Shown here: positions 1 to 64,000 of the stretch, piece by piece
Numbering within the stretch: position 1 is the first letter of the stretch
Layout: the number at the start of each line of letters is the position of its first letter
NCBI RefSeq assembly: GCF_017876495.1
Contig: NZ_JAGIOB010000001.1
Coordinates: forward strand, 2,728,001 to 2,792,000
Source of the DNA: Microlunatus capsulatus
GTDB taxonomy: Bacteria; Actinomycetota; Actinomycetes; Propionibacteriales; Propionibacteriaceae
Direction: 5' to 3'
DNA: 64,000 bases
Made by a program: the position numbers and the translations under genes
The notes under the pieces: model-generated
What the model was told of the DNA's origin: nothing
Database searches by the model: none
The model's input: only the letters and a program-made list of their open reading frames with translations

Positions 1-619
1 GAAGACGCTGGCCACCGTGCAGCACCTGCACCAGGGCACGCCCTACGTCTACCAGGGCGAGGAGCTGGGGATGACGAACACCCAGTTCGTCGACATCAGC
101 TCCTACCGCGACATCGAGTCGGTGAACTACCACGCCGAGGCGATGAGCCTGGGCCTGGAGGCCGAGACGGTGATGCGCTCGCTCGCCGCGCGCAGCCGCG
201 ACAACGCCCGGACGCCGGTGCAGTGGGACGACACCTCCCACGCCGGCTTCACCCAGGGCATCCCGTGGCTCCCGGTGAACCCGAACTACGTGTACGTCAA
301 CGCCGCGGCGGCCGTGGCCGACGAGGACTCGACGTTCCACCACCTCCGCCGGCTCATCGCGCTGCGGCACGAGCTGCCCGTCGTCGTCGAGGGCCGCTTC
401 GCCCTGCTGCTGCCCGACCACGAGCAGCTCTGGGCCTTCACCCGGACGCTGGGGGAGCAGGTGCTGCTCGTCGTGGCCAACTGCTCCTCGCTGCCGGCGA
501 CGGTGCCGGCGGGCGCGCTGCCCGACGTCACCGGGGCGCGGCTGCTCCTCAGCACCCACCCGGGCGCGGCCTCGGCCGAGCTGGCGCCGTGGGAGTCCCG
601 CGTCCACCTGGTGGGCTGA
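1..619 (+). CDS. Alpha-glucosidase family GH13, C-terminal part (5' truncated by window)
   Basis: The reading frame is open from base 2 and ends at TGA 617-619, giving about 205 residues. It holds the late (beta/alpha)8-barrel signatures of GH13 oligo-1,6-glucosidase/alpha-glucosidase enzymes: GTPYVYQGEELGMTN, then the conserved block ARTPVQWD and a short beta-sandwich C-terminal domain. The family hydrolyses alpha-1,4 or alpha-1,6 bonds of short malto- or isomalto-oligosaccharides in the cytoplasm. The catalytic nucleophile and acid lie upstream of the window, so exact specificity (oligo-1,6-glucosidase, alpha-glucosidase, trehalose-type) cannot be settled. The next gene starts 3 bases after the stop, so the two are probably co-transcribed. 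Confidence 0.88.
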   Translation, partial: KTLATVQHLHQGTPYVYQGEELGMTNTQFVDISSYRDIESVNYHAEAMSLGLEAETVMRSLAARSRDNARTPVQWDDTSHAGFTQGIPWLPVNPNYVYVNAAAAVADEDSTFHHLRRLIALRHELPVVVEGRFALLLPDHEQLWAFTRTLGEQVLLVVANCSSLPATVPAGALPDVTGARLLLSTHPGAASAELAPWESRVHLVG

Positions 620-622
620 GGC

Positions 623-2737
623 GTGCCCGTGCCCGCGCAGCAGGAGCGGCTCCGGGCCGCGGTCGACGCCGTGGTGCCGGCCGGCCTGACCCCCGCGGCC
701 TCGGCCGTCGGCGTCGCGGACTTCCTGGTGTCGGAGGCGGTCGGCTCCTACGGCTGGGCCGCGCGGGTGGGGGCGGTGCTGGACCGGCTCGACGTGGCCG
801 CGGCGGAGCGCGGCGGGACCGGCGGCTTCGCCGGCCTGACCGGCGCGGCGCAGCAGGAGGTGCTCGCCGGCCTCCTCGGCGAGCCCGACGTCGGCTGGTT
901 CGCGACCACCGTCGGGGCGGCCTACTACGCCGACCCGGCCTCGGGCGGCAACGTCGCGGACGCGTGGGGGCCGCTCGGCTGGACGCCCGACCCGCCCGGC
1001 GGCTGGCCGGACGTGGCCGTGCCGCCGGAGGACCGGCGGGCGGTCATCGGGCACGCCGACGTCCGCGAGCGCTACGACGCGGTGGTGATCGGCTCCGGCG
1101 CCGGCGGCGGCGTGGCGGCCGCCGAGCTGACGGCGGCCGGCCGGACCGTGCTGGTCGTCGAGCGCGGCGGCTTCCCCGACCGGGCCCACCTCGCCGAGGA
1201 CCACCTGCGCAACGCCCGGACCGACATCGGCCTGGACCACCGGACCCTGGTGCCCTCGCGCGGCAACCCGCGGACCCTCGAGATCGGCGGCCGGACCGAG
1301 ACCGTCTCGCCGTGGGACCCGCGGTGGGGGAGCAACGCCAACACCGTCGGCGGCGGCACCCGGGTCTACGGCGCGCAGGCCTGGCGCTTCGTGCCCGAGG
1401 ACTTCACCATGGCCAGCACCTACGGCGTGCCCGAGGGCAGCGCCCTCGCCGACTGGCCCGTCTCCTACGACGCCATGGAGCCGTTCTACAGCCGGGCGGA
1501 GTGGGAGATCGGGGTCAGCGGCAGCACCGCCGGCGACGCGGCCCTGGCGCACCGGTCACGGGACTTCCCGATGCCCCCGATGCCGCTCACCGCGCCCGCG
1601 CGGCTGCTGGCCGAGGCCGGGTCGCGGCTGGGGATCCAGACGCTGGCCGTGCCGCTCGCGGTGAACTCGACGCCCTACGACGGCCGCCCCGCCTGCGCCC
1701 GCTGCCGGCAGTGCGTCGGCTTCGCCTGCCCCGTCGAGGCCAAGAACGGCTCCCACAACACGACGCTGGTCCGCGCCGCGGCGACCGGCCGGCTGCACCT
1801 GCTGCTGGGCACCCGCGCCGAGCGGCTGACCTTCGACCGGGCGGGCCGGGTGACCGGCGTCGTGCTGGTGGCCGAGGTCGAGGGCCGCCGCTGGCGCACC
1901 GAGGTGGCCGCCGCGGACGTCGTCGTCTCCGCCGGCGCCGTGGAGTCGGCGCGCTTCCTGCTCACCAGCACCAGCGACCGCGAGCCGCACGGGGCGGGGA
2001 ACGACGCCGACCAGGTGGGCCGGCACCTCCAGGGACACCTCTACGCCGGGGCGCTGGGGCTCTTCGACGACCCGGTCAACGACTACGTGGGGCCCGGCCC
2101 GAGCATCGCCACCAACGACTTCCGCCACCACAACACCGACGCCACGGGGCGGCTGGTGGGCGGCGGGATGATCGCCAACGAGTTCGTGCCCACCCCGACC
2201 AGCACCTTCCTGCACCTGACGCAGAGCGGCCTGGTGCCCCGGCACGGGACGGGCCTGCAGCAGGGGATGGACCGGCTGATGCCGCGCATGCAGCGGGTGG
2301 TGGGCCCGGTCCAGGAGGTGACCTCGGCGGAGTCGCGGGTGCGGCTCGACCCGCGGGTCACCGACGGGCTCGGCCTGCCGGTGGCCCGGCTGAGCGGCCG
2401 GCTGCACCCCGAGGACCACCGGACGGCGGCCTACCTCGGCGAGCGGGCGGCGGACTGGCTGCGCGCGGCCGGGGCGTCGACGGTCGTCGTCGGCGGCCGG
2501 CGGGGCGACGAGCTAGGACCGAGCAGCGGGCAGCACCAGGCCGGCAGCTGCCGGATGGGCACGGACCCGGTGCACTCGGTGACCGACCCCGAGGGCCGGG
2601 TGTGGGGGCACGACAACCTGCGGGTGGTCGACGGCTCGCTGCACGTCACCAACGGCGGGGTGAACCCGGTGCTGACGATCTTCGCCAACGCCTACCGGGT
2701 GATGGACGCCTGGCTGGGTTCCGACGGCCGGCGCTGA
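623..2737 (+). CDS. GMC oxidoreductase with fused gluconate-2-dehydrogenase subunit-3-like domain
   Basis: 704 residues from GTG. Residues 1 to about 130 resemble the small subunit 3 of membrane gluconate 2-dehydrogenases (its typical AYYADP..GGN block is present), normally a separate protein. A GMC flavoenzyme follows: FAD-binding motif IGSGAGGGVAAAEL near residue 155, a cysteine cluster CARCRQCVGFACP near 357-369, the GSCRMG block near 640 and the C-terminal VVDGSLHVTNGGVNP that places the active-site region. Such enzymes oxidise sugar alcohols or aldoses with FAD. The substrate is unknown; the sugar-hydrolase neighbour three bases upstream suggests a carbohydrate. No signal peptide or haem cytochrome subunit is seen. 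Confidence 0.88.
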   Translation: MPVPAQQERLRAAVDAVVPAGLTPAASAVGVADFLVSEAVGSYGWAARVGAVLDRLDVAAAERGGTGGFAGLTGAAQQEVLAGLLGEPDVGWFATTVGAAYYADPASGGNVADAWGPLGWTPDPPGGWPDVAVPPEDRRAVIGHADVRERYDAVVIGSGAGGGVAAAELTAAGRTVLVVERGGFPDRAHLAEDHLRNARTDIGLDHRTLVPSRGNPRTLEIGGRTETVSPWDPRWGSNANTVGGGTRVYGAQAWRFVPEDFTMASTYGVPEGSALADWPVSYDAMEPFYSRAEWEIGVSGSTAGDAALAHRSRDFPMPPMPLTAPARLLAEAGSRLGIQTLAVPLAVNSTPYDGRPACARCRQCVGFACPVEAKNGSHNTTLVRAAATGRLHLLLGTRAERLTFDRAGRVTGVVLVAEVEGRRWRTEVAAADVVVSAGAVESARFLLTSTSDREPHGAGNDADQVGRHLQGHLYAGALGLFDDPVNDYVGPGPSIATNDFRHHNTDATGRLVGGGMIANEFVPTPTSTFLHLTQSGLVPRHGTGLQQGMDRLMPRMQRVVGPVQEVTSAESRVRLDPRVTDGLGLPVARLSGRLHPEDHRTAAYLGERAADWLRAAGASTVVVGGRRGDELGPSSGQHQAGSCRMGTDPVHSVTDPEGRVWGHDNLRVVDGSLHVTNGGVNPVLTIFANAYRVMDAWLGSDGRR

Positions 2738-2758
2738 GCCGCGTGAGAGGCTGAGCCG

Positions 2759-2959
2759 GTGACCACGGACAACAGCCCCGACGTGCCCGAGACCGCCGAC
2801 CCCACCCTGCTGGAGCGTTCCGAGCAGCTCATCGACGAGGCGCGCGGCGCGTCCCACGAGGCGCTCGTCGAGACCGAGGACGACCCGGGCCCCGAGACCG
2901 CGAGCGGCGAGGAGTTCCCCGTCCCCGGCGACGAGCAGGACGCGGCCGAGCGGTTCTGA
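2759..2959 (+). CDS. Small acidic hypothetical protein
   Basis: 66 residues from GTG, rich in Asp/Glu, with no membrane segment, cysteine or recognised domain. The start is supported by a -10-like GAGGCT at 2747-2752 followed by six bases and GTG, the leaderless layout seen at other genes here. It begins 21 bases after the GMC gene. It is followed by a tandem repeat and the convergent holin-like gene. Function unknown; existence moderately supported by position and codon bias. Confidence 0.6.
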   Translation: MTTDNSPDVPETADPTLLERSEQLIDEARGASHEALVETEDDPGPETASGEEFPVPGDEQDAAERF

Positions 2960-3001
2960 CCCCCGCTGCCCTGCGGCCGCGGGGGTCCGACCTCCGCTGA
3001 G

Positions 3002-3070
3002 CTCAGCTGAGCCGGTCTCAGCTGCCCCGGTCTCAGCTGAGCCGGTCTCAGCTGAGCCGGTCTCAGCTGA
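3002..3070. repeat. 15-bp tandem repeat, about 4.6 copies
   Basis: Unit CTCAGCTGAGCCGGT repeats at 3002, 3017 (variant CTCAGCTGCCCCGGT), 3032 and 3047, with a partial copy at 3062-3070. Each unit contains the palindrome TCAGCTGA. The last partial copy supplies the stop codon and last codon of the minus-strand holin-like gene. It separates two convergent genes and could act as a terminator region. Confidence 0.85.
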
Positions 3071-3506
3071 TCGCGCGGCTGCTGACGACCTGGCCCTCGA
3101 TCTGCGGGGCCGTCGCCGCGGCGTTGCCGCGCTGCACGGCGGCCTTCAGCTCGGCCACCGTCGCGTTGGCGTTGGCGATGGTCTTCTCCGGCGCCTTGAC
3201 CCGCTTGACCAGCACGAAGCCGACCAGGCCCAGCACGGCGGCGACGAGCAGCAGCGCGACGCCGACGATCAGGAAGGCCAGCCAGGTGTCCACCACCTGG
3301 GCCAGCGCGAAGGCGGCCGCGAAGTACAGCACGGACAGCGCGCAGATGGCGAAGTAGCCGGCCGCGCCGAACAGGCCGGCACCGATGCCGGCGTTCTTGG
3401 CCGCCGGGACCAGCTCGGCCTTGGCCAGCTGGATCTCGTCGCGCACCAACAGCTTCACGTCGTCGCTGATGCCCTTGATCAGGTCGCTCACACCCTGGTC
3501 TGCCAT
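3063..3506 (-). CDS. Phage holin family / actinobacterial holin-X-like membrane protein
   Basis: 147 residues from ATG (complement 3504-3506), preceded by a good GAGGAG ribosome site. The N-terminus (DLIKGISDDVKLLVRDEIQL) is an amphipathic helix. Two long hydrophobic segments follow, roughly residues 40-65 and 75-100, then a charged, Ala-rich coiled tail. This is the layout of the Phage_holin_3_6 family found on actinobacterial chromosomes, where it is not a lysis gene and its role is unknown. The frame stays open far upstream, but that extension is the GC-rich shadow of nhaA. It is transcribed alone, divergently from nhaA. Confidence 0.85.
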   Translation of the reverse strand: MADQGVSDLIKGISDDVKLLVRDEIQLAKAELVPAAKNAGIGAGLFGAAGYFAICALSVLYFAAAFALAQVVDTWLAFLIVGVALLLVAAVLGLVGFVLVKRVKAPEKTIANANATVAELKAAVQRGNAAATAPQIEGQVVSSRAIS

Positions 3507-3677
3507 GAGTGCTCCTCTCGTCCCGGGTGAGCCTAGTGTCTGCGAGCCGCCGTGCTGCGCGCGGTGCCCGCAGCGGCGTTCGCGCCGGGCCGCGCCGGCT
3601 CGGTAGGCTGGCCCGCGGTGCGCCGGGAAGTCTGGTCGGCAACGTCCGTGACGACCCCTGAACCCGAGGAGCACCCT

Positions 3678-5000
3678 GTGCCCCAGCCCGCCCGCCCGCC
3701 CGGCACCCTGTTCGGCCGCGGCTCCTGGCCCGAGGTCTCCCGCGTCACCGCGCTGCTGCGCCGCGAGACCGTCGGCGGGGCTCTGCTGCTCGTCGCCACC
3801 GTGCTGGCCCTGGCCTGGGCCAACTCGCCGTGGTCGGCCGGCTACACCGCCCTCCGTGACTTCTCGGTGGGCCCGGCCGCGCTGCACCTGGACCTGACGC
3901 TGGGCACCTGGGCGGCCGACGGGCTGCTGGCGGTCTTCTTCTTCGTCGCCGGTCTGGAGCTCAAGCGCGAGTTCGTGGCCGGCGACCTCCGCGACCCGCG
4001 CAAGGCCGCGCTGCCCGTCGTCGCGGCCGTCGGCGGCATGGCCGTCCCGGCCCTGGTCTTCGTGCTGGTCAACCTGCGCACGGGCGACGGCGCCCTGCAG
4101 GGCTGGGCCATCCCGACGGCGACCGACATCGCCTTCGCCCTCGCCGTGCTCGCCGTCATCAGCACGCACCTGCCGGTCGCCCTGCGGACCTTCCTGCTGA
4201 CCCTCGCCGTCGTCGACGACCTGCTGGCCATCACCATCATCGCCATCTTCTACACCCGCGACCTCGAGCCGCTGCTGCTCCTCGCCGCCCTCGTGCCGCT
4301 GGGGCTGTTCGGCCTGCTGGTCCAGCGCCGGGTCCGCTCCTGGTGGCTGCTGCTCCCGCTCGCGGCCGCCGCCTGGGCCCTCGTCCACGCGTCCGGGGTG
4401 CACGCCACCGTGGCCGGCGTGCTGCTGGGGTTCACCGTGCCGGTGCTCCGCAGCCAGGCGGCCGGCGGTCCCGAGGCCGGCCCCGGGCTCGCCGAGCACT
4501 TCGAGCACCGGGTGCGGCCGATCTCGTCCGGGTTCGCCGTGCCGGTGTTCGCCTTCTTCGCCGCCGGGGTCACCGTCGGCGGGCTGGACGGCCTGGTGAC
4601 CGCGCTGCAGGACCGGGTGGCGCTGGGCATCGTGGCCGGGCTGGTGGTCGGGAAGACCGTCGGCGTCCTCGGCTCGACCTGGCTGATGGCCCGCTTCACC
4701 CGCGCGCGGCTGGACACCGACCTGCGCTGGGTCGACGTGGCGGGGCTGTCGGTGCTGGCCGGCATCGGCTTCACCGTGTCCCTGCTGATCGGCGACCTGG
4801 CCTACGGCGCCGGGAGCACCCGCGACGAGCACGTCAAGGTCGGGGTGCTCTGCGGCTCGCTGCTCGCCGCGCTGCTGGCCGCGGTCATCCTTCGGCTGCG
4901 CAACCGGACCTACCGGCGGATCTGCGAGGCGGAGGAGCGCGACGCCGACGCCGACGGCACCCCGGACGTCTACCAGGGGCAGGGCCGCGCGGAGGCCTGA
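3678..5000 (+). CDS. nhaA: Na+/H+ antiporter NhaA
   Basis: 440 residues from GTG, chosen because GAGGAG (3666-3671) sits six bases upstream. Hallmarks of NhaA are present: [18 protein letters not shown] near residue 90, [15 protein letters not shown] near 145, the paired ion-binding aspartates in [17 protein letters not shown] near 178-180, and [15 protein letters not shown] near the end; about 11-12 membrane segments. It exchanges external protons for cytoplasmic sodium in pH and salt homeostasis. An in-frame GTG at 3618 lies eight bases after TAGGCT (3604-3609), so a leaderless form 20 residues longer is possible. Confidence 0.95.
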
Positions 5001-5032
5001 GGTCGTACCGGAGCCACGGAGCGGAGCGGCGG

Positions 5033-5063
5033 GGGCGGGGAGCCGTCGGCCGGCCCCCCGCCC
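5033..5063. terminator. GC-rich hairpin between convergent nhaA and acs
   Basis: GGGCGGGG (5033-5040) can pair with CCCCGCCC (5056-5063) around a 15-base loop. It lies between the stops of two convergent genes and could serve both strands. No U-tract follows, as is common in high-GC actinobacteria. Confidence 0.5.
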
Positions 5064-5069
5064 GCAGGC

Positions 5070-7031
5070 TCAGTCCTCGCTGGCCGGGCTGGCGGCCAGG
5101 TTCTCCTGGATGAGGTCCATCACCGAGGAGTCGGTGAGCGTGGTGACGTCGCCCAGCTCGCGGTTCTCGGCGATGTCGCGCAGCAGCCGCCGCATGATCT
5201 TGCCCGAGCGGGTCTTGGGCAGCTCCTCCACGACCATGATCTGCCGCGGCTTGGCGATCGCACCGATCTCCTTGGCCACGTGGTTGCGGAGCTCCTGCAC
5301 CACGTCGGGCCCGCCGTCGCCGGCCTCGGAGCGCAGGATGACGAAGGCGACGACGGCCTGGCCGGTCGTCGGGTCGGTGGCGCCGACGACGGCCGCCTCG
5401 GCCACTTTCGGGTGGCTGACCAGGGCCGACTCGATCTCCGTCGTCGACATCCGGTGGCCGGACACGTTCATCACGTCGTCGACGCGGCCGAGGAACCAGA
5501 TGTCGCCGTCCTCGTCCTTCTTCGCCCCGTCCCCGGCGAAGTACATGCCGGGGAAGCGCGACCAGTAGGTGTCGACGTAGCGCTCGTCGTCGCCCCAGAG
5601 GGTGCGCAACATCGCGGGCCAGGGGTGGGTGACGGTGAGGTAGCCGCCCTCGCCGTTCCCGACGGGCTGCGCCTCGTCGTTGACGACCTCGACCTTGACG
5701 CCGGGCACCGGCGTCATGGCCGCGCCCGGCTTGCCCACGGTCACCCCGGGCATCGGCGAGATCATGTGCATGCCCGTCTCGGTCTGCCACCAGGTGTCGA
5801 CCACGGGCGTCCGGTCGTGCCCGATGTGCTCGCGGTACCAGACGTAGGCCTCGGGGTTGATCGGCTCGCCGACCGAGCCGAGCAGCCGCAGCGAGGACAG
5901 GTCGTAGCCGTCCGGGATGTCGGAGCCCCACTTCATGAAGGTGCGGATGGCCGTCGGCGCGCAGTAGAGGATCGTGACGCCGTACTTGTCGATGAGCTCC
6001 CACCAGCGCCCCTTGTGGGGGGTGTCGGGGGTGCCCTCGTACATGACGCTGGTGGCGCCGTTGGCCAGCGGACCGTAGACGAGGTAGGAGTGCCCCGTCA
6101 CCCAGCCGATGTCGGCCGCGGTCCAGAAGACGTCGGTCTCGGCCTTGAGGTCGAAGGTCGCCCAGTGGGTCCAGGAGGTGCCGACCAGGTAGCCGCCGGT
6201 GGTGTGCAGGATGCCCTTCGGCTTCCCGGTGCTGCCGGAGGTGTACATGATGTAGAGCGGGTGCTCGGCCGGGAAGAACTCCAGCGCGTGCTCGGTGGGC
6301 TGGCCGCCGACGAAGGTGTGCCACCAGTGGTCGCGCCCCTCGGTCATCGGGGTCTCCTGGTGCGTCCGCTGGACGACCAGCACGTGCCGCACGTCCGGGC
6401 AGGACTCCAGGGCGGCGTCGACCGACGGCTTGAGGGCCGACGGCTTGCCGCGGCGGAACCCGCCGTCGGCGGTGATGACCACCTCGACGCCGCAGTCCTG
6501 GATCCGCGAGGCGAGCGCGTCGGCGGAGAACCCGCCGAAGACGACGGTGTGCGGGGCGCCGATCCGGGCGCAGGCCAGCATGGCCACGACGGCCTCGGGG
6601 ATCATCGGCAGGTAGATCGCCACCCGGTCCCCGGCGACGACGCCCAGCTCGGCGAGCGCGTTGGCGGCCTGGCGCACCTCGGCGGCCAGGTCGGCGTAGG
6701 TGATCGTCCGGGTGTCGCCCGGCTCGCCCTCGAAGTGGAAGGCGACCCGGTCGCCGAGGCCCGCCTCGACGTGGCGGTCCAGGCAGTTGTAGGCGGCGTT
6801 CAGCCGGCCGTCGGCGAACCAGCGGGCGAAGGGCGGGTTGCTCCAGTCCAGCACCTCGGTGGGCGGGGTCTCCCAGCTGATCCGCCGCGCCTGCTCCGCC
6901 CAGAACGCCTCGACGTCGGCGTCGGCCTCGGCGTAGGTGGCCGCGGTGACGTTGGCGTGCGCGGCCAGTTCCGGGGGCGGGGGGAAGCGACGGTCCTCCT
7001 GCATCTGGTGGGACAGTCCCTCTTCGCTCAC
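5070..7031 (-). CDS. acs: Acetate--CoA ligase
   Basis: 653 residues from GTG (complement 7029-7031), preceded by GAGGAGGA; this matches the usual Acs length of about 650. Ordered motifs: acetyl-CoA synthetase N-terminal region, the adenylate P-loop [11 protein letters not shown] near residue 266, [26 protein letters not shown], and the C-terminal [11 protein letters not shown] around 605, whose lysine is the conserved site of regulatory acetylation. It makes acetyl-CoA from acetate, ATP and CoA. It lies downstream of the acetate symporter on the same strand, and has its own -10-like TAACCT in the 121-base gap. Confidence 0.96.
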
Positions 7032-7083
7032 GCTGGTCCTCCTCGACGGCTGCTGCGCTCCGGACGGCGGTCCGGCGCTGCTC

Positions 7084-7089
7084 AGGTTA
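7084..7089 (-). promoter_or_regulatory. Candidate -10 element for acs
   Basis: On the minus strand TAACCT lies about 52 bases before the acs GTG, giving a leader of roughly 45 bases that contains a small hairpin (CCGGAC / GTCCGG, loop CGCC). Together with the gap behind actP it suggests acs can be expressed separately from the symporter genes. Inferred from sequence only. Confidence 0.35.
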
Positions 7090-7152
7090 GCGAGCGGCCT
7101 CCCGCCGCGCCGCCGCCGGTCGGGCCCGGGCGGCGGCGGGCGGGGAGCCGGC

Positions 7153-8790
7153 TCAGTGGCTGGTGGCCTTCTCCGCACCGGCCCCGGTGAGGGAGCGGAC
7201 CGACAGCTCGTCGTAGCGACGCTCCGACTCCGGGTCCCGGCTCAGCAGCGTCCCGACGATGCCGCAGAGGAAGCCGAACGGGATCGACACCAGGCCGGGG
7301 TTCCGCAGCGGGAACCAGGCGAAGTCGGCGTTCGGCATCAACGACGTCGGGGTGCCGGAGGTGACGGGTGAGAAGACCACCAGCAGGACGGCGGCCACCA
7401 GACCGCCGTAGATGCTGCAGGTGGCGCCCAGGGTGTTGAAGCGCCGCCAGAACAGGTTGAACAGCAGGGCCGGCAGGTTGGCCGACGCCGCGACGGCGAA
7501 GGCCAGGGCCACCAGGAACGCGATGTTCAGCCGCTGTGCGGGGATGGCCAGCGCGATGGCCACCGCGCCGATGGCGAAGGCCGCGATCCGGACGACGACC
7601 AGCTCGCTCTTCTCGCTGGCCCGTCCCTTCTTGAGGACGCTCGCGTAGAGGTCGTGCGCCACCGAGGAGGCCGAGGTCAGCGTCAGCCCGGCCACGACGG
7701 CCAGGATGGTGGCGAACGCGACCGCCGAGATCAGGGCCAGCAGGACCGACCCGCCGAGGGTGCCCTCACCGCCGCCGACGGCCTGGGCCAGCAGTGGGGA
7801 GGCCGCGTTGCCCGAGCTGGAGGCGATCTGGCTGCCCTTCCCCGTGTCGACGAGCGCCGCCGCGCCGAAGCCCAGGACCAGGGTCATCAGGTAGAAGGCG
7901 CCGATGAGGCCGATGGCCCACAGCACCGACTTGCGGGCGGCGTGCGCCGTCGGCGTCGTGTAGAAGCGGATGAGGATGTGCGGCAGGCCCGCCGTGCCCA
8001 GCACCAGGGCCAGGCCGAGGGACAGGAAGTCGAACTTGCCGACCAGGTCCTTGCCGTAGAGCTGGCCGGGCTGCAGGAAGGCCGCCCCCTTGCCCGACTT
8101 CTCCGCGGCCGCACCCAGCAGCTCGGAGAGGTTGAAGTGGAACTGGGCCAGCACGAGGATCGTGATCAGCAGCGTGCCGATCATCAGCAGCACGGCCTTG
8201 ACGATCTGCACCCAGGTGGTGCCCTTCATGCCCCCGAGCGTGACGTAGATGATCATCAGCACGCCCACCCCGACGATGACGAGGTTCTTGACCGCGGCGT
8301 CGTTGACGCCGAGCAGCAGCCCGACGAGGCTGCCGGCCCCGACCATCTGGGCCAGCAGGTAGAAGATCGACACGACGATGGTCGAGGACGCCGCCGCCGA
8401 GCGGACCGGCGTCTGCCGCATCCGGTAGGCGAGCTGGTCGGCCATCGTGTAGCGGCCGGAGTTGCGCAGCAGCTCGGCCACCAGCAGCAGGGCCACGAGC
8501 CAGGCGACGAGGAAGCCGATCGAGTAGAGGAAGCCGTCGTAGCCGTACAGCGCGATGGAGCCGGAGATGCCCAGGAAGGACGCGGCCGACATGTAGTCGC
8601 CGCCGATGGCCAGGCCGTTCTGGAAGCCCGTGAACGAGCGCCCGCCGGCGTAGTAGTCGGCGGCGGTCTTGTTCTGCCGCGAGGCCCAGAAGGTGATCCC
8701 GAGGGTGATGGCCACCACGACGAGGAACAGCCCGATGGTGAGCCCGCGGTTGTCGCCGGCGGCCAGCGGGAGCAGCAGCGGGGCGCTCAC
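7153..8790 (-). CDS. actP: Acetate/monocarboxylate sodium:solute symporter (ActP/MctC-like)
   Basis: 545 residues from GTG, sharing four bases (GTGA) with the upstream DUF485 gene, so translation is coupled. It has the SSS-family fold with about 13 membrane segments. Signatures include [42 protein letters not shown] and [19 protein letters not shown], typical of the ActP/MctC branch that takes up acetate, propionate or pyruvate. With DUF485 upstream and acs downstream, this is an acetate uptake and activation operon. Confidence 0.92.
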
Positions 8791-9158
8791 CGGTCGCCGC
8801 CCTGCTCGAAGCGGTCGCGCAGCCGGGTGGCCAGCGGGTCGAGGGCCCGGGTCGCGTGCCGGGAGTAGAGGAACGCGATGACGAAGGTGGAGACGAACTG
8901 CAGCAGCCCGAACACCACGGCGACGTTGATGTTGCCGACCACCGGGGTGTCCATCAGCCCGCGCGCCCAGTTGTTGGCGACGACGTAGGTGATGTACCAG
9001 GCCATGAAGGCCAGGGTCGCCGGGAACGCGAAGCGCAGGTAGCGGCGCTTCAGCTCGACGAAGTCCGGCTCGGCGGCGATCTCGGCGTAGGCGTCCTCGT
9101 GGGCGCTGCGCGGGCTCCGGCCGCCGTGCTCGGGGATGGGGGTGGTGCTCTCCGTCAT
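8787..9158 (-). CDS. DUF485 membrane protein, partner of ActP
   Basis: 123 residues from ATG with a GGAGG ribosome site. Hydrophilic N-terminus, then the DUF485 core FVELKRRYLRFAFPATLAFM and two membrane segments (about residues 45-65 and 75-100), ending in a basic/acidic tail. In many bacteria this family (YjcH) sits directly before actP and is thought to assist the symporter; its biochemical role is not established. It overlaps actP by four bases. Confidence 0.92.
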   Translation of the reverse strand: MTESTTPIPEHGGRSPRSAHEDAYAEIAAEPDFVELKRRYLRFAFPATLAFMAWYITYVVANNWARGLMDTPVVGNINVAVVFGLLQFVSTFVIAFLYSRHATRALDPLATRLRDRFEQGGDR

Positions 9159-9193
9159 CGGGCCTCCACGGGTAGTCGTGGACGCACCATAAC

Positions 9194-9209
9194 GGTGACC
9201 TACGACACA
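9194..9209 (-). promoter_or_regulatory. Crp/GlxR-type binding site upstream of the acetate operon
   Basis: On the minus strand the 16-mer TGTGTCGTAGGTCACC matches the actinobacterial Crp/GlxR consensus TGTGA-N6-TCACA at eight of ten half-site bases and has the central TA favoured by GlxR. It lies about 36-50 bases before the DUF485 start. A -10-like TATGGT follows at about 9187-9192. acs genes are known Crp/GlxR targets in Mycobacterium and Corynebacterium, so cAMP-linked control is likely; activation versus repression cannot be read from position. Confidence 0.55.
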
Positions 9210-9243
9210 TCGCGCGGGGCACGCACGATCGGGCCGCCGTCGG

Positions 9244-9996
9244 TCAGAGGCGGATCTCGAGCGCGTCCTCGTCCTCGACCAGCACCAGACCGGCGTGGTC
9301 GACCTCGGCGCGCCAGCAGGACGCCTGGAACGGCAGCAGCAGCGGCTCGGGGCGGCGGGCTGAGGTGTCGTACAGCTCCTCGACGTCGGCCACCAGACGG
9401 GCCCGGCGGTCCTCGCTGAGCGCGGCCGCCCACGGCTGCCGCTGGACCATCGCCACCAGCCCGGACCGGGTGATCGGGACCCAGTTGCGGAAGTTCCGCC
9501 GCTCCAGTCCGGTGAAGTACGGGCTCTCCGTGAGGGACTGCACCGCCTCGGTGCCGAAGTCGCCGGCCATCGCCTGCGGGTCGGCGTCGCGCATCAGCGC
9601 GGTGAGCCGGCGGACCCACGGCACCGTGTCGTCGCGGGTGTTGTAGGCGATCGCGAGGTGGCCGCCCGGCCGGAGCACCCGGGCGATCTCGGTCAGGGCG
9701 AGGCCCGGCGCGAAGCGGTGCAGGGTCTGGGAGGCCGTGACCACGTCGAAGTGGCAGGAGAGGTAGGGCAGCGACTCGACCTGCCCGGCCACGTGCAGCC
9801 GGGTGCCCAGCCGCTCGGCGAGGTGGGCGACGGCGCCGACCTCGCGGTCCAGCCCGAACACCTCGTGTCCCGCGTCGTGCAGCATGGCCGCGAAGCCACC
9901 GCGGCCGCTGCCGAGGTCCAGCACGCGGGCCCGCCGCTCACCCACCATCCAGCGGGTGGCCGCCTCCGGATAGGGGGTCCGGCGCGCGTCGGTCAT
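9244..9996 (-). CDS. Class I SAM-dependent methyltransferase
   Basis: 250 residues from ATG. Motif I VLDLGSGRGGFAAML near residue 24 binds AdoMet, followed by the acidic strand end GLDREVGAV, SLPYLSCHFDVVTASQTLHRF and the post-motif LRPGGHLAIAYN. This is the Methyltransf_11/ubiE-like fold; the substrate is unknown. The start codon overlaps that of the divergent gene, so the two promoters are interleaved. No neighbour indicates a pathway. Confidence 0.85.
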   Translation of the reverse strand: MTDARRTPYPEAATRWMVGERRARVLDLGSGRGGFAAMLHDAGHEVFGLDREVGAVAHLAERLGTRLHVAGQVESLPYLSCHFDVVTASQTLHRFAPGLALTEIARVLRPGGHLAIAYNTRDDTVPWVRRLTALMRDADPQAMAGDFGTEAVQSLTESPYFTGLERRNFRNWVPITRSGLVAMVQRQPWAAALSEDRRARLVADVEELYDTSARRPEPLLLPFQASCWRAEVDHAGLVLVEDEDALEIRL

Positions 9997-10699
9997 GGGG
10001 CAGACTCTAGTGGTGCCCGACCCGCTCGCCGATCTCGCGCGGCTGGAGGGCGTCCCCTCAGCGGTGGCCGCCGCCCTCGCCGCCGTCGACGTCGTGCTGC
10101 GGGACCGGGGCGAGCGCCGGCTCAGCCCGGACGCCGTGGCCGGCTCGCTGCTCCGCGGGGCGCGGGCGAGCGCCGCACTCACCGGGGACGGCGACCGCTG
10201 GCTCCCCGGCACCGTGCGGCTGTCCGCCGAGCTGACCGCGCTGGCCGCCACGCTGAGGGTCGCCCCCGCCCAGGCGCTGGCCCGCGCGCACGTGCTGGTG
10301 GCCCGCGGGGTGGTGCCGGAGGACGCGCTGGGCCGGGTGCGCGGCGACGCGGCGACGACGGAGCGGCTGGCCGGGCTGACCGGCCTGCTCACCGGCTCCG
10401 GGTCGGCGTCGGCCGTGGTGCTCGCCGCGGTGGTGCACGCCGAGCTGGCCGACCTGGCGCCCTTCGGCTCGGCCGACGCCGTGCTGGCCCGGGCGGCCGA
10501 GCACATGGTGCTCATCTCCGCCGGGGTGGACCCGCGGGGCGCTGTCCCGGTCGAGGCCGGGCACGCGGACGCGGGAGCGGCCTACGCCGCCGCGCTGGCC
10601 GGCTACGCCGGCGGGACCCTGACGGGGGTGCGCGACTGGCTGCTGCACTGCACGACGGCCCTCGGCCGGTCCGCGGAGCTCGCCGCGTTGACGGGCTGA
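9995..10699 (+). CDS. Fic-fold protein with degenerate active-site motif
   Basis: 234 residues from ATG 9995, or about 228 from GTG 10013, which lies six bases after CAGACT (10001-10006) and fits a leaderless start. The helical pattern (SLLRGARASAALTG, RLSAEL, ALARAHVL, HAELADLAPFGSADAVLARA near residues 145-165, WLLHCT) resembles actinobacterial proteins at this locus that I recall as Fic/DOC-like. The canonical HxFx(D/E)GNGRxxR loop is replaced by LAPFGSADAVLARA, lacking the catalytic His and the GNGR block, so AMPylation activity is doubtful. It sits next to the ssd-tad genes, as in Streptomyces and Mycobacterium. Confidence 0.75.
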   Translation: MGQTLVVPDPLADLARLEGVPSAVAAALAAVDVVLRDRGERRLSPDAVAGSLLRGARASAALTGDGDRWLPGTVRLSAELTALAATLRVAPAQALARAHVLVARGVVPEDALGRVRGDAATTERLAGLTGLLTGSGSASAVVLAAVVHAELADLAPFGSADAVLARAAEHMVLISAGVDPRGAVPVEAGHADAGAAYAAALAGYAGGTLTGVRDWLLHCTTALGRSAELAALTG

Positions 10700-10750
10700 G
10701 CGTGCGTCCTGGGCCGGGTGCGGGCGGTCCCGGCGACCGGGAGATGGGTT

Positions 10751-10781
10751 GGCACGGCGCCCGCGGTGCGGGCGCCGTGCC
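10751..10781 (+). terminator. Perfect 14-bp hairpin after the Fic-like gene
   Basis: GGCACGGCGCCCGC (10751-10764), loop GGT, then its exact complement (10768-10781), 52 bases after the stop. A very stable hairpin without a U-tract; likely the terminator of the upstream gene. The remaining 430 bases to 11218 show no convincing coding frame; they hold a small hairpin (CCCGGTG / CACCGGG at 10934-10950) and two runs of six G. Confidence 0.6.
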
Positions 10782-11217
10782 GGGCTCGGTTCCGGAGCGA
10801 CCATGCGTGCTGTTTCTCCGCGTTGGCCCAGGTGGACCTGGATCGCAACTGCCCCTCAGGGATGGGTGATCGCCGCGTGGGTACTGCCGTCTCGAGCCGT
10901 CGACCGTTCGGGGGGTGGCGTCCCTGCGGCTGACCCGGTGACCCACCGGGCCCGTCGCCCCGGGCTCATCGCCACCGGCGTCGCGGTCCTTTCCTGGGTT
11001 CTGTTGTACACGGGATCGGGGGGTGCGGGAAGGGGTCGCGGGACGCGGATCTTCTTTGACCGGACATGCCCCGGGGAGGCCGTCGGCCGCCCGTCCGGTG
11101 CTCCTGGGGACGCCGACGGAGGTGCGTCGTCCACAGGTCAAACGCCGCCCTCCGGGCCGCGTCCACAGGCCCGCCCGTCCGCGCCCGGTGAGGCCGCGGG
11201 CTGCCCAGACTTCCGCC

Positions 11218-12291
11218 ATGGACCTGCCCGGAGCGACCCCGCCCGTCGTCGTGACCGCCGACCCCGAGCTGCTGGCCCGCGTGCACGCCGTGACGGCGAC
11301 GCTCGCCGTCCAGCCCCGGCTCCTCGACCAGCCGGCCGAGGTCCGCGACGTCTGGGCGTCGGCCCCGCTCGTCGTGGTCGGCCCGGACCTGGCGGCGGCG
11401 CTCGCCAGCCTCCGGCTCCCGCCGCGTCGGGGGCTGCTGGTCGTCGGCCACGACGAGGCGCCGGCGGCGGCCGTGCGGCACTCCGCGGGCCTGGGGGCGG
11501 CCGTGCTCACCCTGCCCAGCGGCGCGGAGGCCCTGGCCGACGCGGTGAGCGGGCTGGCGGGCCGGTCGCCGGGGTCCGGCCGGCTGCTCGCGCTGACGGG
11601 CGCCTCCGGCGGGGTCGGGACGTCAACGGCCGCCGCTGCCCTCGCGCTGGTCGCCGCGCGGGACGGCACCCGGGCGGCGCTCGTCGACCTCGACGAACGG
11701 GGCGGCGGGCTGGACCTGCTGCTGGGGGCCGAGCAGCACGAGGGCTGGCGCTGGCCCCGCCTGAGCGGCGCGCGCGGCTTCCTCGGCGACCTGCACGGCC
11801 AGCTGCCCGTGGTCGAGGGCGTCGACGTGCTGGCCACGGCGCGGCTCCCCGACAGCGGCGCCCCGCTCACGGGGGAGGCGGTCGGCGCCGTGCTGCTCTC
11901 CCTGCTGCGCAGCCACGCGCTGGTGGTCGTCGACCTGCCGCGGGAGGCGACGGCGGGTGCCGCCGAGGTGCTGCGGCGGGCCGAGGAGGTGCTGCTGGTG
12001 GTGCGCGCGGACGTCCGCGGGGTGGCGGCGGGGCGCGAGGCGGCCCGGCTGCTCGTCCCGTCCTGCGCCGCGGTGCGGGTGCTCACCCGGCACGCCCGGC
12101 GCAGCGGTCTGGCCGGCGCGGCGGCCGCCGAGGCGCTGGGACTGGGCAGCGCCGGGGTGCTGCCGCACGACCCGGCGGCGCTCGCCGCGGGCGAGCGGGG
12201 GGAGCCGCCCGCCCGGTCCGACCGCAGCGTGCTCGCGCGCACCGCCCGGGCGGTGCTCGCGCAGTGCCTGCCCGCGGAGGTGCGGGCGTGA
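11218..12291 (+). CDS. ssd: Septum-site-determining/MinD-like protein Ssd (TadZ-type)
   Basis: 357 residues from ATG. CAGACT (11206-11211) stands six bases upstream, a leaderless layout. An N-terminal receiver-like region (to about 110) precedes a deviant-Walker ParA/MinD ATPase domain: GASGGVGTSTAAAALAL near residue 127, VDLDERGGGLDLLLG and VVVDLP. The canonical P-loop lysines are absent (GVGTST), as in Ssd/CpaE-like proteins. In Mycobacterium (Rv3660c) and Streptomyces this gene precedes tadA and affects septum formation; TadZ homologues place the Tad pilus machine. It overlaps tadA by four bases. Confidence 0.85.
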   Translation: MDLPGATPPVVVTADPELLARVHAVTATLAVQPRLLDQPAEVRDVWASAPLVVVGPDLAAALASLRLPPRRGLLVVGHDEAPAAAVRHSAGLGAAVLTLPSGAEALADAVSGLAGRSPGSGRLLALTGASGGVGTSTAAAALALVAARDGTRAALVDLDERGGGLDLLLGAEQHEGWRWPRLSGARGFLGDLHGQLPVVEGVDVLATARLPDSGAPLTGEAVGAVLLSLLRSHALVVVDLPREATAGAAEVLRRAEEVLLVVRADVRGVAAGREAARLLVPSCAAVRVLTRHARRSGLAGAAAAEALGLGSAGVLPHDPAALAAGERGEPPARSDRSVLARTARAVLAQCLPAEVRA

Positions 12292-13439
12292 GCGCCCCGG
12301 TGGAGCTGGACCCGCTGCGCACCCGGCTGGTCGCCCTCGGCCGCCCGCACACCGCGCACGACGTGGCCGAGGCGATGCGGGCCGAGGGCCGGCTCGTCAC
12401 CGACGCCGTCCTCGTCGAGACGGTGGAGGCGCTGCGCCGGCACAGCGTCGGCGCGGGTCCGCTGGAGCCGCTGCTGCGGCTGCCCGGGGTCACCGACGTC
12501 CTGGTCAACGGTCCCGAGCAGGTCCTCCTCGACCGCGGGGCCGGGTTGGAGGCCGCCGACGTCCGCTTCGGCTCCGACGCCGAGGTGCGGGCGCTGGCCC
12601 AGCGGCTGGCCGCGTCGGTGGGCCGCCGGCTCGACGACGCCTCGCCCTTCGTCGACGCTCGGCTGCCCGACGGCACCCGCCTGCACGCCGTCCTGGCGAC
12701 GGTGGCCCGGCCCGGCACCTGCCTGTCGCTCCGCGTCCCCGCCCGCCGCGGTCTCGGCCTCGACGACTTCGTCGCCTCGGGGGCCATGGGGCCGCGGGCG
12801 GCCGCCCTGCTGCGGCGTCTCGTCGAGGCCCGGCTCGCCTTCCTCGTCAGCGGGGGCACCGGCTCGGGCAAGACGACGCTGCTCAGCGCGCTGCTGGCGC
12901 TGGTGCCGCCCGGTCACCGGATCGTCGTGGCGGAGGACTCCCGCGAGCTCGACCCGGCCCACCCGCACGTGGTCCGGCTGGAGGGCCGGCCGGCCAACGC
13001 CGAGGGGGCCGGGGCGCTCGGCCTCACCGAGCTGGTCCGCCAGGCGCTCCGGATGCGGCCGGACCGGCTGGTGGTGGGCGAGGTCCGCGGGGCCGAGATC
13101 TGCGACCTGCTGCGGGCCCTCAACACCGGGCACGAGGGCGGCTGCGGCACCGTGCACGCCAACTCGGCCGAGGACGTGCCCGCCCGGCTCGAGGCCCTCG
13201 GCGCCCTGGGCGGGCTGGGCCGGGCGGCCCTGCACGCCCAGATCGCCTCCGCGCTGGACGTGGTGCTGCACATCCGGCGCGACGAGGCCGGGGTGCGCCG
13301 GCTGGCGGAGGTGCACGTGGTGGTCCGCGACGAGCGCTCCGGGCTGACGAGCACGTCACCGGCGGTCACCTTCGGTCCCGGGGGCCGGTCGCGGCTGGGT
13401 CCCGGCAGCGCGCGGCTCGAGAGGCTGCTCGACCGATGA
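12288..13439 (+). CDS. tadA: TadA/CpaF-type secretion ATPase
   Basis: 383 residues from GTG, overlapping ssd by GTGA. A CpaF-type N-terminal domain (GPLEPLLRLPGVTDVLVNG) is followed by the RecA-like motor: Walker A SGGTGSGKTTLL near residue 188, an Asp box, Walker B LVVGEVRGAE near 263 and the His box GHEGGCGTVHANS near 281. It is the hexameric ATPase that drives Flp/Tad pilus assembly at the cytoplasmic membrane. Its partners TadB and TadC follow without gaps. Confidence 0.93.
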   Translation: MSAPVELDPLRTRLVALGRPHTAHDVAEAMRAEGRLVTDAVLVETVEALRRHSVGAGPLEPLLRLPGVTDVLVNGPEQVLLDRGAGLEAADVRFGSDAEVRALAQRLAASVGRRLDDASPFVDARLPDGTRLHAVLATVARPGTCLSLRVPARRGLGLDDFVASGAMGPRAAALLRRLVEARLAFLVSGGTGSGKTTLLSALLALVPPGHRIVVAEDSRELDPAHPHVVRLEGRPANAEGAGALGLTELVRQALRMRPDRLVVGEVRGAEICDLLRALNTGHEGGCGTVHANSAEDVPARLEALGALGGLGRAALHAQIASALDVVLHIRRDEAGVRRLAEVHVVVRDERSGLTSTSPAVTFGPGGRSRLGPGSARLERLLDR

Positions 13440-14251
13440 CCGGGCTCGCCGTGCTGCTCGCCGTCGTCGCCGTCCTGCTCGGGGTGCCACGCCCGGTGCG
13501 GGGCTGGTCGAGGTCCGCCCCGCCGGTTCCGCCTGCGACGGCCGGGAGGACGCGCCCGCCCGCACGGGCGGTGCTCCTGGCTGCCGCCGGGCTCGCCGCC
13601 CTCCCCGTGCTGGCCGGTCTGCTGGGCGGCGCGCGCGCCGCCGTGCCGGGGGTGGCCGGGGCCCTCGTCCTGGCCACCGCGGCCCGGCTGGTGGTCCTCG
13701 CGCTCGCGCGGCGGGCCGCCGACCGGACGGCGGCGGAGGTCGTGCAGGGCTGCACCGTCCTGGCGGCCAACCTGCGCGTCGGCCAGGTGCCCAGCCGGGC
13801 GCTGGCCACCGCCGCCGCCGCCTGCCCGGTGCTGCGGCCCGCGCACGAGACGCTCCTGCTGGGCGGCGACGTCACCGAGGTGTGGCTCCGGCAGGCCACG
13901 GGTCCGGGAGCCGGTGGGCTCCGCGAGCTGGCCCGGGCCTGGCAGGTGGCGAGCCGCAGCGGCGCCTCGCTCGGCAGCACGCTCGAGCAGGTGGCGGCCG
14001 GGCAGAGCGCCGACCAGGCGCTGCGGGCCGTCGTGGGCGGGGAGCTGGCGGCACCCCGGGCCACGGGCAAGCTCATGGCCGCCCTCCCCGTGCTGGGCCT
14101 GGGGATGGGCTACCTGCTCGGCGGCGACCCGGTCGGCTGGCTGACCGCGGGCCCGGCTGGCTGGGCCTGCACCGTGCTCGGGACCGCCCTCGCCTGCACC
14201 GGGGTGCTGTGGATCGAGGCGCTGGCCCGTGCCGCGTCGGTGCAGGCCTAG
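13436..14251 (+). CDS. tadB: TadB-like type II/IV secretion F-domain membrane protein
   Basis: 271 residues from ATG, overlapping tadA by ATGA. Two membrane segments at the N-terminus (about 1-17 and 42-85), a cytoplasmic helical GspF/TadB domain (VVQGCTVLAANLRVGQVPSRAL; LAPRATGKLMAALP-type end), and C-terminal membrane segments. TadB and TadC form the inner-membrane platform of the Tad pilus. The N-terminal hydrophobic part is Ala/Val-rich and poorly conserved, as usual. Confidence 0.82.
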   Translation: MTGLAVLLAVVAVLLGVPRPVRGWSRSAPPVPPATAGRTRPPARAVLLAAAGLAALPVLAGLLGGARAAVPGVAGALVLATAARLVVLALARRAADRTAAEVVQGCTVLAANLRVGQVPSRALATAAAACPVLRPAHETLLLGGDVTEVWLRQATGPGAGGLRELARAWQVASRSGASLGSTLEQVAAGQSADQALRAVVGGELAAPRATGKLMAALPVLGLGMGYLLGGDPVGWLTAGPAGWACTVLGTALACTGVLWIEALARAASVQA

Positions 14252-14253
14252 CC

Positions 14254-15048
14254 GTGGAGCCGCTGCTCCCCGCCCTCGGCCCGCTGCTGCCGGCGGTCCT
14301 CGCCGGCGGCGCCTGCCTGCTGGCCCTGACGCCGCCGCGGGGCGGGCTGCGCCGGATCCGCCCGGGGCCGGTGCCCGCGCCGGACGCACCCGTGGGCCCG
14401 GTCCGCCGGGCGCTCCGCGGTCGTCCCGGCGCACCACCGCTGGCCCGTCGGCTCGTCCTCGGCGGTGCGGCGGCCGCCGGGGTGTGCCTGGTCGCGTCCC
14501 GGCTGCTCGACCTCGGCGGGTGGGCCGGCCTCGCGTGGCCGCTGCTCGCCGTGGTCGCCGCCGTCCTCCTGGGCGGGCTGGAGCCGCGCGCCGCCCAGGT
14601 CCGCAGTGCCCGGCTGGTCGCCGACGTCCCGCAGGCACTGGAGCTGGTGGCCGACGGGCTGGCGTCGGGGCTGCCGCTCCGCGGGGCCTGCGCCGTCGTG
14701 GCCGAGGCCTTCGACGGGCCCGTGGCGGAGGAGCTGGGGACGGTCCTCCGCTCCGTCGAGCTCGGGGTGGGTGACGGTCCGGCCTGGGCGCTGCTCGCCC
14801 GCCACCCGCAGCTGGGGGAGGCGGCGGCGGAGCTCGCCCGCTCGGCCGACGCGGGCACCGAGCTCGTGGCCGCGCTGCGCCACCACGCCGCCGCGGCCCG
14901 CGAGCGACGACGGGCGGCGCTGCAGCAGCGTGCGCGGAGCGTGGGCGTGCGCAGCGTCCTGCCCCTGATGACGTGCTTCATCCCGGCGTTCCTGCTGCTC
15001 GGGGTCGTCCCGACCGTCGTCTCGGCCGTCGTCCACGCCTTCGGGTGA
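14254..15048 (+). CDS. tadC: TadC-like type II secretion F-domain membrane protein
   Basis: 264 residues from GTG two bases after the tadB stop. The F domain LVADVPQALELVADGLASGLPLRGAC is followed by ERRRAALQQRARSVGVRSVLP and a C-terminal membrane anchor with the family pattern MTCFIPAFLLLGVVP. Several membrane segments. Second platform protein of the Tad apparatus. The next gap (148 bases) holds a hairpin that may limit transcription into, or set the level of, the pilin gene. Confidence 0.82.
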   Translation: MEPLLPALGPLLPAVLAGGACLLALTPPRGGLRRIRPGPVPAPDAPVGPVRRALRGRPGAPPLARRLVLGGAAAAGVCLVASRLLDLGGWAGLAWPLLAVVAAVLLGGLEPRAAQVRSARLVADVPQALELVADGLASGLPLRGACAVVAEAFDGPVAEELGTVLRSVELGVGDGPAWALLARHPQLGEAAAELARSADAGTELVAALRHHAAAARERRRAALQQRARSVGVRSVLPLMTCFIPAFLLLGVVPTVVSAVVHAFG

Positions 15049-15146
15049 GGGCCCCGTCCGTCCACAGCCCCGGGGGCGGCGGCCCGGTCGTGCACAGCGC
15101 AGCCGCGCGACGCACCAGCGGGGCTGGCGCTCCGGAGAGTCCCGGT

Positions 15147-15163
15147 GCAGCCAACGTGGCTGC
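15147..15163 (+). promoter_or_regulatory. Short hairpin between tadC and pilin gene
   Basis: GCAGCCA (15147-15153) and TGGCTGC (15157-15163) pair around ACG in the only sizeable gap of the tad operon, 34 bases before the pilin start. It may stabilise a processed pilin mRNA or act as an attenuator. Confidence 0.3.
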
Positions 15164-15196
15164 CGCACAGGGTGCGAGTTCTCCCAGGAGGTCCAG

Positions 15197-15463
15197 ATGA
15201 CGACGACGAACGAGGCCGGCTCCGGTGTCCGGTGCACGGGTCCGGCGACCGGTACGGCGGTGGCCGTGCCGGTGACGGCCGACGGCCGCACGGTGACCCG
15301 CCGCGGTGAGCGCGGCATGGTCAGCGCGGAGTGGGCGGTGGGCATCATCGCCGCGATCGGGATCGCGGGCGTGCTGCTCGCGGTGGTGACCAGCGGACCG
15401 GTGGAGAAGGCCATCCTGAACTTCATCCTGCTGGTCATCCAGGCCTTCGCGCGCGGGATCTGA
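15197..15463 (+). CDS. DUF4244 prepilin-like protein (Flp pilin candidate)
   Basis: 88 residues from ATG with AGGAGG (15186-15191) five bases upstream, the strongest ribosome site in the operon. After a 40-residue hydrophilic leader comes RGMVSAEWAVGIIAAIGIAG: a Gly, then a residue row with Glu at +5 and a hydrophobic helix, the layout of type IVb/Flp prepilins cleaved by a prepilin peptidase. DUF4244 proteins occupy this position in Mycobacterium (Rv3656c) and Streptomyces. Probably the major pilin subunit. No prepilin peptidase gene is in the window. Confidence 0.85.
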   Translation: MTTTNEAGSGVRCTGPATGTAVAVPVTADGRTVTRRGERGMVSAEWAVGIIAAIGIAGVLLAVVTSGPVEKAILNFILLVIQAFARGI

Positions 15464-15474
15464 GGGCCGTCGCC

Positions 15475-15849
15475 GTGGTTCCCGCTCGCGGGGTCACGCG
15501 CTCGCGCGGCGGGCGCGGGATGGTGACGGCCGAGCTGGCCGTCGCCATCCTGGCGGCGCTCAGCCTCTTCCTGCTGCTGTGCTGGGGCGTGCTCCTGGTC
15601 GTCATGCAGCTGCGCTGCGTGGACACCGCGGCGGCGGTGGCGCGGCAGGAGGCGCGGGGCGACCGGGAGGCGTCGGCTGTCGTCCGGGCCCAGGCTCCGG
15701 ACGGGGCGCGGGTGCAGGTCCAGCGGCGCTCCGGCCAGGTGGTGGTGCGGGTGGAGGTGACGGTCGCGCCGCTGCGGGGCGGGAGGCTCGCGGTGCCGCT
15801 CTCGGCCGAGGCGGTCGTCGTGCCGGAGCCCGGCGGGACAGGCCGGTGA
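15475..15849 (+). CDS. tadE: TadE-like minor pseudopilin
   Basis: 124 residues from GTG, 11 bases after the pilin gene. SRGGRGMVTAELAVAILAALSLFLLLCWG repeats the prepilin layout (Gly, then Glu at +5, then a membrane helix) and a beta-rich extracellular domain follows. Matches TadE-like proteins encoded after DUF4244 (compare Rv3655c). Thought to be a minor pseudopilin of the Tad system. It overlaps the next gene by GTGA. The exact start is uncertain; a nearby downstream start is possible. Confidence 0.8.
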   Translation: MVPARGVTRSRGGRGMVTAELAVAILAALSLFLLLCWGVLLVVMQLRCVDTAAAVARQEARGDREASAVVRAQAPDGARVQVQRRSGQVVVRVEVTVAPLRGGRLAVPLSAEAVVVPEPGGTGR

Positions 15850-16220
15850 CCGGCCGTGTCCGGCGAGGAGACCAGCGGGGCAGCGCGTCGGTGCTGGTCG
15901 CCGGCGTGATGGGGGTCGTCGTCGTGCTCACCGGGGTCGCGCTGCTGGTGGCCGGCTACGAGGTCGCCCAGCACCGGGCCCGGGCCGCCGCCGACCTCGC
16001 GGCGGTGAGCGGGGCCGTCGCCTTCGCGGCCGGACGCGACGCGTGCGACCAGGCGCGGAGGACCGCTCGCGACAACGACGCCACGGTGCTCAGCTGCAGC
16101 ACGGTCGGCGACCCGGTGGAGTACGTCGTCAGCGTGCGGGTCGCCCTGCCGGTGCGGAGCCGGGTGCGGGGCCTGCCGAGGCGCGTCGTCGGCGAGGCCC
16201 ACGCAGGGTCGGCCCCGTGA
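15846..16220 (+). CDS. TadG-like / Rv3654c-type secreted pseudopilin
   Basis: 124 residues from GTG overlapping tadE. RRGDQRGSASVLVAGVMGVVVVLTG is a positively charged start and a single membrane helix, followed by AGYEVAQHRARAAADLAAVSGA, the segment typical of TadG-like and helicase/secretion-neighbourhood TadE-like proteins, and a short domain with two cysteines. It ends the tad operon and converges on the DUF6191 gene five bases away. Confidence 0.8.
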   Translation: MTGRVRRGDQRGSASVLVAGVMGVVVVLTGVALLVAGYEVAQHRARAAADLAAVSGAVAFAAGRDACDQARRTARDNDATVLSCSTVGDPVEYVVSVRVALPVRSRVRGLPRRVVGEAHAGSAP

Positions 16221-16225
16221 GCGCG

Positions 16226-16483
16226 CTAGTCCGCCGGGTCCTCGGCGGTCTCCGGCGCGGTGCCGGAGCCGGCGGCGGGGGAGGCGTCGGCCGGGTCGGC
16301 CGCTGCCGCGTCGACGGGCTCGGGAGCCGGTCGGCGGACGGTGATCTTGGCGACCCCGGCCTCGAGGTCGATGCCGAGCGGCGAGCCGCCGCCGTGGGTG
16401 GGCTTGGAGACGAGCATCTTCTGGCGTTCCTTCTCTTCTCGGAGGTACCGGAGCCCCGGGTTGAAGATCTCCCCGAAGCTCAT
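16226..16483 (-). CDS. DUF6191-type small protein
   Basis: 85 residues from ATG, sharing ATGA with the stop of the upstream membrane gene. The N-terminal FNPGLRYLREEKERQKMLV and the block KPTHGGGSPLGIDLEAGVAKI match small actinobacterial proteins I recall as DUF6191. The C-terminal third is an Ala/Pro/Glu-rich tail, probably disordered. Function unknown; no membrane segment. Confidence 0.75.
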   Translation of the reverse strand: MSFGEIFNPGLRYLREEKERQKMLVSKPTHGGGSPLGIDLEAGVAKITVRRPAPEPVDAAAADPADASPAAGSGTAPETAEDPAD

Positions 16484-16956
16484 CGGAGGGACTGGTCGCG
16501 GGTGGCCTCGTCCGCCTCGTCCAGCAGGCGCGACCGCTCGGCCGGGGTCGTGGTCGGGCTGTCGTCGTCCCGGGTGGACGTCACCTCGTCGGACGCGGCC
16601 GGCCGGTCGGAGGATGCGGACGAGGAGGGCGCGCTCGTCGTCCTGGGTGCGGCAGAGCCCGTGGTCTGGGCCGCGGGCGCGCCCGGGGCGGACGCGCCGG
16701 GCGTGCCGACGGCGGCCGAGCGCAGCGCCTTGACCCGGCGGCGCCGGGCCCGGCCGCGACGCAGGCCGACCACCAGCAGGAGGAGGGCGAGCGCCAGCAC
16801 GAGCATCGCGGCGGCCCCGGCCAGGAACACACCGCTGCTGGTCACCGGCACGGTGGCGCCCAGCACGGACAGGTCGTACGACGCACCGCTGCCCAGCAGC
16901 ACCGCGGCGGCGAACACCAGCACCAGCACGACGAGCACGAGAGCGAGGGCCACCAT
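16480..16956 (-). CDS. Two-helix membrane protein, hypothetical
   Basis: 158 residues from ATG. Two strong membrane helices (about residues 2-21 and 43-67), a basic patch RRGRARRRRVK after the second that suggests a cytoplasmic tail, then about 85 Ser/Thr/Ala/Pro-rich residues. No family recognised. It is translationally coupled to the DUF6191 gene and lies downstream of the helicase gene (37-base gap). Confidence 0.75.
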   Translation of the reverse strand: MVALALVLVVLVLVFAAAVLLGSGASYDLSVLGATVPVTSSGVFLAGAAAMLVLALALLLLVVGLRRGRARRRRVKALRSAAVGTPGASAPGAPAAQTTGSAAPRTTSAPSSSASSDRPAASDEVTSTRDDDSPTTTPAERSRLLDEADEATRDQSLR

Positions 16957-16993
16957 GACGCCAGTATGGCCGGACGCCGCGGGCCCGGCGCCG

Positions 16994-19363
16994 CTACGCG
17001 CCGGTGGCCGGCGGGGGCTGCAGCAGCCGGAGCAGGGACGCGGCGAGCTGCTTGTCCAGCCCGCGCTGGGCGTCGCCGCAGTCGGCGGCCACCACGCAGG
17101 CGGGGCACCCGTTCTCGCAGCGGCACGCCTCGACCCGCTCCAGCGCCGCGGCCAGCCAGGCGGGGCCGGCCCCGAAGGCCTGCTCGGTGAAGCCCGCGCC
17201 GGCGGGCTGCTGGTCGTAGAACGTGACGGTGAGCAGGCCCGTGCCGAGGTCGGCCGCGGTCGTGTACCCGCGGACGTCCCAGCGGTCGCACGGCGCGTGC
17301 ATCGGCAGCAGGCCCAGGGCCAGGTGCTCGAGCCCGTGCGCCCCGGCCGCCAGCCGGGCCAGCGGGACGGACTCGTCGACCTCGGCCAGCGGGAGCGTCA
17401 GCCAGGTGCCGCTGGTCACCAGCCGGTGCTCGGGCAGGTCCAGCGGCGTCGAGTCCCAGACGGTGCCGAGCACCTCGTCGCGGCGGAGGTATCCGGTGAC
17501 CTGGCTGGTGACGGCGATCTGGCCGCGGTGCAGCCAGCCCCGGCCGAGGGCCCGCCGGACGTGCTCGGCGAGCACCTCGACGGCGGTGCTGGTCTGCGGC
17601 TGGGTGAGGTACCCCGGCCGGGCGGCGCGGACCAGCGCCTCGAGCCCCTCGTGGTCGAGCTCCTCGGTGAGGAAGCTCTCGCCCCGGTGCAGGTACACCG
17701 CCCCCGGGTGCACGGTGAGGTCGGCGGCGACGGGGTCGACGTGGCCCAGCACCCGGCCGGTGTCCACCTCGACGATCTCGACCTGGTCGGCGCGCGAGCC
17801 GCGCAGGTCGATGGTGTCGCACGCGCGCTCGGGGCGGGTCCAGTACCAGCCGTCGCGGCGCCGGCGCAGCGCGCCGGTCGCGGCCAGCCGCTCGGCGAGC
17901 GCCTCGATGTGCGGGCCGAACCAGGCCGCGTCGGCCGGCGTCAGCGGGAGCTCCTGGGCGGCGGCCGCCAGCTGCGGTCCCAGCAGGTAGGGGTTGCCCG
18001 GGTGCAGCAGCGTGGGCTCGACGGGCTGGTCGAGGAGGGCGGCGGGGTGCTCGGCGAGGTAGGCGTCGAGCGGGTGCGGGCGGGTCACCAGGGTCACCCG
18101 CGCCGGCCGGCCCCGGCGTCCCGCCCGGCCGGCCTGCTGCCAGAAGGCCGAGCGGGTGCCGGGGAAGCCGGCCATCACGACGGCGTCCATGCCGGCGATG
18201 TCGACGCCCAGCTCCAGGGCGTTGGTCGCGGCGACCCCGGCCAGCCTGCCGTCCTGCAGCGCCTGCTCGAGGCGCCGCCGGTCGGCGGCGAGGTAGCCGC
18301 CCCGGTAGGCGGCCACCCGGGGTGCGGTCCCGGGCCCGCCGCCGTCGTCGGGCGGCGACCACGCGTCGAGCTGCTGCTGTGCGCGCCGGGCCACCACCTC
18401 CGCGCCGCGGCGCGAGGGCACGAAGGCGATGGTCTGGGCTCCCGCGGCCACCGAGCGGGCCAGCAGGTCGGCGGTCTCGTCCTCGGTGGAGCCGTGCGGC
18501 TCGCGGAGCACCACCTCGACCGGCCCGCGCGCGGAGCGGTCGACGTCGACGGTGGTGACGGCCGACCGGTCGACGCCGATGAGCTCGGCCGCCGTCCGAC
18601 CGGGGTCCCCGGCGGTGGCCGAGGCGACGACGAAGACGGGGTCCGCCCCGTACGCGGCGGCCAGCCGGCGGAGGCGCCGCAGCACCAGCGCCACCTGCGA
18701 GCCGAAGACGCCGCGGTAGCGGTGGGCCTCGTCGACGACGACGAAGCGCAGGGAGGAGAGGAAGCCGGCCCAGCGCGCGTGCCCGGGCAGCAGCGAGAAG
18801 TGCAGCAGGTCGGGGTTGGTCAGCAGGTGCACCGCCTGCTCCCGGGCCCAGGTGCGGTCGTCGGGGCTCGTGTCGCCGTCGACGGCGGCGATCGGCCAGC
18901 CCGAGAGGCCGAGGTCCGCGCACGCGCGGAGCTGGTCGTGGGCCAGGGCCTTGGTGGGCGCGAGGTACAGCGACGTGTGCGGGCGGCCGGCCACCCGCCA
19001 GGCGGCGGTGCCGGTCGGTTCCGGGCGCGGCGGGCCGGCCGGGGCCAGCCCGGCCCGGGTGGCGGCCAGCACGGGCATCAGGTAGCCCAGCGTCTTGCCC
19101 GAGGCCGTCCCCGTGGACAGGGCGACGTGCCGTCCCCGCCAGGCGGCCTCGGCGGCCTCGACCTGGTGCTGCCAGGGCTGCTCCACGCCGGTGCCCGCGA
19201 AGGCCTCGCGCAGCTCGTCGGGCAGCCAGCCGGGCCAGGGGGCGTGCGTGCCCGCCCGGGCCGGCAGCCGCCGGACGTGCCGGACCCCCGGCTCCGCCTC
19301 GTCGACGGGTGGCAGGGCGGGCGCCCCGGGCCGCCCGACCACCGCTCCGGTCCCCGCGCTCAT
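16994..19363 (-). CDS. DEAD/DEAH-box helicase, MrfA/YprA-like (DUF1998)
   Basis: 789 residues from ATG. Superfamily 2 helicase motifs in order: I STGTASGKTLGYL, Ia APTKALAHDQL, II VVDEAHRYRG (DEAH), III ASATAG, V ATNALELGVDIAG, VI QQAGRAGRRGRPA. The C-terminal DUF1998 region has a four-cysteine cluster CRCENGCPACVVAADC, which in MrfA binds zinc. It is the likely counterpart of Rv3649. The Bacillus family member repairs mitomycin damage as a 3'-5' helicase. GGAGGG lies directly against the ATG, too close for normal initiation, so the start may be slightly different. Confidence 0.93.
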   Translation of the reverse strand: MSAGTGAVVGRPGAPALPPVDEAEPGVRHVRRLPARAGTHAPWPGWLPDELREAFAGTGVEQPWQHQVEAAEAAWRGRHVALSTGTASGKTLGYLMPVLAATRAGLAPAGPPRPEPTGTAAWRVAGRPHTSLYLAPTKALAHDQLRACADLGLSGWPIAAVDGDTSPDDRTWAREQAVHLLTNPDLLHFSLLPGHARWAGFLSSLRFVVVDEAHRYRGVFGSQVALVLRRLRRLAAAYGADPVFVVASATAGDPGRTAAELIGVDRSAVTTVDVDRSARGPVEVVLREPHGSTEDETADLLARSVAAGAQTIAFVPSRRGAEVVARRAQQQLDAWSPPDDGGGPGTAPRVAAYRGGYLAADRRRLEQALQDGRLAGVAATNALELGVDIAGMDAVVMAGFPGTRSAFWQQAGRAGRRGRPARVTLVTRPHPLDAYLAEHPAALLDQPVEPTLLHPGNPYLLGPQLAAAAQELPLTPADAAWFGPHIEALAERLAATGALRRRRDGWYWTRPERACDTIDLRGSRADQVEIVEVDTGRVLGHVDPVAADLTVHPGAVYLHRGESFLTEELDHEGLEALVRAARPGYLTQPQTSTAVEVLAEHVRRALGRGWLHRGQIAVTSQVTGYLRRDEVLGTVWDSTPLDLPEHRLVTSGTWLTLPLAEVDESVPLARLAAGAHGLEHLALGLLPMHAPCDRWDVRGYTTAADLGTGLLTVTFYDQQPAGAGFTEQAFGAGPAWLAAALERVEACRCENGCPACVVAADCGDAQRGLDKQLAASLLRLLQPPPATGA

Positions 19364-19446
19364 CCCTCCAGCGTGGCACGGCCGCGGCGCCGGGACGCGC
19401 CCGCGCCGTGCCGCGGGGACCCGAGCGGACCAGTAGGGCATGTGGT

Positions 19447-19452
19447 TAGACT
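19447..19452 (+). promoter_or_regulatory. Candidate -10 element for hppA
   Basis: TAGACT lies 58 bases before the hppA start; a leader of about 50 bases with a strong GAGGAGGAC ribosome site follows. The -35 region is not obvious. Sits in the 147-base gap between divergent helicase and hppA genes. Confidence 0.45.
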
Positions 19453-19510
19453 GCGCGCGGCTGAACCCAGGCCCTTTCTTTCGCACGGACATGGTCGAGG
19501 AGGACTTTGT

Positions 19511-21892
19511 ATGCCCGTACTTCCAGTTCCTTTGGAAGTGACCGCCATCCCGGTTTCGGGAGGCAATCTCACCCTCGTCGCCATCGTCGGCGTGATCGCG
19601 CTCCTGGCGCTCGTGATGGCGGTGATCTTCCGCCGCGAGGTGCTCGCGGCCCACGACGGCACCGAGAACATGAAGACGATCGCGCTCGGCGTCCAGGAGG
19701 GTGCCTCGGCATTCCTCGGACGTCAGTTCCGCACGTTGTCGGTCTTCGCCGTGGTGGCCTTCTTCCTGCTCCTGGCCCTGCCGGCCCGCGGCAGCGGTGA
19801 CTTCGGCGAGTGGACCCTCCGCATCTTCCGCTCCATCGCCTTCTTGGCGGGCGCGGTGTTCTCCGCCCTGATCGGCTACCTCGGCATGTGGCTGGCGGTG
19901 CGGGCCAACGTCCGCGTCGCCTCCGCCGCCCGCGAGGGCGGCCGCGACCCGGCCATGAAGATCGCTTTCCGCACCGGTGCCCACGTCGGCATGTCGACGG
20001 TCGGCCTCGGCCTGCTGGGCGCCTCGGTGTTCGTCTTCTTCTTCCGCAGCGACGCCCCGGTGATCCTCGAGGGCTTCGGTTTCGGCGCCGCCATGCTCGC
20101 CATGTTCATGCGCGTCGGCGGCGGCATCTTCACCAAGGCCGCGGACGTCGGCGCCGACCTCGTCGGCAAGGTCGAGCAGGGCATCCCCGAGGACGACCCG
20201 CGCAACGCGGCGACCATCGCGGACAACGTGGGCGACAACGTCGGCGACTGCGCCGGCATGGCCGCGGACCTCTTCGAGTCCTACGCCGTCACCCTCGTCG
20301 CCTCGCTGATCCTCGGCAAGGCGGCCTTCGGCGAGGCCGGGCTCGTCTTCCCGCTGATCGTGCCCGCCATCGGCGTGATCACCGCCCTCATCGGCATCTA
20401 CCTCACCAAGCCGCGGGCGGGGGAGAACGGCCTCAAGACCATCAACCGGTCGTTCTACCTCTCGGCCGCGATCTCGGCGGTGCTCTGCGCGATCGCCTCC
20501 TTCGCCTACCTGCCCTCCTCGTTCGCCGCCCTCGGCGTGCCGGGCGCGCAGGCGTTCACCGGTCCGGTCGACGACCCGCGGGTCGTGGCCATCGGCGCCG
20601 TCGTCATCGGCATCCTGCTGGCCGTCGTCATCCTGGCGCTGACCGGCTACTACACCGGCACCGAGGACCGGCCCGTCAAGGACATCGGCCGGACCTCGCT
20701 GACCGGGGCGGCCACCGTCGTGCTGGCCGGCATCTCCGTCGGCCTGGAGTCGGCCGTCTACACCGCCCTGGTCATCGCGGCCGCGGTCTACGGCGCCTTC
20801 CTGCTCGGCGGCTCGGGCGTCGTCGCCCTGTTCGCGATCGCCCTCGCGGGCTGCGGCCTGCTGACCACGGTCGGCGTCATCGTGGCCATGGACACCTTCG
20901 GCCCCGTCTCCGACAACGCCCAGGGCATCGCCGAGATGTCGGGCGACGTCGACGGCGAGGGCGCGCAGATCCTCACCGAGCTCGACGCGGTGGGCAACAC
21001 CACCAAGGCCATCACCAAGGGCATCGCGATCTCGACGGCCGTGCTGGCCGCGACGGCGCTGTTCGGGTCCTACACCGACGCGATCCGTGACGTGCTCGCC
21101 GACCGCTACGCCGCCTTCGCCGCAGAAGCGGTCGTCTTCGACCCGCAGACCCTGGTCGGGGTGATCCTCGGCGCCGCCGTGGTGTTCCTCTTCTCGGGCC
21201 TGGCCATCACCGCCGTCGGCCGTGCCGCCGGCGCGGTGGTCTACGAGGTGCGCCGCCAGTTCCGCGAGATCCCCGGGATCATGGAGGGGACCGGCAAGCC
21301 GGAGTACGGCAAGGTCGTCGACATCGTCACCAAGGACTCGCTGCGCGAGCTGGCGACGCCGGGCCTGCTGGCGATCTTCGCCCCGATCGCCGTCGGCTTC
21401 GGCCTCGGCGCCCCGGCCCTGGCCGGGTACCTCGGCGGCGCGATCGCCTCCGGCACCCTGATGGCGGTCTTCCTGGCCAACTCGGGCGGCGCCTGGGACA
21501 ACGCCAAGAAGCTGGTCGAGGACGGCAACCACGGCGGCAAGGGCTCGCCCGCCCACGAGGCCACCGTCATCGGCGACACCGTCGGTGACCCGTTCAAGGA
21601 CACCGCCGGTCCGGCCATCAACCCGCTGATCAAGGTGATGAACCTGGTCGCCGTGCTGATCGCCCCCGCGGTCGTCGCGATGTCCCCGTTCAGCGAGACC
21701 CCCAGTGCGTGGCGCTACGCCATCGCCCTGGTCGCGCTGGCGATCATCGTCGTCGCGGTCGTCATCAGCAGCCGGCGCGGCATGGCCATGGCGGACACCC
21801 CCGACGCGCCCACCGGGCCGGGGGCGGCCGTCGAGCAGGCCACGGACGGGGCCGACCTCACGTCGGCGCCCCGCACCGAGCACACCGCCTGA
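19511..21892 (+). CDS. hppA: Membrane-bound proton-translocating pyrophosphatase, K+-independent type
   Basis: 793 residues from ATG with GAGGAGG upstream. About 16 membrane segments. Catalytic motifs are intact: DVGADLVGKVEQGIPEDDPR, DNVGDNVGDCAGMAADLFE near residue 238, DNAQGIAEMSG and the C-terminal GDTVGDPFKDTAGPAINPLIK. The diagnostic position in GNTTKA (near residue 498) is Lys, which marks K+-independent enzymes. It hydrolyses PPi to pump protons across the membrane. The open frame runs far upstream, but that part is the antisense of the helicase. A short acidic C-terminal extension is extra. Confidence 0.96.
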   Translation: MPVLPVPLEVTAIPVSGGNLTLVAIVGVIALLALVMAVIFRREVLAAHDGTENMKTIALGVQEGASAFLGRQFRTLSVFAVVAFFLLLALPARGSGDFGEWTLRIFRSIAFLAGAVFSALIGYLGMWLAVRANVRVASAAREGGRDPAMKIAFRTGAHVGMSTVGLGLLGASVFVFFFRSDAPVILEGFGFGAAMLAMFMRVGGGIFTKAADVGADLVGKVEQGIPEDDPRNAATIADNVGDNVGDCAGMAADLFESYAVTLVASLILGKAAFGEAGLVFPLIVPAIGVITALIGIYLTKPRAGENGLKTINRSFYLSAAISAVLCAIASFAYLPSSFAALGVPGAQAFTGPVDDPRVVAIGAVVIGILLAVVILALTGYYTGTEDRPVKDIGRTSLTGAATVVLAGISVGLESAVYTALVIAAAVYGAFLLGGSGVVALFAIALAGCGLLTTVGVIVAMDTFGPVSDNAQGIAEMSGDVDGEGAQILTELDAVGNTTKAITKGIAISTAVLAATALFGSYTDAIRDVLADRYAAFAAEAVVFDPQTLVGVILGAAVVFLFSGLAITAVGRAAGAVVYEVRRQFREIPGIMEGTGKPEYGKVVDIVTKDSLRELATPGLLAIFAPIAVGFGLGAPALAGYLGGAIASGTLMAVFLANSGGAWDNAKKLVEDGNHGGKGSPAHEATVIGDTVGDPFKDTAGPAINPLIKVMNLVAVLIAPAVVAMSPFSETPSAWRYAIALVALAIIVVAVVISSRRGMAMADTPDAPTGPGAAVEQATDGADLTSAPRTEHTA

Positions 21893-21895
21893 GCG

Positions 21896-21970
21896 GACGG
21901 CGGCTCCCGCCGTCGTCCACAGATCCCACCTCCACCGGCCCCGGTCCGCCTCTGCGGACCGGGGCCGGTG
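21896..21970 (+). terminator. Two tandem hairpins after hppA
   Basis: First hairpin GACGGCGG / CCGCCGTC (21896-21914, loop CTC); second a perfect 17-bp stem (21933-21949 with 21954-21970, loop CTCT). Both lie between the hppA stop and the next start at 21985; the second ends only 14 bases before it. Likely termination of hppA. Confidence 0.65.
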
Positions 21971-21984
21971 GCACACTGGCCGGG

Positions 21985-23397
21985 ATGAGCGAGCAGCCGG
22001 GCGACGCCCCCTCCGAGCCCCAGCAGCCCGACGCAGGAGCGGTCCCGCCCGCGTCCGACGGACCGGCGCAGCCCCGGCCGCCCGCGTCCGCGGACGGTCT
22101 GACGCCGCCGGTCCACCCGGGGCAGCCGTACCCCGGGCAGCCGTTCCCGAGCCGGCCCACCTCCGACCAGCCGTGGGTCGCCCCGCCGGCCCCGTGGTCC
22201 GGTCAGCAGGGTCCCCCGCCGCCGCGCCATCCGCAGGGCTACGCCCCGCAGAGCCCGCCGCCTGGCCACCCCCCGCAGCCCTACGCCCCGCAGCCCTACG
22301 CCCCCCAGCCCTACGCCCCCCAGGGCCACCCGCCCCCCGGCTTCCCGCCCCAGGGCTTCCCGCCCGGCTACGGCCCGGTCGCCCCGTGGGGTCCGCCGCC
22401 CCGCCCGCCGGCGATGCCGCAGGAGCCCGTCCGCTACCCCCAGCTGCTCCGCGGCCCCCGGCACCGCTGGTGGAAGCCGCTGCTGACGATGCTGCTCGCC
22501 GGCGCGATCTTCCTCGGCCTGAGCGTCCTCTCCGTCGTCCCGCCGCTGGTCGTCGGCCTGGCCACGGGCCGGTCCGACCTGGGTGGCTACGTGTTCGGGA
22601 CGCTCACCGACGTCGACGACCTCGGCGTCGTCGGCTTCATCGCGCTCAACCTGTCGCTGGTGATCCTCATCCCCACGGTCATGTTCTCGATCTGGGCGGT
22701 GCACGGCGTCCGGCCGCGCTTCAGCACCTCGGTCACCGGCGGCATCCGGTGGGGCTGGATGCGGCGGTGCCTGCTCGTCGTGGTGCCGGTGTGGGTGGTC
22801 TACGTCGGGATCACCCTGCTGGTCGACCAGCCGAGCGGCCCGCGGCCCGCGCACTGGGGGGCTCTGCTGGTCGTCGTCCTGATCATGACGCCGTTCCAGG
22901 CGGCGGGCGAGGAGTACTTCTTCCGCGGCTGGATCCTGCAGGTCCTCGGCTCGTGGTTCCGGCGCCCCGTCGTCGGCCTCGTGGTCACGACGGTCATCTC
23001 CTCGATCGCCTTCTCCGCCGCGCACGGCAGCCCCGACGTCTGGGTGGTGGGCAGCATCGCCTGCCTCGCGGTGGCCGGCTGCCTCGCCACCTGGCGCACC
23101 GGCGGGCTGGAGGCGGCGATCGCCATGCACGCCGTCAACAACATTCTCGCCTTCGTCACCGTCATCCTCTTCGGCGGCTGGAAGGACGCCTTCATCGGCT
23201 CCGACACCACGGGGACCTTCCTGCAGTTCGCCCTCTCCGTGGTGGTGCACGGCGTCGCGCTGGTGCTGATCTGGCGCGAGGCCGGCCGGACCGGGCTGCA
23301 GGCGCTCACCCGGCCGGCCGCCCCGGCGCCCGCGCCGCTGCCGCCCGCGCCCGCGCCCGCGTGGCAGCCGGCGCCCGCGGGCCCGCCCCCGAGCTGA
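21985..23397 (+). CDS. CPBP-family intramembrane metalloprotease with Pro-rich N-terminus
   Basis: 470 residues from ATG; CACACT lies seven bases upstream (leaderless-type). The first 150 residues are Pro/Gln/Tyr-rich with PQPYAPQ repeats, probably a disordered cytoplasmic tail. Six to eight membrane segments follow. CPBP motifs are intact: EEYFFRGW (near residue 309; paired Glu and Arg), AFSAAHGS (His near 346) and AMHAVNN (His/Asn near 380). Members are CAAX-protease/bacteriocin-immunity-like proteases. Substrate unknown. Pro/Ala-rich C-terminus. Confidence 0.9.
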   Translation: MSEQPGDAPSEPQQPDAGAVPPASDGPAQPRPPASADGLTPPVHPGQPYPGQPFPSRPTSDQPWVAPPAPWSGQQGPPPPRHPQGYAPQSPPPGHPPQPYAPQPYAPQPYAPQGHPPPGFPPQGFPPGYGPVAPWGPPPRPPAMPQEPVRYPQLLRGPRHRWWKPLLTMLLAGAIFLGLSVLSVVPPLVVGLATGRSDLGGYVFGTLTDVDDLGVVGFIALNLSLVILIPTVMFSIWAVHGVRPRFSTSVTGGIRWGWMRRCLLVVVPVWVVYVGITLLVDQPSGPRPAHWGALLVVVLIMTPFQAAGEEYFFRGWILQVLGSWFRRPVVGLVVTTVISSIAFSAAHGSPDVWVVGSIACLAVAGCLATWRTGGLEAAIAMHAVNNILAFVTVILFGGWKDAFIGSDTTGTFLQFALSVVVHGVALVLIWREAGRTGLQALTRPAAPAPAPLPPAPAPAWQPAPAGPPPS

Positions 23398-23431
23398 CCC
23401 CTCCCTCTGGGCACCTCCGCCCGCTCCCGGC

Positions 23432-23460
23432 CCGCGGGGCTGACGCTCCGGCCCCCGCGG
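23432..23460 (+). terminator. Hairpin after CPBP protease gene
   Basis: CCGCGGGG (23432-23439) pairs with CCCCGCGG (23453-23460) around 13 bases, 35 bases past the stop and before the leaderless-type start of the DUF4184 gene. Confidence 0.45.
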
Positions 23461-23488
23461 CGGCACGGACTCCGGCAGGCTGTCCTGC

Positions 23489-24283
23489 GTGCCGTTCACC
23501 CTCAGCCACGCCGTCGCCGTCCTGCCGCTGGCCCGCAGCCGTCGGCTGGTCCCGGCGGCCCTGGTCATCGGCTCGTGGGTGCCGGACCTGCCCTACTTCG
23601 TGCCGTTGCCGGTCGGGTCGCGCTGGACCCACGCGGCCAGCGGTCCGGTGAGCGTCGACCTGGTGCTCGGGCTGCTCGTCCTCGTCCTGTGGCGGCTGGT
23701 CCTGCGCCGACCGCTGGCCGACCTGGCGCCGCGCTGGCTGCGGGAACGGCTGCGGCCACCGGCCGCGCTCACCCCGGGGCTGCTGCTCGCGGCGGCGGTG
23801 TCGGTGGTGCTGGGGGCGCTCACCCACGTCGTCTGGGACACCTTCACCCACGCCGACCGCTGGGGCACCACGCACGTCGCGCTGCTGGCGGAGCCGCTCG
23901 GCCCGCTGCCGGCCTTCAAGTGGTTCCAGTTCGCCAGCGGGCTGCTGGGGCTGGCGGGCCTCGGCCTCTGGCTGCTGCTCTGGGTCCGGCGGACCCCGGC
24001 TCGCCCGGTGCCCACCGCCACCCTGACGGCGGCCCGGCGGACGGCCTGGCTGGTCGGCGTCGCGGTCGTGCTGGTCACCGCCGCGCTGGTGGGCGGGCTG
24101 GCGCTGGCGGGCGGGCGCTCGCTGGAGGCGTCGGCCTTCGCCGTCGCGACCCGCTCGATGGGGGCCGGCGCGGCCGCGGTGCTGGCGGTCTGCCTGCTGT
24201 GGTCAGCCGGCGGCGGCCGGCTGGGGCGGCTCGGGCAGGTCCGTGGTGTCGCCGAGCGCCCAGCGCAGCGTGAGCATGGCTGA
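23489..24283 (+). CDS. DUF4184 membrane protein
   Basis: 264 residues from GTG, seven bases after CAGGCT. Begins MPFTLSHAVAVLPLAR and continues GSWVPDLPYFVPLP and GALTHVVWDTFTHADRWG, the hallmark His/Asp blocks of DUF4184, a family that resembles membrane-embedded metal-dependent hydrolases. About five to six membrane segments. Function unknown. Its last 81 bases overlap the convergent oxygenase gene, so the extreme C-terminus could be shorter in a relative. Confidence 0.88.
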   Translation: MPFTLSHAVAVLPLARSRRLVPAALVIGSWVPDLPYFVPLPVGSRWTHAASGPVSVDLVLGLLVLVLWRLVLRRPLADLAPRWLRERLRPPAALTPGLLLAAAVSVVLGALTHVVWDTFTHADRWGTTHVALLAEPLGPLPAFKWFQFASGLLGLAGLGLWLLLWVRRTPARPVPTATLTAARRTAWLVGVAVVLVTAALVGGLALAGGRSLEASAFAVATRSMGAGAAAVLAVCLLWSAGGGRLGRLGQVRGVAERPAQREHG

Positions 24284-25114
24284 GCGGGCCAGCGGCCGGA
24301 CGACGAGCCGGTCGGCCGTCGGCAGCGTGGGCAGCAGCAGGGTGGTCCGCACCCACGGCGGAAGGGTGGAGACGGCGCCGGCGGCCAGCACCCCGAAGCC
24401 GAGCCGGGCGGGGCCGGTGAGCGGGGGGTCGCGGAGCAGCATCGCCGCCACGTCGCGGGCGGCGGGGGTGCTGCGCAGCTCGGGCCGGTAGCGCTCCAGC
24501 AGGGCGACGGCCTGCTCCCACGTCCGCGGCGGGTCCACGACGCCGAGCCGCTGCGCCACCTCACCGGACTGGGCGACGTAGGCGTCGACCTCGGCGTCGG
24601 CGAGCCGGCGCGGGCCGAAGGCCTGGTAGCTGGTGACGAAGCTGTCGACCTGGGCGGCGTGCACCCAGCCGAGCAGGTGCGGGTCGCTCGCGGCGTAGGG
24701 CCGGCCCGCGGGCGTGGTGCCGGTGACGCGGCGGTGGATGGCCTGGACGACGCGGATGATCCGCTCGGCGTCCTCGACCGTGCCGTAGGTGGTGGTGGCC
24801 AGGTAGCGGCTGGTGTTCTGCAGCCGTCCCCACGGGTCGCCCCGGTAGCCGGAGTGCTCGCTGACGCCCTGCATGGCGACGGGGTGCAGCGACTGCAGCA
24901 GCAGCGCCCGGATCCCGCCGATGAACATCGACGTGTCGGCGTGCACGCGCCAGATGACGTCGTCCTCGGAGAACCAGCGCTCGCCCTCGGTGAACCAGAT
25001 CCGCTCGTGGCTGGCGTTGAACTCCTCGCCGCCGATCCGGTCCCGCAGCATCTTGGCCAGGCCGGCCCGCTGGCGTCCGATCAGCGGTCGGGGGTCCAGC
25101 AGCAGGGGAGGCAT
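24203..25114 (-). CDS. Oxygenase MpaB family / DUF2236 (latex-clearing-protein-like fold)
   Basis: 303 residues from ATG (complement 25112-25114); TACGAT lies seven bases upstream on this strand, a leaderless-type start preferred over the TTG nine codons earlier. Signatures: GIRALLLQSLHPVAMQGVSEHS, RLQNTSRYLATTTYGT, GWVHAAQVDSFVTSYQAFG. DUF2236 proteins are haem-binding oxygenases or related (MpaB, Lcp); the conserved His residues of HPVAM and WVHA are present. Substrate unknown. Single gene, convergent with DUF4184. Confidence 0.87.
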   Translation of the reverse strand: MPPLLLDPRPLIGRQRAGLAKMLRDRIGGEEFNASHERIWFTEGERWFSEDDVIWRVHADTSMFIGGIRALLLQSLHPVAMQGVSEHSGYRGDPWGRLQNTSRYLATTTYGTVEDAERIIRVVQAIHRRVTGTTPAGRPYAASDPHLLGWVHAAQVDSFVTSYQAFGPRRLADAEVDAYVAQSGEVAQRLGVVDPPRTWEQAVALLERYRPELRSTPAARDVAAMLLRDPPLTGPARLGFGVLAAGAVSTLPPWVRTTLLLPTLPTADRLVVRPLARSAMLTLRWALGDTTDLPEPPQPAAAG

Positions 25115-25194
25115 CCCCCGGATCGTACGCTGGGCCCACAAGCGTCCGGGGCCGTCCGCCGACCCCTCGGCGCCACCCCGACGAGGAGGGCCCG

Positions 25195-27090
25195 ATGGGC
25201 GCGTACGCCGACGAGCACCGCCGCAGCCTCGAGGACCCGGAGGGCTTCTGGGGCGAGCAGGCCCGGGCCGTCGACTGGTTCACCCGGCCCCGCACCGTGC
25301 TGGACGCCGGGGCCCCGCCCGCCGGCCGCTGGTTCCCCGACGGCGTCCTCAACACCTGCTACAACGCCCTCGACCGGCACGTCGTCCGCGGCCGCGCCGA
25401 CGACCCGGCCCTGGTCTTCCACTCCGCCTACTCGGGCACCCGCCGCACCTACAGCTACGCCGACCTGCTGCAGGAGGTCGCCCAGCTGGGCGGCGGCCTG
25501 CGCGAGCTGGGCGTCGGACCGGGCGACCGCGTCGTCATCTCCATGCCGATGGTGCCCGAGGCCGTCATCGCCATGCTGGCCTGCGCCCGCCTCGGCGCCG
25601 TCCACTCGGTGGTGTTCGGCGGCTTCGCGGCGGCCGAGCTGGCCGCCCGGATCGACGACGCCCGCCCCAAGGTCGTGCTCATCTCCTCCTGCGGCCTGGA
25701 GCCCGGTCGGGTGGTGGAGTACAAGCCGCTGCTGGACGCCGCACTGGAGCGCAGCACCCACCGGCCCGACTACGTCGTGGTCCACCAGCGGCCCGAGGCG
25801 ACCGCCGAGCTGCGCGGCGAGCGCGAGCTGGACCTCGCCGTGCTCATGCGGCCGGGGCAGTTCCAGCCGGCCGGCTGCGCCGAGCTGGCGGCCACCGACC
25901 CGCTCTACATCCTCTACACCTCGGGCACGACGGGGAAGCCGAAGGGCGTCGTCCGCGACCACGGCGGGCACGCCGTCGCGCTGGCCTACTCGATGCGGGC
26001 CGTCTACGACGTCGGCCCGGGCGACGTCATGTTCACCGCCAGCGACGTCGGCTGGGTGGTCGGCCACTCCTACATCGTCTACGCGCCGCTGCTGGTGGGG
26101 GCGACGACGGTGCTCTACGAGGGCAAGCCCGTCGGCACCCCGGACGCGGGCGCGTTCTGGCGGGTGGTCAGCGAGCACCGCGCGAAGGTGCTGTTCACCG
26201 CCCCGACCGCCATCCGGGCGGTCCGCCGGGCCGACCCGGAGGGCGCCTTCGTCCGTCGCTACGACCTCTCGAGCCTGCAGGCGCTGTTCCTGGCCGGCGA
26301 GCGCCTCGACCCCGACACGTTCGCCTGGGCCGGGGAGACGCTCGGCGTCCCCGTCGTCGACCACTGGTGGCAGACCGAGACCGGCTGGCCGATCGCCGCC
26401 AACCCGCGCGGGCTGGAGCCGCTGCCGCTGAAGCCGGGCTCGCCGTCGGTGCCGGTGCCCGGCTACGACGTGCAGGCCCTCGGGCCCGACGGCGCGGTGC
26501 TGCCGGCCGGCGAGGACGGCGCGCTCTGCCTGCGGCTGCCGCTGCCGCCCGGCACCCTGCCGACGGTCTGGGGCGACGACGACCGCTTCCGCCGCAGCTA
26601 CCTCGACGCCTTCCCGGGCTGGTACCTCAGCGGTGACGGCGGCCACCTCGACGAGGACGGCTACGTCTTCGTCATGGGCCGCACCGACGACGTCATCAAC
26701 GTGGCCGGGCACCGGCTCTCCACCGGCGCGATGGAGGCGGTGCTCGCCTCGCACCCGGCCGTCGCCGAGTGCGCCGTGATCGGCGTCGCCGACGCGCTCA
26801 AGGGCCAGGTGCCGCGCGGCCTCGTCGTCCTCGCCGACGGCGTGACCACGCCGGCGGGGCAGCTGGAGGCCGAGCTGGTCGCCCTCGTCCGGTCCGAGAT
26901 CGGTCCCGTCGCCGCGCTCCGCCGGGTCGACGTCGTCGCCGCGCTGCCCAAGACCCGCTCGGGGAAGGTGCTGCGGCGCACCATGCGCGAGATCGCCGAC
27001 GGCGGCCCCGGTGTCGTCCCCTCGACGGTGGAGGACGCCGACGTCGTGGAGCGGCTGCGGCCCGTGCTCCGGGACGACCGCGCGGGCTGA
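25195..27090 (+). CDS. prpE: Propionate--CoA ligase / short-chain acyl-CoA synthetase
   Basis: 631 residues from ATG after GAGGAGGGC. The length and motifs fit PrpE rather than Acs: YTSGTTGKPKGVVRDHGGHAV near residue 241, SDVGWVVGHSYIVYAPL, HWWQTETGWPI and PKTRSGKVLRR near 585 with the acetylation-site lysine. It activates propionate (and perhaps acetate) to the CoA thioester. It stands alone, not in a methylcitrate operon, so a general short-chain acid role is possible. Confidence 0.88.
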   Translation: MGAYADEHRRSLEDPEGFWGEQARAVDWFTRPRTVLDAGAPPAGRWFPDGVLNTCYNALDRHVVRGRADDPALVFHSAYSGTRRTYSYADLLQEVAQLGGGLRELGVGPGDRVVISMPMVPEAVIAMLACARLGAVHSVVFGGFAAAELAARIDDARPKVVLISSCGLEPGRVVEYKPLLDAALERSTHRPDYVVVHQRPEATAELRGERELDLAVLMRPGQFQPAGCAELAATDPLYILYTSGTTGKPKGVVRDHGGHAVALAYSMRAVYDVGPGDVMFTASDVGWVVGHSYIVYAPLLVGATTVLYEGKPVGTPDAGAFWRVVSEHRAKVLFTAPTAIRAVRRADPEGAFVRRYDLSSLQALFLAGERLDPDTFAWAGETLGVPVVDHWWQTETGWPIAANPRGLEPLPLKPGSPSVPVPGYDVQALGPDGAVLPAGEDGALCLRLPLPPGTLPTVWGDDDRFRRSYLDAFPGWYLSGDGGHLDEDGYVFVMGRTDDVINVAGHRLSTGAMEAVLASHPAVAECAVIGVADALKGQVPRGLVVLADGVTTPAGQLEAELVALVRSEIGPVAALRRVDVVAALPKTRSGKVLRRTMREIADGGPGVVPSTVEDADVVERLRPVLRDDRAG

Positions 27091-27137
27091 CCCGGGCGGA
27101 CCACCCCGGAGGGCGACGGCAGACAGCCGGCGGGAGG

Positions 27138-27156
27138 TCAGGTTAGGCTCGCCTTA
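27138..27156 (+). promoter_or_regulatory. IdeR/DtxR-like iron box overlapping the promoter and start of the FecCD operon
   Basis: TCAGGTTAGGCTCGCCTTA agrees with the DtxR/IdeR consensus TTAGGTTAGGCTAACCTAA at 15 of 19 positions. It contains the -10-like TAGGCT (27144-27149) and ends on the A of the ATG at 27156, six bases after the -10. Binding of an iron-loaded repressor would block transcription directly. The regulator is not in the window. Strong by match and by the iron-transport function downstream. Confidence 0.75.
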
Positions 27157-28208
27157 TGACCACGGTGGAGGCGCGACCCGACGTGCGCCGCCGCCCCGTC
27201 CGGCGCCCGCAGCGCAGCCGCCGGGTGACGGGCCTGGTCCTCACCGCCGCCGTCCTGGTGCTGCTGGTCTACCTCAGCCTGGCCGTGGGCACCCGGACCA
27301 CCGGCGTCACCGCCGTCTGGGACGCCGTCACCCGCTACGACCCGGACAACACCGACCACCTCGTCATCCGCGAGCTGCGGCTGCCGCGCACGGTGATCGG
27401 CCTGCTGGCCGGGGCCGCGCTGGGCCTGGCCGGGGCGGTCATGCAGGGCGTCACCCGCAACCCGCTGGCCGACCCGGGCCTGCTCGGCGTCAACGCCGGC
27501 GCCTCGCTGCTCGTGGTGCTGTCCATCAGCCTGCTCGGGGTCACCAGCGCGCTGGGCTACATCTGGTTCGCCTTCGCCGGCGCCGCGGCGGCGTCCGTCG
27601 TCGTCTACGGCGTGGCCGCGCTGGGCCGCGACGGCGCCACCCCCCTCAAGCTCGCCCTGGCCGGGGCCGCGGTCAGCGCGGCGTTCGGCGCCGTGACCAC
27701 GGCGTTCCTGCTCGTCGACCAGGCCACCTTCGACCAGTTCCGGTTCTGGCAGGTCGGCGCGCTGGCCGGCCGGGGGACCGACGTCATCGCCCAGGTCGCC
27801 CCGTTCCTGCTCGTCGGCTGCGTCGCCGCGCTGTTCCTCGGCCGGGTGCTCAACACCCTCTCCCTCGGCGACGACGTGGCCCGCGGGCTCGGCGCCCACG
27901 TGTCCCGCTCGCGGGGCGTCGCGGCCGCCGTCGTCGTGCTGCTCTGCGGCTCCGCGACCGCGGCCTGCGGCCCGATCGGCTTCGTCGGCCTCACCGTCCC
28001 GCACGTCGCCCGGATGATCGTCGGCCCCGACTACCGCTGGGCGCTGCCGTACTCGATGCTGCTGGCCCCGTGCCTGCTGCTGACCGCCGACGTCGTCGGC
28101 CGGGTCATCGCCCGGCCCGGCGAGGTCCAGGTGGGCATCGTCACCGCCCTCATCGGCGCCCCGGTCTTCATCGCCCTGGTCCGGCGCCGGCACGTGAGCG
28201 AGCTGTGA
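27156..28208 (+). CDS. FecCD-family iron-siderophore ABC permease 1
   Basis: 350 residues from ATG, apparently leaderless. Nine to ten membrane segments with family blocks LRLPRTVIGLLAGAALGLAG, MQGVTRNPLADPGLLGVNAG and GPIGFVGLTVPHVAR. It forms one half of the membrane channel of a FepD/FecC-type importer of Fe(III)-siderophores. The next gene overlaps by GTGA. No substrate-binding lipoprotein is encoded in this operon. Confidence 0.93.
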   Translation: MTTVEARPDVRRRPVRRPQRSRRVTGLVLTAAVLVLLVYLSLAVGTRTTGVTAVWDAVTRYDPDNTDHLVIRELRLPRTVIGLLAGAALGLAGAVMQGVTRNPLADPGLLGVNAGASLLVVLSISLLGVTSALGYIWFAFAGAAAASVVVYGVAALGRDGATPLKLALAGAAVSAAFGAVTTAFLLVDQATFDQFRFWQVGALAGRGTDVIAQVAPFLLVGCVAALFLGRVLNTLSLGDDVARGLGAHVSRSRGVAAAVVVLLCGSATAACGPIGFVGLTVPHVARMIVGPDYRWALPYSMLLAPCLLLTADVVGRVIARPGEVQVGIVTALIGAPVFIALVRRRHVSEL

Positions 28209-29263
28209 CCGCGCTCCGCGAGGCGCCGACCCGGATGCCGCCCGACCCCGTGCGCGGGGTCCGGCGGCACCTGCGGCGCCGGACGGTGCTCACCTGCGCC
28301 GGCCTGCTCGTCGTGCTGGCCGTCGCGTTCGTCGCCGCCCTGGTCGTCGGGGACTACCCGTTGGCCGTCGGCGACGTGCTGGCCTCCCTCACCGGCCGCG
28401 GCACCCGGGCGTCGGACTTCATCGTCTACGACCTGCGGCTGCCCCGGGTGCTCAGCGGGCTGCTCGTCGGCTTCGCCCTCGGGATGGCCGGCGCGGTGTT
28501 CCAGACCATGCTCCGCAACCCGCTGGCCAGCCCCGACATCATCGGCATCACCGCCGGCGCCAGCGCGGCCGCGGTGACCGCGCTGCTGCTCCTCGGGCTC
28601 TCGGGTGTGGCCGTCGCCGCCTCGGCCTTCGGCGGGGCGCTGGTCACGGCGATGGCCATCTACCTGCTCGCCTGGCGCCAGGGCGTCGCGGGCACCCGGC
28701 TGGTGCTCGTCGGCATCGGCGTCGGCGCCGTGCTGCTCTCGGTCATCGACTTCCTCATGACCCGGGCGCAGGTGAACGACGCCCAGGTGGCGCTGGTCTG
28801 GCTGACCGGCAGCCTCAACGGGGCCGACGCCGGGGCGCTGCGCCCGCTCGCCGTGCTGGTGGTCGTCGTCGTGCCGCTCACCCTGTGGGCCGGCCGCACG
28901 CTCAGCGGCCTGCAGCTGGGTGACGACACCGCCCGGGCCCTCGGCGTCGGCGTCGAGCGCTCCCGGCTGCTGCTCATGCTGTTCGCCGTCGCCCTCGCGG
29001 CGGTGGCGACCTCGGTCGCCGGCCCGGTCGGCTTCGTGGCCTTCGTGTCGGGTCCGATCTCCCGCCGCCTCACCGGTGCGGCGGGCGCCGGGCTGGTCCC
29101 CGCCGGGCTGGTGGGCGCCGCCGTCGTCACCCTCGCCGACTTCGCCGGGCAGCACCTGCTGCCGATCCAGCTGCCGGTCGGCGTGCTCACCGCCGCCGTC
29201 GGCGCCCCCTACCTCATCTACCTGCTGCTGCGCACCAACGCCGCCTCCGCCCGCAAAGGATGA
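28205..29263 (+). CDS. FecCD-family iron-siderophore ABC permease 2
   Basis: 352 residues from GTG overlapping permease 1 by four bases. The same family blocks recur: LRLPRVLSGLLVGFALGMAG, RNPLASPDIIGITAGASAA and GPVGFVAFVSGPISRR. It is FepG-like and completes the heterodimeric channel. It overlaps the ATPase gene by ATGA, so all three proteins are translated in series. Confidence 0.93.
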   Translation: MTALREAPTRMPPDPVRGVRRHLRRRTVLTCAGLLVVLAVAFVAALVVGDYPLAVGDVLASLTGRGTRASDFIVYDLRLPRVLSGLLVGFALGMAGAVFQTMLRNPLASPDIIGITAGASAAAVTALLLLGLSGVAVAASAFGGALVTAMAIYLLAWRQGVAGTRLVLVGIGVGAVLLSVIDFLMTRAQVNDAQVALVWLTGSLNGADAGALRPLAVLVVVVVPLTLWAGRTLSGLQLGDDTARALGVGVERSRLLLMLFAVALAAVATSVAGPVGFVAFVSGPISRRLTGAAGAGLVPAGLVGAAVVTLADFAGQHLLPIQLPVGVLTAAVGAPYLIYLLLRTNAASARKG

Positions 29264-30087
29264 CGACCATGACCCTGCTCGACACCCCCACGACCACCCA
29301 CGAGCTGGAGACCCGCGGCCTCAGCCTCGGCTACGGCGACCGGCTGGTGGTGCAGGACCTGTCGCTGCCCGTGCCCACCGGGCGGGTCAGCGTGGTGATC
29401 GGCGCGAACGGCTGCGGCAAGTCGACGCTGCTGCGCGGGATGGCCCGGCTGCTGCCGCCGGCCTCGGGCGTCGTGCTGCTGGACGGCCGCGACCTGCACC
29501 GGATGCCCAGCCGCTCCGTCGCCCAGGTGCTCGGCCTCCTGCCGCAGGCGCCGACCGCGCCGGAGGGGATCACCGTCGCCGACCTCGTCGGCCGCGGCCG
29601 GCACCCGCACCAGACCTGGTTCCGCTCCTGGTCGGCGGCCGACGACCGCGCGGTCACCGAGGCCCTCGTGCTCACCGACACCCTCGAGCTGGCCGAGCGG
29701 CCCGTCGACGAGCTCAGCGGCGGCCAGCGGCAGCGGGTCTGGATCGCCATGGCGCTGGCCCAGCAGACCGACCTGCTGCTGCTCGACGAGCCCACCACCT
29801 ACCTGGACCTCGCCCACCAGGTCGAGGTGCTGGACCTGCTCACCGACCTCAACCGCCGGCGCGGCACCACCGTGGTCATCGTCATGCACGACCTCAACCT
29901 GGCCTGCCGCTACGCCGACCACCTGGTGGCGATGAAGGACGGCCGCGTCGTCGCCGCCGGACCCTCGCAGGACGTCATCACCCCCGAGACGATCGCCGAG
30001 GTCTACGGGCTCACCGCCCGGGTGATCGACGACCCGGTCTCGCACACCCCCACCGTCATCCCGGTCGGCCGGCACCACTGCGGCTGA
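29260..30087 (+). CDS. Iron-siderophore ABC transporter ATPase (FepC/FhuC-like)
   Basis: 275 residues from ATG overlapping permease 2; an in-frame ATG three codons later is an alternative. Walker A GANGCGKSTLL near residue 48, Q-loop LLPQAP, signature LSGGQRQRVWIAMAL near 152, Walker B LLLLDEPTTYLDL and the switch His in VMHDLNLACRYAD. It powers uptake of ferric siderophore through the two FecCD permeases. Confidence 0.94.
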   Translation: MTTMTLLDTPTTTHELETRGLSLGYGDRLVVQDLSLPVPTGRVSVVIGANGCGKSTLLRGMARLLPPASGVVLLDGRDLHRMPSRSVAQVLGLLPQAPTAPEGITVADLVGRGRHPHQTWFRSWSAADDRAVTEALVLTDTLELAERPVDELSGGQRQRVWIAMALAQQTDLLLLDEPTTYLDLAHQVEVLDLLTDLNRRRGTTVVIVMHDLNLACRYADHLVAMKDGRVVAAGPSQDVITPETIAEVYGLTARVIDDPVSHTPTVIPVGRHHCG

Positions 30088-30145
30088 GGCCGACCGGCCG
30101 CTCCGCTCCGGACGACCGGTGGAGGCGGGGTGGGACGATGACGGG

Positions 30146-31633
30146 ATGCCCGACCTGAGCCCCGACCACGTCAGCGCCCTGCGGGAGGCGTTCCGCCGCC
30201 ACCGCTACGAGGTGGACGCCGTCGTCGAGCGGATGGGCGCGCCCGCCCACGCGGCGCTGGGCCGCAACTCCACGCTCGCCGGCGCCCGGGCCCTCGGCGA
30301 GGACGCCGACCCGCTGGCCGTGCTCAGCCGGCTCTGGCTGCTGCAGCGCGCCGTCCCCGCCGCCGCGCTGGAGGAGGCGCTGCCCGGGCTCGTCGGACCG
30401 CTCGTCACCGCCGGGTTGCTGGAGCGCGACGGCGACGCGGTGCGCGCCGCCGTCGACGTCCGGCCCTATGCGAGCGACGACGGGGCGAGCGGCTGGGTGG
30501 TCTCCGACCTCTCGCCCAACCTCGACACCGAGGTCCGCCCGATCCGCCCCGACTTCGTGCTCGGGGTCTCCTCGGCCTCGACGACGCTGGCCCAGCTGAC
30601 CGTCCGCCGGCCGGTCGAGCGGGCCCTCGACCTCGGCACCGGCTGTGGCGTGCAGAGCCTGCACCTGGCCCGGCACGCGGGCTCGGTGACCGCGACCGAC
30701 CTCAACCCCCGGGCGCTGGAGCTGGCCGCGCTGACCGCGGCGCTCAACGAGGTCGACGTCGACCTGCGGCTGGGCAGCCTCTACGACCCCGTCGAGGGCG
30801 AGACGTTCGACCTCATCACCACGAACCCGCCCTACGTCATGTCCCCGCCGCGCAGCGACGCCGAGCGGCTCGCCTACCGCGAGGGCAGCTGGACCTCCGA
30901 CGGCCTCGTCGAGCAGGTGGTCCGCGACGGCGTCCGGCACCTGGCCGAGGACGGCACCCTGCAGGTGCTGGCCAACTGGGCGCACGTCGCGGGCCAGGAC
31001 TGGACCGAGCGGGTGGGCGGCTGGACCGCGGGCTCGGGCTGCGACGTGCACGTCGTCCAGCGCGAGGTCCTCGACGTCCACGAGTACGTCGAGCTCTGGC
31101 TGGCCGACGCGGGGCTGGCCGGCTCGCCGGACTACCGGGCGCGCTACGCCGAGTGGCTGGACTACTTCGAGGCCCTGCGCATCGAGGCGGTCGGGATGGG
31201 CTGGCTGCTGCTGCACCGGGCCGGCCGGGCGGTGCCGCACGTGCGGCTGGAGGACTGGCCCTACGCCGTCGAGCAGCCGCTGGCCCCGGCGCTGGAGCGC
31301 GAGCTGGTCGCCGTCGGGCTCGAGCGGTCGCTGACCGACGAGGCCCTGCTGGCCCGCCGCTGGGTGCTGGCGGGCGACGTCGTCGAGGAGACGACGGGCG
31401 TGCCCGGCGAGGCCGACCCCCAGCACCTGGTCCTGCGCCAGCAGCGCGGGTTCCGCCGGGCGACCGAGCCGGGCACCGCGCTGGCCGGGATCCTGGGCGC
31501 CTGTGACGGCGAGCTCGCGCTGGGTACCGTCGTCGCCACGGTGGCCGGGCTGCTCGACGTCGACGCGGACGACCTGACCGCCGAGGTGGTGCCGGCGGTG
31601 CGCCAGCTGGTGGTCGACGGCTTCCTGTCCTGA
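30146..31633 (+). CDS. N6/N5-type methyltransferase with NPPY motif (small-methyltransferase domain)
   Basis: 495 residues from ATG 30146, favoured over an in-frame start nine codons upstream because GACGAT sits six bases before it. The N-terminal 150 residues are an actinobacterial domain often found on these proteins; then AdoMet motif I ALDLGTGCGVQSLHLAR near 162 and the catalytic TTNPPYVMSPP near 226, which marks methylation of an amide or amino nitrogen (RsmC-, PrmC-like). A C-terminal 190-residue extension lacks a known fold. At this place Streptomyces has an orthologue next to topA. Substrate, RNA or protein, not known. Confidence 0.85.
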   Translation: MPDLSPDHVSALREAFRRHRYEVDAVVERMGAPAHAALGRNSTLAGARALGEDADPLAVLSRLWLLQRAVPAAALEEALPGLVGPLVTAGLLERDGDAVRAAVDVRPYASDDGASGWVVSDLSPNLDTEVRPIRPDFVLGVSSASTTLAQLTVRRPVERALDLGTGCGVQSLHLARHAGSVTATDLNPRALELAALTAALNEVDVDLRLGSLYDPVEGETFDLITTNPPYVMSPPRSDAERLAYREGSWTSDGLVEQVVRDGVRHLAEDGTLQVLANWAHVAGQDWTERVGGWTAGSGCDVHVVQREVLDVHEYVELWLADAGLAGSPDYRARYAEWLDYFEALRIEAVGMGWLLLHRAGRAVPHVRLEDWPYAVEQPLAPALERELVAVGLERSLTDEALLARRWVLAGDVVEETTGVPGEADPQHLVLRQQRGFRRATEPGTALAGILGACDGELALGTVVATVAGLLDVDADDLTAEVVPAVRQLVVDGFLS

Positions 31634-31713
31634 CGCCACGAGCACCCCGGCGCGGGGGTGGCGGCCGCGACGCGGGCCGCGGCGGGCTGCGGGGCGGGGG
31701 TGGACTTCGGTCG

Positions 31714-31719
31714 TAGAGT
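31714..31719 (+). promoter_or_regulatory. Candidate -10 element for topA
   Basis: TAGAGT in the 191-base gap before topA, giving a leader of about 100 bases ending in GAAGAGGGA before the GTG. No clear -35. Nothing else is seen in the gap. Confidence 0.35.
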
Positions 31720-31824
31720 GAGCGCGCCGTCGCCGGTCGAGCACCGCGGGGGCACCGATGACGTGGCAGACGTCCGGCGAAGCGGGGCCCAGCGCCCGGC
31801 CGGAGCCGGGAGAAGAGGGACAGC

Positions 31825-34650
31825 GTGGCAGGCAAAGCAGGTGGCAAGCGGCTCGTGATCGTGGAGTCGCCCACCAAGGTGAAGACGATCGCGGGGTACC
31901 TCGGCGACGGCTACGTCGTCGAGTCCAGCCGTGGGCACGTCCGCGACCTGCCGACCGGCGCCGCCGAGGTGCCGGCCAAGTACAAGGGTGAGAAGTGGGC
32001 CCGCACCGGCATCGACGTCGAGCACGGCTTCGAGCCGATCTACGTCGTCAGCCCCGACAAGCGCGCCACGATGCGCACCCTCAAGGACGCGCTCGCCGGC
32101 TCCGACGAGCTCCTGCTGGCCACCGACGACGACCGCGAGGGCGAGGCCATCGCCTGGCACCTCCTCCAGGAGCTCAAGCCGAAGGTCCCCGTCCGCCGGA
32201 TGGTCTTCCGCGAGATCACCGCGAAGGCGATCGCCGACGCCGTGGCCAACCCGCGCGACCTCGACACCGACCTCGTCGACGCCCAGGAGACCCGCCGCAT
32301 CCTCGACCGGCTCTACGGCTACGAGGTCTCCCCGGTGCTGTGGAAGAAGGTCATGCCGCGGCTCTCGGCCGGCCGGGTGCAGTCCGTCGCCACCCGCCTG
32401 GTGGTCGAGCGCGAGCGGGAGCGGATCGCCTTCCGCGCCGCCTCCTACTGGGACCTCGACGCCGTGCTGGACGCCGGCGCCCCGGCCGACCCGCCCCTGT
32501 TCCCGGCCCGGCTGACCCACGTCGGGGAGCGCCGGGTGGCCCAGGGCCGCGACTTCGACAGCCACGGCGCCCTGGTCGCCAGGGGCAGCGAGCAGCTCGC
32601 CCACCTCGACGAGGCCACCGCCCAGCAGCTGGCCACCGGCCTGCGCAGCGCGACCTACGCCGTGCAGAGCGTGGAGTCGAGGCCCTACACCCGCAAGCCC
32701 TACGCGCCGTTCCGCACCACGACGATGCAGCAGGAGGCCGGCCGCAAGCTCGGCTTCACCGCCCAGCGCGCGATGTCGGTGGCCCAGGACCTCTACGAGG
32801 CCGGCTTCATCACCTACATGCGCACCGACTCCTCGGTGCTGTCCGACACCGCGCTGACGGCGGCGCGCAACCAGGTGACCCAGCTGTTCGGCGCCGACTA
32901 CCTGCCGGCGAAGCCGCGCACCTACGCCAGCAAGCAGAAGAACGCGCAGGAGGCCCACGAGGCGATCCGGCCCGCCGGCGACACCTTCCTCACCCCGGCG
33001 CAGACCAACCTGCGGGGTGACCAGTTCCGGCTCTACGAGCTGATCTGGATGCGCACCGTGGCGTCGCAGATGAAGGACGCGGAGGGCCAGTCGATCACCG
33101 TCCGGATCGACGCCACCCGCCCGTCGACGGGCTCAGGGGGCGAGGCCCCGGAGGTTTGCCGCTTCACCGCCTCGGGCCGCACCATCACCTTCCACGGCTT
33201 CCTCAAGGCCTACGTCGAGTCGACCGACGACGACTCCACCTCTGACGACGCGCAGACCCGGCTGCCGCAGCTGACGCAGGGCCAGAGCCTGCGGCCCGAG
33301 AGCGTCACCGCCTCGGGCCACGAGACGCGCCCGCCGGCCCGCTACACCGAGCCGTCGCTGGTGGCCAAGCTCGAGGAGCTGGAGATCGGCCGGCCGTCGA
33401 CCTACGCGTCGATCATCCGGACGATCACCTCGCGCGACTACGTGTTCAAGAAGGGCTCGGCCCTGGTGCCGACCTGGCTCGCCTTCGCGGTCACCCGGCT
33501 GCTGGAGGAGCACTTCCCGAACCTCGTCGACTACGCCTTCACCGCCGAGATGGAGCAGACGCTCGACCAGATCGCCGGCGGCAACGCGCAGCGGTTGTCG
33601 GTGCTCAACGACTTCTACTTCGGCGCGGCCGCCGACGGCACCGACGCCGGCGACGCCGCGGCCCACGAGGGCCTGCAGCGGCTGGTGTCGGAGCTGGGCG
33701 ACATCGACGCCCGCAAGCTGTCCACCTTCCCCGTCGGGGACCTGGAGACCGACACCGATCCGTCGACAGGCTCAGGAGGACCGATCGTCGTCCGGGTCGG
33801 CCGCTACGGCACCTACGTGGAGGACGCCGAGGGCCGCCGCGCCAACGTCGACGAGGAGCTGCCGCCGGACGAGCTCACCGTCGAGCTGGCCCGCGAGCTG
33901 CTGAGCAAGCCGATGGGCGAGGAGCGCGAGCTGGGCGTCGACCCGGAGACCGGGCACCCCGTCGTCGCGCGCAACGGCCGGTTCGGCCCCTACGTCACCG
34001 AGGTGCTCCCCGAGGACGCGCCGAAGAACGCCAAGGCCCGCACCGGCTCGCTGTTCCAGTCGATGAGCGTGGAGACCGTCACCCTGGAGCAGGCCCTCGA
34101 GCTGATGAGCCTGCCCCGGGTCGTGGGCACCGACGCCGAGGGCGTCGAGATCACCGCCCAGAACGGCCGCTACGGGCCCTACCTCAAGAAGGGCACCGAC
34201 TCGCGCTCGCTGACGAGCGAGGACCAGATCTTCGCGATCACCCTCGACGAGGCGCTGGCCATCTACGCCCAGCCGAAGCAGCGCGGCCGGGCCGCGGCCA
34301 AGCCGCCGCTCAAGGAGCTGGGCCCCGACCCGGTCTCGGGCGCGCCGATGGTGATCAAGGACGGCCGCTTCGGCGCCTACGTCACCGACGGCGAGTTCAA
34401 CGCCACGCTGCGCCGCGACGACGACATCGCCACCATCACGCCCGAGCGCGCGGCCGAGCTGCTCGCCGAGAAGCGTGCCAAGGGCCCCGCGCCGAAGAAG
34501 CGCACCGCCGCCAAGAAGGCGCCGGCGAAGAAGGCCCCCGCCAAGAAGGCGGCGGCCGGCACGGGGACGGCGAAGAAAGCGGCGGCGAAGAAGGCTCCCG
34601 CGAAGAAGGCCCCGGCGAAGAAGACGGTCGCGGCCGAGGCCGGCCGCTGA
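31825..34650 (+). CDS. topA: DNA topoisomerase I
   Basis: 941 residues from GTG. Toprim domain with VIVESPTKVKTI at 12-23 and the metal-binding DDDREGEAIAWH near 101; active-site tyrosine in FITYMRTDSS near residue 331. The C-terminal half has topo-C repeats (for example GRYGTYVE, GRFGPYVTE, GRYGPYLKKG, GRFGAYVTDG) in place of zinc fingers, and a Lys/Ala/Pro tail (AKKAPAKKAP) that binds DNA. It relaxes negative supercoils. Two identical peptide inserts PSTGSGG at residues 433-439 and 646-652 come from in-frame copies of a 20-bp repeat. Confidence 0.97.
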   Translation: MAGKAGGKRLVIVESPTKVKTIAGYLGDGYVVESSRGHVRDLPTGAAEVPAKYKGEKWARTGIDVEHGFEPIYVVSPDKRATMRTLKDALAGSDELLLATDDDREGEAIAWHLLQELKPKVPVRRMVFREITAKAIADAVANPRDLDTDLVDAQETRRILDRLYGYEVSPVLWKKVMPRLSAGRVQSVATRLVVERERERIAFRAASYWDLDAVLDAGAPADPPLFPARLTHVGERRVAQGRDFDSHGALVARGSEQLAHLDEATAQQLATGLRSATYAVQSVESRPYTRKPYAPFRTTTMQQEAGRKLGFTAQRAMSVAQDLYEAGFITYMRTDSSVLSDTALTAARNQVTQLFGADYLPAKPRTYASKQKNAQEAHEAIRPAGDTFLTPAQTNLRGDQFRLYELIWMRTVASQMKDAEGQSITVRIDATRPSTGSGGEAPEVCRFTASGRTITFHGFLKAYVESTDDDSTSDDAQTRLPQLTQGQSLRPESVTASGHETRPPARYTEPSLVAKLEELEIGRPSTYASIIRTITSRDYVFKKGSALVPTWLAFAVTRLLEEHFPNLVDYAFTAEMEQTLDQIAGGNAQRLSVLNDFYFGAAADGTDAGDAAAHEGLQRLVSELGDIDARKLSTFPVGDLETDTDPSTGSGGPIVVRVGRYGTYVEDAEGRRANVDEELPPDELTVELARELLSKPMGEERELGVDPETGHPVVARNGRFGPYVTEVLPEDAPKNAKARTGSLFQSMSVETVTLEQALELMSLPRVVGTDAEGVEITAQNGRYGPYLKKGTDSRSLTSEDQIFAITLDEALAIYAQPKQRGRAAAKPPLKELGPDPVSGAPMVIKDGRFGAYVTDGEFNATLRRDDDIATITPERAAELLAEKRAKGPAPKKRTAAKKAPAKKAPAKKAAAGTGTAKKAAAKKAPAKKAPAKKTVAAEAGR
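33121..33140 (+). repeat. Interspersed 20-bp repeat inside topA, copy 1
   Basis: CCGTCGACGGGCTCAGGGGG, beginning exactly at a codon and read as PSTGSGG with the next base. It falls in a variable loop before the conserved ASGRTITFHGFLKAYVE block. Matches copy 2 at 18 of 20 bases. Confidence 0.8.
33760..33779 (+). repeat. Interspersed 20-bp repeat inside topA, copy 2
   Basis: CCGTCGACAGGCTCAGGAGG, again in the same codon phase and again read as PSTGSGG, placed just before the first topo-C repeat VVRVGRYGTYVE. The core TCGACAGGCTCAGG resembles a repeat I recall as widespread in actinobacterial intergenic DNA. Confidence 0.8.
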
Positions 34651-34691
34651 GGCTGCGGCCGCCGCGCCGTCGCCTGTGGAAGGCTGGGCCC

Positions 34692-34712
34692 GTGCGCAGG
34701 ACGGACAGGTGA
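34692..34712 (+). CDS. Possible 6-codon leaderless mini-ORF before CYTH-CHAD gene
   Basis: GTG 34692 follows AAGGCT (34680-34685) by six bases, the leaderless spacing of this genome. It encodes only VRRTDR and its TGA (34710-34712) overlaps the GTG (34709-34711) of the next gene. It may deliver ribosomes to that start, which has no Shine-Dalgarno sequence. Prediction only. Confidence 0.3.
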   Translation: MRRTDR

Positions 34713-36208
34713 GCCGCCGCGGTCGCCGGTCCGACCGCGCCGGCCGGAAGGGCGCGGGTGCGGCGGTCGAGCCCCCGGCCCCGGTGGCCGAGGCCGGTCC
34801 CGCCCCGGCGGGCCGTTCGCGCCCGCCCGGCCAGCGGCTGTTCGACATGCCCTACAGCGCGGTCGCCCCGCGGCTGGTCCACCCCGACCTCGGGCTGCAC
34901 AACCTCGTCTCGCGCGCCGGCCACAACGCGGCGTACACGATCGACGTCACCCTGCTGGACGCGCCGGACCACCGGCTGATCCGCTCCGGTGTGCTGCTGG
35001 CGCACCGGGTGCTCGACGGCCGGGGCGAGTGGTACCTGACCGCGCCCGACTGGGAGCCGCTGCTGCCCCGGGACCGGATCGAGCTGATGGGCCACAGCGA
35101 CCTGCCCGACGAGCTGGCCGACCTCATCCGGCCGCTGCGCCGCCGGGCGGCGCTGGGCCCGGTCGCCGCCCTCACCTGCGACCGGCGCGAGTTCGCCCTG
35201 CGCGACGCCGAGGGCGAGACCCTGGCGCTGCTCCGCGACGACAAGGTGACCGTCCGCCGCGGCGGGCTGACCACCGCGCGCTACCGCGAGGTCGTCGTGA
35301 CCCCGGTCGGCCGGGGCCTGGACGAGGACCAGACGGCGTGGCTGGAGCGGGCGCTGACCGGCGTCGGCTCGACGGTCGTCACCCGGTTCCCCCGGCTGGT
35401 CGCGCGGCTCGGCGCCCCCGCCACCGGGCCCAGCGACGTGCCGGAGGTGGACCCGCCGGCGCCCGACGCCTCCTTCAAGCGGTTCCTCGGCCAGCTGCTG
35501 GGCCGGCGCCTGCGCGCGCTCGTCGAGGCCGACCTCGCCGTCCGCGGCGGCGACCCCGACGCCCCCGCCCGGGTGCGCGCCGCGGCGGCCGTGCTGGCCG
35601 CCGAGCTCGACGGCCTCCGGGTCGGCGTCGACGCCGACTGGCTGCCCGACCTGGCCGACGAGCTGGGCTGGCTCGTCGGGCCCGACGACGACCCGGCGGA
35701 GCGGGTGGTCGCGCGGCTGCGCAGCCAGCGCCACCTCGCCCTGCTCGACGGCCTCGTCGGCACCGCCCGCGCGCCGCGGCTCGGCGAGCGCGGGGCCGCC
35801 CCGGCCGCCGCCGAGCTGGACCGGCTGCTGACCACCGCCGTCGACGACCTCGCCGCCGCGGTCGGCGCGGCCGGGGTCGACGGCCCGGCGAGCGCCTGGG
35901 CCGACGTCGCGGTGCGGCTGCGCCGGCTGGAGGCGCTGGCCGCGCTCGCGGCCCCCGTGCTGCCGGCCCGCTCCGCCGAGGTCCTCCGCCGGCTGCGCAA
36001 GCCCCGGCGCCGGCTGGACGCCGTGTGCGCCGGACCCGTCGACGAGCAGGCCGCGCTGACCGCGGCCGCCGCCCTGGACCCGGCGGCCGCCTTCGCCGCC
36101 GGCCGGGCCTGGGAGCGCCAGGTCGGGGAGTCCCGGCGCGCCCGCGAGGCCTTCCGCACCGCCGCCGCCCGGTCGACCGGCCGGCTGCGCGAGCGGACGG
36201 GCCGGTGA
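34709..36208 (+). CDS. CYTH-like and CHAD domain protein
   Basis: 499 residues from GTG. After a basic, Pro-rich N-terminus, residues about 45-235 follow a CYTH-like strand order, but the ExExK signature of triphosphate hydrolases is absent. Residues about 255-495 form the helical CHAD domain (RFLGQLLGRRLRALVEAD; VRAAAAVLAAELDGLR; LRRLRKPRRRLDAVC) with the regular Arg/Lys/His positions that bind polyphosphate. Function is unproven; CHAD proteins associate with polyphosphate granules. The first domain could be another fold. It overlaps tmk by GTGA. Confidence 0.6.
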   Translation: MSRRGRRSDRAGRKGAGAAVEPPAPVAEAGPAPAGRSRPPGQRLFDMPYSAVAPRLVHPDLGLHNLVSRAGHNAAYTIDVTLLDAPDHRLIRSGVLLAHRVLDGRGEWYLTAPDWEPLLPRDRIELMGHSDLPDELADLIRPLRRRAALGPVAALTCDRREFALRDAEGETLALLRDDKVTVRRGGLTTARYREVVVTPVGRGLDEDQTAWLERALTGVGSTVVTRFPRLVARLGAPATGPSDVPEVDPPAPDASFKRFLGQLLGRRLRALVEADLAVRGGDPDAPARVRAAAAVLAAELDGLRVGVDADWLPDLADELGWLVGPDDDPAERVVARLRSQRHLALLDGLVGTARAPRLGERGAAPAAAELDRLLTTAVDDLAAAVGAAGVDGPASAWADVAVRLRRLEALAALAAPVLPARSAEVLRRLRKPRRRLDAVCAGPVDEQAALTAAAALDPAAAFAAGRAWERQVGESRRAREAFRTAAARSTGRLRERTGR

Positions 36209-36870
36209 GCGCGCGTGGCGTCTTCGTCGTCTTCGAGGGCGGGGACGGGGTGGGCAAGTCGACCCAGGTCGAGCAGCTCTGCACGGCCCTGGCGCCGACC
36301 GGCCGGGAGGTCGTCCGCACCTTCGAGCCGGGGGACTCGGTGCTGGGCGCGAAGATCCGCCGGCTGGTGCTGGACCCTGAGACCGGCGACCTCGCCCCCC
36401 GCGCGGAGGCGCTGCTCTACGCCGCCGACAAGGCGCAGCACCTGCACGCGGTCGTCCGGCCGGCGCTGGCCCGCGGGGCCGTGGTGGTCTGCGACCGCTA
36501 CGTCGACTCGATGCTGGCCTACCAGGGGGCGGGCCGGGTGCTGGCCGAGGCCGAGGTGGAGCAGGTGGCGCGCTGGGCCACCGAGGACCTGCGGCCCGAC
36601 CTCACGGTGCTGCTGGACGTCGACCCCCGCCGGGCCGTGCACACCAAGGTGGCCAAGGACCGCCTCGAGGCGGCGGGGGAGACCTTCCACGCGCGGGCCC
36701 GCGCCTCCTTCCTGGCCCTGGCCGCGCGGGAGCCGGCCCGCTACCTCGTGCTGGACGCCCGGCGCACCGTCGAGGACCTGGCCGCCGTGGTCTCGGCGCG
36801 GGTCCGGGCGCTGCTGGAGGACGGGACGGGCCCGGGGCTGTCGGAGGTCTCGGGCAGACTGGCGCCATGA
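36205..36870 (+). CDS. tmk: dTMP kinase
   Basis: 221 residues from GTG. P-loop FEGGDGVGKSTQVEQL at 10-25, DRY motif CDRYVDSMLAYQG near 95, and the LDVDP strand; the lid arginine region is DRLEAAGETFHARAR. It phosphorylates dTMP to dTDP for DNA synthesis. It sits between the CYTH-CHAD gene and holB; its stop overlaps the ATG of an 11-codon mini-ORF. Confidence 0.95.
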   Translation: MSARGVFVVFEGGDGVGKSTQVEQLCTALAPTGREVVRTFEPGDSVLGAKIRRLVLDPETGDLAPRAEALLYAADKAQHLHAVVRPALARGAVVVCDRYVDSMLAYQGAGRVLAEAEVEQVARWATEDLRPDLTVLLDVDPRRAVHTKVAKDRLEAAGETFHARARASFLALAAREPARYLVLDARRTVEDLAAVVSARVRALLEDGTGPGLSEVSGRLAP

Positions 36871-36902
36871 GCTCCTCCCGCGCCCGCGGCGCCCGCCGGT
36901 GA
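36867..36902 (+). CDS. Relay mini-ORF (11 codons) joining tmk to holB
   Basis: ATG 36867-36869 overlaps the tmk stop (36868-36870), and its own TGA (36900-36902) overlaps the holB GTG (36899-36901). The peptide is MSSSRARGARR. CAGACT (36855-36860) lies six bases before the ATG, so it could also be read from a leaderless transcript. holB has no Shine-Dalgarno sequence of its own. The double stop-start overlap makes coupled translation plausible; expression is not shown. Confidence 0.4.
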   Translation: MSSSRARGARR

Positions 36903-38068
36903 GCGCGCCGGCGACGTCGGTCGCCCCCCTGGGCGGGGTGTGGGCCGACCTGGTGGGCCAGGAGGGCGCGGCCGAGACCCTCCGGCGCGCCGTGGCCGGC
37001 GAGCGGCACGCGATGAGCCACGCCTGGCTGTTCACCGGGCCGCCCGGCTCCGGCCGGTCCAACGCCGCCCGCGCCTTCGCCGCGGCCCTGCAGTGCCCGC
37101 GCGGCGGCTGCGGGGAGTGCACCCAGTGCCGCACCGCGCTCAGCGGCGCGCACCCCGACGTCACCCTGGTCCGGACCGAGATGCTCTCCATCGGCGTCGA
37201 CGAGGTCCGCGACCTGGTCCGCCGGGCGGCCATGAGCCCCACGCTCGGCCGGCGCCAGGTGATCGTCGTCGAGGACGCCGACCGGGTGACCGAGCGCGGC
37301 GCCGACGCGCTGCTCAAGAGCATCGAGGAGCCGGCGCCGCTGACGGTCTGGGTGCTCTGCGCGCCCACCGCCGACGACGTCGTGGTGACCATCCGCTCGC
37401 GCTGCCGCAGCCTCAAGCTGCAGACCCCGTCGACCGACGCGGTGGCGCGGCTGCTGGAGACCCGCGACGGCGTCGAGCCCGAGCTGGCCGCCTTCGTCGC
37501 CCGCGTCGCCCAGGGGCACGTCGGCCGGGCCCGCGCCCTGGCCCGGCACGAGCCCGCGCGTGAGCGTCGGCGGCAGATCCTGCAGATCCCCAGCCAGCTC
37601 GGCGACCTCGGGGCGTGCCTGCGGGCCGCCGCGACGCTGGTGGAGGCGTGCGCCGCCGAGGCGAGCGCGGCGACGGCCGAGCTGGACGCCAAGGAGCGGG
37701 CCGCCCTGGAGGAGGCGCTGGGCTTCGGCACCCGCGGCGCGCGGCCCCGGCAGGCGGCGTCGGCCCTCAAGGAGCTGGAGGACCAGCAGAAGGCCCGGGC
37801 CAAGCGCTACCAGCGCGACGCCCTCGACCGCGCGCTCACCGAGCTCACCGGCTACTACCGCGACGTGCTCAGCGTGCAGACCCGCTCGGGGGCGCCGCTG
37901 GTCAACAGCGACCTGGAGCCGGCCGTCAACGTCCTCGCCCGGCGCTCCACGCCGGAGTCGACGCTGCGCCGGATCGACGCCCTGCTGGCCTGCCGGACGG
38001 CGTTGGAGGGCAACGTCGCTCCGCTGCTCGCGGTGGAGTCGACGTTGGTCGCGCTGGTCCAGGGCTGA
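36899..38068 (+). CDS. holB: DNA polymerase III subunit delta'
   Basis: 389 residues from GTG. N-terminal AAA+ clamp-loader fold: VGQEGAAETLRRAV, P-loop-like TGPPGSGRSNAARAF near 46 in which Arg replaces the usual Lys (delta' is not an ATPase, so this is expected), zinc-binding CPRGGCGECTQC near 66-77, and VVEDADRVTERGADALLKSIEEP. The C-terminal collar domain follows. It is the stator of the replicative clamp loader. Start chosen for the overlap with the mini-ORF. Confidence 0.93.
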   Translation: MSAPATSVAPLGGVWADLVGQEGAAETLRRAVAGERHAMSHAWLFTGPPGSGRSNAARAFAAALQCPRGGCGECTQCRTALSGAHPDVTLVRTEMLSIGVDEVRDLVRRAAMSPTLGRRQVIVVEDADRVTERGADALLKSIEEPAPLTVWVLCAPTADDVVVTIRSRCRSLKLQTPSTDAVARLLETRDGVEPELAAFVARVAQGHVGRARALARHEPARERRRQILQIPSQLGDLGACLRAAATLVEACAAEASAATAELDAKERAALEEALGFGTRGARPRQAASALKELEDQQKARAKRYQRDALDRALTELTGYYRDVLSVQTRSGAPLVNSDLEPAVNVLARRSTPESTLRRIDALLACRTALEGNVAPLLAVESTLVALVQG

Positions 38069-38110
38069 GGCCGCGGACCCCGCGAGGTCGAGTTTTCGGC
38101 CGAACTGGAG

Positions 38111-38116
38111 TAACGT
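38111..38116 (+). promoter_or_regulatory. -10-like element before the candidate small RNA
   Basis: TAACGT, 8 bases before the 5' arm of the structured region at 38125. No good -35 is seen. Supports, weakly, independent transcription of the downstream RNA. Confidence 0.3.
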
Positions 38117-38124
38117 CAGCCGTG

Positions 38125-38213
38125 GTTGCCGGAGGGGACGAACCCCCGAGCGTCCTCTCCGACAACTGAAACCGTTGAACCGTCAAGAGCCCCGTGCCAC
38201 CGGCACGGGGCTC
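38125..38213 (+). ncRNA. Candidate small RNA with C-rich loop and intrinsic terminator
   Basis: After holB a 16-position stem (38125-38140 with 38151-38166, one mismatch and one G-U pair) closes a loop AACCCCCGAG. A linker follows, then a perfect 12-bp hairpin GAGCCCCGTGCC / GGCACGGGGCTC (38187-38213, loop ACC). TAACGT at 38111-38116 could be its -10. The C-rich loop recalls 6C-type RNAs, whose loops bind G-rich ribosome sites, but it has five C and only one such loop. It might also be a structured holB 3' end. Confidence 0.4.
38187..38213 (+). terminator. Perfect 12-bp hairpin ending the topA-holB transcription unit or small RNA
   Basis: GAGCCCCGTGCC, loop ACC, GGCACGGGGCTC. Followed by TCGTCGTCC, not a U-tract. 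The next 390 bases (38214-38605) contain no gene; they hold the promoter and leader of the Rpf-LysM gene. Confidence 0.7.
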
Positions 38214-38476
38214 TCGTCGTCCCCGGGCCGGTCCGGGGCGGGCGAGGGCCGGCGCGCCGCATCGTGCGGTCGGACCGCTCCGGCACGCGCGGATCTGCCG
38301 CCGCAGGCGCCGACCGGCCGCCGCGGGACGCGAACGGCTGCGCCGACCGGCAGCCCATCCGCTCGGTGGCGGCCCTCGCGCACGGCTCGGCCCCGCCGTC
38401 CAGCCCTCCGTCGACGACGGATTCCGTCGTTGCGGGTAAGCGGTTTCCGACCGCGCCCGGAGACGTCGCCGTCAAG

Positions 38477-38506
38477 TTGCGCTCAGCGGATTCTTACCCG
38501 TACGGT
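38477..38506 (+). promoter_or_regulatory. Candidate promoter of the riboswitch-controlled Rpf-LysM gene
   Basis: TTGCGC (38477-38482) and TACGGT (38501-38506) separated by 18 bases. Transcription would begin near 38513, about 90 bases before the aptamer. Confidence 0.4.
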
Positions 38507-38605
38507 GTCCCTGGTTCGTGACCTGCCCGTGATCTGACGGTGTCGGAAGCGTGACCAAGAGCAAGGCCGACCGGCGCTCGGGGCGCGGGTCGGAACGCGG
38601 GTCCG

Positions 38606-38783
38606 TTGCGCCGAACTTCGCTGGGCGGACCCCTCGCCGGGACAGTCCCGGGCGCAGCGGAGGTGGAGGAACCACTCGGGATCCCGTCCGCGGGAGCCCT
38701 GGGGTGAAGCGCTCGAACCGTCGGTTCGGCGAGCGCCGGGCACCTGACTCGCCCGAACCCGTCAGCTAACTTCACAGGCGTCA
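38606..38783 (+). promoter_or_regulatory. c-di-AMP riboswitch (ydaO/yuaA class)
   Basis: The conserved core of the class is readable: GCGCCGAAC at the 5' end, GGTGGAGGAACCAC near 38661-38674, TGGGGTGAAGC near 38700, and the 3' signature CCCGAACCCGTCAGCTAAC ending in CACAGGCG. P1 can form between GCGCC (38608-38612) and GGCGT (38777-38781). Riboswitches of this class bind c-di-AMP and commonly precede rpf and other cell-wall hydrolase genes in actinobacteria, turning them off. Here it precedes exactly such a gene. Confidence 0.88.
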
Positions 38784-38801
38784 GTCAGGAAAGGTACTGA
38801 C
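38780..38801 (+). promoter_or_regulatory. Hairpin enclosing the ribosome site after the c-di-AMP aptamer
   Basis: GTCAGT (38780-38785) and ACTGAC (38796-38801) form a stem with the purine-rich AGGAAAGG in its loop. Its 5' arm shares bases 38780-38781 with the P1 helix, so ligand-stabilised P1 and this hairpin compete. This is a plausible translational expression platform. Confidence 0.45.
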
Positions 38802-38805
38802 GACG

Positions 38806-39447
38806 TTGTTGACGTCCACCCTCATGAAGCGCCTCGTCGGCGTGCTGGCCTCGCTGGCCCTCGCCCTCGGCCTCGTCTCCCTCGCCACCCCGCCCGCCTC
38901 GGCCGCCAGCACCGTCTGGGACAAGGTCGCCCGCTGCGAGAGCGGCGGCAACTGGAAGATCAACACGGGCAACGGCTACTACGGCGGCCTGCAGTTCTCC
39001 AGCCGCACCTGGTCCGGCTTCGGCGGCGGCAAGTACGCCTCGAAGGCCCACAAGGCGAGCAAGGGCGAGCAGATCGCCGTCGCCCGTCGGGTGCTCGCCT
39101 CCCAGGGCGCGGGCGCCTGGCCCACCTGCGGCCGTAAGGCCGGCCTCTCCAAGAGCAACGGCCACGCGAGCAAGAGCGCGACGCCGTCCAGCAACCCGGG
39201 CGCGAAGAAGTCCAGCTCGGCCAAGAAGTCCTCGTCGGCGAAGAAGTCCTCCTCGGCGAAGAAGTCCACCGCCAAGAAGTCGAGCTCCAAGGCGAGGACG
39301 ACCAAGGTCAAGAGCGGTGACACGCTCGCCAAGATCGCCCACCGGCACGCGGTGAAGGGCGGCTGGAAGGGCCTCTGGAAGCTCAACAAGAAGACGCTGA
39401 AGAACCCGAACCGGATCAAGGTCGGTCAGGTTCTCCGGCTCCGCTGA
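38806..39447 (+). CDS. Resuscitation-promoting-factor-like transglycosylase with LysM domain
   Basis: 213 residues from TTG 38806, or 207 from ATG 38824 (MKRLVGVLASLALALGL). TTG lies 11 bases after AGGAAAGG, while the ATG has no ribosome site, so the start is open. A signal peptide ends at ASA near residue 33. The Rpf fold follows: VWDKVARCESGGNW with the catalytic Glu near 45, then GYYGGLQFSSRTWSGFGG. A Ser/Lys linker built of KKSS repeats leads to a C-terminal LysM (KSGDTLAKIAHRH...RIKVGQVLRLR) that binds peptidoglycan. Secreted cell-wall lytic enzyme controlled by the c-di-AMP riboswitch. Confidence 0.92.
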   Translation: MLTSTLMKRLVGVLASLALALGLVSLATPPASAASTVWDKVARCESGGNWKINTGNGYYGGLQFSSRTWSGFGGGKYASKAHKASKGEQIAVARRVLASQGAGAWPTCGRKAGLSKSNGHASKSATPSSNPGAKKSSSAKKSSSAKKSSSAKKSTAKKSSSKARTTKVKSGDTLAKIAHRHAVKGGWKGLWKLNKKTLKNPNRIKVGQVLRLR

Positions 39448-39493
39448 CCAACATGGCGCGGGTGGGACCCTGCCCCCCAGAACGCCCACCCGA

Positions 39494-39527
39494 GGAAGCC
39501 CGGCAGACCCGCATCTGCCGGGCTTCC
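39494..39527 (+). terminator. Intrinsic-type terminator after the Rpf-LysM gene
   Basis: Perfect 14-bp stem GGAAGCCCGGCAGA / TCTGCCGGGCTTCC with loop CCCGCA, 47 bases past the stop, followed by GCTCTTCCC. Confidence 0.75.
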
Positions 39528-39598
39528 GCTCTTCCCTGACCAGGTCGGCCCCCGCTGACCGGATGGTCCCGACGAGCGCCGCGTCCTAGGCTGGGCCC

Positions 39599-40585
39599 AT
39601 GGCTCGGGTGATGGCGGTCTCGTTCGAGCGCTACGGGCGGCTCTACTACCTGGACCCCGGTGAGCGGGAGTACCGCGTCGGGGACCGGGTGCTGGTGCCG
39701 ACCGACTCCGGGCCCGAGGTGGCCGAGTGCGTGTGGGCGCCCGAGTGGGTCGAGGACGGCGGCTTCGCCGACCTCCCCGTGTGCGCCGGCCCGGCGCAGG
39801 ACGCGCACCTGGTGCGCGACGAGGAGAACCGCCGCCGCCGGGCCCAGGCCAAGCTGGTGGCCAAGAAGCTGGTCCGCACCCACGGGCTGCCGATGAAGGT
39901 GGTCGGCGTCGACGTCGTCGGCACCGGGGACCACGACCAGCTGACGGTCCTCTACTTCACCGCCCCGCACCGGGTGGACTTCCGCGCGCTGGTGGGCGAG
40001 CTCGCCCGGGCGCTCCGCAGCCGGATCGACCTGCGGCAGGTGGGCAGCCGGGACGCCGCCAGCATCACCGGCGGGCTGGGCAGCTGCGGGCGCGACCTGT
40101 GCTGCGCCACCTTCCTCAAGGACTTCGAGCCCGTGAGCCTGCGGATGGCCAAGGCGCAGGACCTGCCGCCGAACCCGCTCAAGATCTCCGGGGCCTGCGG
40201 CCGGCTGATGTGCTGCCTCAAGTACGAGCACCCCCTCTACGTGGAGTTCGCCGCGACCGCGCCCGCCGTCGGCAGCGCGGTGACCACCGAGCAGGGCGAC
40301 GGGGTCGTCGTCGGCCACTCGGTGCCGGCCGACGCGGTCCTCGTGCGGATGAAGGACAGCGGGCAGGTCTCCAGCTGCGCGAAGGCCGGCGTCTGCGGCT
40401 CCCGCCAGGTGTTCGCCACCCGCACCGAGGAGCTGCCGCCCGCCACGTCGGCGGCGCTCGCGGAGCCGTCCGCCGAGAGTCCCGCACCGGAGCCGGCCGA
40501 CGCCGACGATCCCGGCGCGGGCACGTCGGCGCGGACGGGCAAGCCGCGCACCCGTCGCCGTCGGCGGACCGCCCCGCCCTCCTGA
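39599..40585 (+). CDS. ricT: PSP1-domain protein, RicT/YaaT-like
   Basis: 328 residues from ATG, six bases after TAGGCT (39587-39592): a leaderless start. The PSP1 core is clear: GDRVLVPTDSGPEVAECVW, YYFTAP-type VLYFTAPHRVDFRALV, GSRDAASITGGLGSCGRDLCCATFL and GACGRLMCCLKYEHPLY; the paired Cys residues bind Fe-S clusters in Bacillus RicT. RicT assists RNase Y and biofilm/sporulation control in Firmicutes; the actinobacterial role is unknown. Basic C-terminal tail. Confidence 0.9.
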   Translation: MARVMAVSFERYGRLYYLDPGEREYRVGDRVLVPTDSGPEVAECVWAPEWVEDGGFADLPVCAGPAQDAHLVRDEENRRRRAQAKLVAKKLVRTHGLPMKVVGVDVVGTGDHDQLTVLYFTAPHRVDFRALVGELARALRSRIDLRQVGSRDAASITGGLGSCGRDLCCATFLKDFEPVSLRMAKAQDLPPNPLKISGACGRLMCCLKYEHPLYVEFAATAPAVGSAVTTEQGDGVVVGHSVPADAVLVRMKDSGQVSSCAKAGVCGSRQVFATRTEELPPATSAALAEPSAESPAPEPADADDPGAGTSARTGKPRTRRRRRTAPPS

Positions 40586-40639
40586 GGCCGCCCGGCCGTC
40601 CGCCCCGCACCGGTTGCGGCCCGCCCGTACCCTCGCTCC

Positions 40640-42223
40640 ATGCCCGCCCGCCGACGTCGCTCGCTGGCGTCCGGGCTGGCCGTCCTCCTGCTGCTGGCCG
40701 GCTGCGCGCTGCCCGGGGGTGACCGCGCGCCCGCGCCGTCGCCCGAGCCCGCCACCGTGACGCCGACCGTCCCGGCGCTGCCCGCGCAGGGGCGCCCGCT
40801 GACCCCGGTCCCCGACGTGGCGCCCACCGGGTTCGCCGACCCGCCGCCGGGGCAGGGGACGGAGCGCTACCGCGCGCAGACCCTGACCTGGCGCCCGTGC
40901 GGGCGCGGCCTCCAGTGCACGACCGTGCTGGCCCCCTTGGACGCCGACGACCCGGACGGCCGGGCCCTGACCCTGGCGCTGGCCAAGCGGCCGGCGACGG
41001 CGGAGCCCCGACGCGGCACGCTGTTCGTCAACCCCGGGGGACCGGGCGGCTCGGGCCGGAACTACGTCGGCTACTTCGACGCCGAGGGCCTGGAGTCCTA
41101 CGACGTCGTCGGCTGGGACCCGCGCGGGGTGGGGGCCTCGACGCCCGTGCGCTGCTACGGCGCGGGTGACCTCGAGCGCTACCTCGCCGTCGACCTCTCG
41201 CCCGACGACGAGGCCGAGGAACAGGCGCTGGTGGCCGAGAACTACGCCTTCGGCCAGGCCTGCCTGCAGCACTCGGGGGCGCTGCTGGAGCACATCTCGA
41301 CCCAGGACACCGTCCGCGACCTCGAGCTGCTCCGCCAGCTGGTCGGCGACCCGCAGCTGCACTACTTCGGCGCCTCCTACGGCACCCGGATCGGCGCGCT
41401 CTACGCGGAGCTGTACCCGGCGACGGTGGGCCGGCTCGTCCTCGACGGCGCCGTGGACATCAGCGACGACGAGGCCGACGTCAGCCAGCTGGAGGGCTTC
41501 GAGCGCGCGCTGCGGCACTTCGCCCGGTGGGCGGCGACGTCGGAGGCCGGGCAGCCGCTGGGCACCAGCCAGGCGGCCGTGCTCAGCCGCGTCCGCCGGC
41601 TGCTCACCGGTCTCGACGCGCAGCCCCTGACGACGCCGGCCGGCCGCGTGCTGAGCCAGCAGCAGGGCGTCCAGGGCCTGCTGACCCCGCTCTACGGGCG
41701 CGAGCAGTGGCCCGACCTGCTCCGGGCCCTGACCTCGGCGGCGGGCGGGGACGGCCGCGGGCTGCTCGCCCTGGCCGACCAGGGCAACCAGCGGCGCACC
41801 GACGGCACCTACGGCCAGATCAACGACGCCTTCCCGGCCGTGCGCTGCCTCGACAGCCGCGAGACCAGCGTCGTCCGCGCCGAGGAGGAGGCGGCGGAGG
41901 CGGCCGTCCGGGTGCCCGTCCTGGGCCCGATCTCCGGCCCCGACCTGGTGTGCCCGTTGTGGCCGGTGGCGCCTGCGCCGGAGCCGCCGCGGATCACCGG
42001 CGAGGGGGCGGCCCCCGTCGTCGTCCTCGGCACCACCGGCGACCCCGCGACGCCGTACGAGAACGCCGTGACGATGGCGGGGCAGCTGCGCTCCGGGGTG
42101 CTGGTGACGCTGGAGGGGGAGGGGCACACGGCTTACGACCAGAGCGCCTGCGTCCGCGGCCTGGTGCTGCCCTACCTGCTCGGCGGGCCCCCGCCGGCCG
42201 ACGGGACCCGCTGCGCCGCCTGA
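40640..42223 (+). CDS. Secreted lipoprotein alpha/beta-hydrolase, TAP-like peptidase (S33)
   Basis: 527 residues from ATG; TACCCT stands six bases upstream (leaderless-type). A signal peptide ends in the lipobox LLLAGC at about residue 26. Catalytic residues: oxyanion loop NPGGPGGSG, nucleophile GASYGT near residue 246, acid in GTTGDPATPYE near 468 and His in GEGHTAYDQ near 495. The C-terminal part matches TAP-like domains. Relatives are tripeptidyl aminopeptidases and proline iminopeptidases of Streptomyces; expected at the outer face of the membrane. Confidence 0.92.
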   Translation: MPARRRRSLASGLAVLLLLAGCALPGGDRAPAPSPEPATVTPTVPALPAQGRPLTPVPDVAPTGFADPPPGQGTERYRAQTLTWRPCGRGLQCTTVLAPLDADDPDGRALTLALAKRPATAEPRRGTLFVNPGGPGGSGRNYVGYFDAEGLESYDVVGWDPRGVGASTPVRCYGAGDLERYLAVDLSPDDEAEEQALVAENYAFGQACLQHSGALLEHISTQDTVRDLELLRQLVGDPQLHYFGASYGTRIGALYAELYPATVGRLVLDGAVDISDDEADVSQLEGFERALRHFARWAATSEAGQPLGTSQAAVLSRVRRLLTGLDAQPLTTPAGRVLSQQQGVQGLLTPLYGREQWPDLLRALTSAAGGDGRGLLALADQGNQRRTDGTYGQINDAFPAVRCLDSRETSVVRAEEEAAEAAVRVPVLGPISGPDLVCPLWPVAPAPEPPRITGEGAAPVVVLGTTGDPATPYENAVTMAGQLRSGVLVTLEGEGHTAYDQSACVRGLVLPYLLGGPPPADGTRCAA

Positions 42224-42227
42224 GCGC

Positions 42228-42551
42228 TCAGGTCGGCTCGCCGTCGGTGGTGGTGCCGGGACCGGCCGGGTCGGCCGGCCCGGGCGGCGGACCCGCGGGG
42301 TCGGTGCCGCGCCGGTCGACGCCCGCGGACCCCGGGCCCGGGTCGGTCCAGGTGGCGGCGGGCCGGTCGGTGAAGGCGTAGGTCGCCCCGGCGCCGGCCA
42401 CCAGCCCGACGGTCACCAGCACGGTGCCCGCCAGCCAGCGTCGGGCTCGGCCGGGCGGGGTCGTCGTGGGTTCGGCAGCGGCCGCGGCGGCCGGTGCCGG
42501 GCCCTGCTCGAGGGCTCGGGTGGGGACGGGGAGGGGGTGCAGGTCGCTCAT
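42228..42551 (-). CDS. Small single-pass membrane protein, hypothetical
   Basis: 107 residues from ATG (complement 42549-42551) after GAGGCGAGA. Disordered Pro/Ala N-terminus, basic RARRWLAG, one membrane helix (about 40-60), then a Pro/Gly/Asp-rich outer tail. No family recognised. Four bases separate its stop from that of the convergent peptidase. Confidence 0.65.
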   Translation of the reverse strand: MSDLHPLPVPTRALEQGPAPAAAAAAEPTTTPPGRARRWLAGTVLVTVGLVAGAGATYAFTDRPAATWTDPGPGSAGVDRRGTDPAGPPPGPADPAGPGTTTDGEPT

Positions 42552-42756
42552 CGTCTCGCCTCTCGCCTGACGGCGCTCGTGGTCGGGTGCGACCACCGTC
42601 GCGGGCCCGGCTGTGCGGGAGCCGGGAGCGGCCTGGGCGCCGGCTGGGGCTCCGCTGTGCGTCCCTGTGCACCCGTCCGCGGCGCCGCTTCGACGTCGGG
42701 GCGCCGGGTCGATATAGTGGGCGACCGTGCGCGAGCGGCATGCCGCCCGCGCGCAG

Positions 42757-42832
42757 GCCGCCTTAGCTCAGATGGCAGAGCAACGCACTCGTAATGCGTA
42801 GGTCGAGAGTTCGATTCTCTCAGGCGGCCCCA
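42757..42832 (+). tRNA. tRNA-Thr (anticodon CGT)
   Basis: Full cloverleaf: acceptor GCCGCCT / AGGCGGC, D-stem GCTC/GAGC, anticodon stem ACGCA/TGCGT with loop CTCGTAA, T-stem GAGAG/CTCTC with TTCGATT. The anticodon CGT reads ACG. The discriminator is C (42829) and CCA is encoded (42830-42832). It borders the accessory region and sits next to an integrase remnant, so it is the probable attachment site of an integrated element. Confidence 0.96.
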
Positions 42833-42846
42833 CCCGAACCACCTGG

Positions 42847-42989
42847 TCATGGCGACTTGCGTCTGGCGCCACGAGCACCGTCTCCGCTTGGAGGCCCGAC
42901 GTGCCCCCGGGGTGCCCCGAGCCGCTGCGCGGTGTCCCACAGGTTGCGGTCGATCACGTGCCCGTAGAGGTCCACGGTCACAGCCGCCG
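42847..42989 (-). pseudogene. Truncated tyrosine recombinase/integrase C-terminus
   Basis: About 47 residues on the minus strand, TVDLYGHVIDRNLWDTAQRL and a short tail to a stop at 42847. This resembles the C-terminal end of phage-type integrases, whose last catalytic Tyr lies in a (D)xYGH block. Upstream similarity stops where the 28-bp repeat begins (42990); the rest of the gene is missing. Its end points to tRNA-Thr 15 bases away, the usual layout of an integrated element. Confidence 0.55.
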
Positions 42990-43028
42990 GTGCGCAGCAC
43001 GTCAGTGACCGACCCTCGTGCGGAGCAC
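42990..43028 (+). repeat. 28-bp repeat family, one full copy plus partial
   Basis: GTGCGCAGCAC (42990-43000, one change from the consensus end) followed by a perfect 28-base unit at 43001-43028. It interrupts the integrase remnant. The following 310 bases to 43337 show no gene; they hold a stem GATGTTGC / GCAACATC (43272-43317). Confidence 0.9.
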
Positions 43029-43337
43029 GGTAGCGCCATCGACTCTTACCGCCTGCTGCGGCTGACTTCAGCTGCGCGAGGCGGGTGAACCTCGGATGAC
43101 CTGCCTCGTGTTGCTCCCTACCCCCGGACCCGCCGAGACAGGGGCGCATCCCCTCGGGGGTGTGTCTCAGGCCAGCCCTCCCCCTGACGTCAGCGACGCT
43201 CCTTGACGACGTCTTCGCATTGAGAGCCCTCACATCCGCACTAGCCGTGGAGAGACCAACGGGCAGTTTGAGATGTTGCTGTAAGGCGCTCTGGAGGCAC
43301 GAAGCCCCTGCAACATCACCGAAACCCTTGCGGGGTA

Positions 43338-43360
43338 GCAATTGTTAACCCTAACATTGC
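43338..43360 (+). promoter_or_regulatory. LacI-family operator before the galactofuranose-type transporter
   Basis: An inverted repeat centred on TGTTAACCCTAACA, flanked by CAAT/ATTG, close to the TGTTAGCGCTAACA form bound by many actinobacterial LacI-type regulators. It is 69 bases before the ytfQ start. The regulator at the operon's far end is the obvious partner. Confidence 0.6.
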
Positions 43361-43428
43361 GCTCACCGCCGCTGGCGGGGACCACGGGCAGGGACGCCCG
43401 CGTCGATGAACAAGGAGGTTGAGTCGAC

Positions 43429-44421
43429 ATGCGCAAGATCATCGGAGCCGTAGCAGCTCTCACCCTGACGGTCGCACTGGCGGGGTGTGGAGACAGCGGG
43501 AGCGGAACCACGGCAGAGCCTGGCGGACAAGCCGGCTCGAACGAGAAGATCACCATGGGCTTCGCCCAGGTGGGTGCCGAGAGCGGCTGGCGGACCGCGA
43601 ACACCAAGTCCATCCAGGACTCGGCGAAGGAGGCTGGCGTCACGTTGAAGTTCTCCGACGCCCAGCAGAAGCAGGAGAACCAGATCAAGGCGATCCGCTC
43701 CTACATCCAGCAGAAGGTCGACGTGATCGCCTTCTCCCCGGTGGTGGAGTCCGGTTGGGACACCGTGCTCAACGAGGCGAAGCAGGCGAACATCCCTGTC
43801 GTGCTCACCGACCGGGCGGTGGACTCCTCCGACGAGTCGCTGTACGTGACCTTCCTGGGCAGCGACTTCGTGGAGGAGGGCAAGAAGGCCGGCGAGTGGG
43901 TGGCGAAGGAGTACACCGACTCCAGCGACCCAGTCAAGATCGCCCAGATCGAAGGGACCACGGGGTCGGCCCCGGCGATCGACCGGGCGGAGGGCTTCAA
44001 GACGGCCCTTGCCGGGGACAGCAAGTTCGAGGTGGTGGCTTCGCAGACCGGCGACTTCACCCGCGCGGGGGGCAAGCAGGTCATGGAGGCCATGCTGAAG
44101 TCGAACCCGGACATCAACCTGGTCTACGCCCACAACGACGACATGGGTCTCGGCGCCATCGAGGCGATGGAGGCCGCTGGGAAGGTGCCGGGCCAGGACA
44201 TCAAGATCGTCACCGTCGACGCGGTGAAGGACGGCATGACCGCCCTGAGCGAGGGCAAGATCAACTACATCGTCGAGTGCTCACCGATTCTGGGCCCGCA
44301 GCTGATGGACGTCGCGCAGAAGGTCAAGGCTGGGGAGAGCGTGCCCAAGCGGATCCTCACCGAGGAGACGACCTTCACCCCTGAGCAGGCGAAGGAAGCA
44401 CTGCCCAACCGGCAGTACTAA
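43429..44421 (+). CDS. ytfQ: Galactofuranose-type sugar ABC transporter, substrate-binding lipoprotein (YtfQ-like)
   Basis: 330 residues from ATG after AAGGAGG. Signal peptide with lipobox ALAGC at about residue 20. The mature part follows E. coli YtfQ closely: FAQVGAESGWRTANT, QQKQENQIKAIRSYI, GWDTVLNEAKQANIPVVLTDR, GTTGSAPAIDRAEGFK, SQTGDFTRAGGKQVME and VYAHNDDMGLGAI. YtfQ binds galactofuranose, and the sugar contacts appear kept. First gene of the operon; a strong hairpin follows it and may keep its level above that of the other components. Confidence 0.92.
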   Translation: MRKIIGAVAALTLTVALAGCGDSGSGTTAEPGGQAGSNEKITMGFAQVGAESGWRTANTKSIQDSAKEAGVTLKFSDAQQKQENQIKAIRSYIQQKVDVIAFSPVVESGWDTVLNEAKQANIPVVLTDRAVDSSDESLYVTFLGSDFVEEGKKAGEWVAKEYTDSSDPVKIAQIEGTTGSAPAIDRAEGFKTALAGDSKFEVVASQTGDFTRAGGKQVMEAMLKSNPDINLVYAHNDDMGLGAIEAMEAAGKVPGQDIKIVTVDAVKDGMTALSEGKINYIVECSPILGPQLMDVAQKVKAGESVPKRILTEETTFTPEQAKEALPNRQY

Positions 44422-44441
44422 GCCTCCTCGGGGAGGTAAGT

Positions 44442-44478
44442 CTCGGCCGCTGCCGCCTCTTCGTCGGCAGCGGCCGAG
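44442..44478 (+). terminator. Intra-operon hairpin between ytfQ and ytfR
   Basis: Perfect 14-bp stem CTCGGCCGCTGCCG / CGGCAGCGGCCGAG with a nine-base loop, 20 bases after the ytfQ stop. Such partial terminators or mRNA-stabilising hairpins are usual after binding-protein genes. A (CCCCCG)x3 run at about 44492-44510 follows. Confidence 0.65.
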
Positions 44479-44537
44479 GCCTCCTTCTGCACCCCCGCCC
44501 CCGCCCCCGCCCCTACACCGAACAGTCGAGGAACACC

Positions 44538-46112
44538 ATGACGGGCACCGCCGCCCCACCCCCCGCTGCCGACACGGTTGCCGAAGCGCGGCCGGTGGTC
44601 GAGATGCAGGACATCAGCATCAGCTTTGGCCCGGTCCGAGCTCTCGAGGGCGTCAGCTTTCGCCTGCTGCCCGGCGAAGTCCACTCCCTGATGGGGGAGA
44701 ACGGGGCCGGCAAGTCGACCTTGATCAAGGCTCTCACCGGGGTCTACACACCCGACGCCGGGACAACGCGGTTGGACGGGGAGCCGGTGACCTTTTCAGC
44801 GCCAGGGCAGGCGCAGGCCGCGGGTATCAGCACCGTGTACCAAGAGGTCAACCTCCTGCCGAACCTCACCGTGGCCGAGAACATCCTGCTGGGGCACGAG
44901 CCTCGGCGGTTCGGTGGCATCCACTGGTCGGCGATGCGTCTGCGTGCGGCCGAGCTGCTCGACGGGCTGAGCCTCAAGGTCGACCCGGGCTCGCTGCTCG
45001 GTGACCACTCGCTGGCGATCCAGCAGCTCGTGGCCATCGCCCGCGCAGTCAACGTCGAGGCCCGAGTACTCGTGCTGGACGAGCCGACCTCAAGTCTGGA
45101 CGCCGATGAGGTGGCCGAGCTTTTCCGGGTCATCCGGAGCCTCAAGAGCAGCGGGGTGGCGATCCTGTTCGTCAGCCATTTCCTCGACCAGGTCTATGAG
45201 ATCAGCGACCGGCTGACTGTTCTACGCAATGGCCGCCTCGTGGGGGAGTACCGCACCGAGGACCTGCTGCGTATCGAGTTGGTGCAGAAGATGATCGGCA
45301 AGGACCTCGCGGTCCTGGACGACCTCGAGCGGAAGACCCACACCACTACCCAGAAGGAGACCGAGACTCCGGTGGTCGCGGCGACAGGACTGGGGCGCAA
45401 GGGCTCAGTCCAACCGCTCGACCTGTCCATCGGCGCGGGTGAGGTGGTCGGCATAGCCGGGCTGCTCGGCTCCGGTCGCACCGAGGCGGCACGGCTCCTG
45501 TCCGGCGTCGACCGGGCCGACAGCGGCACGATCACCGTCGAAGGCCGGCAGGTGAAGTTCCGCAGCCCGCGCGCCGCACTGCGACACCGGGTGGCCTACG
45601 CCTCGGAGAACCGGCGGGCCGAGGGCATCATCGGCGACTTGTCGGTCCGGGACAACATCACGCTGGCCCTGCAGTCCGACCGCGGCTGGCTCCGCCGCAT
45701 CCCCCGTCGCCGTCAAGACGAGCTCGCCGCCAGTTACATCGCGGCTCTGCACATCCGCCCGGCTGACCCCGACGCCCTGGTCCGCAACCTCTCCGGCGGC
45801 AACCAGCAGAAGGTGCTGCTGGCTCGCTGGCTGGCCACCGCACCTCGCCTGATGATCCTCGACGAGCCCACCCGGGGTATCGACATCGGCGCTAAGGCCG
45901 AGATCCAACGGCTGGTCGCGGAGCTCGCCGAGAACGGCATGTCGGTGCTGTTCATCTCCGCCGAGCTGGAGGAAGTGCTCCGGCTCAGCCATCGGGTGGT
46001 GGTGATGCGCGACCGTCACAAGGTGGCCGACCTCGAGAACGAGGACCTCACTGTGAAGACCATCCTCTCCGTCATCGCCGACGGAGCCTCCTCTGAAGGG
46101 ACTTACGCATGA
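44538..46112 (+). CDS. ytfR: Sugar ABC transporter ATPase, two ABC domains (YtfR-like)
   Basis: 524 residues from ATG. First ABC domain: Walker A GENGAGKSTLIKAL near 55, Walker B VLVLDEPTSSLD near 178; its signature is altered (LAIQQLVAIARA), as usual. Second domain: GLLGSGRTEAARLLSG near 310, signature LSGGNQQKVLLARWL near 417 and LMILDEPTRGIDIGAK. This is the RbsA/MglA/YtfR type of monosaccharide transporter ATPase. It overlaps the first permease gene by ATGA. Confidence 0.93.
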   Translation: MTGTAAPPPAADTVAEARPVVEMQDISISFGPVRALEGVSFRLLPGEVHSLMGENGAGKSTLIKALTGVYTPDAGTTRLDGEPVTFSAPGQAQAAGISTVYQEVNLLPNLTVAENILLGHEPRRFGGIHWSAMRLRAAELLDGLSLKVDPGSLLGDHSLAIQQLVAIARAVNVEARVLVLDEPTSSLDADEVAELFRVIRSLKSSGVAILFVSHFLDQVYEISDRLTVLRNGRLVGEYRTEDLLRIELVQKMIGKDLAVLDDLERKTHTTTQKETETPVVAATGLGRKGSVQPLDLSIGAGEVVGIAGLLGSGRTEAARLLSGVDRADSGTITVEGRQVKFRSPRAALRHRVAYASENRRAEGIIGDLSVRDNITLALQSDRGWLRRIPRRRQDELAASYIAALHIRPADPDALVRNLSGGNQQKVLLARWLATAPRLMILDEPTRGIDIGAKAEIQRLVAELAENGMSVLFISAELEEVLRLSHRVVVMRDRHKVADLENEDLTVKTILSVIADGASSEGTYA

Positions 46113-47194
46113 GCCGCCTCCTGCGGTCCCGGCTCATCTGGCCGGTCGCCGTCCTGCTCGTCCTGCTGGTGATCAACGTGTCGGTGGTCCCGGGCTTCCT
46201 CACCGTCACCGTCCGCGACGGTCACCTCTTCGGCAGCCTGGTGGACATCGCCCGCAACGGCGCCCCGACCCTCATCATCGCCGTGGCCATGACCCTGGTG
46301 ATCGCCACCCGCGGCATCGACCTCTCCGTCGGCGCCGTCGGCGCCATCGCCGGCGCCCTGACCTGCTCCATCATCATCGACGCTCCCGACCCGGGCTCCC
46401 CCGCAACGGTCGCCGCAGCGATCGGCATCTCCCTGGTGCTCGCGCTGGCGCTGGGCCTGTGGAACGGCGCCCTCGTCGCCGCCCTCGGGCTGCAGCCCAT
46501 CGTCGCCACCCTCATCCTCATGACCGCCGGCCGCGGGGTGGCCATGCTGATCACCGAGGGCCAGATCGTCACCGTCAACAGCCCGGCCTTCAAGGTCATC
46601 GGCTCGGGCTTCCTGCTCGGGGTCCCGGTCCCGGTCCTGATCGCCGTCGCCGTCGTCGTCCTCGCGGCCGTGCTGACCCGGCGCACCGCGCTCGGGCTCC
46701 TGATCGAGTCCGTCGGCATCAACCCCGAAGCCAGCCGGCAGGCCGGCATCCGCAGCCGCGGCCTCGTGATCGGGGTCTACGTGGCCTGCGCCCTCGCCGC
46801 AGCACTCGCAGGGTTGGTGCTCACGTCCAACCAGACAGCCGCCGACGCCAACAACACCGGGCTGTTCATCGAACTCGACGCCATCCTCGCCGTCGTCATC
46901 GGCGGCACATCGCTAGCGGGCGGGCGCTACTCCCTGGCCGGCACCGTGGTGGGCGCTCTGGTCATCCAGACCCTGGTCACCACCGTCTACACCGTCGGCA
47001 TCCCGCCCATCGTGACCATGATCTTCAAAGCAGCCGTCATCACCGCCGTCTGCCTCCTGCAGTCCCCAGCCACGACCGCGACTCTCGCCCGCTGGCGCCG
47101 CTCCCTCCGCGGCAGCCCACCGGCTGGCGCTGCTCCGCCGCCACCGTCTACGCCTCTGGTCCAGGGCAGCGGCGCGAAGGTGGCCCTCCGATGA
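46109..47194 (+). CDS. ytfT: Sugar ABC transporter permease (YtfT-like)
   Basis: 361 residues from ATG. Eight to ten membrane segments with BPD_transp_2 blocks: VDIARNGAPTLIIAVAMTLV, ATRGIDLSVGAVGAIAGAL and ELDAILAVVIGGTSLAGGRY. RbsC-type permease, first half of the channel, with a Pro-rich cytoplasmic tail. It overlaps the second permease gene by ATGA. Confidence 0.92.
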   Translation: MSRLLRSRLIWPVAVLLVLLVINVSVVPGFLTVTVRDGHLFGSLVDIARNGAPTLIIAVAMTLVIATRGIDLSVGAVGAIAGALTCSIIIDAPDPGSPATVAAAIGISLVLALALGLWNGALVAALGLQPIVATLILMTAGRGVAMLITEGQIVTVNSPAFKVIGSGFLLGVPVPVLIAVAVVVLAAVLTRRTALGLLIESVGINPEASRQAGIRSRGLVIGVYVACALAAALAGLVLTSNQTAADANNTGLFIELDAILAVVIGGTSLAGGRYSLAGTVVGALVIQTLVTTVYTVGIPPIVTMIFKAAVITAVCLLQSPATTATLARWRRSLRGSPPAGAAPPPPSTPLVQGSGAKVALR

Positions 47195-48225
47195 CCGCCC
47201 TCCGCGTCGGGTCTGACGTCAACCGGCCCGGAAGGCGGCGAGACCGCCCCAGCCTCGCTCATCTGGTCGACCTGATCACCAGCCCCAAGCACGGTCCCGT
47301 GATCGTCACCGCCGTCCTGTTCATCGTCCTGTTCGGGGTGGGCGGGGGTCTGTACGAGGGCTTCTTCTCCGCCCAGGTGCTCGCCAACCTGCTCGTCGAC
47401 AACGCCTTCCTGCTGGTGCTGGCCGTCGGGATGACCTTCGTGATCCTCTCCGGCGGCATCGACCTCTCGGTAGGGGCGGTCATGGCCCTGTCCACCGTCA
47501 TCGCCGCCCGGCTGCTGCAAGCCGGGGTGGGGCCGGCGGTCACCATCGTCGCCGTCCTCGCGGTCGCCTCCGTGCTCGGGCTGCTGGTGGGCGGGATGAT
47601 CCAGCACTTCGGGGTGCAGCCGTTCATCGCCACCCTGGCGGCGATGTTCCTCGCGCGCGGGCTCTGCTACGTCATCGCCCCGCAGTCGATCTCCATCGAC
47701 GACCCGTTCTTCACCACCGTCGCGTCCCTGCAGATCCCGGTCTGGGCCGACGTCACCGTCTCACCGGGCGCCGTCATCGCGGTGCTCGTCGTCCTCGCGG
47801 CGTTCCTGGTGCTCCGCGCCACCCGTTTCGGCCGAACCGTGTACGCCCTCGGCGGTGCGGAATCCTCCAGCCTGTTGATGGGACTGGCGGTGAACCGGAC
47901 GAAGATCGCCGTCTACGTGATCAGCGGCTTCTGCTCTGGTCTGGCCGGCATCCTCTTCAGCTTCTACACCTTGTCGGGCTACAGCCTCACCGCGATCGGC
48001 GCCGAGCTGGACGCCATCGCCGCGGTGGTGATCGGGGGGACCCTCCTCACCGGCGGCTACGGCTTCGTGCTCGGCTCGGCCCTCGGCGTGCTGGTGCTGG
48101 GCACGATCCAAACGATCATCACGTTCCAGGGCACGCTCAGCTCCTGGTGGACGCGCATCTTCATCGGGGCGCTCCTACTGGTGTTCATCGTCCTGCAGAA
48201 GCTCTTGACGACGAGGCGGACCTGA
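47191..48225 (+). CDS. yjfF: Sugar ABC transporter permease (YjfF-like)
   Basis: 344 residues from ATG. Matches E. coli YjfF in LVDNAFLLVLAVGMTFVILS, GGIDLSVGAVMALSTVI, ARGLCYVIAPQSISIDDPFF, ELDAIAAVVIGGTLLTGGYG and GTLSSWWTRIFIGALLLVFI. It completes the four-gene YtfQRT-YjfF importer. No galactofuranose-metabolising gene follows; the next gene is the LacI regulator, 65 bases on. Confidence 0.93.
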   Translation: MTALRVGSDVNRPGRRRDRPSLAHLVDLITSPKHGPVIVTAVLFIVLFGVGGGLYEGFFSAQVLANLLVDNAFLLVLAVGMTFVILSGGIDLSVGAVMALSTVIAARLLQAGVGPAVTIVAVLAVASVLGLLVGGMIQHFGVQPFIATLAAMFLARGLCYVIAPQSISIDDPFFTTVASLQIPVWADVTVSPGAVIAVLVVLAAFLVLRATRFGRTVYALGGAESSSLLMGLAVNRTKIAVYVISGFCSGLAGILFSFYTLSGYSLTAIGAELDAIAAVVIGGTLLTGGYGFVLGSALGVLVLGTIQTIITFQGTLSSWWTRIFIGALLLVFIVLQKLLTTRRT

Positions 48226-48290
48226 CCGCTGCGGCAGAATGGCGGTCGGTGAGGTGGGCGTTGGACGTGAGGCAGGGACGGAGGAGGTAA

Positions 48291-49358
48291 GTGGTGAACG
48301 AAGACGGTCGTGAGCGAGCGCCGAACATCTTCGACGTCGCACGGCTGGCCGGCGTCTCGCACCAGACTGTTTCGCGGGTGATCAACGACCACCCCAACGT
48401 CCGCGACTCGACGCGAGAGCGCGTGCAGAAGGCCGTCCGCCAGCTGCGTTACCGCCCCTCCACGGCAGCCCGCGCGATGGTCAGGCGGCGGTCGCGCAAC
48501 CTCGGCCTGATCACCACCGGCTCTCCGGACTACGGTCCGGCCAGCACCGTCCTGGGCTTCACCGCCGCAGCGCGGGAAGCCCGCTACACCGTCAGCATCG
48601 CGCCGCTACCCGACTCCGACCCGGACTACGTACGGGCCTCCGTCGAGCTCCTGCTCAGCCAGTCGATCGAGGCAGTCGTCGTCCTAGCTACCCGGCGGAG
48701 CCTCATCAACACCCTCGCGGCGGTCGAGCTCGACCTCCCCGTAGTCGCCGTGGACCCCAGTGGGGTCCTGGCTACGACCACGGTCGCGATCGACCAGTAC
48801 GCCGGAGCCCGCCGAGCCACCGGCTACTTGATCAGCCAGGGCCACCGCAGCATCGTCCACCTCGCCGGCCCCGCGGACTCGATCGACGCCGCCGAACGAA
48901 CACGCGGGTGGCAAGACGCTATGACCGACTACGGGTTGGCCGCGCCAACCCCTGCCGAGGGCGACTGGTCCCCGGCCAGCGGCTACGCCTTCGGTCGTCA
49001 GCTGGGCAGCGGCGTGAGCGGTCTGCCCACCGCCGTCTTCTCCAGCAACGACCAGATGGCCCTCGGTCTGCTGCACGCCTTGCGCGACCGCGGCCTCGAC
49101 GTACCCGCAGACATCAGCGTCATGGGCTTCGACGACATTCCCGAGGCCGAGCACGTCGTACCACCGCTCACGACGATGCGCCAAGACTTCGTCCAGCTCG
49201 GCCACGACATCATGGCCACGGTGCTCCACGAGCTCGAGGAGCTCGACTTCGCCCTCCCACGCTCCCTGCCGCAGCTGGTTGTGCGGGAGTCTGTCCGAGC
49301 GCTCAGCGGCGCAGTCGCCACCGAACGGCTGCCGGCTGGAGCAGTTGCGCGCATCTGA
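48291..49358 (+). CDS. LacI-family transcriptional regulator of the ytf operon
   Basis: 355 residues from GTG 48291 (a second GTG follows at once) after GGAGGAGG. N-terminal helix-turn-helix NIFDVARLAGVSHQTVSRVI at 12-31 with the hinge RPSTAARAMVRRRS, then a type I periplasmic-binding effector domain (GHRSIVHLAGP; FSSNDQMALGLLHAL; SVMGFDDIPEAEHVVPPLTT). Probably represses the operon by binding the operator at 43338-43360 and is released by the transported sugar. The 160 bases after it (49359-49520) hold no gene. Confidence 0.93.
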   Translation: MVNEDGRERAPNIFDVARLAGVSHQTVSRVINDHPNVRDSTRERVQKAVRQLRYRPSTAARAMVRRRSRNLGLITTGSPDYGPASTVLGFTAAAREARYTVSIAPLPDSDPDYVRASVELLLSQSIEAVVVLATRRSLINTLAAVELDLPVVAVDPSGVLATTTVAIDQYAGARRATGYLISQGHRSIVHLAGPADSIDAAERTRGWQDAMTDYGLAAPTPAEGDWSPASGYAFGRQLGSGVSGLPTAVFSSNDQMALGLLHALRDRGLDVPADISVMGFDDIPEAEHVVPPLTTMRQDFVQLGHDIMATVLHELEELDFALPRSLPQLVVRESVRALSGAVATERLPAGAVARI

Positions 49359-49520
49359 CCCCACTCAGAGCGACCAGACAACCTGCCCGACTTCTTCGAT
49401 GCACAGGCCCAAGAGGCCACCCCTTCCCGCTGAACTCCGGCCGCAACCTACCCGCGCGCGGATGCACCCAGGGCTGGCGCACAAGACAGAATGCCTGGGC
49501 GAGCAGGTCGTGCATGAGGC

Positions 49521-49994
49521 GTCAGTCGACCCTCGTGCGGAGCACGTCAGTGACCGACCCTCGTGCGGAGCACGTCAGTGACCGACCCTCGTGCGGAGCA
49601 CGTCAGTGACCGACCCTCGTGCGGAGCACGTCAGTGACCGACCCTCGTGCGGAGCACGTCAGTGACCGACCCTCGTGCGGAGCACGTCAGTGACCGACCC
49701 TCGTGCGGAGCACGTCAGTGACCGACCCTCGTGCGGAGCACGTCAGTGACCGACCCTCGTGCGGAGCACGTCAGTGACCGACCCTCGTGCGGAGCACGTC
49801 AGTGACCGACCCTCGTGCGGAGCACGTCAGTGACCGACCCTCGTGCGGAGCACGTCAGTGACCGACCCTCGTGCGGAGCACGTCAGTGACCGACCCTCGT
49901 GCGGAGCACGTCAGTGACCGACCCTCGTGCGGAGCACGTCAGTGACCGACCCTCGTGCGGAGCACGTCAGTGGCCGACCCCGTGCGGGACGCAC
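49521..49994 (+). repeat. Tandem array of a 28-bp repeat: 15 identical copies with degenerate ends
   Basis: Fifteen identical units run head to tail from 49546 to 49965. A 25-base variant precedes them (49521-49545) and a mutated unit follows (49966-49994), with further decayed traces to about 50015. Each unit is GTCAGTGAC (odd palindrome GTCA-G-TGAC), then CGACCCT, then CGTGCGGAGCAC, which with the next G makes a hairpin CGTGC-GGA-GCACG. There are no spacers. The unit length is not a multiple of three and all frames are broken. Function unknown. Confidence 0.97.
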
Positions 49995-50036
49995 GCAGTA
50001 GCCGACCGGTGCACGATCAGAGACTGCGGTGAAAAT

Positions 50037-50753
50037 CTACGAGGATTGTGCTGCGGCAGCGGTCGTGAGGCGCGTCATCAGGTCGTGAAGGCTGGTGATG
50101 CGTTCCTCAGTGTCGGCAGCGCCGGCGTCGTTGCGGTCGAGGTGAAGGGCGTGGAGTCCGGCGGCGCGCGCGCCGAGAACGTCCAGGTCGGACCGGTCGC
50201 CGATGTGCAGCGTCTGCTGCGGTTCGACCCGCAGCTGCTGGCAGGCGCCCTGGTATGAAGCGGGGTCGGGCTTGGCAACGGCGAGCTGTTCGGAGGTGAT
50301 GACGGCGTCGAGTTGGTCGCGGAGCCCGATCTGGTCGATCTTGGCGTTCTGCTGGGTGGCGGCTCCGTTGGTGAGGACGGCGGTGAGGTAGCCGAGCCTC
50401 CTCAGCTCGGTGAGGACGGGGCTGGCGTCGTCGAACGTCTGCCAGGCGTGCTCGTAGTGGGTCAGGTACGTGGCGAAGAGGGCGTCGAGGTCGTCGTCGG
50501 GCTGCAGCTGGCGGCCTAGGTGGGGCCAGAAGTCGCGGATGCGCCGGCGCCTCTGCTCGTCGAAGGAGATGTCTCCGAGCCGCCAGCTGTCGTAGTGCAC
50601 GTGCTCGAGGTCGAACCAGACATCGGTGAGTCGTCCGAGGTCAGCGTCGGGCACGTGGGGCAGCCACTGGGCGAGCGCGGCGCGTACCGAGCCGCTGTGG
50701 TCGAACAGGGTGTCATCGAGGTCGAAGAGGACGGCGCGGATCGCGGGGGTCAC
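50037..50753 (-). CDS. HAD-superfamily hydrolase (YjjG/PhnX-like phosphatase)
   Basis: 238 residues from GTG. TAGCCT lies six bases upstream on this strand, a leaderless start. HAD motifs: I AVLFDLDDTLFDHSG near 8-20, II AVLTNG near 140, III/IV KPDPASYQGAC and HIGDRSDLDVLGARAAG. A helical cap lies between I and II, type C1. Probably a phosphatase for a small phosphorylated metabolite. It lies alone between the tandem array and another repeat cluster. Confidence 0.9.
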   Translation of the reverse strand: MTPAIRAVLFDLDDTLFDHSGSVRAALAQWLPHVPDADLGRLTDVWFDLEHVHYDSWRLGDISFDEQRRRRIRDFWPHLGRQLQPDDDLDALFATYLTHYEHAWQTFDDASPVLTELRRLGYLTAVLTNGAATQQNAKIDQIGLRDQLDAVITSEQLAVAKPDPASYQGACQQLRVEPQQTLHIGDRSDLDVLGARAAGLHALHLDRNDAGAADTEERITSLHDLMTRLTTAAAAQSS

Positions 50754-50775
50754 CTGAGGAGGCTAAGCCTGCGAA

Positions 50776-50858
50776 CGACCCTCGTACGGAGCACGTCGAC
50801 CCTGGTGCGGAGCACGTCAGTGACCGACCCTCGTGCGGAGCACGTCAGTGACCGACCC
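50776..50858 (+). repeat. 28-bp repeat family, cluster of about three units
   Basis: A partial unit with GTACGGAGCAC (50776-50794), a 21-base shortened unit with CCTGGTGCGG (50795-50815), a perfect unit (50816-50843) and a 15-base start of another (50844-50858). It begins 22 bases before the HAD gene's start. The next 299 bases to 51157 show no gene. Confidence 0.92.
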
Positions 50859-51157
50859 CTCAGCGACGACACCGCTTCCCGGTGGTTCATCCCACCGCCC
50901 GGGGTAGCGCCACCCCGATCTGGCACTGTCTCCCTTCGACCATGCGGTCGACTGCAGCGTGGTCGTCCCCGTCTGGGGCAAGCCGATGCGCAACAGACGA
51001 GCCCGCCGCGGAAGAGCTTCCACCTCGTGTCGACCAGCCGTAACCGGGCAAGTCCCTTCTCGAGGTCTGACTACTGGGGTTTATCCAGGGAGATGACCGG
51101 GTGGAACAGATGGTTCACCCAGAGATGGGGCGGTCTTCGTAGGCCTAGCGTGGGCTG

Positions 51158-52639
51158 ATGCTCTCAAGAATCTCGGCGCTGCGTCCTGTCCGACTCGCGG
51201 TGGCCCTGACCCTTGCAGCCGGTCTGCTGCTCTTGTTTGCGGTGCCCGCCTCAGCCGATGAGCGGGTGGACATCGCGACGGTCGATCGGTGGATCTGGGA
51301 CTACCTGAGGGCCGAGGGCCTTCCAGGGGCGGCGGTGGCGGTCGTCCATGATGGTCAGATCGTCGTGGAGACCGGGCAGAGTACGAACGGCGACCCGATC
51401 ACTGCGACCACGCCCATGTCGATCGGCTCGGTGAGCAAGATGATCACCGCCTTCGCCGTGCTGCAGCTGGTCGATCAGAGGAAGGTTGATCTCGACCGGT
51501 CGGTCACCAGCCAGCTCCCCGAGTTCACGCTGGACGATCCACGTGGTGCCGAGATCACCGTCCGCCAGCTCCTCGAGCACACCTCGGGACTACCGAACCC
51601 GCTGGTCATCGCGGCAGCGGCCGACCCGGCTCAGCGAGTCAGCCAGGTGCGGACCATCTCGCTGGACAACGACCCCGGTACCACGTACGCCTACAGCAAC
51701 CTCAACTACCAGACGGCAGCGCGGCTGGTGGAGACCGTGTCCGGACAAGACTTCGCGACGTACCTCGACGAGCACATCTTCACTCCCCTGGGGATGGCCG
51801 ACACCCGCTCGGTGCTGACCACCCCGAACGAGGTCGGGCTCGACGACGGTCACGTCACGGCGTACGGCGGCGCTTGGCGTCTTCGTGAGATGACGGCGAT
51901 GTACATCGGGTCTGGCAGCGTGATCAGCACTGCCCACGACATGGCCCTGTGGTTGGCCATGCAACAACGCGGCGGGGTCACTGCTGACGGGACGCGACTG
52001 CTGTCGCAGGAACTGATCACCCAGGCACGCTCACCGCGGGACGGATCGACGTACGCGCTCGGCTGGCAGGCCACCACGACGTCGACTCCGCCACGGATCG
52101 GTCACGACGGCGCCCTGACCCGCTACAGCGCCCGCGCCGAGCTGGTCCCCAGTAGCGGGTATGGCGTGGTGGTGCTGCTCAACAGCTACACCCCGATCAC
52201 CAAGCATCCGTTCGAGATCTCCGCTGGTGTCGTTGCCCTCACCGAGGGCCGAGCGCCCAGTTCTGGTGCACCAGTAGCCACGATCGTGGACGCGATCCTG
52301 GGCGTTCTCACCCTCGCCGTCGTGGCTCTGGCCGTGGTCGGTCTCCGTCGAGCGCCGCGGTGGGTCGAGCGGCGATCCAACAGGTCGACATGGAGCTTCG
52401 GTCTGCGGCTGGTCCCGCAGCTCCTCGCGCCAGCGGTGGCGATCTACGTCTTCGCCGTGCTGCCAGCACTCGACAACAACTCCGCCACGCCTGTGGATGC
52501 CCTCGGCCTGTTTCCTGCGCTGATGATCCTGCTGGCCATCAGCGCGGTCGGCGGGATCCTGGTGACGGCGACCCGGCTGGTCCTCCGTCAACAGGGAGCG
52601 GCTCTGAACCTGTCGGCGGAGAGACAGTCGTCCTCTTGA
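51158..52639 (+). CDS. Secreted serine hydrolase, beta-lactamase/DD-peptidase (class C) fold
   Basis: 493 residues from ATG, six bases after TAGCGT (51146-51151): leaderless-type. Signal peptide with AFA-type cleavage near VPASADE (about residue 33). Active-site motifs: SVSK near 92-95 (SxxK), YSN near 181-183 and GHDG near 313. After the catalytic domain (to about 365) come four membrane helices, so the enzyme is anchored. Such proteins are usually peptidases or esterases of unknown substrate rather than true beta-lactamases. Codon use is less GC-rich than in the flanking core genes. Confidence 0.88.
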   Translation: MLSRISALRPVRLAVALTLAAGLLLLFAVPASADERVDIATVDRWIWDYLRAEGLPGAAVAVVHDGQIVVETGQSTNGDPITATTPMSIGSVSKMITAFAVLQLVDQRKVDLDRSVTSQLPEFTLDDPRGAEITVRQLLEHTSGLPNPLVIAAAADPAQRVSQVRTISLDNDPGTTYAYSNLNYQTAARLVETVSGQDFATYLDEHIFTPLGMADTRSVLTTPNEVGLDDGHVTAYGGAWRLREMTAMYIGSGSVISTAHDMALWLAMQQRGGVTADGTRLLSQELITQARSPRDGSTYALGWQATTTSTPPRIGHDGALTRYSARAELVPSSGYGVVVLLNSYTPITKHPFEISAGVVALTEGRAPSSGAPVATIVDAILGVLTLAVVALAVVGLRRAPRWVERRSNRSTWSFGLRLVPQLLAPAVAIYVFAVLPALDNNSATPVDALGLFPALMILLAISAVGGILVTATRLVLRQQGAALNLSAERQSSS

Positions 52640-52887
52640 GGGCCGCACCAGAAGTGAAGCGCCTCCCGCAACACTTACCCGGTCTACGACGTGCAGCCTC
52701 CACTGCCATGTCGGATGAGGTCGGTCCACGGGACGACGTCGTCAAGGTTCTGTGACGGCGCGGTCGGAGGAATCGTCTTCCTCTTGGTCACACACCGGAG
52801 CTCTGGGTAGCCCGTTGATCCTTGTTCTTCGGGTGCCGGGGTCCTCCCGTTCGCCGCGACTCTCTGGTTCGGCGCCATCCGGCCCGG

Positions 52888-52956
52888 GTCAGTGGACGAC
52901 CCTCGTGCGGAGCACGTCAGTGGACGACCGTCGTGCGGCCGACCCTCGTGCGGAGG
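52888..52956 (+). repeat. 28-bp repeat family, divergent cluster
   Basis: A 28-base unit with GTCAGTGGACGACC (52888-52915), a shortened second unit (52916-52938) and a third fragment CCGACCCTCGTGCGGAGG (52939-52956). These carry a shared variant GTGGACGACC not seen in the main array. The stretch 52640-52887 before it has no gene I can support. Confidence 0.85.
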
Positions 52957-52996
52957 CGTGCGGGCCCCTGAGCGACGAGGCCGGACAGCCCCGGAG

Positions 52997-53758
52997 TCAG
53001 GCGTGGAGATCCGCGTGGACCGGTCGGTCGGCCGGGCGCCGTGCGCGGGCGGGCGGGAGAGCGGTCATCAGGAGGACCGCAGCGCCCAGCACGCCGACGG
53101 CGACGACGGTGGGGTAGCCGGCTCCCGGCGGGACGTCCCAGTTCGCGTCGCTGAAGACGGTCACCATGAACGCGTAGTCCAGGATCGACGGGAACTGGCC
53201 GACCGCGGTCGAGCCGGCCAGCACGAACGCGACCCGCGACAGCGTCCGAACGCTGAGCCGCTCTCGAGCGGCGATCACCACGAACGCGACGACGGCGCTC
53301 AGGTCCACGGCGAACAGCAACAGGCGGAAGCCGACGTCCAAGGCGTCGCTGCGCACGGACAGGAGGTTTCCCAGGGCCACGCCCGCGGTCAGCACGGCCG
53401 GGATGCCAGCCACCACACGGGTCCCGCGGGACCAACCCGCTGCCGCCAGGACGGCGACCCAGGACAGCGTCCACAGCAAGGCGCAGACCATGCCGAGCAG
53501 GGACTCGGTCCCCCACGGGTCCTCGCCGCTGGGCCAGACGAAGGCGAACCCGCCCCGGTCCATCGTCTCCAGGCAGGCCTCGCTGAAGTCCGGCCCGTAC
53601 GCGTACCCGCGCAGGATGGAGCCGCTCAACATGGACCCGCGGCAGTCCAGCCAGTGCTCGCGCACCGCCCCCGCGCCGGCGACCGCCCCGAGCAGCAGGA
53701 GGACCGCTGCGGTGGACCAGGACCTGCGGGAGGTGTGCACGGACCGGACTCTAGCCAT
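52997..53758 (-). CDS. Membrane protein, hypothetical
   Basis: 253 residues from ATG, or 247 from GTG at 53738-53740, which lies seven bases after TAGAGT and would be leaderless. About six membrane segments; between segments 1 and 2 an outer loop has two cysteines (WLDCRGSML; SEACLETM). No family recognised. It lies after the last repeat cluster and ends convergent to nothing obvious; its codon use resembles the core genome. Confidence 0.7.
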   Translation of the reverse strand: MARVRSVHTSRRSWSTAAVLLLLGAVAGAGAVREHWLDCRGSMLSGSILRGYAYGPDFSEACLETMDRGGFAFVWPSGEDPWGTESLLGMVCALLWTLSWVAVLAAAGWSRGTRVVAGIPAVLTAGVALGNLLSVRSDALDVGFRLLLFAVDLSAVVAFVVIAARERLSVRTLSRVAFVLAGSTAVGQFPSILDYAFMVTVFSDANWDVPPGAGYPTVVAVGVLGAAVLLMTALPPARARRPADRPVHADLHA

Positions 53759-53886
53759 CCCCGGCCCCGGCGTCGTGAGGCCTCAGCACCGCTCCGCCGC
53801 TCCGGGCTCCCTGGTGCTGGGTCACCGCGCGGATGCTGACCACTGCAGCGCGCGGTGAACGCCTGCGGGCGGCTCGCCCCGGAGCG

Positions 53887-53920
53887 CCGCCGTCGGCCAT
53901 CCAGGGGTGGCCGACGGCGG
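53887..53920 (-). terminator. Hairpin ending the osmoprotectant transporter operon
   Basis: Perfect 13-bp stem CCGCCGTCGGCCA / TGGCCGACGGCGG around TCCAGGGG, 35 bases beyond the stop of the binding-protein gene. A second inverted repeat CACCGCGCG / CGCGCGGTG (53823-53857) follows. Confidence 0.65.
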
Positions 53921-53954
53921 GGTCAGAACGGCTGGGCGGGCCGCCCGGGCAAGC

Positions 53955-54893
53955 TCAGGCGAGGCCCTTCTGGGCCAGCCACTCCTTCGCGGCCGTCTCG
54001 GCCGAGGCCTTCTCGTCGCCCTCGACCCGGTCGCGCAGCGAGATGAGGTCGTCGGTGGTGAGCTGGGCCGAGACGCCGTTGAGGGTCTCGGCGAGCTGGT
54101 CGGTGTAGACGGCCTCCGACACGAGCGGGAGGACGTTCTGGGCCGAGATCATGCTCTCCGGGTCCTCCAGCACGACCAGGTCCTCGGACTTGATGGCCGG
54201 CGAGGTCGTGTAGATGTCGGCCACCTGGACGGTGTCGTCGACCAGGGCCTTGACGGTGTCGGGGCCGCCGAAGTCCTCGATCGGGACGAAGTCGACGTCG
54301 CCCTTGTTCGTGCCCACCTTGTAGACGCTCTTCAGCCCGGGGATGCCGTAGCCCAGCTCGCCGAACTGCGGGTTGGAGCCCAGCTTGAACGGCACGATCT
54401 TGGACAGGTCGCCGATCGAGGTCAGGCCCTTGTCCGCGGTGGCGCGGGTGACCACGTAGGCGTCCTTGTCCTCGGCCGCGGACGAGTTCAGCACCCGCAG
54501 CTTGTCGGCGGCCACGGCGTCGGGCAGGGCGCCGTCGACGTCGGCGGTGGTGCGCTCGGTGTACTTCGTGTCGTAGTAGGCCAGCAGGTTGCCGTTGTAC
54601 TCCGGGATGAGGTTGATCGACCCGTCCTTCAGGGCGGGGATCGTCTGCTGGCGCGGTCCGATGTTGAACTTCTTCTGCACCGTGACGCCCTTGGCCTCCA
54701 GGGCCTGGGCGTAGATCTCGCCGAGGATCTCGCTCTCGGGGAACGCGAACGAGCCGACGACGACGGTCTGGCCGCCGCCGGAGGCCGACGGGGCGGCGGT
54801 GGGGTCGCTGGACCCGCAGGCGCTCAGCGTGGTGGCCAGGCCGAGCGCGAGGGTCGCGGCGCCTATCCGGAGGAGACGGGTGGTGCTGGACAT
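53955..54893 (-). CDS. Glycine betaine/choline-type ABC transporter binding lipoprotein (OpuCC/OsmF-like)
   Basis: 312 residues from ATG. Lipobox TLSACG at about residue 26. OpuAC-type domain: VVVGSFAFPESEILGEIYAQ, NIGPRQQTIPALKDGSINLIPEYNG with the conserved PEYNG ligand loop, and DIYTTSPAIKSEDLVVLEDP. It binds a quaternary amine such as glycine betaine, carnitine or choline outside the membrane. Last gene of the four-gene minus-strand operon, 19 bases after the second permease gene. Confidence 0.92.
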   Translation of the reverse strand: MSSTTRLLRIGAATLALGLATTLSACGSSDPTAAPSASGGGQTVVVGSFAFPESEILGEIYAQALEAKGVTVQKKFNIGPRQQTIPALKDGSINLIPEYNGNLLAYYDTKYTERTTADVDGALPDAVAADKLRVLNSSAAEDKDAYVVTRATADKGLTSIGDLSKIVPFKLGSNPQFGELGYGIPGLKSVYKVGTNKGDVDFVPIEDFGGPDTVKALVDDTVQVADIYTTSPAIKSEDLVVLEDPESMISAQNVLPLVSEAVYTDQLAETLNGVSAQLTTDDLISLRDRVEGDEKASAETAAKEWLAQKGLA

Positions 54894-54912
54894 GAGGGTG
54901 GTTCCCTTCGTC

Positions 54913-55674
54913 TCACGCGTTCTCACGCGTGGGCGGTCGCGATGACCGGCTGGCCGAGCTGCGGTGTGGTGCCGTCGTGCTGTCGGTGAGGCCGCGGGTG
55001 GCCGTGGCCCGCTGCGCGAGCGCGAACAGGCCGTCGACGCCGAGGGCCAGGGCGGTGACCAGGAGGGCACCACCCAGGATCAGATCGTAGTCGTTGAGCC
55101 CGATGCCGCTGGTGATGATCCGGCCGAGCCCGCCGAGCCCGGCGTAGGAGGCGATCGTCACCGTGGCGATGACCTGGAGCACCGCCGCCCGGAGGCCGCC
55201 GACGATCAGCGGCAGACCGAGCGGGATCTCCACCTGGGTGAGGATCTGCCACTCCGTCATCCCGTTGGCGCGCGCGGCGTCGATGGTCGCCCGGTCGACC
55301 GACTCGAGCCCGGAGTAGGCCCCCGCCAGCATCGAGGGGATGGCAAGGATGACGAACGCGATCGTCGCCCCCACCAGAGGTGCGGTGGAGTAGGACATGA
55401 CGTACCCGAACACCATGAGCAGGAAGAACAGCAGCCCCAGCGTCGGCAGCGCCCGCATGGCGCCGGTGAAGCCGATGACGAACTGCCGGCCCTTGCCGGT
55501 GTGGCCGATGTAGAACCCGAGCGGCAGGGCGATCAGGGCGGCGATGACGACGGCGATGGCGGTGTAGGCCAGGTGCTCGAGCAGCCGGTCCTGGATCGGC
55601 AGCGGGCTCTGGCTGCCGCTCACCCAGTTGGCCGGGTCGAACAGCCAGCGCAGGGCGCTCAGCAGGAGGCTCAC
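54913..55674 (-). CDS. Osmoprotectant ABC permease (OpuCD/ProW-like) 2
   Basis: 253 residues from GTG overlapping the preceding permease by GTGA. Six membrane segments with the EAA loop DAARANGMTEWQILTQVEIPLGLPLIVGGL. C-terminal Ser/Arg tail. One half of the channel for compatible-solute uptake. Confidence 0.92.
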   Translation of the reverse strand: MSLLLSALRWLFDPANWVSGSQSPLPIQDRLLEHLAYTAIAVVIAALIALPLGFYIGHTGKGRQFVIGFTGAMRALPTLGLLFFLLMVFGYVMSYSTAPLVGATIAFVILAIPSMLAGAYSGLESVDRATIDAARANGMTEWQILTQVEIPLGLPLIVGGLRAAVLQVIATVTIASYAGLGGLGRIITSGIGLNDYDLILGGALLVTALALGVDGLFALAQRATATRGLTDSTTAPHRSSASRSSRPPTRENA

Positions 55675-56384
55675 CGGGAGGCTCCGCTCAGGACCGGGGC
55701 CTCGGTGTCCCGCGGCAGCGCCGTGGGGGCGGGTCGGCGTCGCCGTCCCGGGGTGGCCTGGTTCCAGGGCATCGCGAGCTTGCCGAGGCCCACGATGACG
55801 AGGTCGAACAGCAGGGCCAGCACCAGGCTGATCAGGATGCCGACGACGACCTCCTCGAAGATGCCGCGCTGCTTGCCGTTCTGGAACAGGTACCCGAGGT
55901 TCCGCGAGCCGATGATCACCCCGACGGAGACGAGGGCGATCGTGCTGACCGACACGACCCGGATGCCGGCCAGCAGCACCGGACCGGCCAGCGGCAGCTC
56001 GACCCGGAAGAAGCGCGCCGCCGGTGAGAAGCCGATCGCGGTGGACGCGTCCAGCGTGGGTGCCTCGACCGAGGCCAGCGCGTCCGAGGCCGAGCGGGCC
56101 ATGATCGCCACGCCGTAGATGCTCAGCGCCACCACGAGGTTGGTCTCGTCCAGCACCCGGGTGGGGATGATCAACGGCAGGATCACGAACAGCGGCAGCG
56201 ACGGGATCGTGAACAGCAGGCTGCCGCCGGTGATCACCACCGAGCGCAGCACCGCGTTGCGGTTGGCCAGCCAGCCCAGCGGGATGGACAGCACGAAGCT
56301 GACGATGATCGGGATGACCGACAGCCGCACGTGGTTGAGGGTCAGCTCGGCGATCAGGTCGAGGTTGGAGAGCGTCCACCTCAT
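55671..56384 (-). CDS. Osmoprotectant ABC permease (OpuCB/ProW-like) 1
   Basis: 237 residues from ATG overlapping the ATPase gene by ATGA. Membrane segments and EAA loop LDASTAIGFSPAARFFRVELPLAGPVLLAGI are typical of OpuCB/YehW permeases. Other half of the heterodimeric channel. The Arg/Pro-rich C-terminus is not conserved. Confidence 0.92.
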   Translation of the reverse strand: MRWTLSNLDLIAELTLNHVRLSVIPIIVSFVLSIPLGWLANRNAVLRSVVITGGSLLFTIPSLPLFVILPLIIPTRVLDETNLVVALSIYGVAIMARSASDALASVEAPTLDASTAIGFSPAARFFRVELPLAGPVLLAGIRVVSVSTIALVSVGVIIGSRNLGYLFQNGKQRGIFEEVVVGILISLVLALLFDLVIVGLGKLAMPWNQATPGRRRRPAPTALPRDTEAPVLSGASR

Positions 56385-57235
56385 CGCAGGTCCGTCGGCT
56401 GGTGGGGCGCCTCGCCGGGCTCGAGCACGCCGACGGGGCGGCCGCCGCCGTCCACCACCAGGGTGATCCCGCGGTCGCCCTCGCGTTGCTGCAGGAACAG
56501 GTCCCGGCCGCCCTTGTCGGCCCCGATGAAGCTGGCCACGAAGTCGTCCGCCGGGTCGGCGAGGATCTCGGCCGGGGTGCCGGCCTGGGCGATCACACCG
56601 CCCTTCTTGAAGATGATCACCTGGTCGGCGAGGGTGAACGCCTCCTCGATGTCGTGGGTGACGAAGATGATCGTCTTGCCCAGCTCGCGCTGCAGCCGGT
56701 TGAGCTCGACCTGCAGGTCGGCGCGCACGATGGGGTCGACGGCGCCGAACGGCTCGTCCATCAGCAGGATGTTCGGGTCGCTGGCCAGCGCGCGCGCCAC
56801 GCCCACCCGCTGCTGCTGGCCGCCGGAGAGCTGCCGCGGGTAGCGGCCGGCCAGCGCGCGGTCCAGCCCCACCTTGTCGAGCAGCTCCAGGCCGCGTTCG
56901 CGGGCCTCGGCCTTCGGGACGCCTTTGAGGACGGGGACGGTGGCCACGTTGTCGAGCACCTTGCGGTGCGGCAGCAGCCCGGAGGACTGCAGCACGTAGC
57001 CGATGCTGCGTCGGAGCTCCACCTTGTCCTGGGTGGCCACGTCGACGTCGTCGATCAGCACCTGCCCGGAGGTGGGCTCGATCATCCGGTTGATCATCCG
57101 CAGCAGCGTGGTCTTGCCGCAGCCCGACGAGCCGACCAGGACGGTCGTCTTGTGCGAGGGCAGCACGAAGCTGAAGTCCTCCACGGCCACCGTGTCGTCG
57201 GCGAACCGTTTGGTCACCGCGCGGAACTCGATCAT
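56381..57235 (-). CDS. Osmoprotectant ABC transporter ATPase (OpuCA/ProV-like)
   Basis: 284 residues from ATG. Walker A VGSSGCGKTTLLRMINRM near 35-52, signature LSGGQQQRVGVARAL near 136, Walker B ILLMDEPFGAVDP near 158 and the switch FVTHDIEEAF. A short C-terminal region replaces the CBS pair of OpuA-type enzymes, so no obvious ionic-strength sensor is present. First gene of the operon. Confidence 0.93.
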   Translation of the reverse strand: MIEFRAVTKRFADDTVAVEDFSFVLPSHKTTVLVGSSGCGKTTLLRMINRMIEPTSGQVLIDDVDVATQDKVELRRSIGYVLQSSGLLPHRKVLDNVATVPVLKGVPKAEARERGLELLDKVGLDRALAGRYPRQLSGGQQQRVGVARALASDPNILLMDEPFGAVDPIVRADLQVELNRLQRELGKTIIFVTHDIEEAFTLADQVIIFKKGGVIAQAGTPAEILADPADDFVASFIGADKGGRDLFLQQREGDRGITLVVDGGGRPVGVLEPGEAPHQPTDLR

Positions 57236-57431
57236 GTCTGGGTCTCATTCCGTTGGAGGAGGTCTCAGGATATCCACAGGCTCAACGGCGACCCCACGTC
57301 GAAGCGGTCCGTCTCCTCCGCCCGCCGTCCCGGCCGCAGCCCGGCGCCGCGTCCCGGCTTCCCGCGTGTCCTCCCGCCCGCCGCCCGCGCGGTGGTTCAA
57401 TCAGACCAATCAGTCCAATGGGAGGTCGAGC

Positions 57432-57746
57432 ATGAAGCGCGCGTTCACCGAGGTCCACGACGACCTGGACGGCTCGCTGCTCGCCGAGGACAGCCCGCCC
57501 CTGCAGTTCGCCTTCGACGGGCGCAGCTACGAGATCGACCTCAGCCCCGACCACGCCGAGGGGCTCCGGGCGGTGTTCGCGCGGTACGCCCGGCACGCCA
57601 CCGAGGTCGCGCCGCCCGCGCCGCCGGCCGCCCCGACGCGGGCGCCCGCCGTCCGCGCGTGGGCGCAGGCCCAGGGCCTCCCGGTCGCCCCGCACGGCCG
57701 GATCTCCTCCGACGTGCTGGACCGCTACCGGGCGGCGCACGCCTAG
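57432..57746 (+). CDS. Lsr2-family DNA-bridging protein (small)
   Basis: 104 residues from ATG after GGGAGG. The N-terminus carries the Lsr2 dimer domain (VHDDLDGSLLAEDSPPLQFAFDGRSYEIDLSPDHAEGLRA) and the C-terminus the DNA-binding region VRAWAQAQGLPVAPHGRISSDVLDRYRAAHA, close to the Lsr2 AT-hook motif R-G-R, here HGR. Lsr2 silences AT-rich foreign genes by bridging DNA. Upstream lies a near-repeat AATCAGACC/AATCAGTCC. Confidence 0.9.
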   Translation: MKRAFTEVHDDLDGSLLAEDSPPLQFAFDGRSYEIDLSPDHAEGLRAVFARYARHATEVAPPAPPAAPTRAPAVRAWAQAQGLPVAPHGRISSDVLDRYRAAHA

Positions 57747-57928
57747 CAGCTCCTCCGGCGGCCTCCCTGCAGCTGGCCGCTCCGGCGCGAGCGACCGCTC
57801 TGCCGCGCCCACGCCCCCGGGCACAGGTGTCCCACATCACACCTTCTGCGGGAGAAGACGTGTGACACCTGCCGGGTGACCGGCGTCCTCCTCTGTGACA
57901 GCAGTTCACACACTCTGAAGGAGTTCGC

Positions 57929-58432
57929 ATGTCGCAGTCCGTTGTGCCCGCCACGGGTGAAGAGCGTCGCCAGGCCGAGGCCCAGGCCGCGAAGAACGCG
58001 GAGAAGGCCGAGCCCAAGCAGCTCGACGCCCTCCACACCGAGCACGGCGACACCACGATCGCCGACGGCGTCGTGGCCAAGATCGCCGGCATCGCCGCCC
58101 GCGAGGTGTCCGGGGTCTACGCGATGGGGAACGCGGCCCGCCGCGCCATCGGCAACCTCGCCCAGCGCATCCCCGGCAGCACCCAGCCCAGCGTCTCCGG
58201 TGGCGTCTCGGTCGAGAAGGGTGAGCGGGAGACCGCCATCGACATCTCGGTCGTCGTCGAGTACGGCGTCTCCATCGTCACGGTGAGCGACCAGATCCGC
58301 GAGAACGTCATCTCCGCCGTCGAGTACGGGACCGGCCTCGACGTCGTCTCCGTCGACGTCAACGTCACCGACGTCCACCTCCCCGAGGACGACGCCGACG
58401 ACGCCGGCTCCTCGAGCGACCCGCTCCGCTGA
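57929..58432 (+). CDS. Asp23/Gls24 family envelope stress protein 1
   Basis: 167 residues from ATG after GAAGGAG. After a charged N-terminal 40 residues the Asp23 domain is complete: TTIADGVVAKIAGIAAREVSGV, then GVSVEKGERETAIDISVVVEYG and VSVDVNVTDVHLPEDD. Asp23 proteins coat the inside of the membrane through AmaP and respond to cell-wall stress in Firmicutes. First gene of the cluster. The 182-base gap before it holds an inverted repeat AGGTGTC / GACACCT. Confidence 0.93.
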   Translation: MSQSVVPATGEERRQAEAQAAKNAEKAEPKQLDALHTEHGDTTIADGVVAKIAGIAAREVSGVYAMGNAARRAIGNLAQRIPGSTQPSVSGGVSVEKGERETAIDISVVVEYGVSIVTVSDQIRENVISAVEYGTGLDVVSVDVNVTDVHLPEDDADDAGSSSDPLR

Positions 58433-58518
58433 GCCCCGCCGCTGCCCGGACCCGGCCTGCGGGCCGGGCCGGGCCGGCGGCCCCTCTCCCCGTCCACCCC
58501 TCCTGAAAGGATCCGACG

Positions 58519-58701
58519 TTGTCCCGCAGCACCACCGCCCTCTTCGTGGGCCTTGTCCTCGGCCTCACCGCCGCCTTCGGCACCTTCGGCTCGTTCATGA
58601 TCGTCCTGGTGTTCGGGGCGATCGGCCTGCTCATCGGCCGCGCCCTGGACGGCAAGCTCGACGTCCAGAGCCTGATCGGTCGCGCGACCGAGAAGCGATG
58701 A
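58519..58701 (+). CDS. DUF2273-like small membrane protein
   Basis: 60 residues from TTG, with AAAGGA eight bases upstream. Two short membrane helices separated by GTFGSF. DUF2273 proteins accompany Asp23/AmaP genes in many Gram-positives. It overlaps the next Asp23 gene by ATGA. The 87-base gap before it is G+C-rich and can form hairpins. Confidence 0.8.
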   Translation: MSRSTTALFVGLVLGLTAAFGTFGSFMIVLVFGAIGLLIGRALDGKLDVQSLIGRATEKR

Positions 58702-59114
58702 GCACCGAGGTCGCCGCACCCCCGGCCTCCCGCACCGACCGGGCCGACCCCGCTCGTCGCGGCCGTCTGGTGCTCGCCGACAAGGTGGTCGAGAAGATCG
58801 CCGGGCAGGCGGCCGCCGAGGTCGGCGCCGTCCACGGCCGCTCCGGCGGCGTGCTCGGCATCGGCTCCCACGTCGACCGGGCCGCGCGCCCGGACGTCGA
58901 CGTCGACCTGTCCGGTGACCACGCGGACCTGGCCCTCACGGTGGGCATCGCCTACCCGGGGTCCATCCGCCGCACCACCCACGAGCTCCGCACCCACGTC
59001 GTCCGCCGCGTCAAGGAGCTGACCGGGGTCGACGTGCACCGTCTCGACCTCGAGGTCGCGTTCCTCAGCGTCACCGGCATCGACACCGACCGCCCCCAGG
59101 AGGGTCTCCGATGA
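58698..59114 (+). CDS. Asp23/Gls24 family envelope stress protein 2
   Basis: 138 residues from ATG. Core LVLADKVVEKIAGQAAAEVGAVHG followed by DVDLSGDHADLALTVGIAYP and VDVHRLDLEVAFLSV. Shorter than protein 1 and missing its charged tails. It overlaps the DUF6286 gene by ATGA, so the two are co-translated. Confidence 0.9.
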   Translation: MSTEVAAPPASRTDRADPARRGRLVLADKVVEKIAGQAAAEVGAVHGRSGGVLGIGSHVDRAARPDVDVDLSGDHADLALTVGIAYPGSIRRTTHELRTHVVRRVKELTGVDVHRLDLEVAFLSVTGIDTDRPQEGLR

Positions 59115-59686
59115 GCAGGTCCGACGCCCGCTCGAGCAGCCTGCGCCGCCGCCCGAGCCGCACCGTCCCCGCGTCGGTCGTCGCGGTGGTGCTGCTCGCC
59201 GTCGGCGTGCTGGCCGCCGTCGCCGCCATCGCGCGGCTCGTCCAGGGCAGCTGGGCCAGCCAGGTGACCGGGCCCGCGTCCGCCGTCGCCGGCCTGACCT
59301 GGGGCTCCACCGCCGTCATCGCCGCATCCGCCGTCGTGGCGGTGCTCGGGGTCGTCCTCGTGGTCGCCGGGGTCAAGCCCGGGGCCCACACCTCCACCCG
59401 GCTCGACACCAGCCGCGGTCTCGGGGTGGTGGCCGAGCGCGAGTACGTGATCTCGAACCGCTCCCTCGCCCGCCTGGCCGCCGCCCGCGCCGACCTCGTC
59501 AACGGGGTCGACGACGTCTCGGCGTCGGTCTCGAGCCGCCGGGTCCACCTCGACGTCACCACCACCTCGGAGCAGCGCGACCACATCCGGGCCCGGGTCG
59601 TCGCCGCCGTCACCGAGGGACTGACGGCCGCCGCCGTCCAGCCCCAGCCGCGGGTCACCGCCGCGGTCCGAACCAAGGAGATCTGA
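59111..59686 (+). CDS. DUF6286-type membrane protein of the Asp23 cluster
   Basis: 191 residues from ATG. Two membrane helices (about 20-43 and 60-86), then a cytoplasmic domain REYVISNRSLARLAAARADLVNGVDDVSAS that looks like a membrane-tethered relative of the Asp23 fold. Known only from such clusters. It may anchor Asp23 proteins, like AmaP. Confidence 0.82.
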   Translation: MSRSDARSSSLRRRPSRTVPASVVAVVLLAVGVLAAVAAIARLVQGSWASQVTGPASAVAGLTWGSTAVIAASAVVAVLGVVLVVAGVKPGAHTSTRLDTSRGLGVVAEREYVISNRSLARLAAARADLVNGVDDVSASVSSRRVHLDVTTTSEQRDHIRARVVAAVTEGLTAAAVQPQPRVTAAVRTKEI

Positions 59687-60303
59687 TGCGTCAGCACGCC
59701 CCCGGGCTCAACCGCGCCTGGCTCGTCGTCATCGGCGTCCTGCTCGTCCTCGCGGGGGCCGCCGGCCTCCTCGTCAGCACCGGCCAGCTGGCCCCGCTGG
59801 GCCGGCAGGCCGGCCTCGACCTCAGCCGTCCGGCCACGGACGCGAAGGTCGCCGGCAGCGCCACCGCCTCGGCCCTCGGGACCGGCTGGGTCGTCGTCCT
59901 CGTCGCCGTCGTCGGCGTCGTGCTGGCCCTGCTGGGGCTGGCCTGGCTCGCCGCCCAGGTGCCGCGCACCAACGCGGCCAAGCCGCTGCGGCTCGACGAC
60001 GAGGCCGAGCACGGCCTCACCCGCTGCGCCCCCGACGTCCTCACCGACGCCGTCGAGGCCCAGATCGAGGCCCTGCCGGGCGTCCAGTCCGCCGCGGCCG
60101 TCCTCCGGGGCGACGCGCAGAACCCCGACCTCACCGTCAAGGTGACGGCGGGGGAGCGGGCCGACATCCCCCGGCTGCTCGAGCAGATCGAGTTCGGCCC
60201 CGTCCGCGACCTGGGCACGGCCCTGGACACGGTGGTTCGCCGGCTCGGCGTCCAGCTGGAGATCGACGCCGGCAAGAAGCGGCTCGACCGCATCACCCTC
60301 TGA
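59686..60303 (+). CDS. amaP: AmaP-like alkaline-shock response membrane anchor
   Basis: 205 residues from ATG, overlapping the previous stop by one base. Two membrane helices (about 13-33 and 66-90) then a soluble domain. AmaP proteins of Staphylococcus hold Asp23 at the membrane. Assigned from topology, length and neighbourhood; the sequence itself is divergent. Confidence 0.75.
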   Translation: MRQHAPGLNRAWLVVIGVLLVLAGAAGLLVSTGQLAPLGRQAGLDLSRPATDAKVAGSATASALGTGWVVVLVAVVGVVLALLGLAWLAAQVPRTNAAKPLRLDDEAEHGLTRCAPDVLTDAVEAQIEALPGVQSAAAVLRGDAQNPDLTVKVTAGERADIPRLLEQIEFGPVRDLGTALDTVVRRLGVQLEIDAGKKRLDRITL

Positions 60304-60343
60304 CCGTCCGCGGTCACCACCACCACAGCACGAGGAGCACAGC

Positions 60344-60823
60344 ATGGGCATCCAGGACAAGGCCGAGGACCTCGGCGACGCGGTCGCCGACGCCGCGCAG
60401 GACGCGGGCACGAAGGCCCGTCAGCTGGCCGACGACGTCGCCGACCGCGCGCAGGACACCGCCGAGCGGGTGGGCGACCGGGCCGACGACGCCCGCCGCT
60501 CCGCCTCCCGGGCGGCCTCCGACGCCGGCCGGAAGGTCGAGGGCGCGGCGTCGCACGTGTCCGACCGCGTCGAGGACGCCGTGGACGAGGTCCGGGAGGG
60601 GCACGGGGTCGTCAACCGGCTGCACCGCCTCGGGCTGCGCAGCGAGTGGGCCTACGCCGGCGCCTTCGCCTCCATCGGCGTCTCGCTGGGCTCGTGGCTG
60701 ATCAGCCGCGGCAAGACCGGCGACGACAAGAGCCAGTCGGACCGCTGGGGCATCTTCATCGGCCACTGGGCGCCCACCTTCATGGCGCTCGGCGTCGCGC
60801 TGAAGCTCGAAGAGAAGCGCTGA
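60344..60823 (+). CDS. Amphipathic-repeat stress protein with C-terminal membrane region
   Basis: 159 residues from ATG after CACGAGGAG. The first 90 residues repeat an 11-residue amphipathic pattern (DAVADAAQDAG; ADDVADRAQDT; RVGDRADDARR) like apolipoprotein/LEA-type helices. A hydrophobic segment around 105-120 and a second near 140 follow. Such proteins often accompany Asp23 or YtxH stress genes. No enzymatic motif. Confidence 0.75.
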   Translation: MGIQDKAEDLGDAVADAAQDAGTKARQLADDVADRAQDTAERVGDRADDARRSASRAASDAGRKVEGAASHVSDRVEDAVDEVREGHGVVNRLHRLGLRSEWAYAGAFASIGVSLGSWLISRGKTGDDKSQSDRWGIFIGHWAPTFMALGVALKLEEKR

Positions 60824-60887
60824 TCCCCGCCCACCCGGTGGGCCGGGCGACCGCCCGGCCCGCCACCCCGCACGAGGAGACCCGGTC

Positions 60888-61613
60888 GTGACCGACACCA
60901 TCCGCGAGACGCCCGCAGCCCAGACCCCGGCCGGCGCCGCGCCGCTGCCGCTGGCCGGCGCCGCCACCCCCGAGACCTTGCCCGCCGCGCGCGCCCAGCA
61001 GAGCGCGGCCCTGGCGGCCGCCGGCGTCGGCGGGGTGCACGCCGTGGGCAGCCCCGCGGGCCGCACCCTCGTCCGGGCCATGGGCCGGGTCCGCGGCGGT
61101 CGCACCTCCTACGGCAGCGGCGTCAGCGTCGAGGTGGGGGCCGAGCAGGCCGCCGTCGACGTCAGCCTGGTGCTGGAGTACGGCGCGCAGGCCCCGCAGG
61201 TCGGCGACCAGGTGCGCACGGCCGTCGGCCGCGACGTCGCCGCCGCCACCGGTCTGGAGGTGCTGGAGGTCAACGTCACCGTCGTCGACGTCCACCACCC
61301 CGACGACGACGTCCCCCCGCCGGCCGCGCCCGAGCCCCTCGTCGACGAGCCCGAGGCCGAGGCCGAGGCCGGTCCCCTTCCTGAGGAGCCCGCCGCGGCA
61401 GCCGTGGAGGACGCCGACGAGGCCCCGGCGGTCGACGCGGCCACCGCGGACAGCGCCACCCTCGACGAGACGCCGGCCACGACGGTCGTCGTCGGCCCGG
61501 CCGACGGGGACGGCGGCACGCCGCGCGTCGTCGTCGCCGAGCAGGTCGTCGTCGCCGACGAGGTCGTCGTGGTCGACGGCGACGGCGCCGCGGAGGACCG
61601 CCGCCCGGCCTGA
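60888..61613 (+). CDS. Asp23/Gls24-type protein 3 with long acidic tail
   Basis: 241 residues from GTG. The Asp23-like core spans about 30-140 (GVSVEVGAEQAAVDVSLVLEYG; LEVLEVNVTVVDVHHPDDD). The remaining 100 residues are Glu/Asp/Ala-rich and repetitive (VVVAEQVVVADEVVVVD), probably disordered. The N-terminal sub-motif for strand 1 is degenerate. A hairpin follows before the sigma factor gene. Confidence 0.8.
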   Translation: MTDTIRETPAAQTPAGAAPLPLAGAATPETLPAARAQQSAALAAAGVGGVHAVGSPAGRTLVRAMGRVRGGRTSYGSGVSVEVGAEQAAVDVSLVLEYGAQAPQVGDQVRTAVGRDVAAATGLEVLEVNVTVVDVHHPDDDVPPPAAPEPLVDEPEAEAEAGPLPEEPAAAAVEDADEAPAVDAATADSATLDETPATTVVVGPADGDGGTPRVVVAEQVVVADEVVVVDGDGAAEDRRPA

Positions 61614-61626
61614 GCGCGCGGCAGCA

Positions 61627-61648
61627 GCCCCGGTCGACCGGCCGGGGC
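61627..61648 (+). promoter_or_regulatory. Hairpin in the leader of the ECF sigma gene
   Basis: GCCCCGG (61627-61633) pairs with CCGGGGC (61642-61648), 25 bases before the GTG; AGGAGGGG follows at 61655. It may be an attenuator between the Asp23 gene and the sigma factor gene. Confidence 0.3.
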
Positions 61649-61673
61649 AGGGTCAGGAGGGGACGGAGCACGG

Positions 61674-62387
61674 GTGGAGATCGAGGACCGCGAGACGGTC
61701 CCCGCTGACGTGGCGGGGGTGGACGAGGCCGGCGTGGACGACGCGCAGGCCGTCGCGTCCGGGGGCCCCGACGACGAGACGTCGGGCTCGCCCGCCGGGA
61801 CCGAGGGTTCCGCGGGCTCGCCGCCGTACCCGGACGGCCTCGAGGAGGCCACGGTCGTCGGCCGCGCCCAGGACGGCGACCTCGAGGCGTTCGAGCTGAT
61901 CGTCCGGCGCTACCAGGGACCGGTCTTCCGGCTGGCCTACCGGATGCTGGGCGACCGCGGCGAGGCCGAGGACGTCGTCCAGGACTGCCTGGTGCTGGTC
62001 TGGCGCAAGCTGCCCACCCTCACCGACGTCGTCGCGTTCCGGCGCTGGGTCTACCAGCTGGCCACCCGCCGCTGCCTGAGCGTGCTGCGGACCCGCACCC
62101 GGCGGGCGACCGACGCCACCGACGCCGACGCGCTGGAGCGGGACCTGCCCGTCGACGACGCGGACGACCCGGCGAGGATGGCCCAGTACGCCGCGCAGCT
62201 GCGCGGCCTCGACACCTTCCTGCGGCAGCTGCCCGATGAGCAGCGCGCCTGCTGGGTACTGCGGGAGCTGCACGACCTGACGTACACGGAGATCGCGTTC
62301 GCGATGAACCTGCCCGTCTCGACCGTCCGGGGCCGTCTCGCCCGGGCTCGCCAGAACCTCACGGAAGGAATGAGCGCATGGCGGTGA
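61674..62387 (+). CDS. ECF RNA polymerase sigma factor
   Basis: 237 residues from GTG. After an acidic 60-residue extension, sigma region 2 is clear (IVRRYQGPVFRLAYRMLGD..AEDVVQDCLVLVW, about 75-115) and region 4 has QLPDEQRACWVLRELHDLTYTEIAFAMNLPVSTVRGRLARAR (about 185-232). Typical two-domain ECF factor. Its last ten bases overlap the start of the gene encoding an Asp23 protein with an anti-sigma motif, so the two are produced together. Confidence 0.93.
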   Translation: MEIEDRETVPADVAGVDEAGVDDAQAVASGGPDDETSGSPAGTEGSAGSPPYPDGLEEATVVGRAQDGDLEAFELIVRRYQGPVFRLAYRMLGDRGEAEDVVQDCLVLVWRKLPTLTDVVAFRRWVYQLATRRCLSVLRTRTRRATDATDADALERDLPVDDADDPARMAQYAAQLRGLDTFLRQLPDEQRACWVLRELHDLTYTEIAFAMNLPVSTVRGRLARARQNLTEGMSAWR

Positions 62388-62998
62388 ACACCTCGACCCA
62401 GCTCGGCTGCGGTCGTGACATCGACGAGGTGTGGGAGAACATCGCCCGCCCCGCGACCCCGCACGAGCTCTCCTGCCCGTTCTGCGGCCCCGCCCGGGAG
62501 AGCCTGCAGGAGCTGGAACGGGCGACGTCGAAGCTGCGGGTCGACGACGAGGAGGACCCGGAGCTCCAGGCCGGGCCGCTGGTCATCGCGCGCATCCTCG
62601 AGGTCGCCCGCTCCGAGGTGCGGCGCAACCGGCGGCTGCCCCTCAACAAGCCGCTGCCCGGCCAGGTGAGCGAGGCGCTCACCATCAGCGAGCAGGCCGT
62701 GGCGGCCGTCGTCCGCCGCACCGGCGACCGGCACGGCGGCGTCCAGGTCCGGCGCTGCAGCGTCGAGCTGGTGGACGACTCCGCGCCCGTGGCGGGCTCC
62801 CTCCCGGTGGTCGACGAGCTGGCGCCCCGGGAGGCGTCCGACGTGCGCGTGGCGCTGCGCGTGAGCATCGACGGCGGCGTGTCCATCCCGTCGCTGTCCG
62901 GCGAGCTCAGGAGGGCCGTGATCGACGTCGTCAGCAGGGAGGTCGGGATGAACGTGGTCCGCGTGGACATCGAGGTGGAGGACGTGCACGGTGTCTGA
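62378..62998 (+). CDS. Predicted zinc anti-sigma / Asp23 fusion protein
   Basis: 206 residues from ATG, overlapping the sigma gene. The N-terminus shows the ZAS layout: Cys11, then His29-x3-Cys33-x2-Cys36 (HELSCPFC) and a following helix ESLQELERA, as in RsrA-type anti-sigma factors. Residues about 75-200 are an Asp23-like domain (LTISEQAVAAVVRRT; VALRVSIDGGVSIPSL; VVRVDIEVEDVHGV). It likely inhibits the adjacent ECF factor and links release to envelope state. Predicted from motif and gene order only. Confidence 0.7.
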   Translation: MAVNTSTQLGCGRDIDEVWENIARPATPHELSCPFCGPARESLQELERATSKLRVDDEEDPELQAGPLVIARILEVARSEVRRNRRLPLNKPLPGQVSEALTISEQAVAAVVRRTGDRHGGVQVRRCSVELVDDSAPVAGSLPVVDELAPREASDVRVALRVSIDGGVSIPSLSGELRRAVIDVVSREVGMNVVRVDIEVEDVHGV

Positions 62999-63383
62999 GC
63001 GCGCGACCGCGGGCGGGTCCCGCCCGGAGCCGGGCCGTCGGGTCGTCGGGTCGACGGTGCTGGAGGTCGGCGAGGACGTCGTCGACGCCCTGCGCACGCA
63101 GGTCGGCGCGCTCGTCACCGCCCACCCCGGGGTCCTCCGGCTGGAGCCGACCCTGGCCGGCGCCGTGCAGGCGCTGCGCCGGGCGGGCGGCCCCGACGGC
63201 GTGCAGCTGGTGGCGCACGGCCGCGTGGTGGACGTCGACGTCAACCTGGCCACCCGCGCCGACCACCAGGCCCGCGCCACCGCGACCGAGCTGCAGGCGC
63301 AGCTCGTCGCCCTGGTCGTCGGGCACGGGCTGGTGCCCGGCAGCGTCGAGATCAGCGTCCTGAGCGTCGTCGAGCCGGTCTGA
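62991..63383 (+). CDS. Asp23/Gls24-like protein 5
   Basis: 130 residues from GTG, overlapping the fusion gene by eight bases. The core GSTVLEVGEDVVDALRTQVGAL..DVDVNLATRADHQARATATEL..EISVLSVVEPV keeps the strand-helix order of the family, although the start is degenerate. Probably cytoplasmic; could form mixed assemblies with the other Asp23 proteins. Confidence 0.75.
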   Translation: MSERATAGGSRPEPGRRVVGSTVLEVGEDVVDALRTQVGALVTAHPGVLRLEPTLAGAVQALRRAGGPDGVQLVAHGRVVDVDVNLATRADHQARATATELQAQLVALVVGHGLVPGSVEISVLSVVEPV

Positions 63384-63459
63384 CCCGGTCCGGGGCGTGA
63401 CGACCCGGCCGGTCGTGGCGTCTGGAGGAGGTACCCGCACCCACCTCCTGGAGACCGCC

Positions 63460-63864
63460 GTGACCGTCCGCACCACCCGCCGCGCCCTGCGCCCCCGCCC
63501 GCCCGCCGTCCGCGCCGCCCTCGGGGTGGCCGGCCTGGGCCTGGTCCTCGTCCTGGTCGGCGTGGTGCTGCCGGTCTGGACCGCCATCGGGGCGGCCGAC
63601 GGGGCCGTGGCCGGCGCCGTCGACGTCCCGGCCGGCCGGATCGCCGCCGTCACCGTGCTGGGCCTGCTCGTCGTCCTCGCGCTGGCGGTGGGGCTGGTGC
63701 TGACCCGTCGGGCGGCCCTCGCCTGGCCGCTGGCCCTGGCGGCTCTCGCGCTCGCCCTCGTCGTCGCGGTGTACCCGCTGCTCGCCACCGCGGCCCGCGC
63801 CGTCCAGCAGGGCCGGGAGTTCATCCCCTGGGTGAGCGACCTCGTCGTCCGCTTCACCGGCTGA
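63460..63864 (+). CDS. Membrane protein ending the Asp23 cluster
   Basis: 134 residues from GTG 63460, chosen over GTG 63397 because GGAG precedes it by six bases. Three membrane helices (about 20-40, 62-84, 89-110). Basic N-terminus. A hairpin AGGAGGT / ACCTCCT lies just upstream and encloses the ribosome site region. No family recognised. Confidence 0.7.
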   Translation: MTVRTTRRALRPRPPAVRAALGVAGLGLVLVLVGVVLPVWTAIGAADGAVAGAVDVPAGRIAAVTVLGLLVVLALAVGLVLTRRAALAWPLALAALALALVVAVYPLLATAARAVQQGREFIPWVSDLVVRFTG

Positions 63865-63925
63865 GCGGCCCCGAGCGGCGTAGCGTCGGCGGCACGCCCC
63901 CAGCGCCCGCCCGAGAGGACCGCCC

Positions 63926-64000
63926 GTGCCCGACCGCTTCCTGTCCGCCCGTGGTGACCAGCTCGTCGACGCGGCCGGGGAGGTCGTGCGGCTGCGCGGG
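63926..64000 (+). CDS. Start of a probable GH5 glycosidase (3' truncated by window)
   Basis: 25 codons from GTG after GAGAGGAC. VPDRFLSARGDQLVDAAGEVVRLRG matches the typical opening of GH5 cellulase-like enzymes (xxGxxLVDxxGxxVRLRG). Only this opening is visible, so the assignment is tentative. Confidence 0.5.
   Translation, partial: MPDRFLSARGDQLVDAAGEVVRLRG

Follow-up and report, generated by a model that had tools for sequence, protein, structure and literature searches.

Co-oriented 28/29-bp repeat sites in Microlunatus capsulatus and relatives, possible boundaries of exchangeable cassettes

The locus described here raises the question of how a perfect head-to-tail array of 28-bp units, lacking spacers, came to stand in the chromosome of Microlunatus capsulatus, and whether it stands there alone. 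The window, meaning the whole stretch of DNA that was analysed, comprises 64,000 nucleotides (positions 2,728,001 to 2,792,000 of contig NZ_JAGIOB010000001.1), and its genome, hereafter G000, is a single 4.41-Mb contig. We use the handles of other genomes only where they need to be told apart.

The array and its surroundings in the window

A recount in the sequence gave 15 identical copies, base for base, of the 28-bp unit GTCAGTGACCGACCCTCGTGCGGAGCAC at 49546–49965, as an earlier note on this DNA had reported, with a variant of 25 bases directly to the left of the perfect copies, a decayed unit of different build to their right from 49966, and both palindromes of the unit, GTCA-G-TGAC and CGTGC-GGA-GCACG, in place. 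The stretch with an exact period of 28 is 446 bp long (49527–49972), and in the frame that starts at CGACCC the array reads as 16 units of a type that we call A (CGACCCTCGTGCGGAGCACGTCAGTGAC) followed by one closing unit of type B. Chance is of no concern for the array, because its TRF score was 909 and that of the runner-up in the window was 124, and recent amplification or homogenisation of the perfect copies, as the earlier note proposed, is a fair inference. Other tandem repeats in the window lie at 34493–34623 (period 15/30, AAGAAGGCGCCGGCG) and 39202–39281 (period 18, AAGAAGTCCACCTCGGCC), both detected by TRF and both, we presume, resembling lysine-rich coding tails, and at 3002–3070, where a 15-bp unit, CTCAGCTGAGCCGGT, is repeated 4.6 times with 92% match.

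The array had been pictured as isolated, and this proved wrong. More units were found in the window at 42982–43037, 49974–50002, 50776–50852 and 52897–52924, and a second cluster lies about 1.35 Mb away in the same genome; the existence of the latter rules out a lone satellite. The sites divide a GC-poor stretch behind a tRNA-Thr gene into blocks, as follows (sites from scans with weight matrices, the main array and the last two sites also from TRF):

42757–42832, tRNA-Thr gene, about 150 bp before the first site
42982–43037, + strand, first site, two type-A units, one of them degenerate
43429–49358, + strand, block 1, an operon for a sugar-type ABC transporter plus a LacI-type regulator, names taken from inspection of the translations, in an interval of 6.5 kb
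49521–49545, + strand, variant copy of 25 bases at the left edge
49527–49974, + strand, main array, 16 type-A units including the 15 identical copies
49974–50002, + strand, closing type-B unit, then a partial unit
50037–50753, − strand, block 2, a HAD-family hydrolase gene (Pfam PF00702)
50776–50852, + strand, site with three type-A units, the first shortened to 21 bp
51200–52639, + strand, block 3, a serine hydrolase of beta-lactamase fold (Pfam PF00144), its start uncertain between 51158 and 51200
52897–52953, + strand, last site, one type-A unit (52897–52924) with truncated copies after it

For an empty-site comparison, the flank gene of this cluster gave a single close match, situated at a contig edge. 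Elsewhere in the window, a c-di-AMP riboswitch (ydaO/yuaA leader) was found above the Rfam gathering score at 38636–38795 on the + strand.

Units are confined to variable islands

The repeat family consists of two sister units, type A of 28 bp and type B of 29 bp (consensus CGACCCTCGTGCGGGACGCACGCAGTAGC). Type A (at most 2 mismatches) was present in 3 of 198 genomes of the bacterial family and type B (at most 3 mismatches) in 4 of 195, and all four unit-bearing genomes belong to the genus of the window. An exact scan of a species-genome collection, from which the genome of the window is possibly absent, returned two contigs, both from one Propionibacteriaceae MAG. A phage or plasmid element was rejected, phage and plasmid records having given no unit match at E 1e-5 with the BLAST low-complexity filter on; a type-A 19-mer occurs in two viral contigs holding the same single 31-bit copy, which we take for chance, and the type-B 21-mer had no viral match. 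Literature searches, covering mainly papers outside subscription, returned no description of the repeat system among the matches listed (titles and abstract openings), and no full-text match to a 13-base core string.

Within G000, a 21-bp core (at most 3 mismatches) occurs 58 times in forward and never in reverse orientation, and 56 of these matches fall in the window cluster and in the second cluster, cluster B, at 4.124–4.153 Mb. Weight matrices, run on 15 regions (431,542 bp) that had been selected for earlier pattern matches, identified 267 units (156 of type A, 111 of type B) that score 15 bits or more. These form 107–112 sites, depending on merging distance, where a site is a run of 1 to 19 units in a single orientation. 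All units of at least 15 bits lie on one strand within each of the 15 regions, 11 of which hold two or more units, the four single-unit regions being uninformative on orientation. At a threshold of 11 bits two antisense matches appeared, equal to the number in the reversed control (2 in 431,542 bp), and 800 kb of background sampled from G000 and the single-contig relative G006 contained one match (16.1 bits). Collapse or expansion of perfect repeats could in principle make the copy number of the perfect array an artefact of assembly, which we consider exceedingly improbable for this locus: the family rests on at least 107 sites in four genomes, and G006 carries a separate array of 16 type-A units (1677939–1678386).

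Two of the 267 units lie inside genes called by a simple script. Across five clusters, the median spacing of sites is 0.9–2.0 kb (range 144 bp to 18 kb), exactly one called gene occupies 38 of the 79 between-site intervals, and GC content is 66.5–70.1%, compared to 72–77% in 39 of 40 background samples and 67% in the other one. Cluster genes run both ways relative to the units (78 with, 75 against).

The position of sites relative to genes bears on the idea that the units act at gene ends as transcription terminators or RNA hairpins and were multiplied through slippage, a version of which (a terminator array) was among the options in the earlier note. The convergent setting is the commonest for a site (27 of 84), 15 of the 18 site-to-gene gaps of at most 30 bp lead to gene 3' ends, and each unit could form a hairpin of 5–6 bp, all points in favour of this idea; however, divergent genes flank 17 of the 84 sites, and unit direction ignores gene direction. 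Compared to shuffled sequences, the DNA hairpins are no stronger for type A (z about −0.4) and mildly stronger for type B (z −1.4 to −1.6), and compensatory changes show no excess. A stable hairpin followed by a T run was seen neither in the units nor in the array, and the single terminator-like site in 48000–53500, where 1.1 would be expected by chance, lies away from the arrays. A role in termination is thereby weakened, the proximity to 3' ends remaining a point in its favour, and we regard it as quite improbable.

The common orientation would also be compatible with a protein-binding or polarity array that serves the nucleoid, partition or fork polarity. The clusters in both single-contig genomes point from dnaA towards the presumed opposite terminus: G000, whose dnaA is at 2.43 Mb, has clusters at 2.77 and 4.14 Mb (+), and G006, whose dnaA is at 4.63 Mb, has them at 1.66 and 1.97–2.08 Mb (+) and at 2.92 Mb (−), besides one unit at 3.24 Mb (−). 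If the terminus lies opposite dnaA, all clusters are aligned with fork movement; GC skew, being flat, gave no position for the terminus. A comparable bias is seen in 25 of 30 sedentary integrons (PMC5371416). The pattern here nevertheless comprises at most six clusters, of which one is a single unit and two represent one homologous locus, and the units are almost absent from the sampled background, unlike genome-wide polarity motifs, leaving an array of this kind improbable.

The units are confined to variable islands. G000 cluster B and G006 cluster A have a common left flank (88% identity over 4.1 kb), and the corresponding hotspot locus (L031:6190-7527 and downstream) was taken from eleven other relatives, ten of which were compared, that of G018 being too short. 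The flanking genes are less than 0.5 kb apart in six of the ten (G002, G007, G008, G009, G012 and G016), inserts of about 14–18 kb are present in G001, G005 and G010, and in G004 the right genes are absent from the 19 kb examined. In G000 the hotspot spans 48.5 kb and holds 54 matches of at least 11 bits, and in G006 it spans at least 65.9 kb and holds 55; the ten relatives have at most one match each (11–14 bits), present in five of the ten. G016, which is closed at this hotspot, has type-B units elsewhere.

The genes carried in the islands are varied. Twenty proteins, 17 from the cluster B region and three from the window, were searched against Pfam and, having been picked by hand, give no rates; 11 were above the cut-off (LRR, alcohol dehydrogenase, MarR, NmrA, alpha/beta hydrolase, GNAT, PadR, AHSA1, HTH_20, HAD and beta-lactamase fold), one was just below and eight had no match. 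All ten hand-picked proteins from two G006 islands matched Pfam, with the families cupin, NmrA, TetR, ferritin-like (twice), Nramp, NMO, epimerase, APH-type kinase and GGDEF-EAL. None of ten proteins tried matched defence genes in PADLOC. A gene of the APH_6_hur kinase family lies between two unit sites in a G006 island (L062:10357-11082).

Block ends, recombination and the search for an enzyme

Comparison of the regions by blast with the units masked returned 38 rows of repeated segments, 18 of which lie within cluster spans or unit-bearing contigs. Two cases stand out. The first is a 463-bp block, in which the gene-calling script found no gene, present in three copies in G000 cluster B at 99.1–99.8% identity (4135753–4136215, 4148025–4148487 and 4151607–4152068; L032, L033). 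These copies are dispersed, not tandem, and have different neighbours; of their six ends, five adjoin a called unit, and the alignment shows a truncated unit at the sixth. The second block, of 304 bp, contains a 68-aa reading frame and is 92% identical in two species (G000, 4.137 Mb; G006, 2.918 Mb). Units stand at each of its four ends, and the match extends through them and then gives way to unrelated DNA. Random placement within the cluster would put both ends within 5 bp of units in 0.13% of positions for 463 bp and 0.05% for 304 bp, in a test devised post hoc. These two cases make up the four rows, among the 18, that have units at both ends; two rows have a unit at one end and 12 have none, several of the 12 being short or less than 80% identical. 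The two rows are a 224-bp pair in G006 with a unit at one end of both copies and a 729-bp two-gene segment in G000 and G006 with a unit 16 bp away from one end of one copy; the 12 include a segment of 320 bp that G006 and G018 share at 90% identity.

These results make it probable that the units bound exchangeable blocks. A recombination substrate is the best supported of the three options in the earlier note, which had also offered binding and terminator arrays, on account of the two copied or shared blocks with units on both sides. Because most shared segments have no units at their ends, we have less confidence in the readings that invoke block boundaries and a recombinase, and more in passive repeats, than the two cases would otherwise have commanded.

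The explanation that we tentatively favour is that the array belongs, as one site, to a set of directional recombination sites, restricted to the genus, that bound exchangeable gene cassettes, a cassette being the DNA between two sites, and that a dedicated site-specific recombinase acts on them. Recombination of two co-oriented units would excise the intervening DNA, which would re-enter at a different unit without ever changing its sense, and the cluster would thus stay one-directional; unequal exchange or slippage could then lengthen tandem arrays, the perfect one of the window among them. Entry of cassettes through a directional site is favoured because co-orientation is expected from it and not from free transposition of single units. 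The units would be recognised as double-stranded DNA by sequence, unlike folded attC sites, since they conserve sequence without covarying stem pairs. In favour of this explanation are the single orientation of the units in each region, their intergenic position, their restriction to variable islands and the two blocks that have units at both ends. Counting against it are the lack of a recombinase tied to the sites, the scatter of array edges, the small number of clean mobility cases (two) beside shared segments whose ends carry no units, the lack of stem covariation and the presence of genes running both ways. The right edges of arrays have modes near 6 and 17 bases into the unit but are scattered, and for this reason a fixed crossover at GTGCGG inside the unit, although compatible with three informative junctions, was rejected.

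A close rival holds that the units are passive repeats, which arrive with acquired DNA and contribute nothing beyond short stretches of homology; RecA-type exchange, slippage and gene conversion would then delete, duplicate and re-insert the DNA between co-oriented copies. We judge this a serious possibility. It fits the block ends at units and the perfect long arrays, as well as the scattered array edges, the lack of a linked recombinase and the lack of stem covariation, and the neisserial dRS3/NIME arrays provide a precedent (PMC3898611). It accounts less well for the many sites that are single diverged units, which would be poor substrates for homologous exchange, for the dispersal of the three 463-bp copies, and for co-orientation across islands of 25–100 kb, which would require each new site to come via an older one. 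We consider a site-specific recombinase, with its gene elsewhere, somewhat more likely than RecA acting alone.

No recombinase could be tied to the sites among the candidates examined, an IntI profile and a third XerC-like family. IntI (TIGR02249) was above the cut-off in none of 20 genomes of the genus, including all four that bear units, and in none of 14 controls, a search that hence contained no positive control. The third XerC-like recombinase (E ≤ 1e-32) is present in three of the four unit-bearing genomes, once in G000 and G016 and twice in G006, and was absent from the other 16 genomes of the genus; the fourth, G018, is a MAG of 83% completeness and lacks it. One G006 copy (1644177–1645049; L057:4177-5049) lies directly after the left gene of the hotspot, at the edge of unit-bearing island A and about 10–12 kb ahead of the first units of that island. 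The family also occurs in G072, G116 and G170, genomes of other genera in which the unit patterns were not found, and the neighbourhoods of the copies at G000 4.26 Mb (40 kb), G006 3.04 Mb (45 kb) and G016 C26 (37 kb) contain no unit of at least 15 bits.

The XerC-like gene of G000, G072 and G170 lies 78–151 bp from one copy of a 44–51-bp direct repeat, and no such repeat was found beside the gene in the G006 3.04 Mb, G016 C26 and G116 regions. By our reading, the repeats of G000 and G072 correspond to the last part of a ligD-type gene, at its 3' end, and that of G170 looks tRNA-like; ARAGORN detected no tRNA in four pieces of 250–260 bp. In three of its six regions the third XerC-like recombinase resembles an ordinary island integrase; we do not put it forward as the enzyme of the sites, and its link to the units is probably indirect. 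As an observation in its own right, the 51-bp direct repeat that adjoins the G000 integrase (4261544–4262437; L089:3544-4437) sits where a LigD-type polymerase gene has its 3' end, the G016 copy shares this neighbour, and the G072 repeat matches, by our reading, the end of the same gene, all of which suggests an apparent ligD-end integration site.

Comparison with integrons and other known systems

The many co-oriented sites, small varied cassettes and lack of a linked integrase are a layout shared with a true integron or with a CALIN, a cluster of attC sites without an integrase, and co-oriented sites that bound mobile cassettes, as in integrons, are found here (267 units; two blocks). The core motifs of attC sites are RYYYAAC and GTTRRRY. 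Neither motif occurs in any of the 267 units, and 56 sites with their flanks (13,045 bp) contained no RYYYAAC, four GTTRRRY and no pairs 40–150 bp apart. Stem covariation was absent among single units, with 2 compensatory double changes versus 1.3 in shuffles for type A (75 distinct units) and 0 versus 4.6 for type B (105 distinct units). A folded site had been suggested by an apparent extra base pair that distinguishes the A and B consensus, and received no support from a per-unit test on single units. With IntI below the cut-off throughout as well, an integron or CALIN proper is very improbable.

The earlier note had remarked that the unit is as long as many CRISPR repeats. Like CRISPR repeats, the units measure 28–29 bp and hold a small palindrome; the absence of spacers in the arrays, which the note also recorded, stands as a difference, whereas the match in length is a coincidence, since the units abut and it is genes that separate the sites.

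Genes in the pdif/dif modules of Acinetobacter plasmids likewise stand between 28-bp sites and are shuffled in modular fashion (PMC13141974). The pdif sites alternate in orientation and are built of XerC and XerD arms on either side of a 6-bp spacer, unlike the sites here, which have one orientation per region and occur in tandem; by eye, the units show no resemblance to the pdif arms printed in that paper.

Neisserial dRS3/NIME repeats are likewise short intergenic repeats with inverted ends that occur in arrays, and those arrays have been suggested to promote recombination and to be the target of a phage integrase (PMC3898611). The units here are similarly intergenic and lie at the ends of two blocks. 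The dRS3 element is 20 bp long with 6-bp terminal inverted repeats and reaches almost 700 copies per genome; in contrast, the copies here are island-confined, co-oriented and in perfect head-to-tail arrays. Even if RecA alone acts on them, one-directional repeats that split variable islands into gene-sized units of exchange would help explain gene turnover in the genomes that bear them.

Integrons are reported to be nearly lacking in Actinobacteria, where IntegronFinder 2.0 found no complete one (PMC9024848). Our data would be compatible with an integron-like gene-capture platform of separate origin in this phylum, built on tandem 28/29-bp sites recognised by sequence, with several clusters per chromosome and a recombinase other than IntI, an interpretation that we consider possible but rather unlikely. 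Were it correct, single genes would be shuffled in Actinobacteria by a separate integron-like system, and cassette capture would have arisen more than once.

In layout, though not in enzyme or core motifs, the clusters correspond to a sedentary chromosomal integron. The sites here differ from those of sedentary integrons in their lack of attC core motifs, stem covariation and an IntI over the cut-off and in being tandem runs of 28/29-bp units of variable number, and the clusters differ from promoter-driven integron arrays in having genes that run both ways. Like sedentary integrons (PMC5371416 and PMC8618304), they place co-oriented sites between small varied accessory genes, with sites that are similar within a lineage and arrays whose direction is apparently biased relative to replication.
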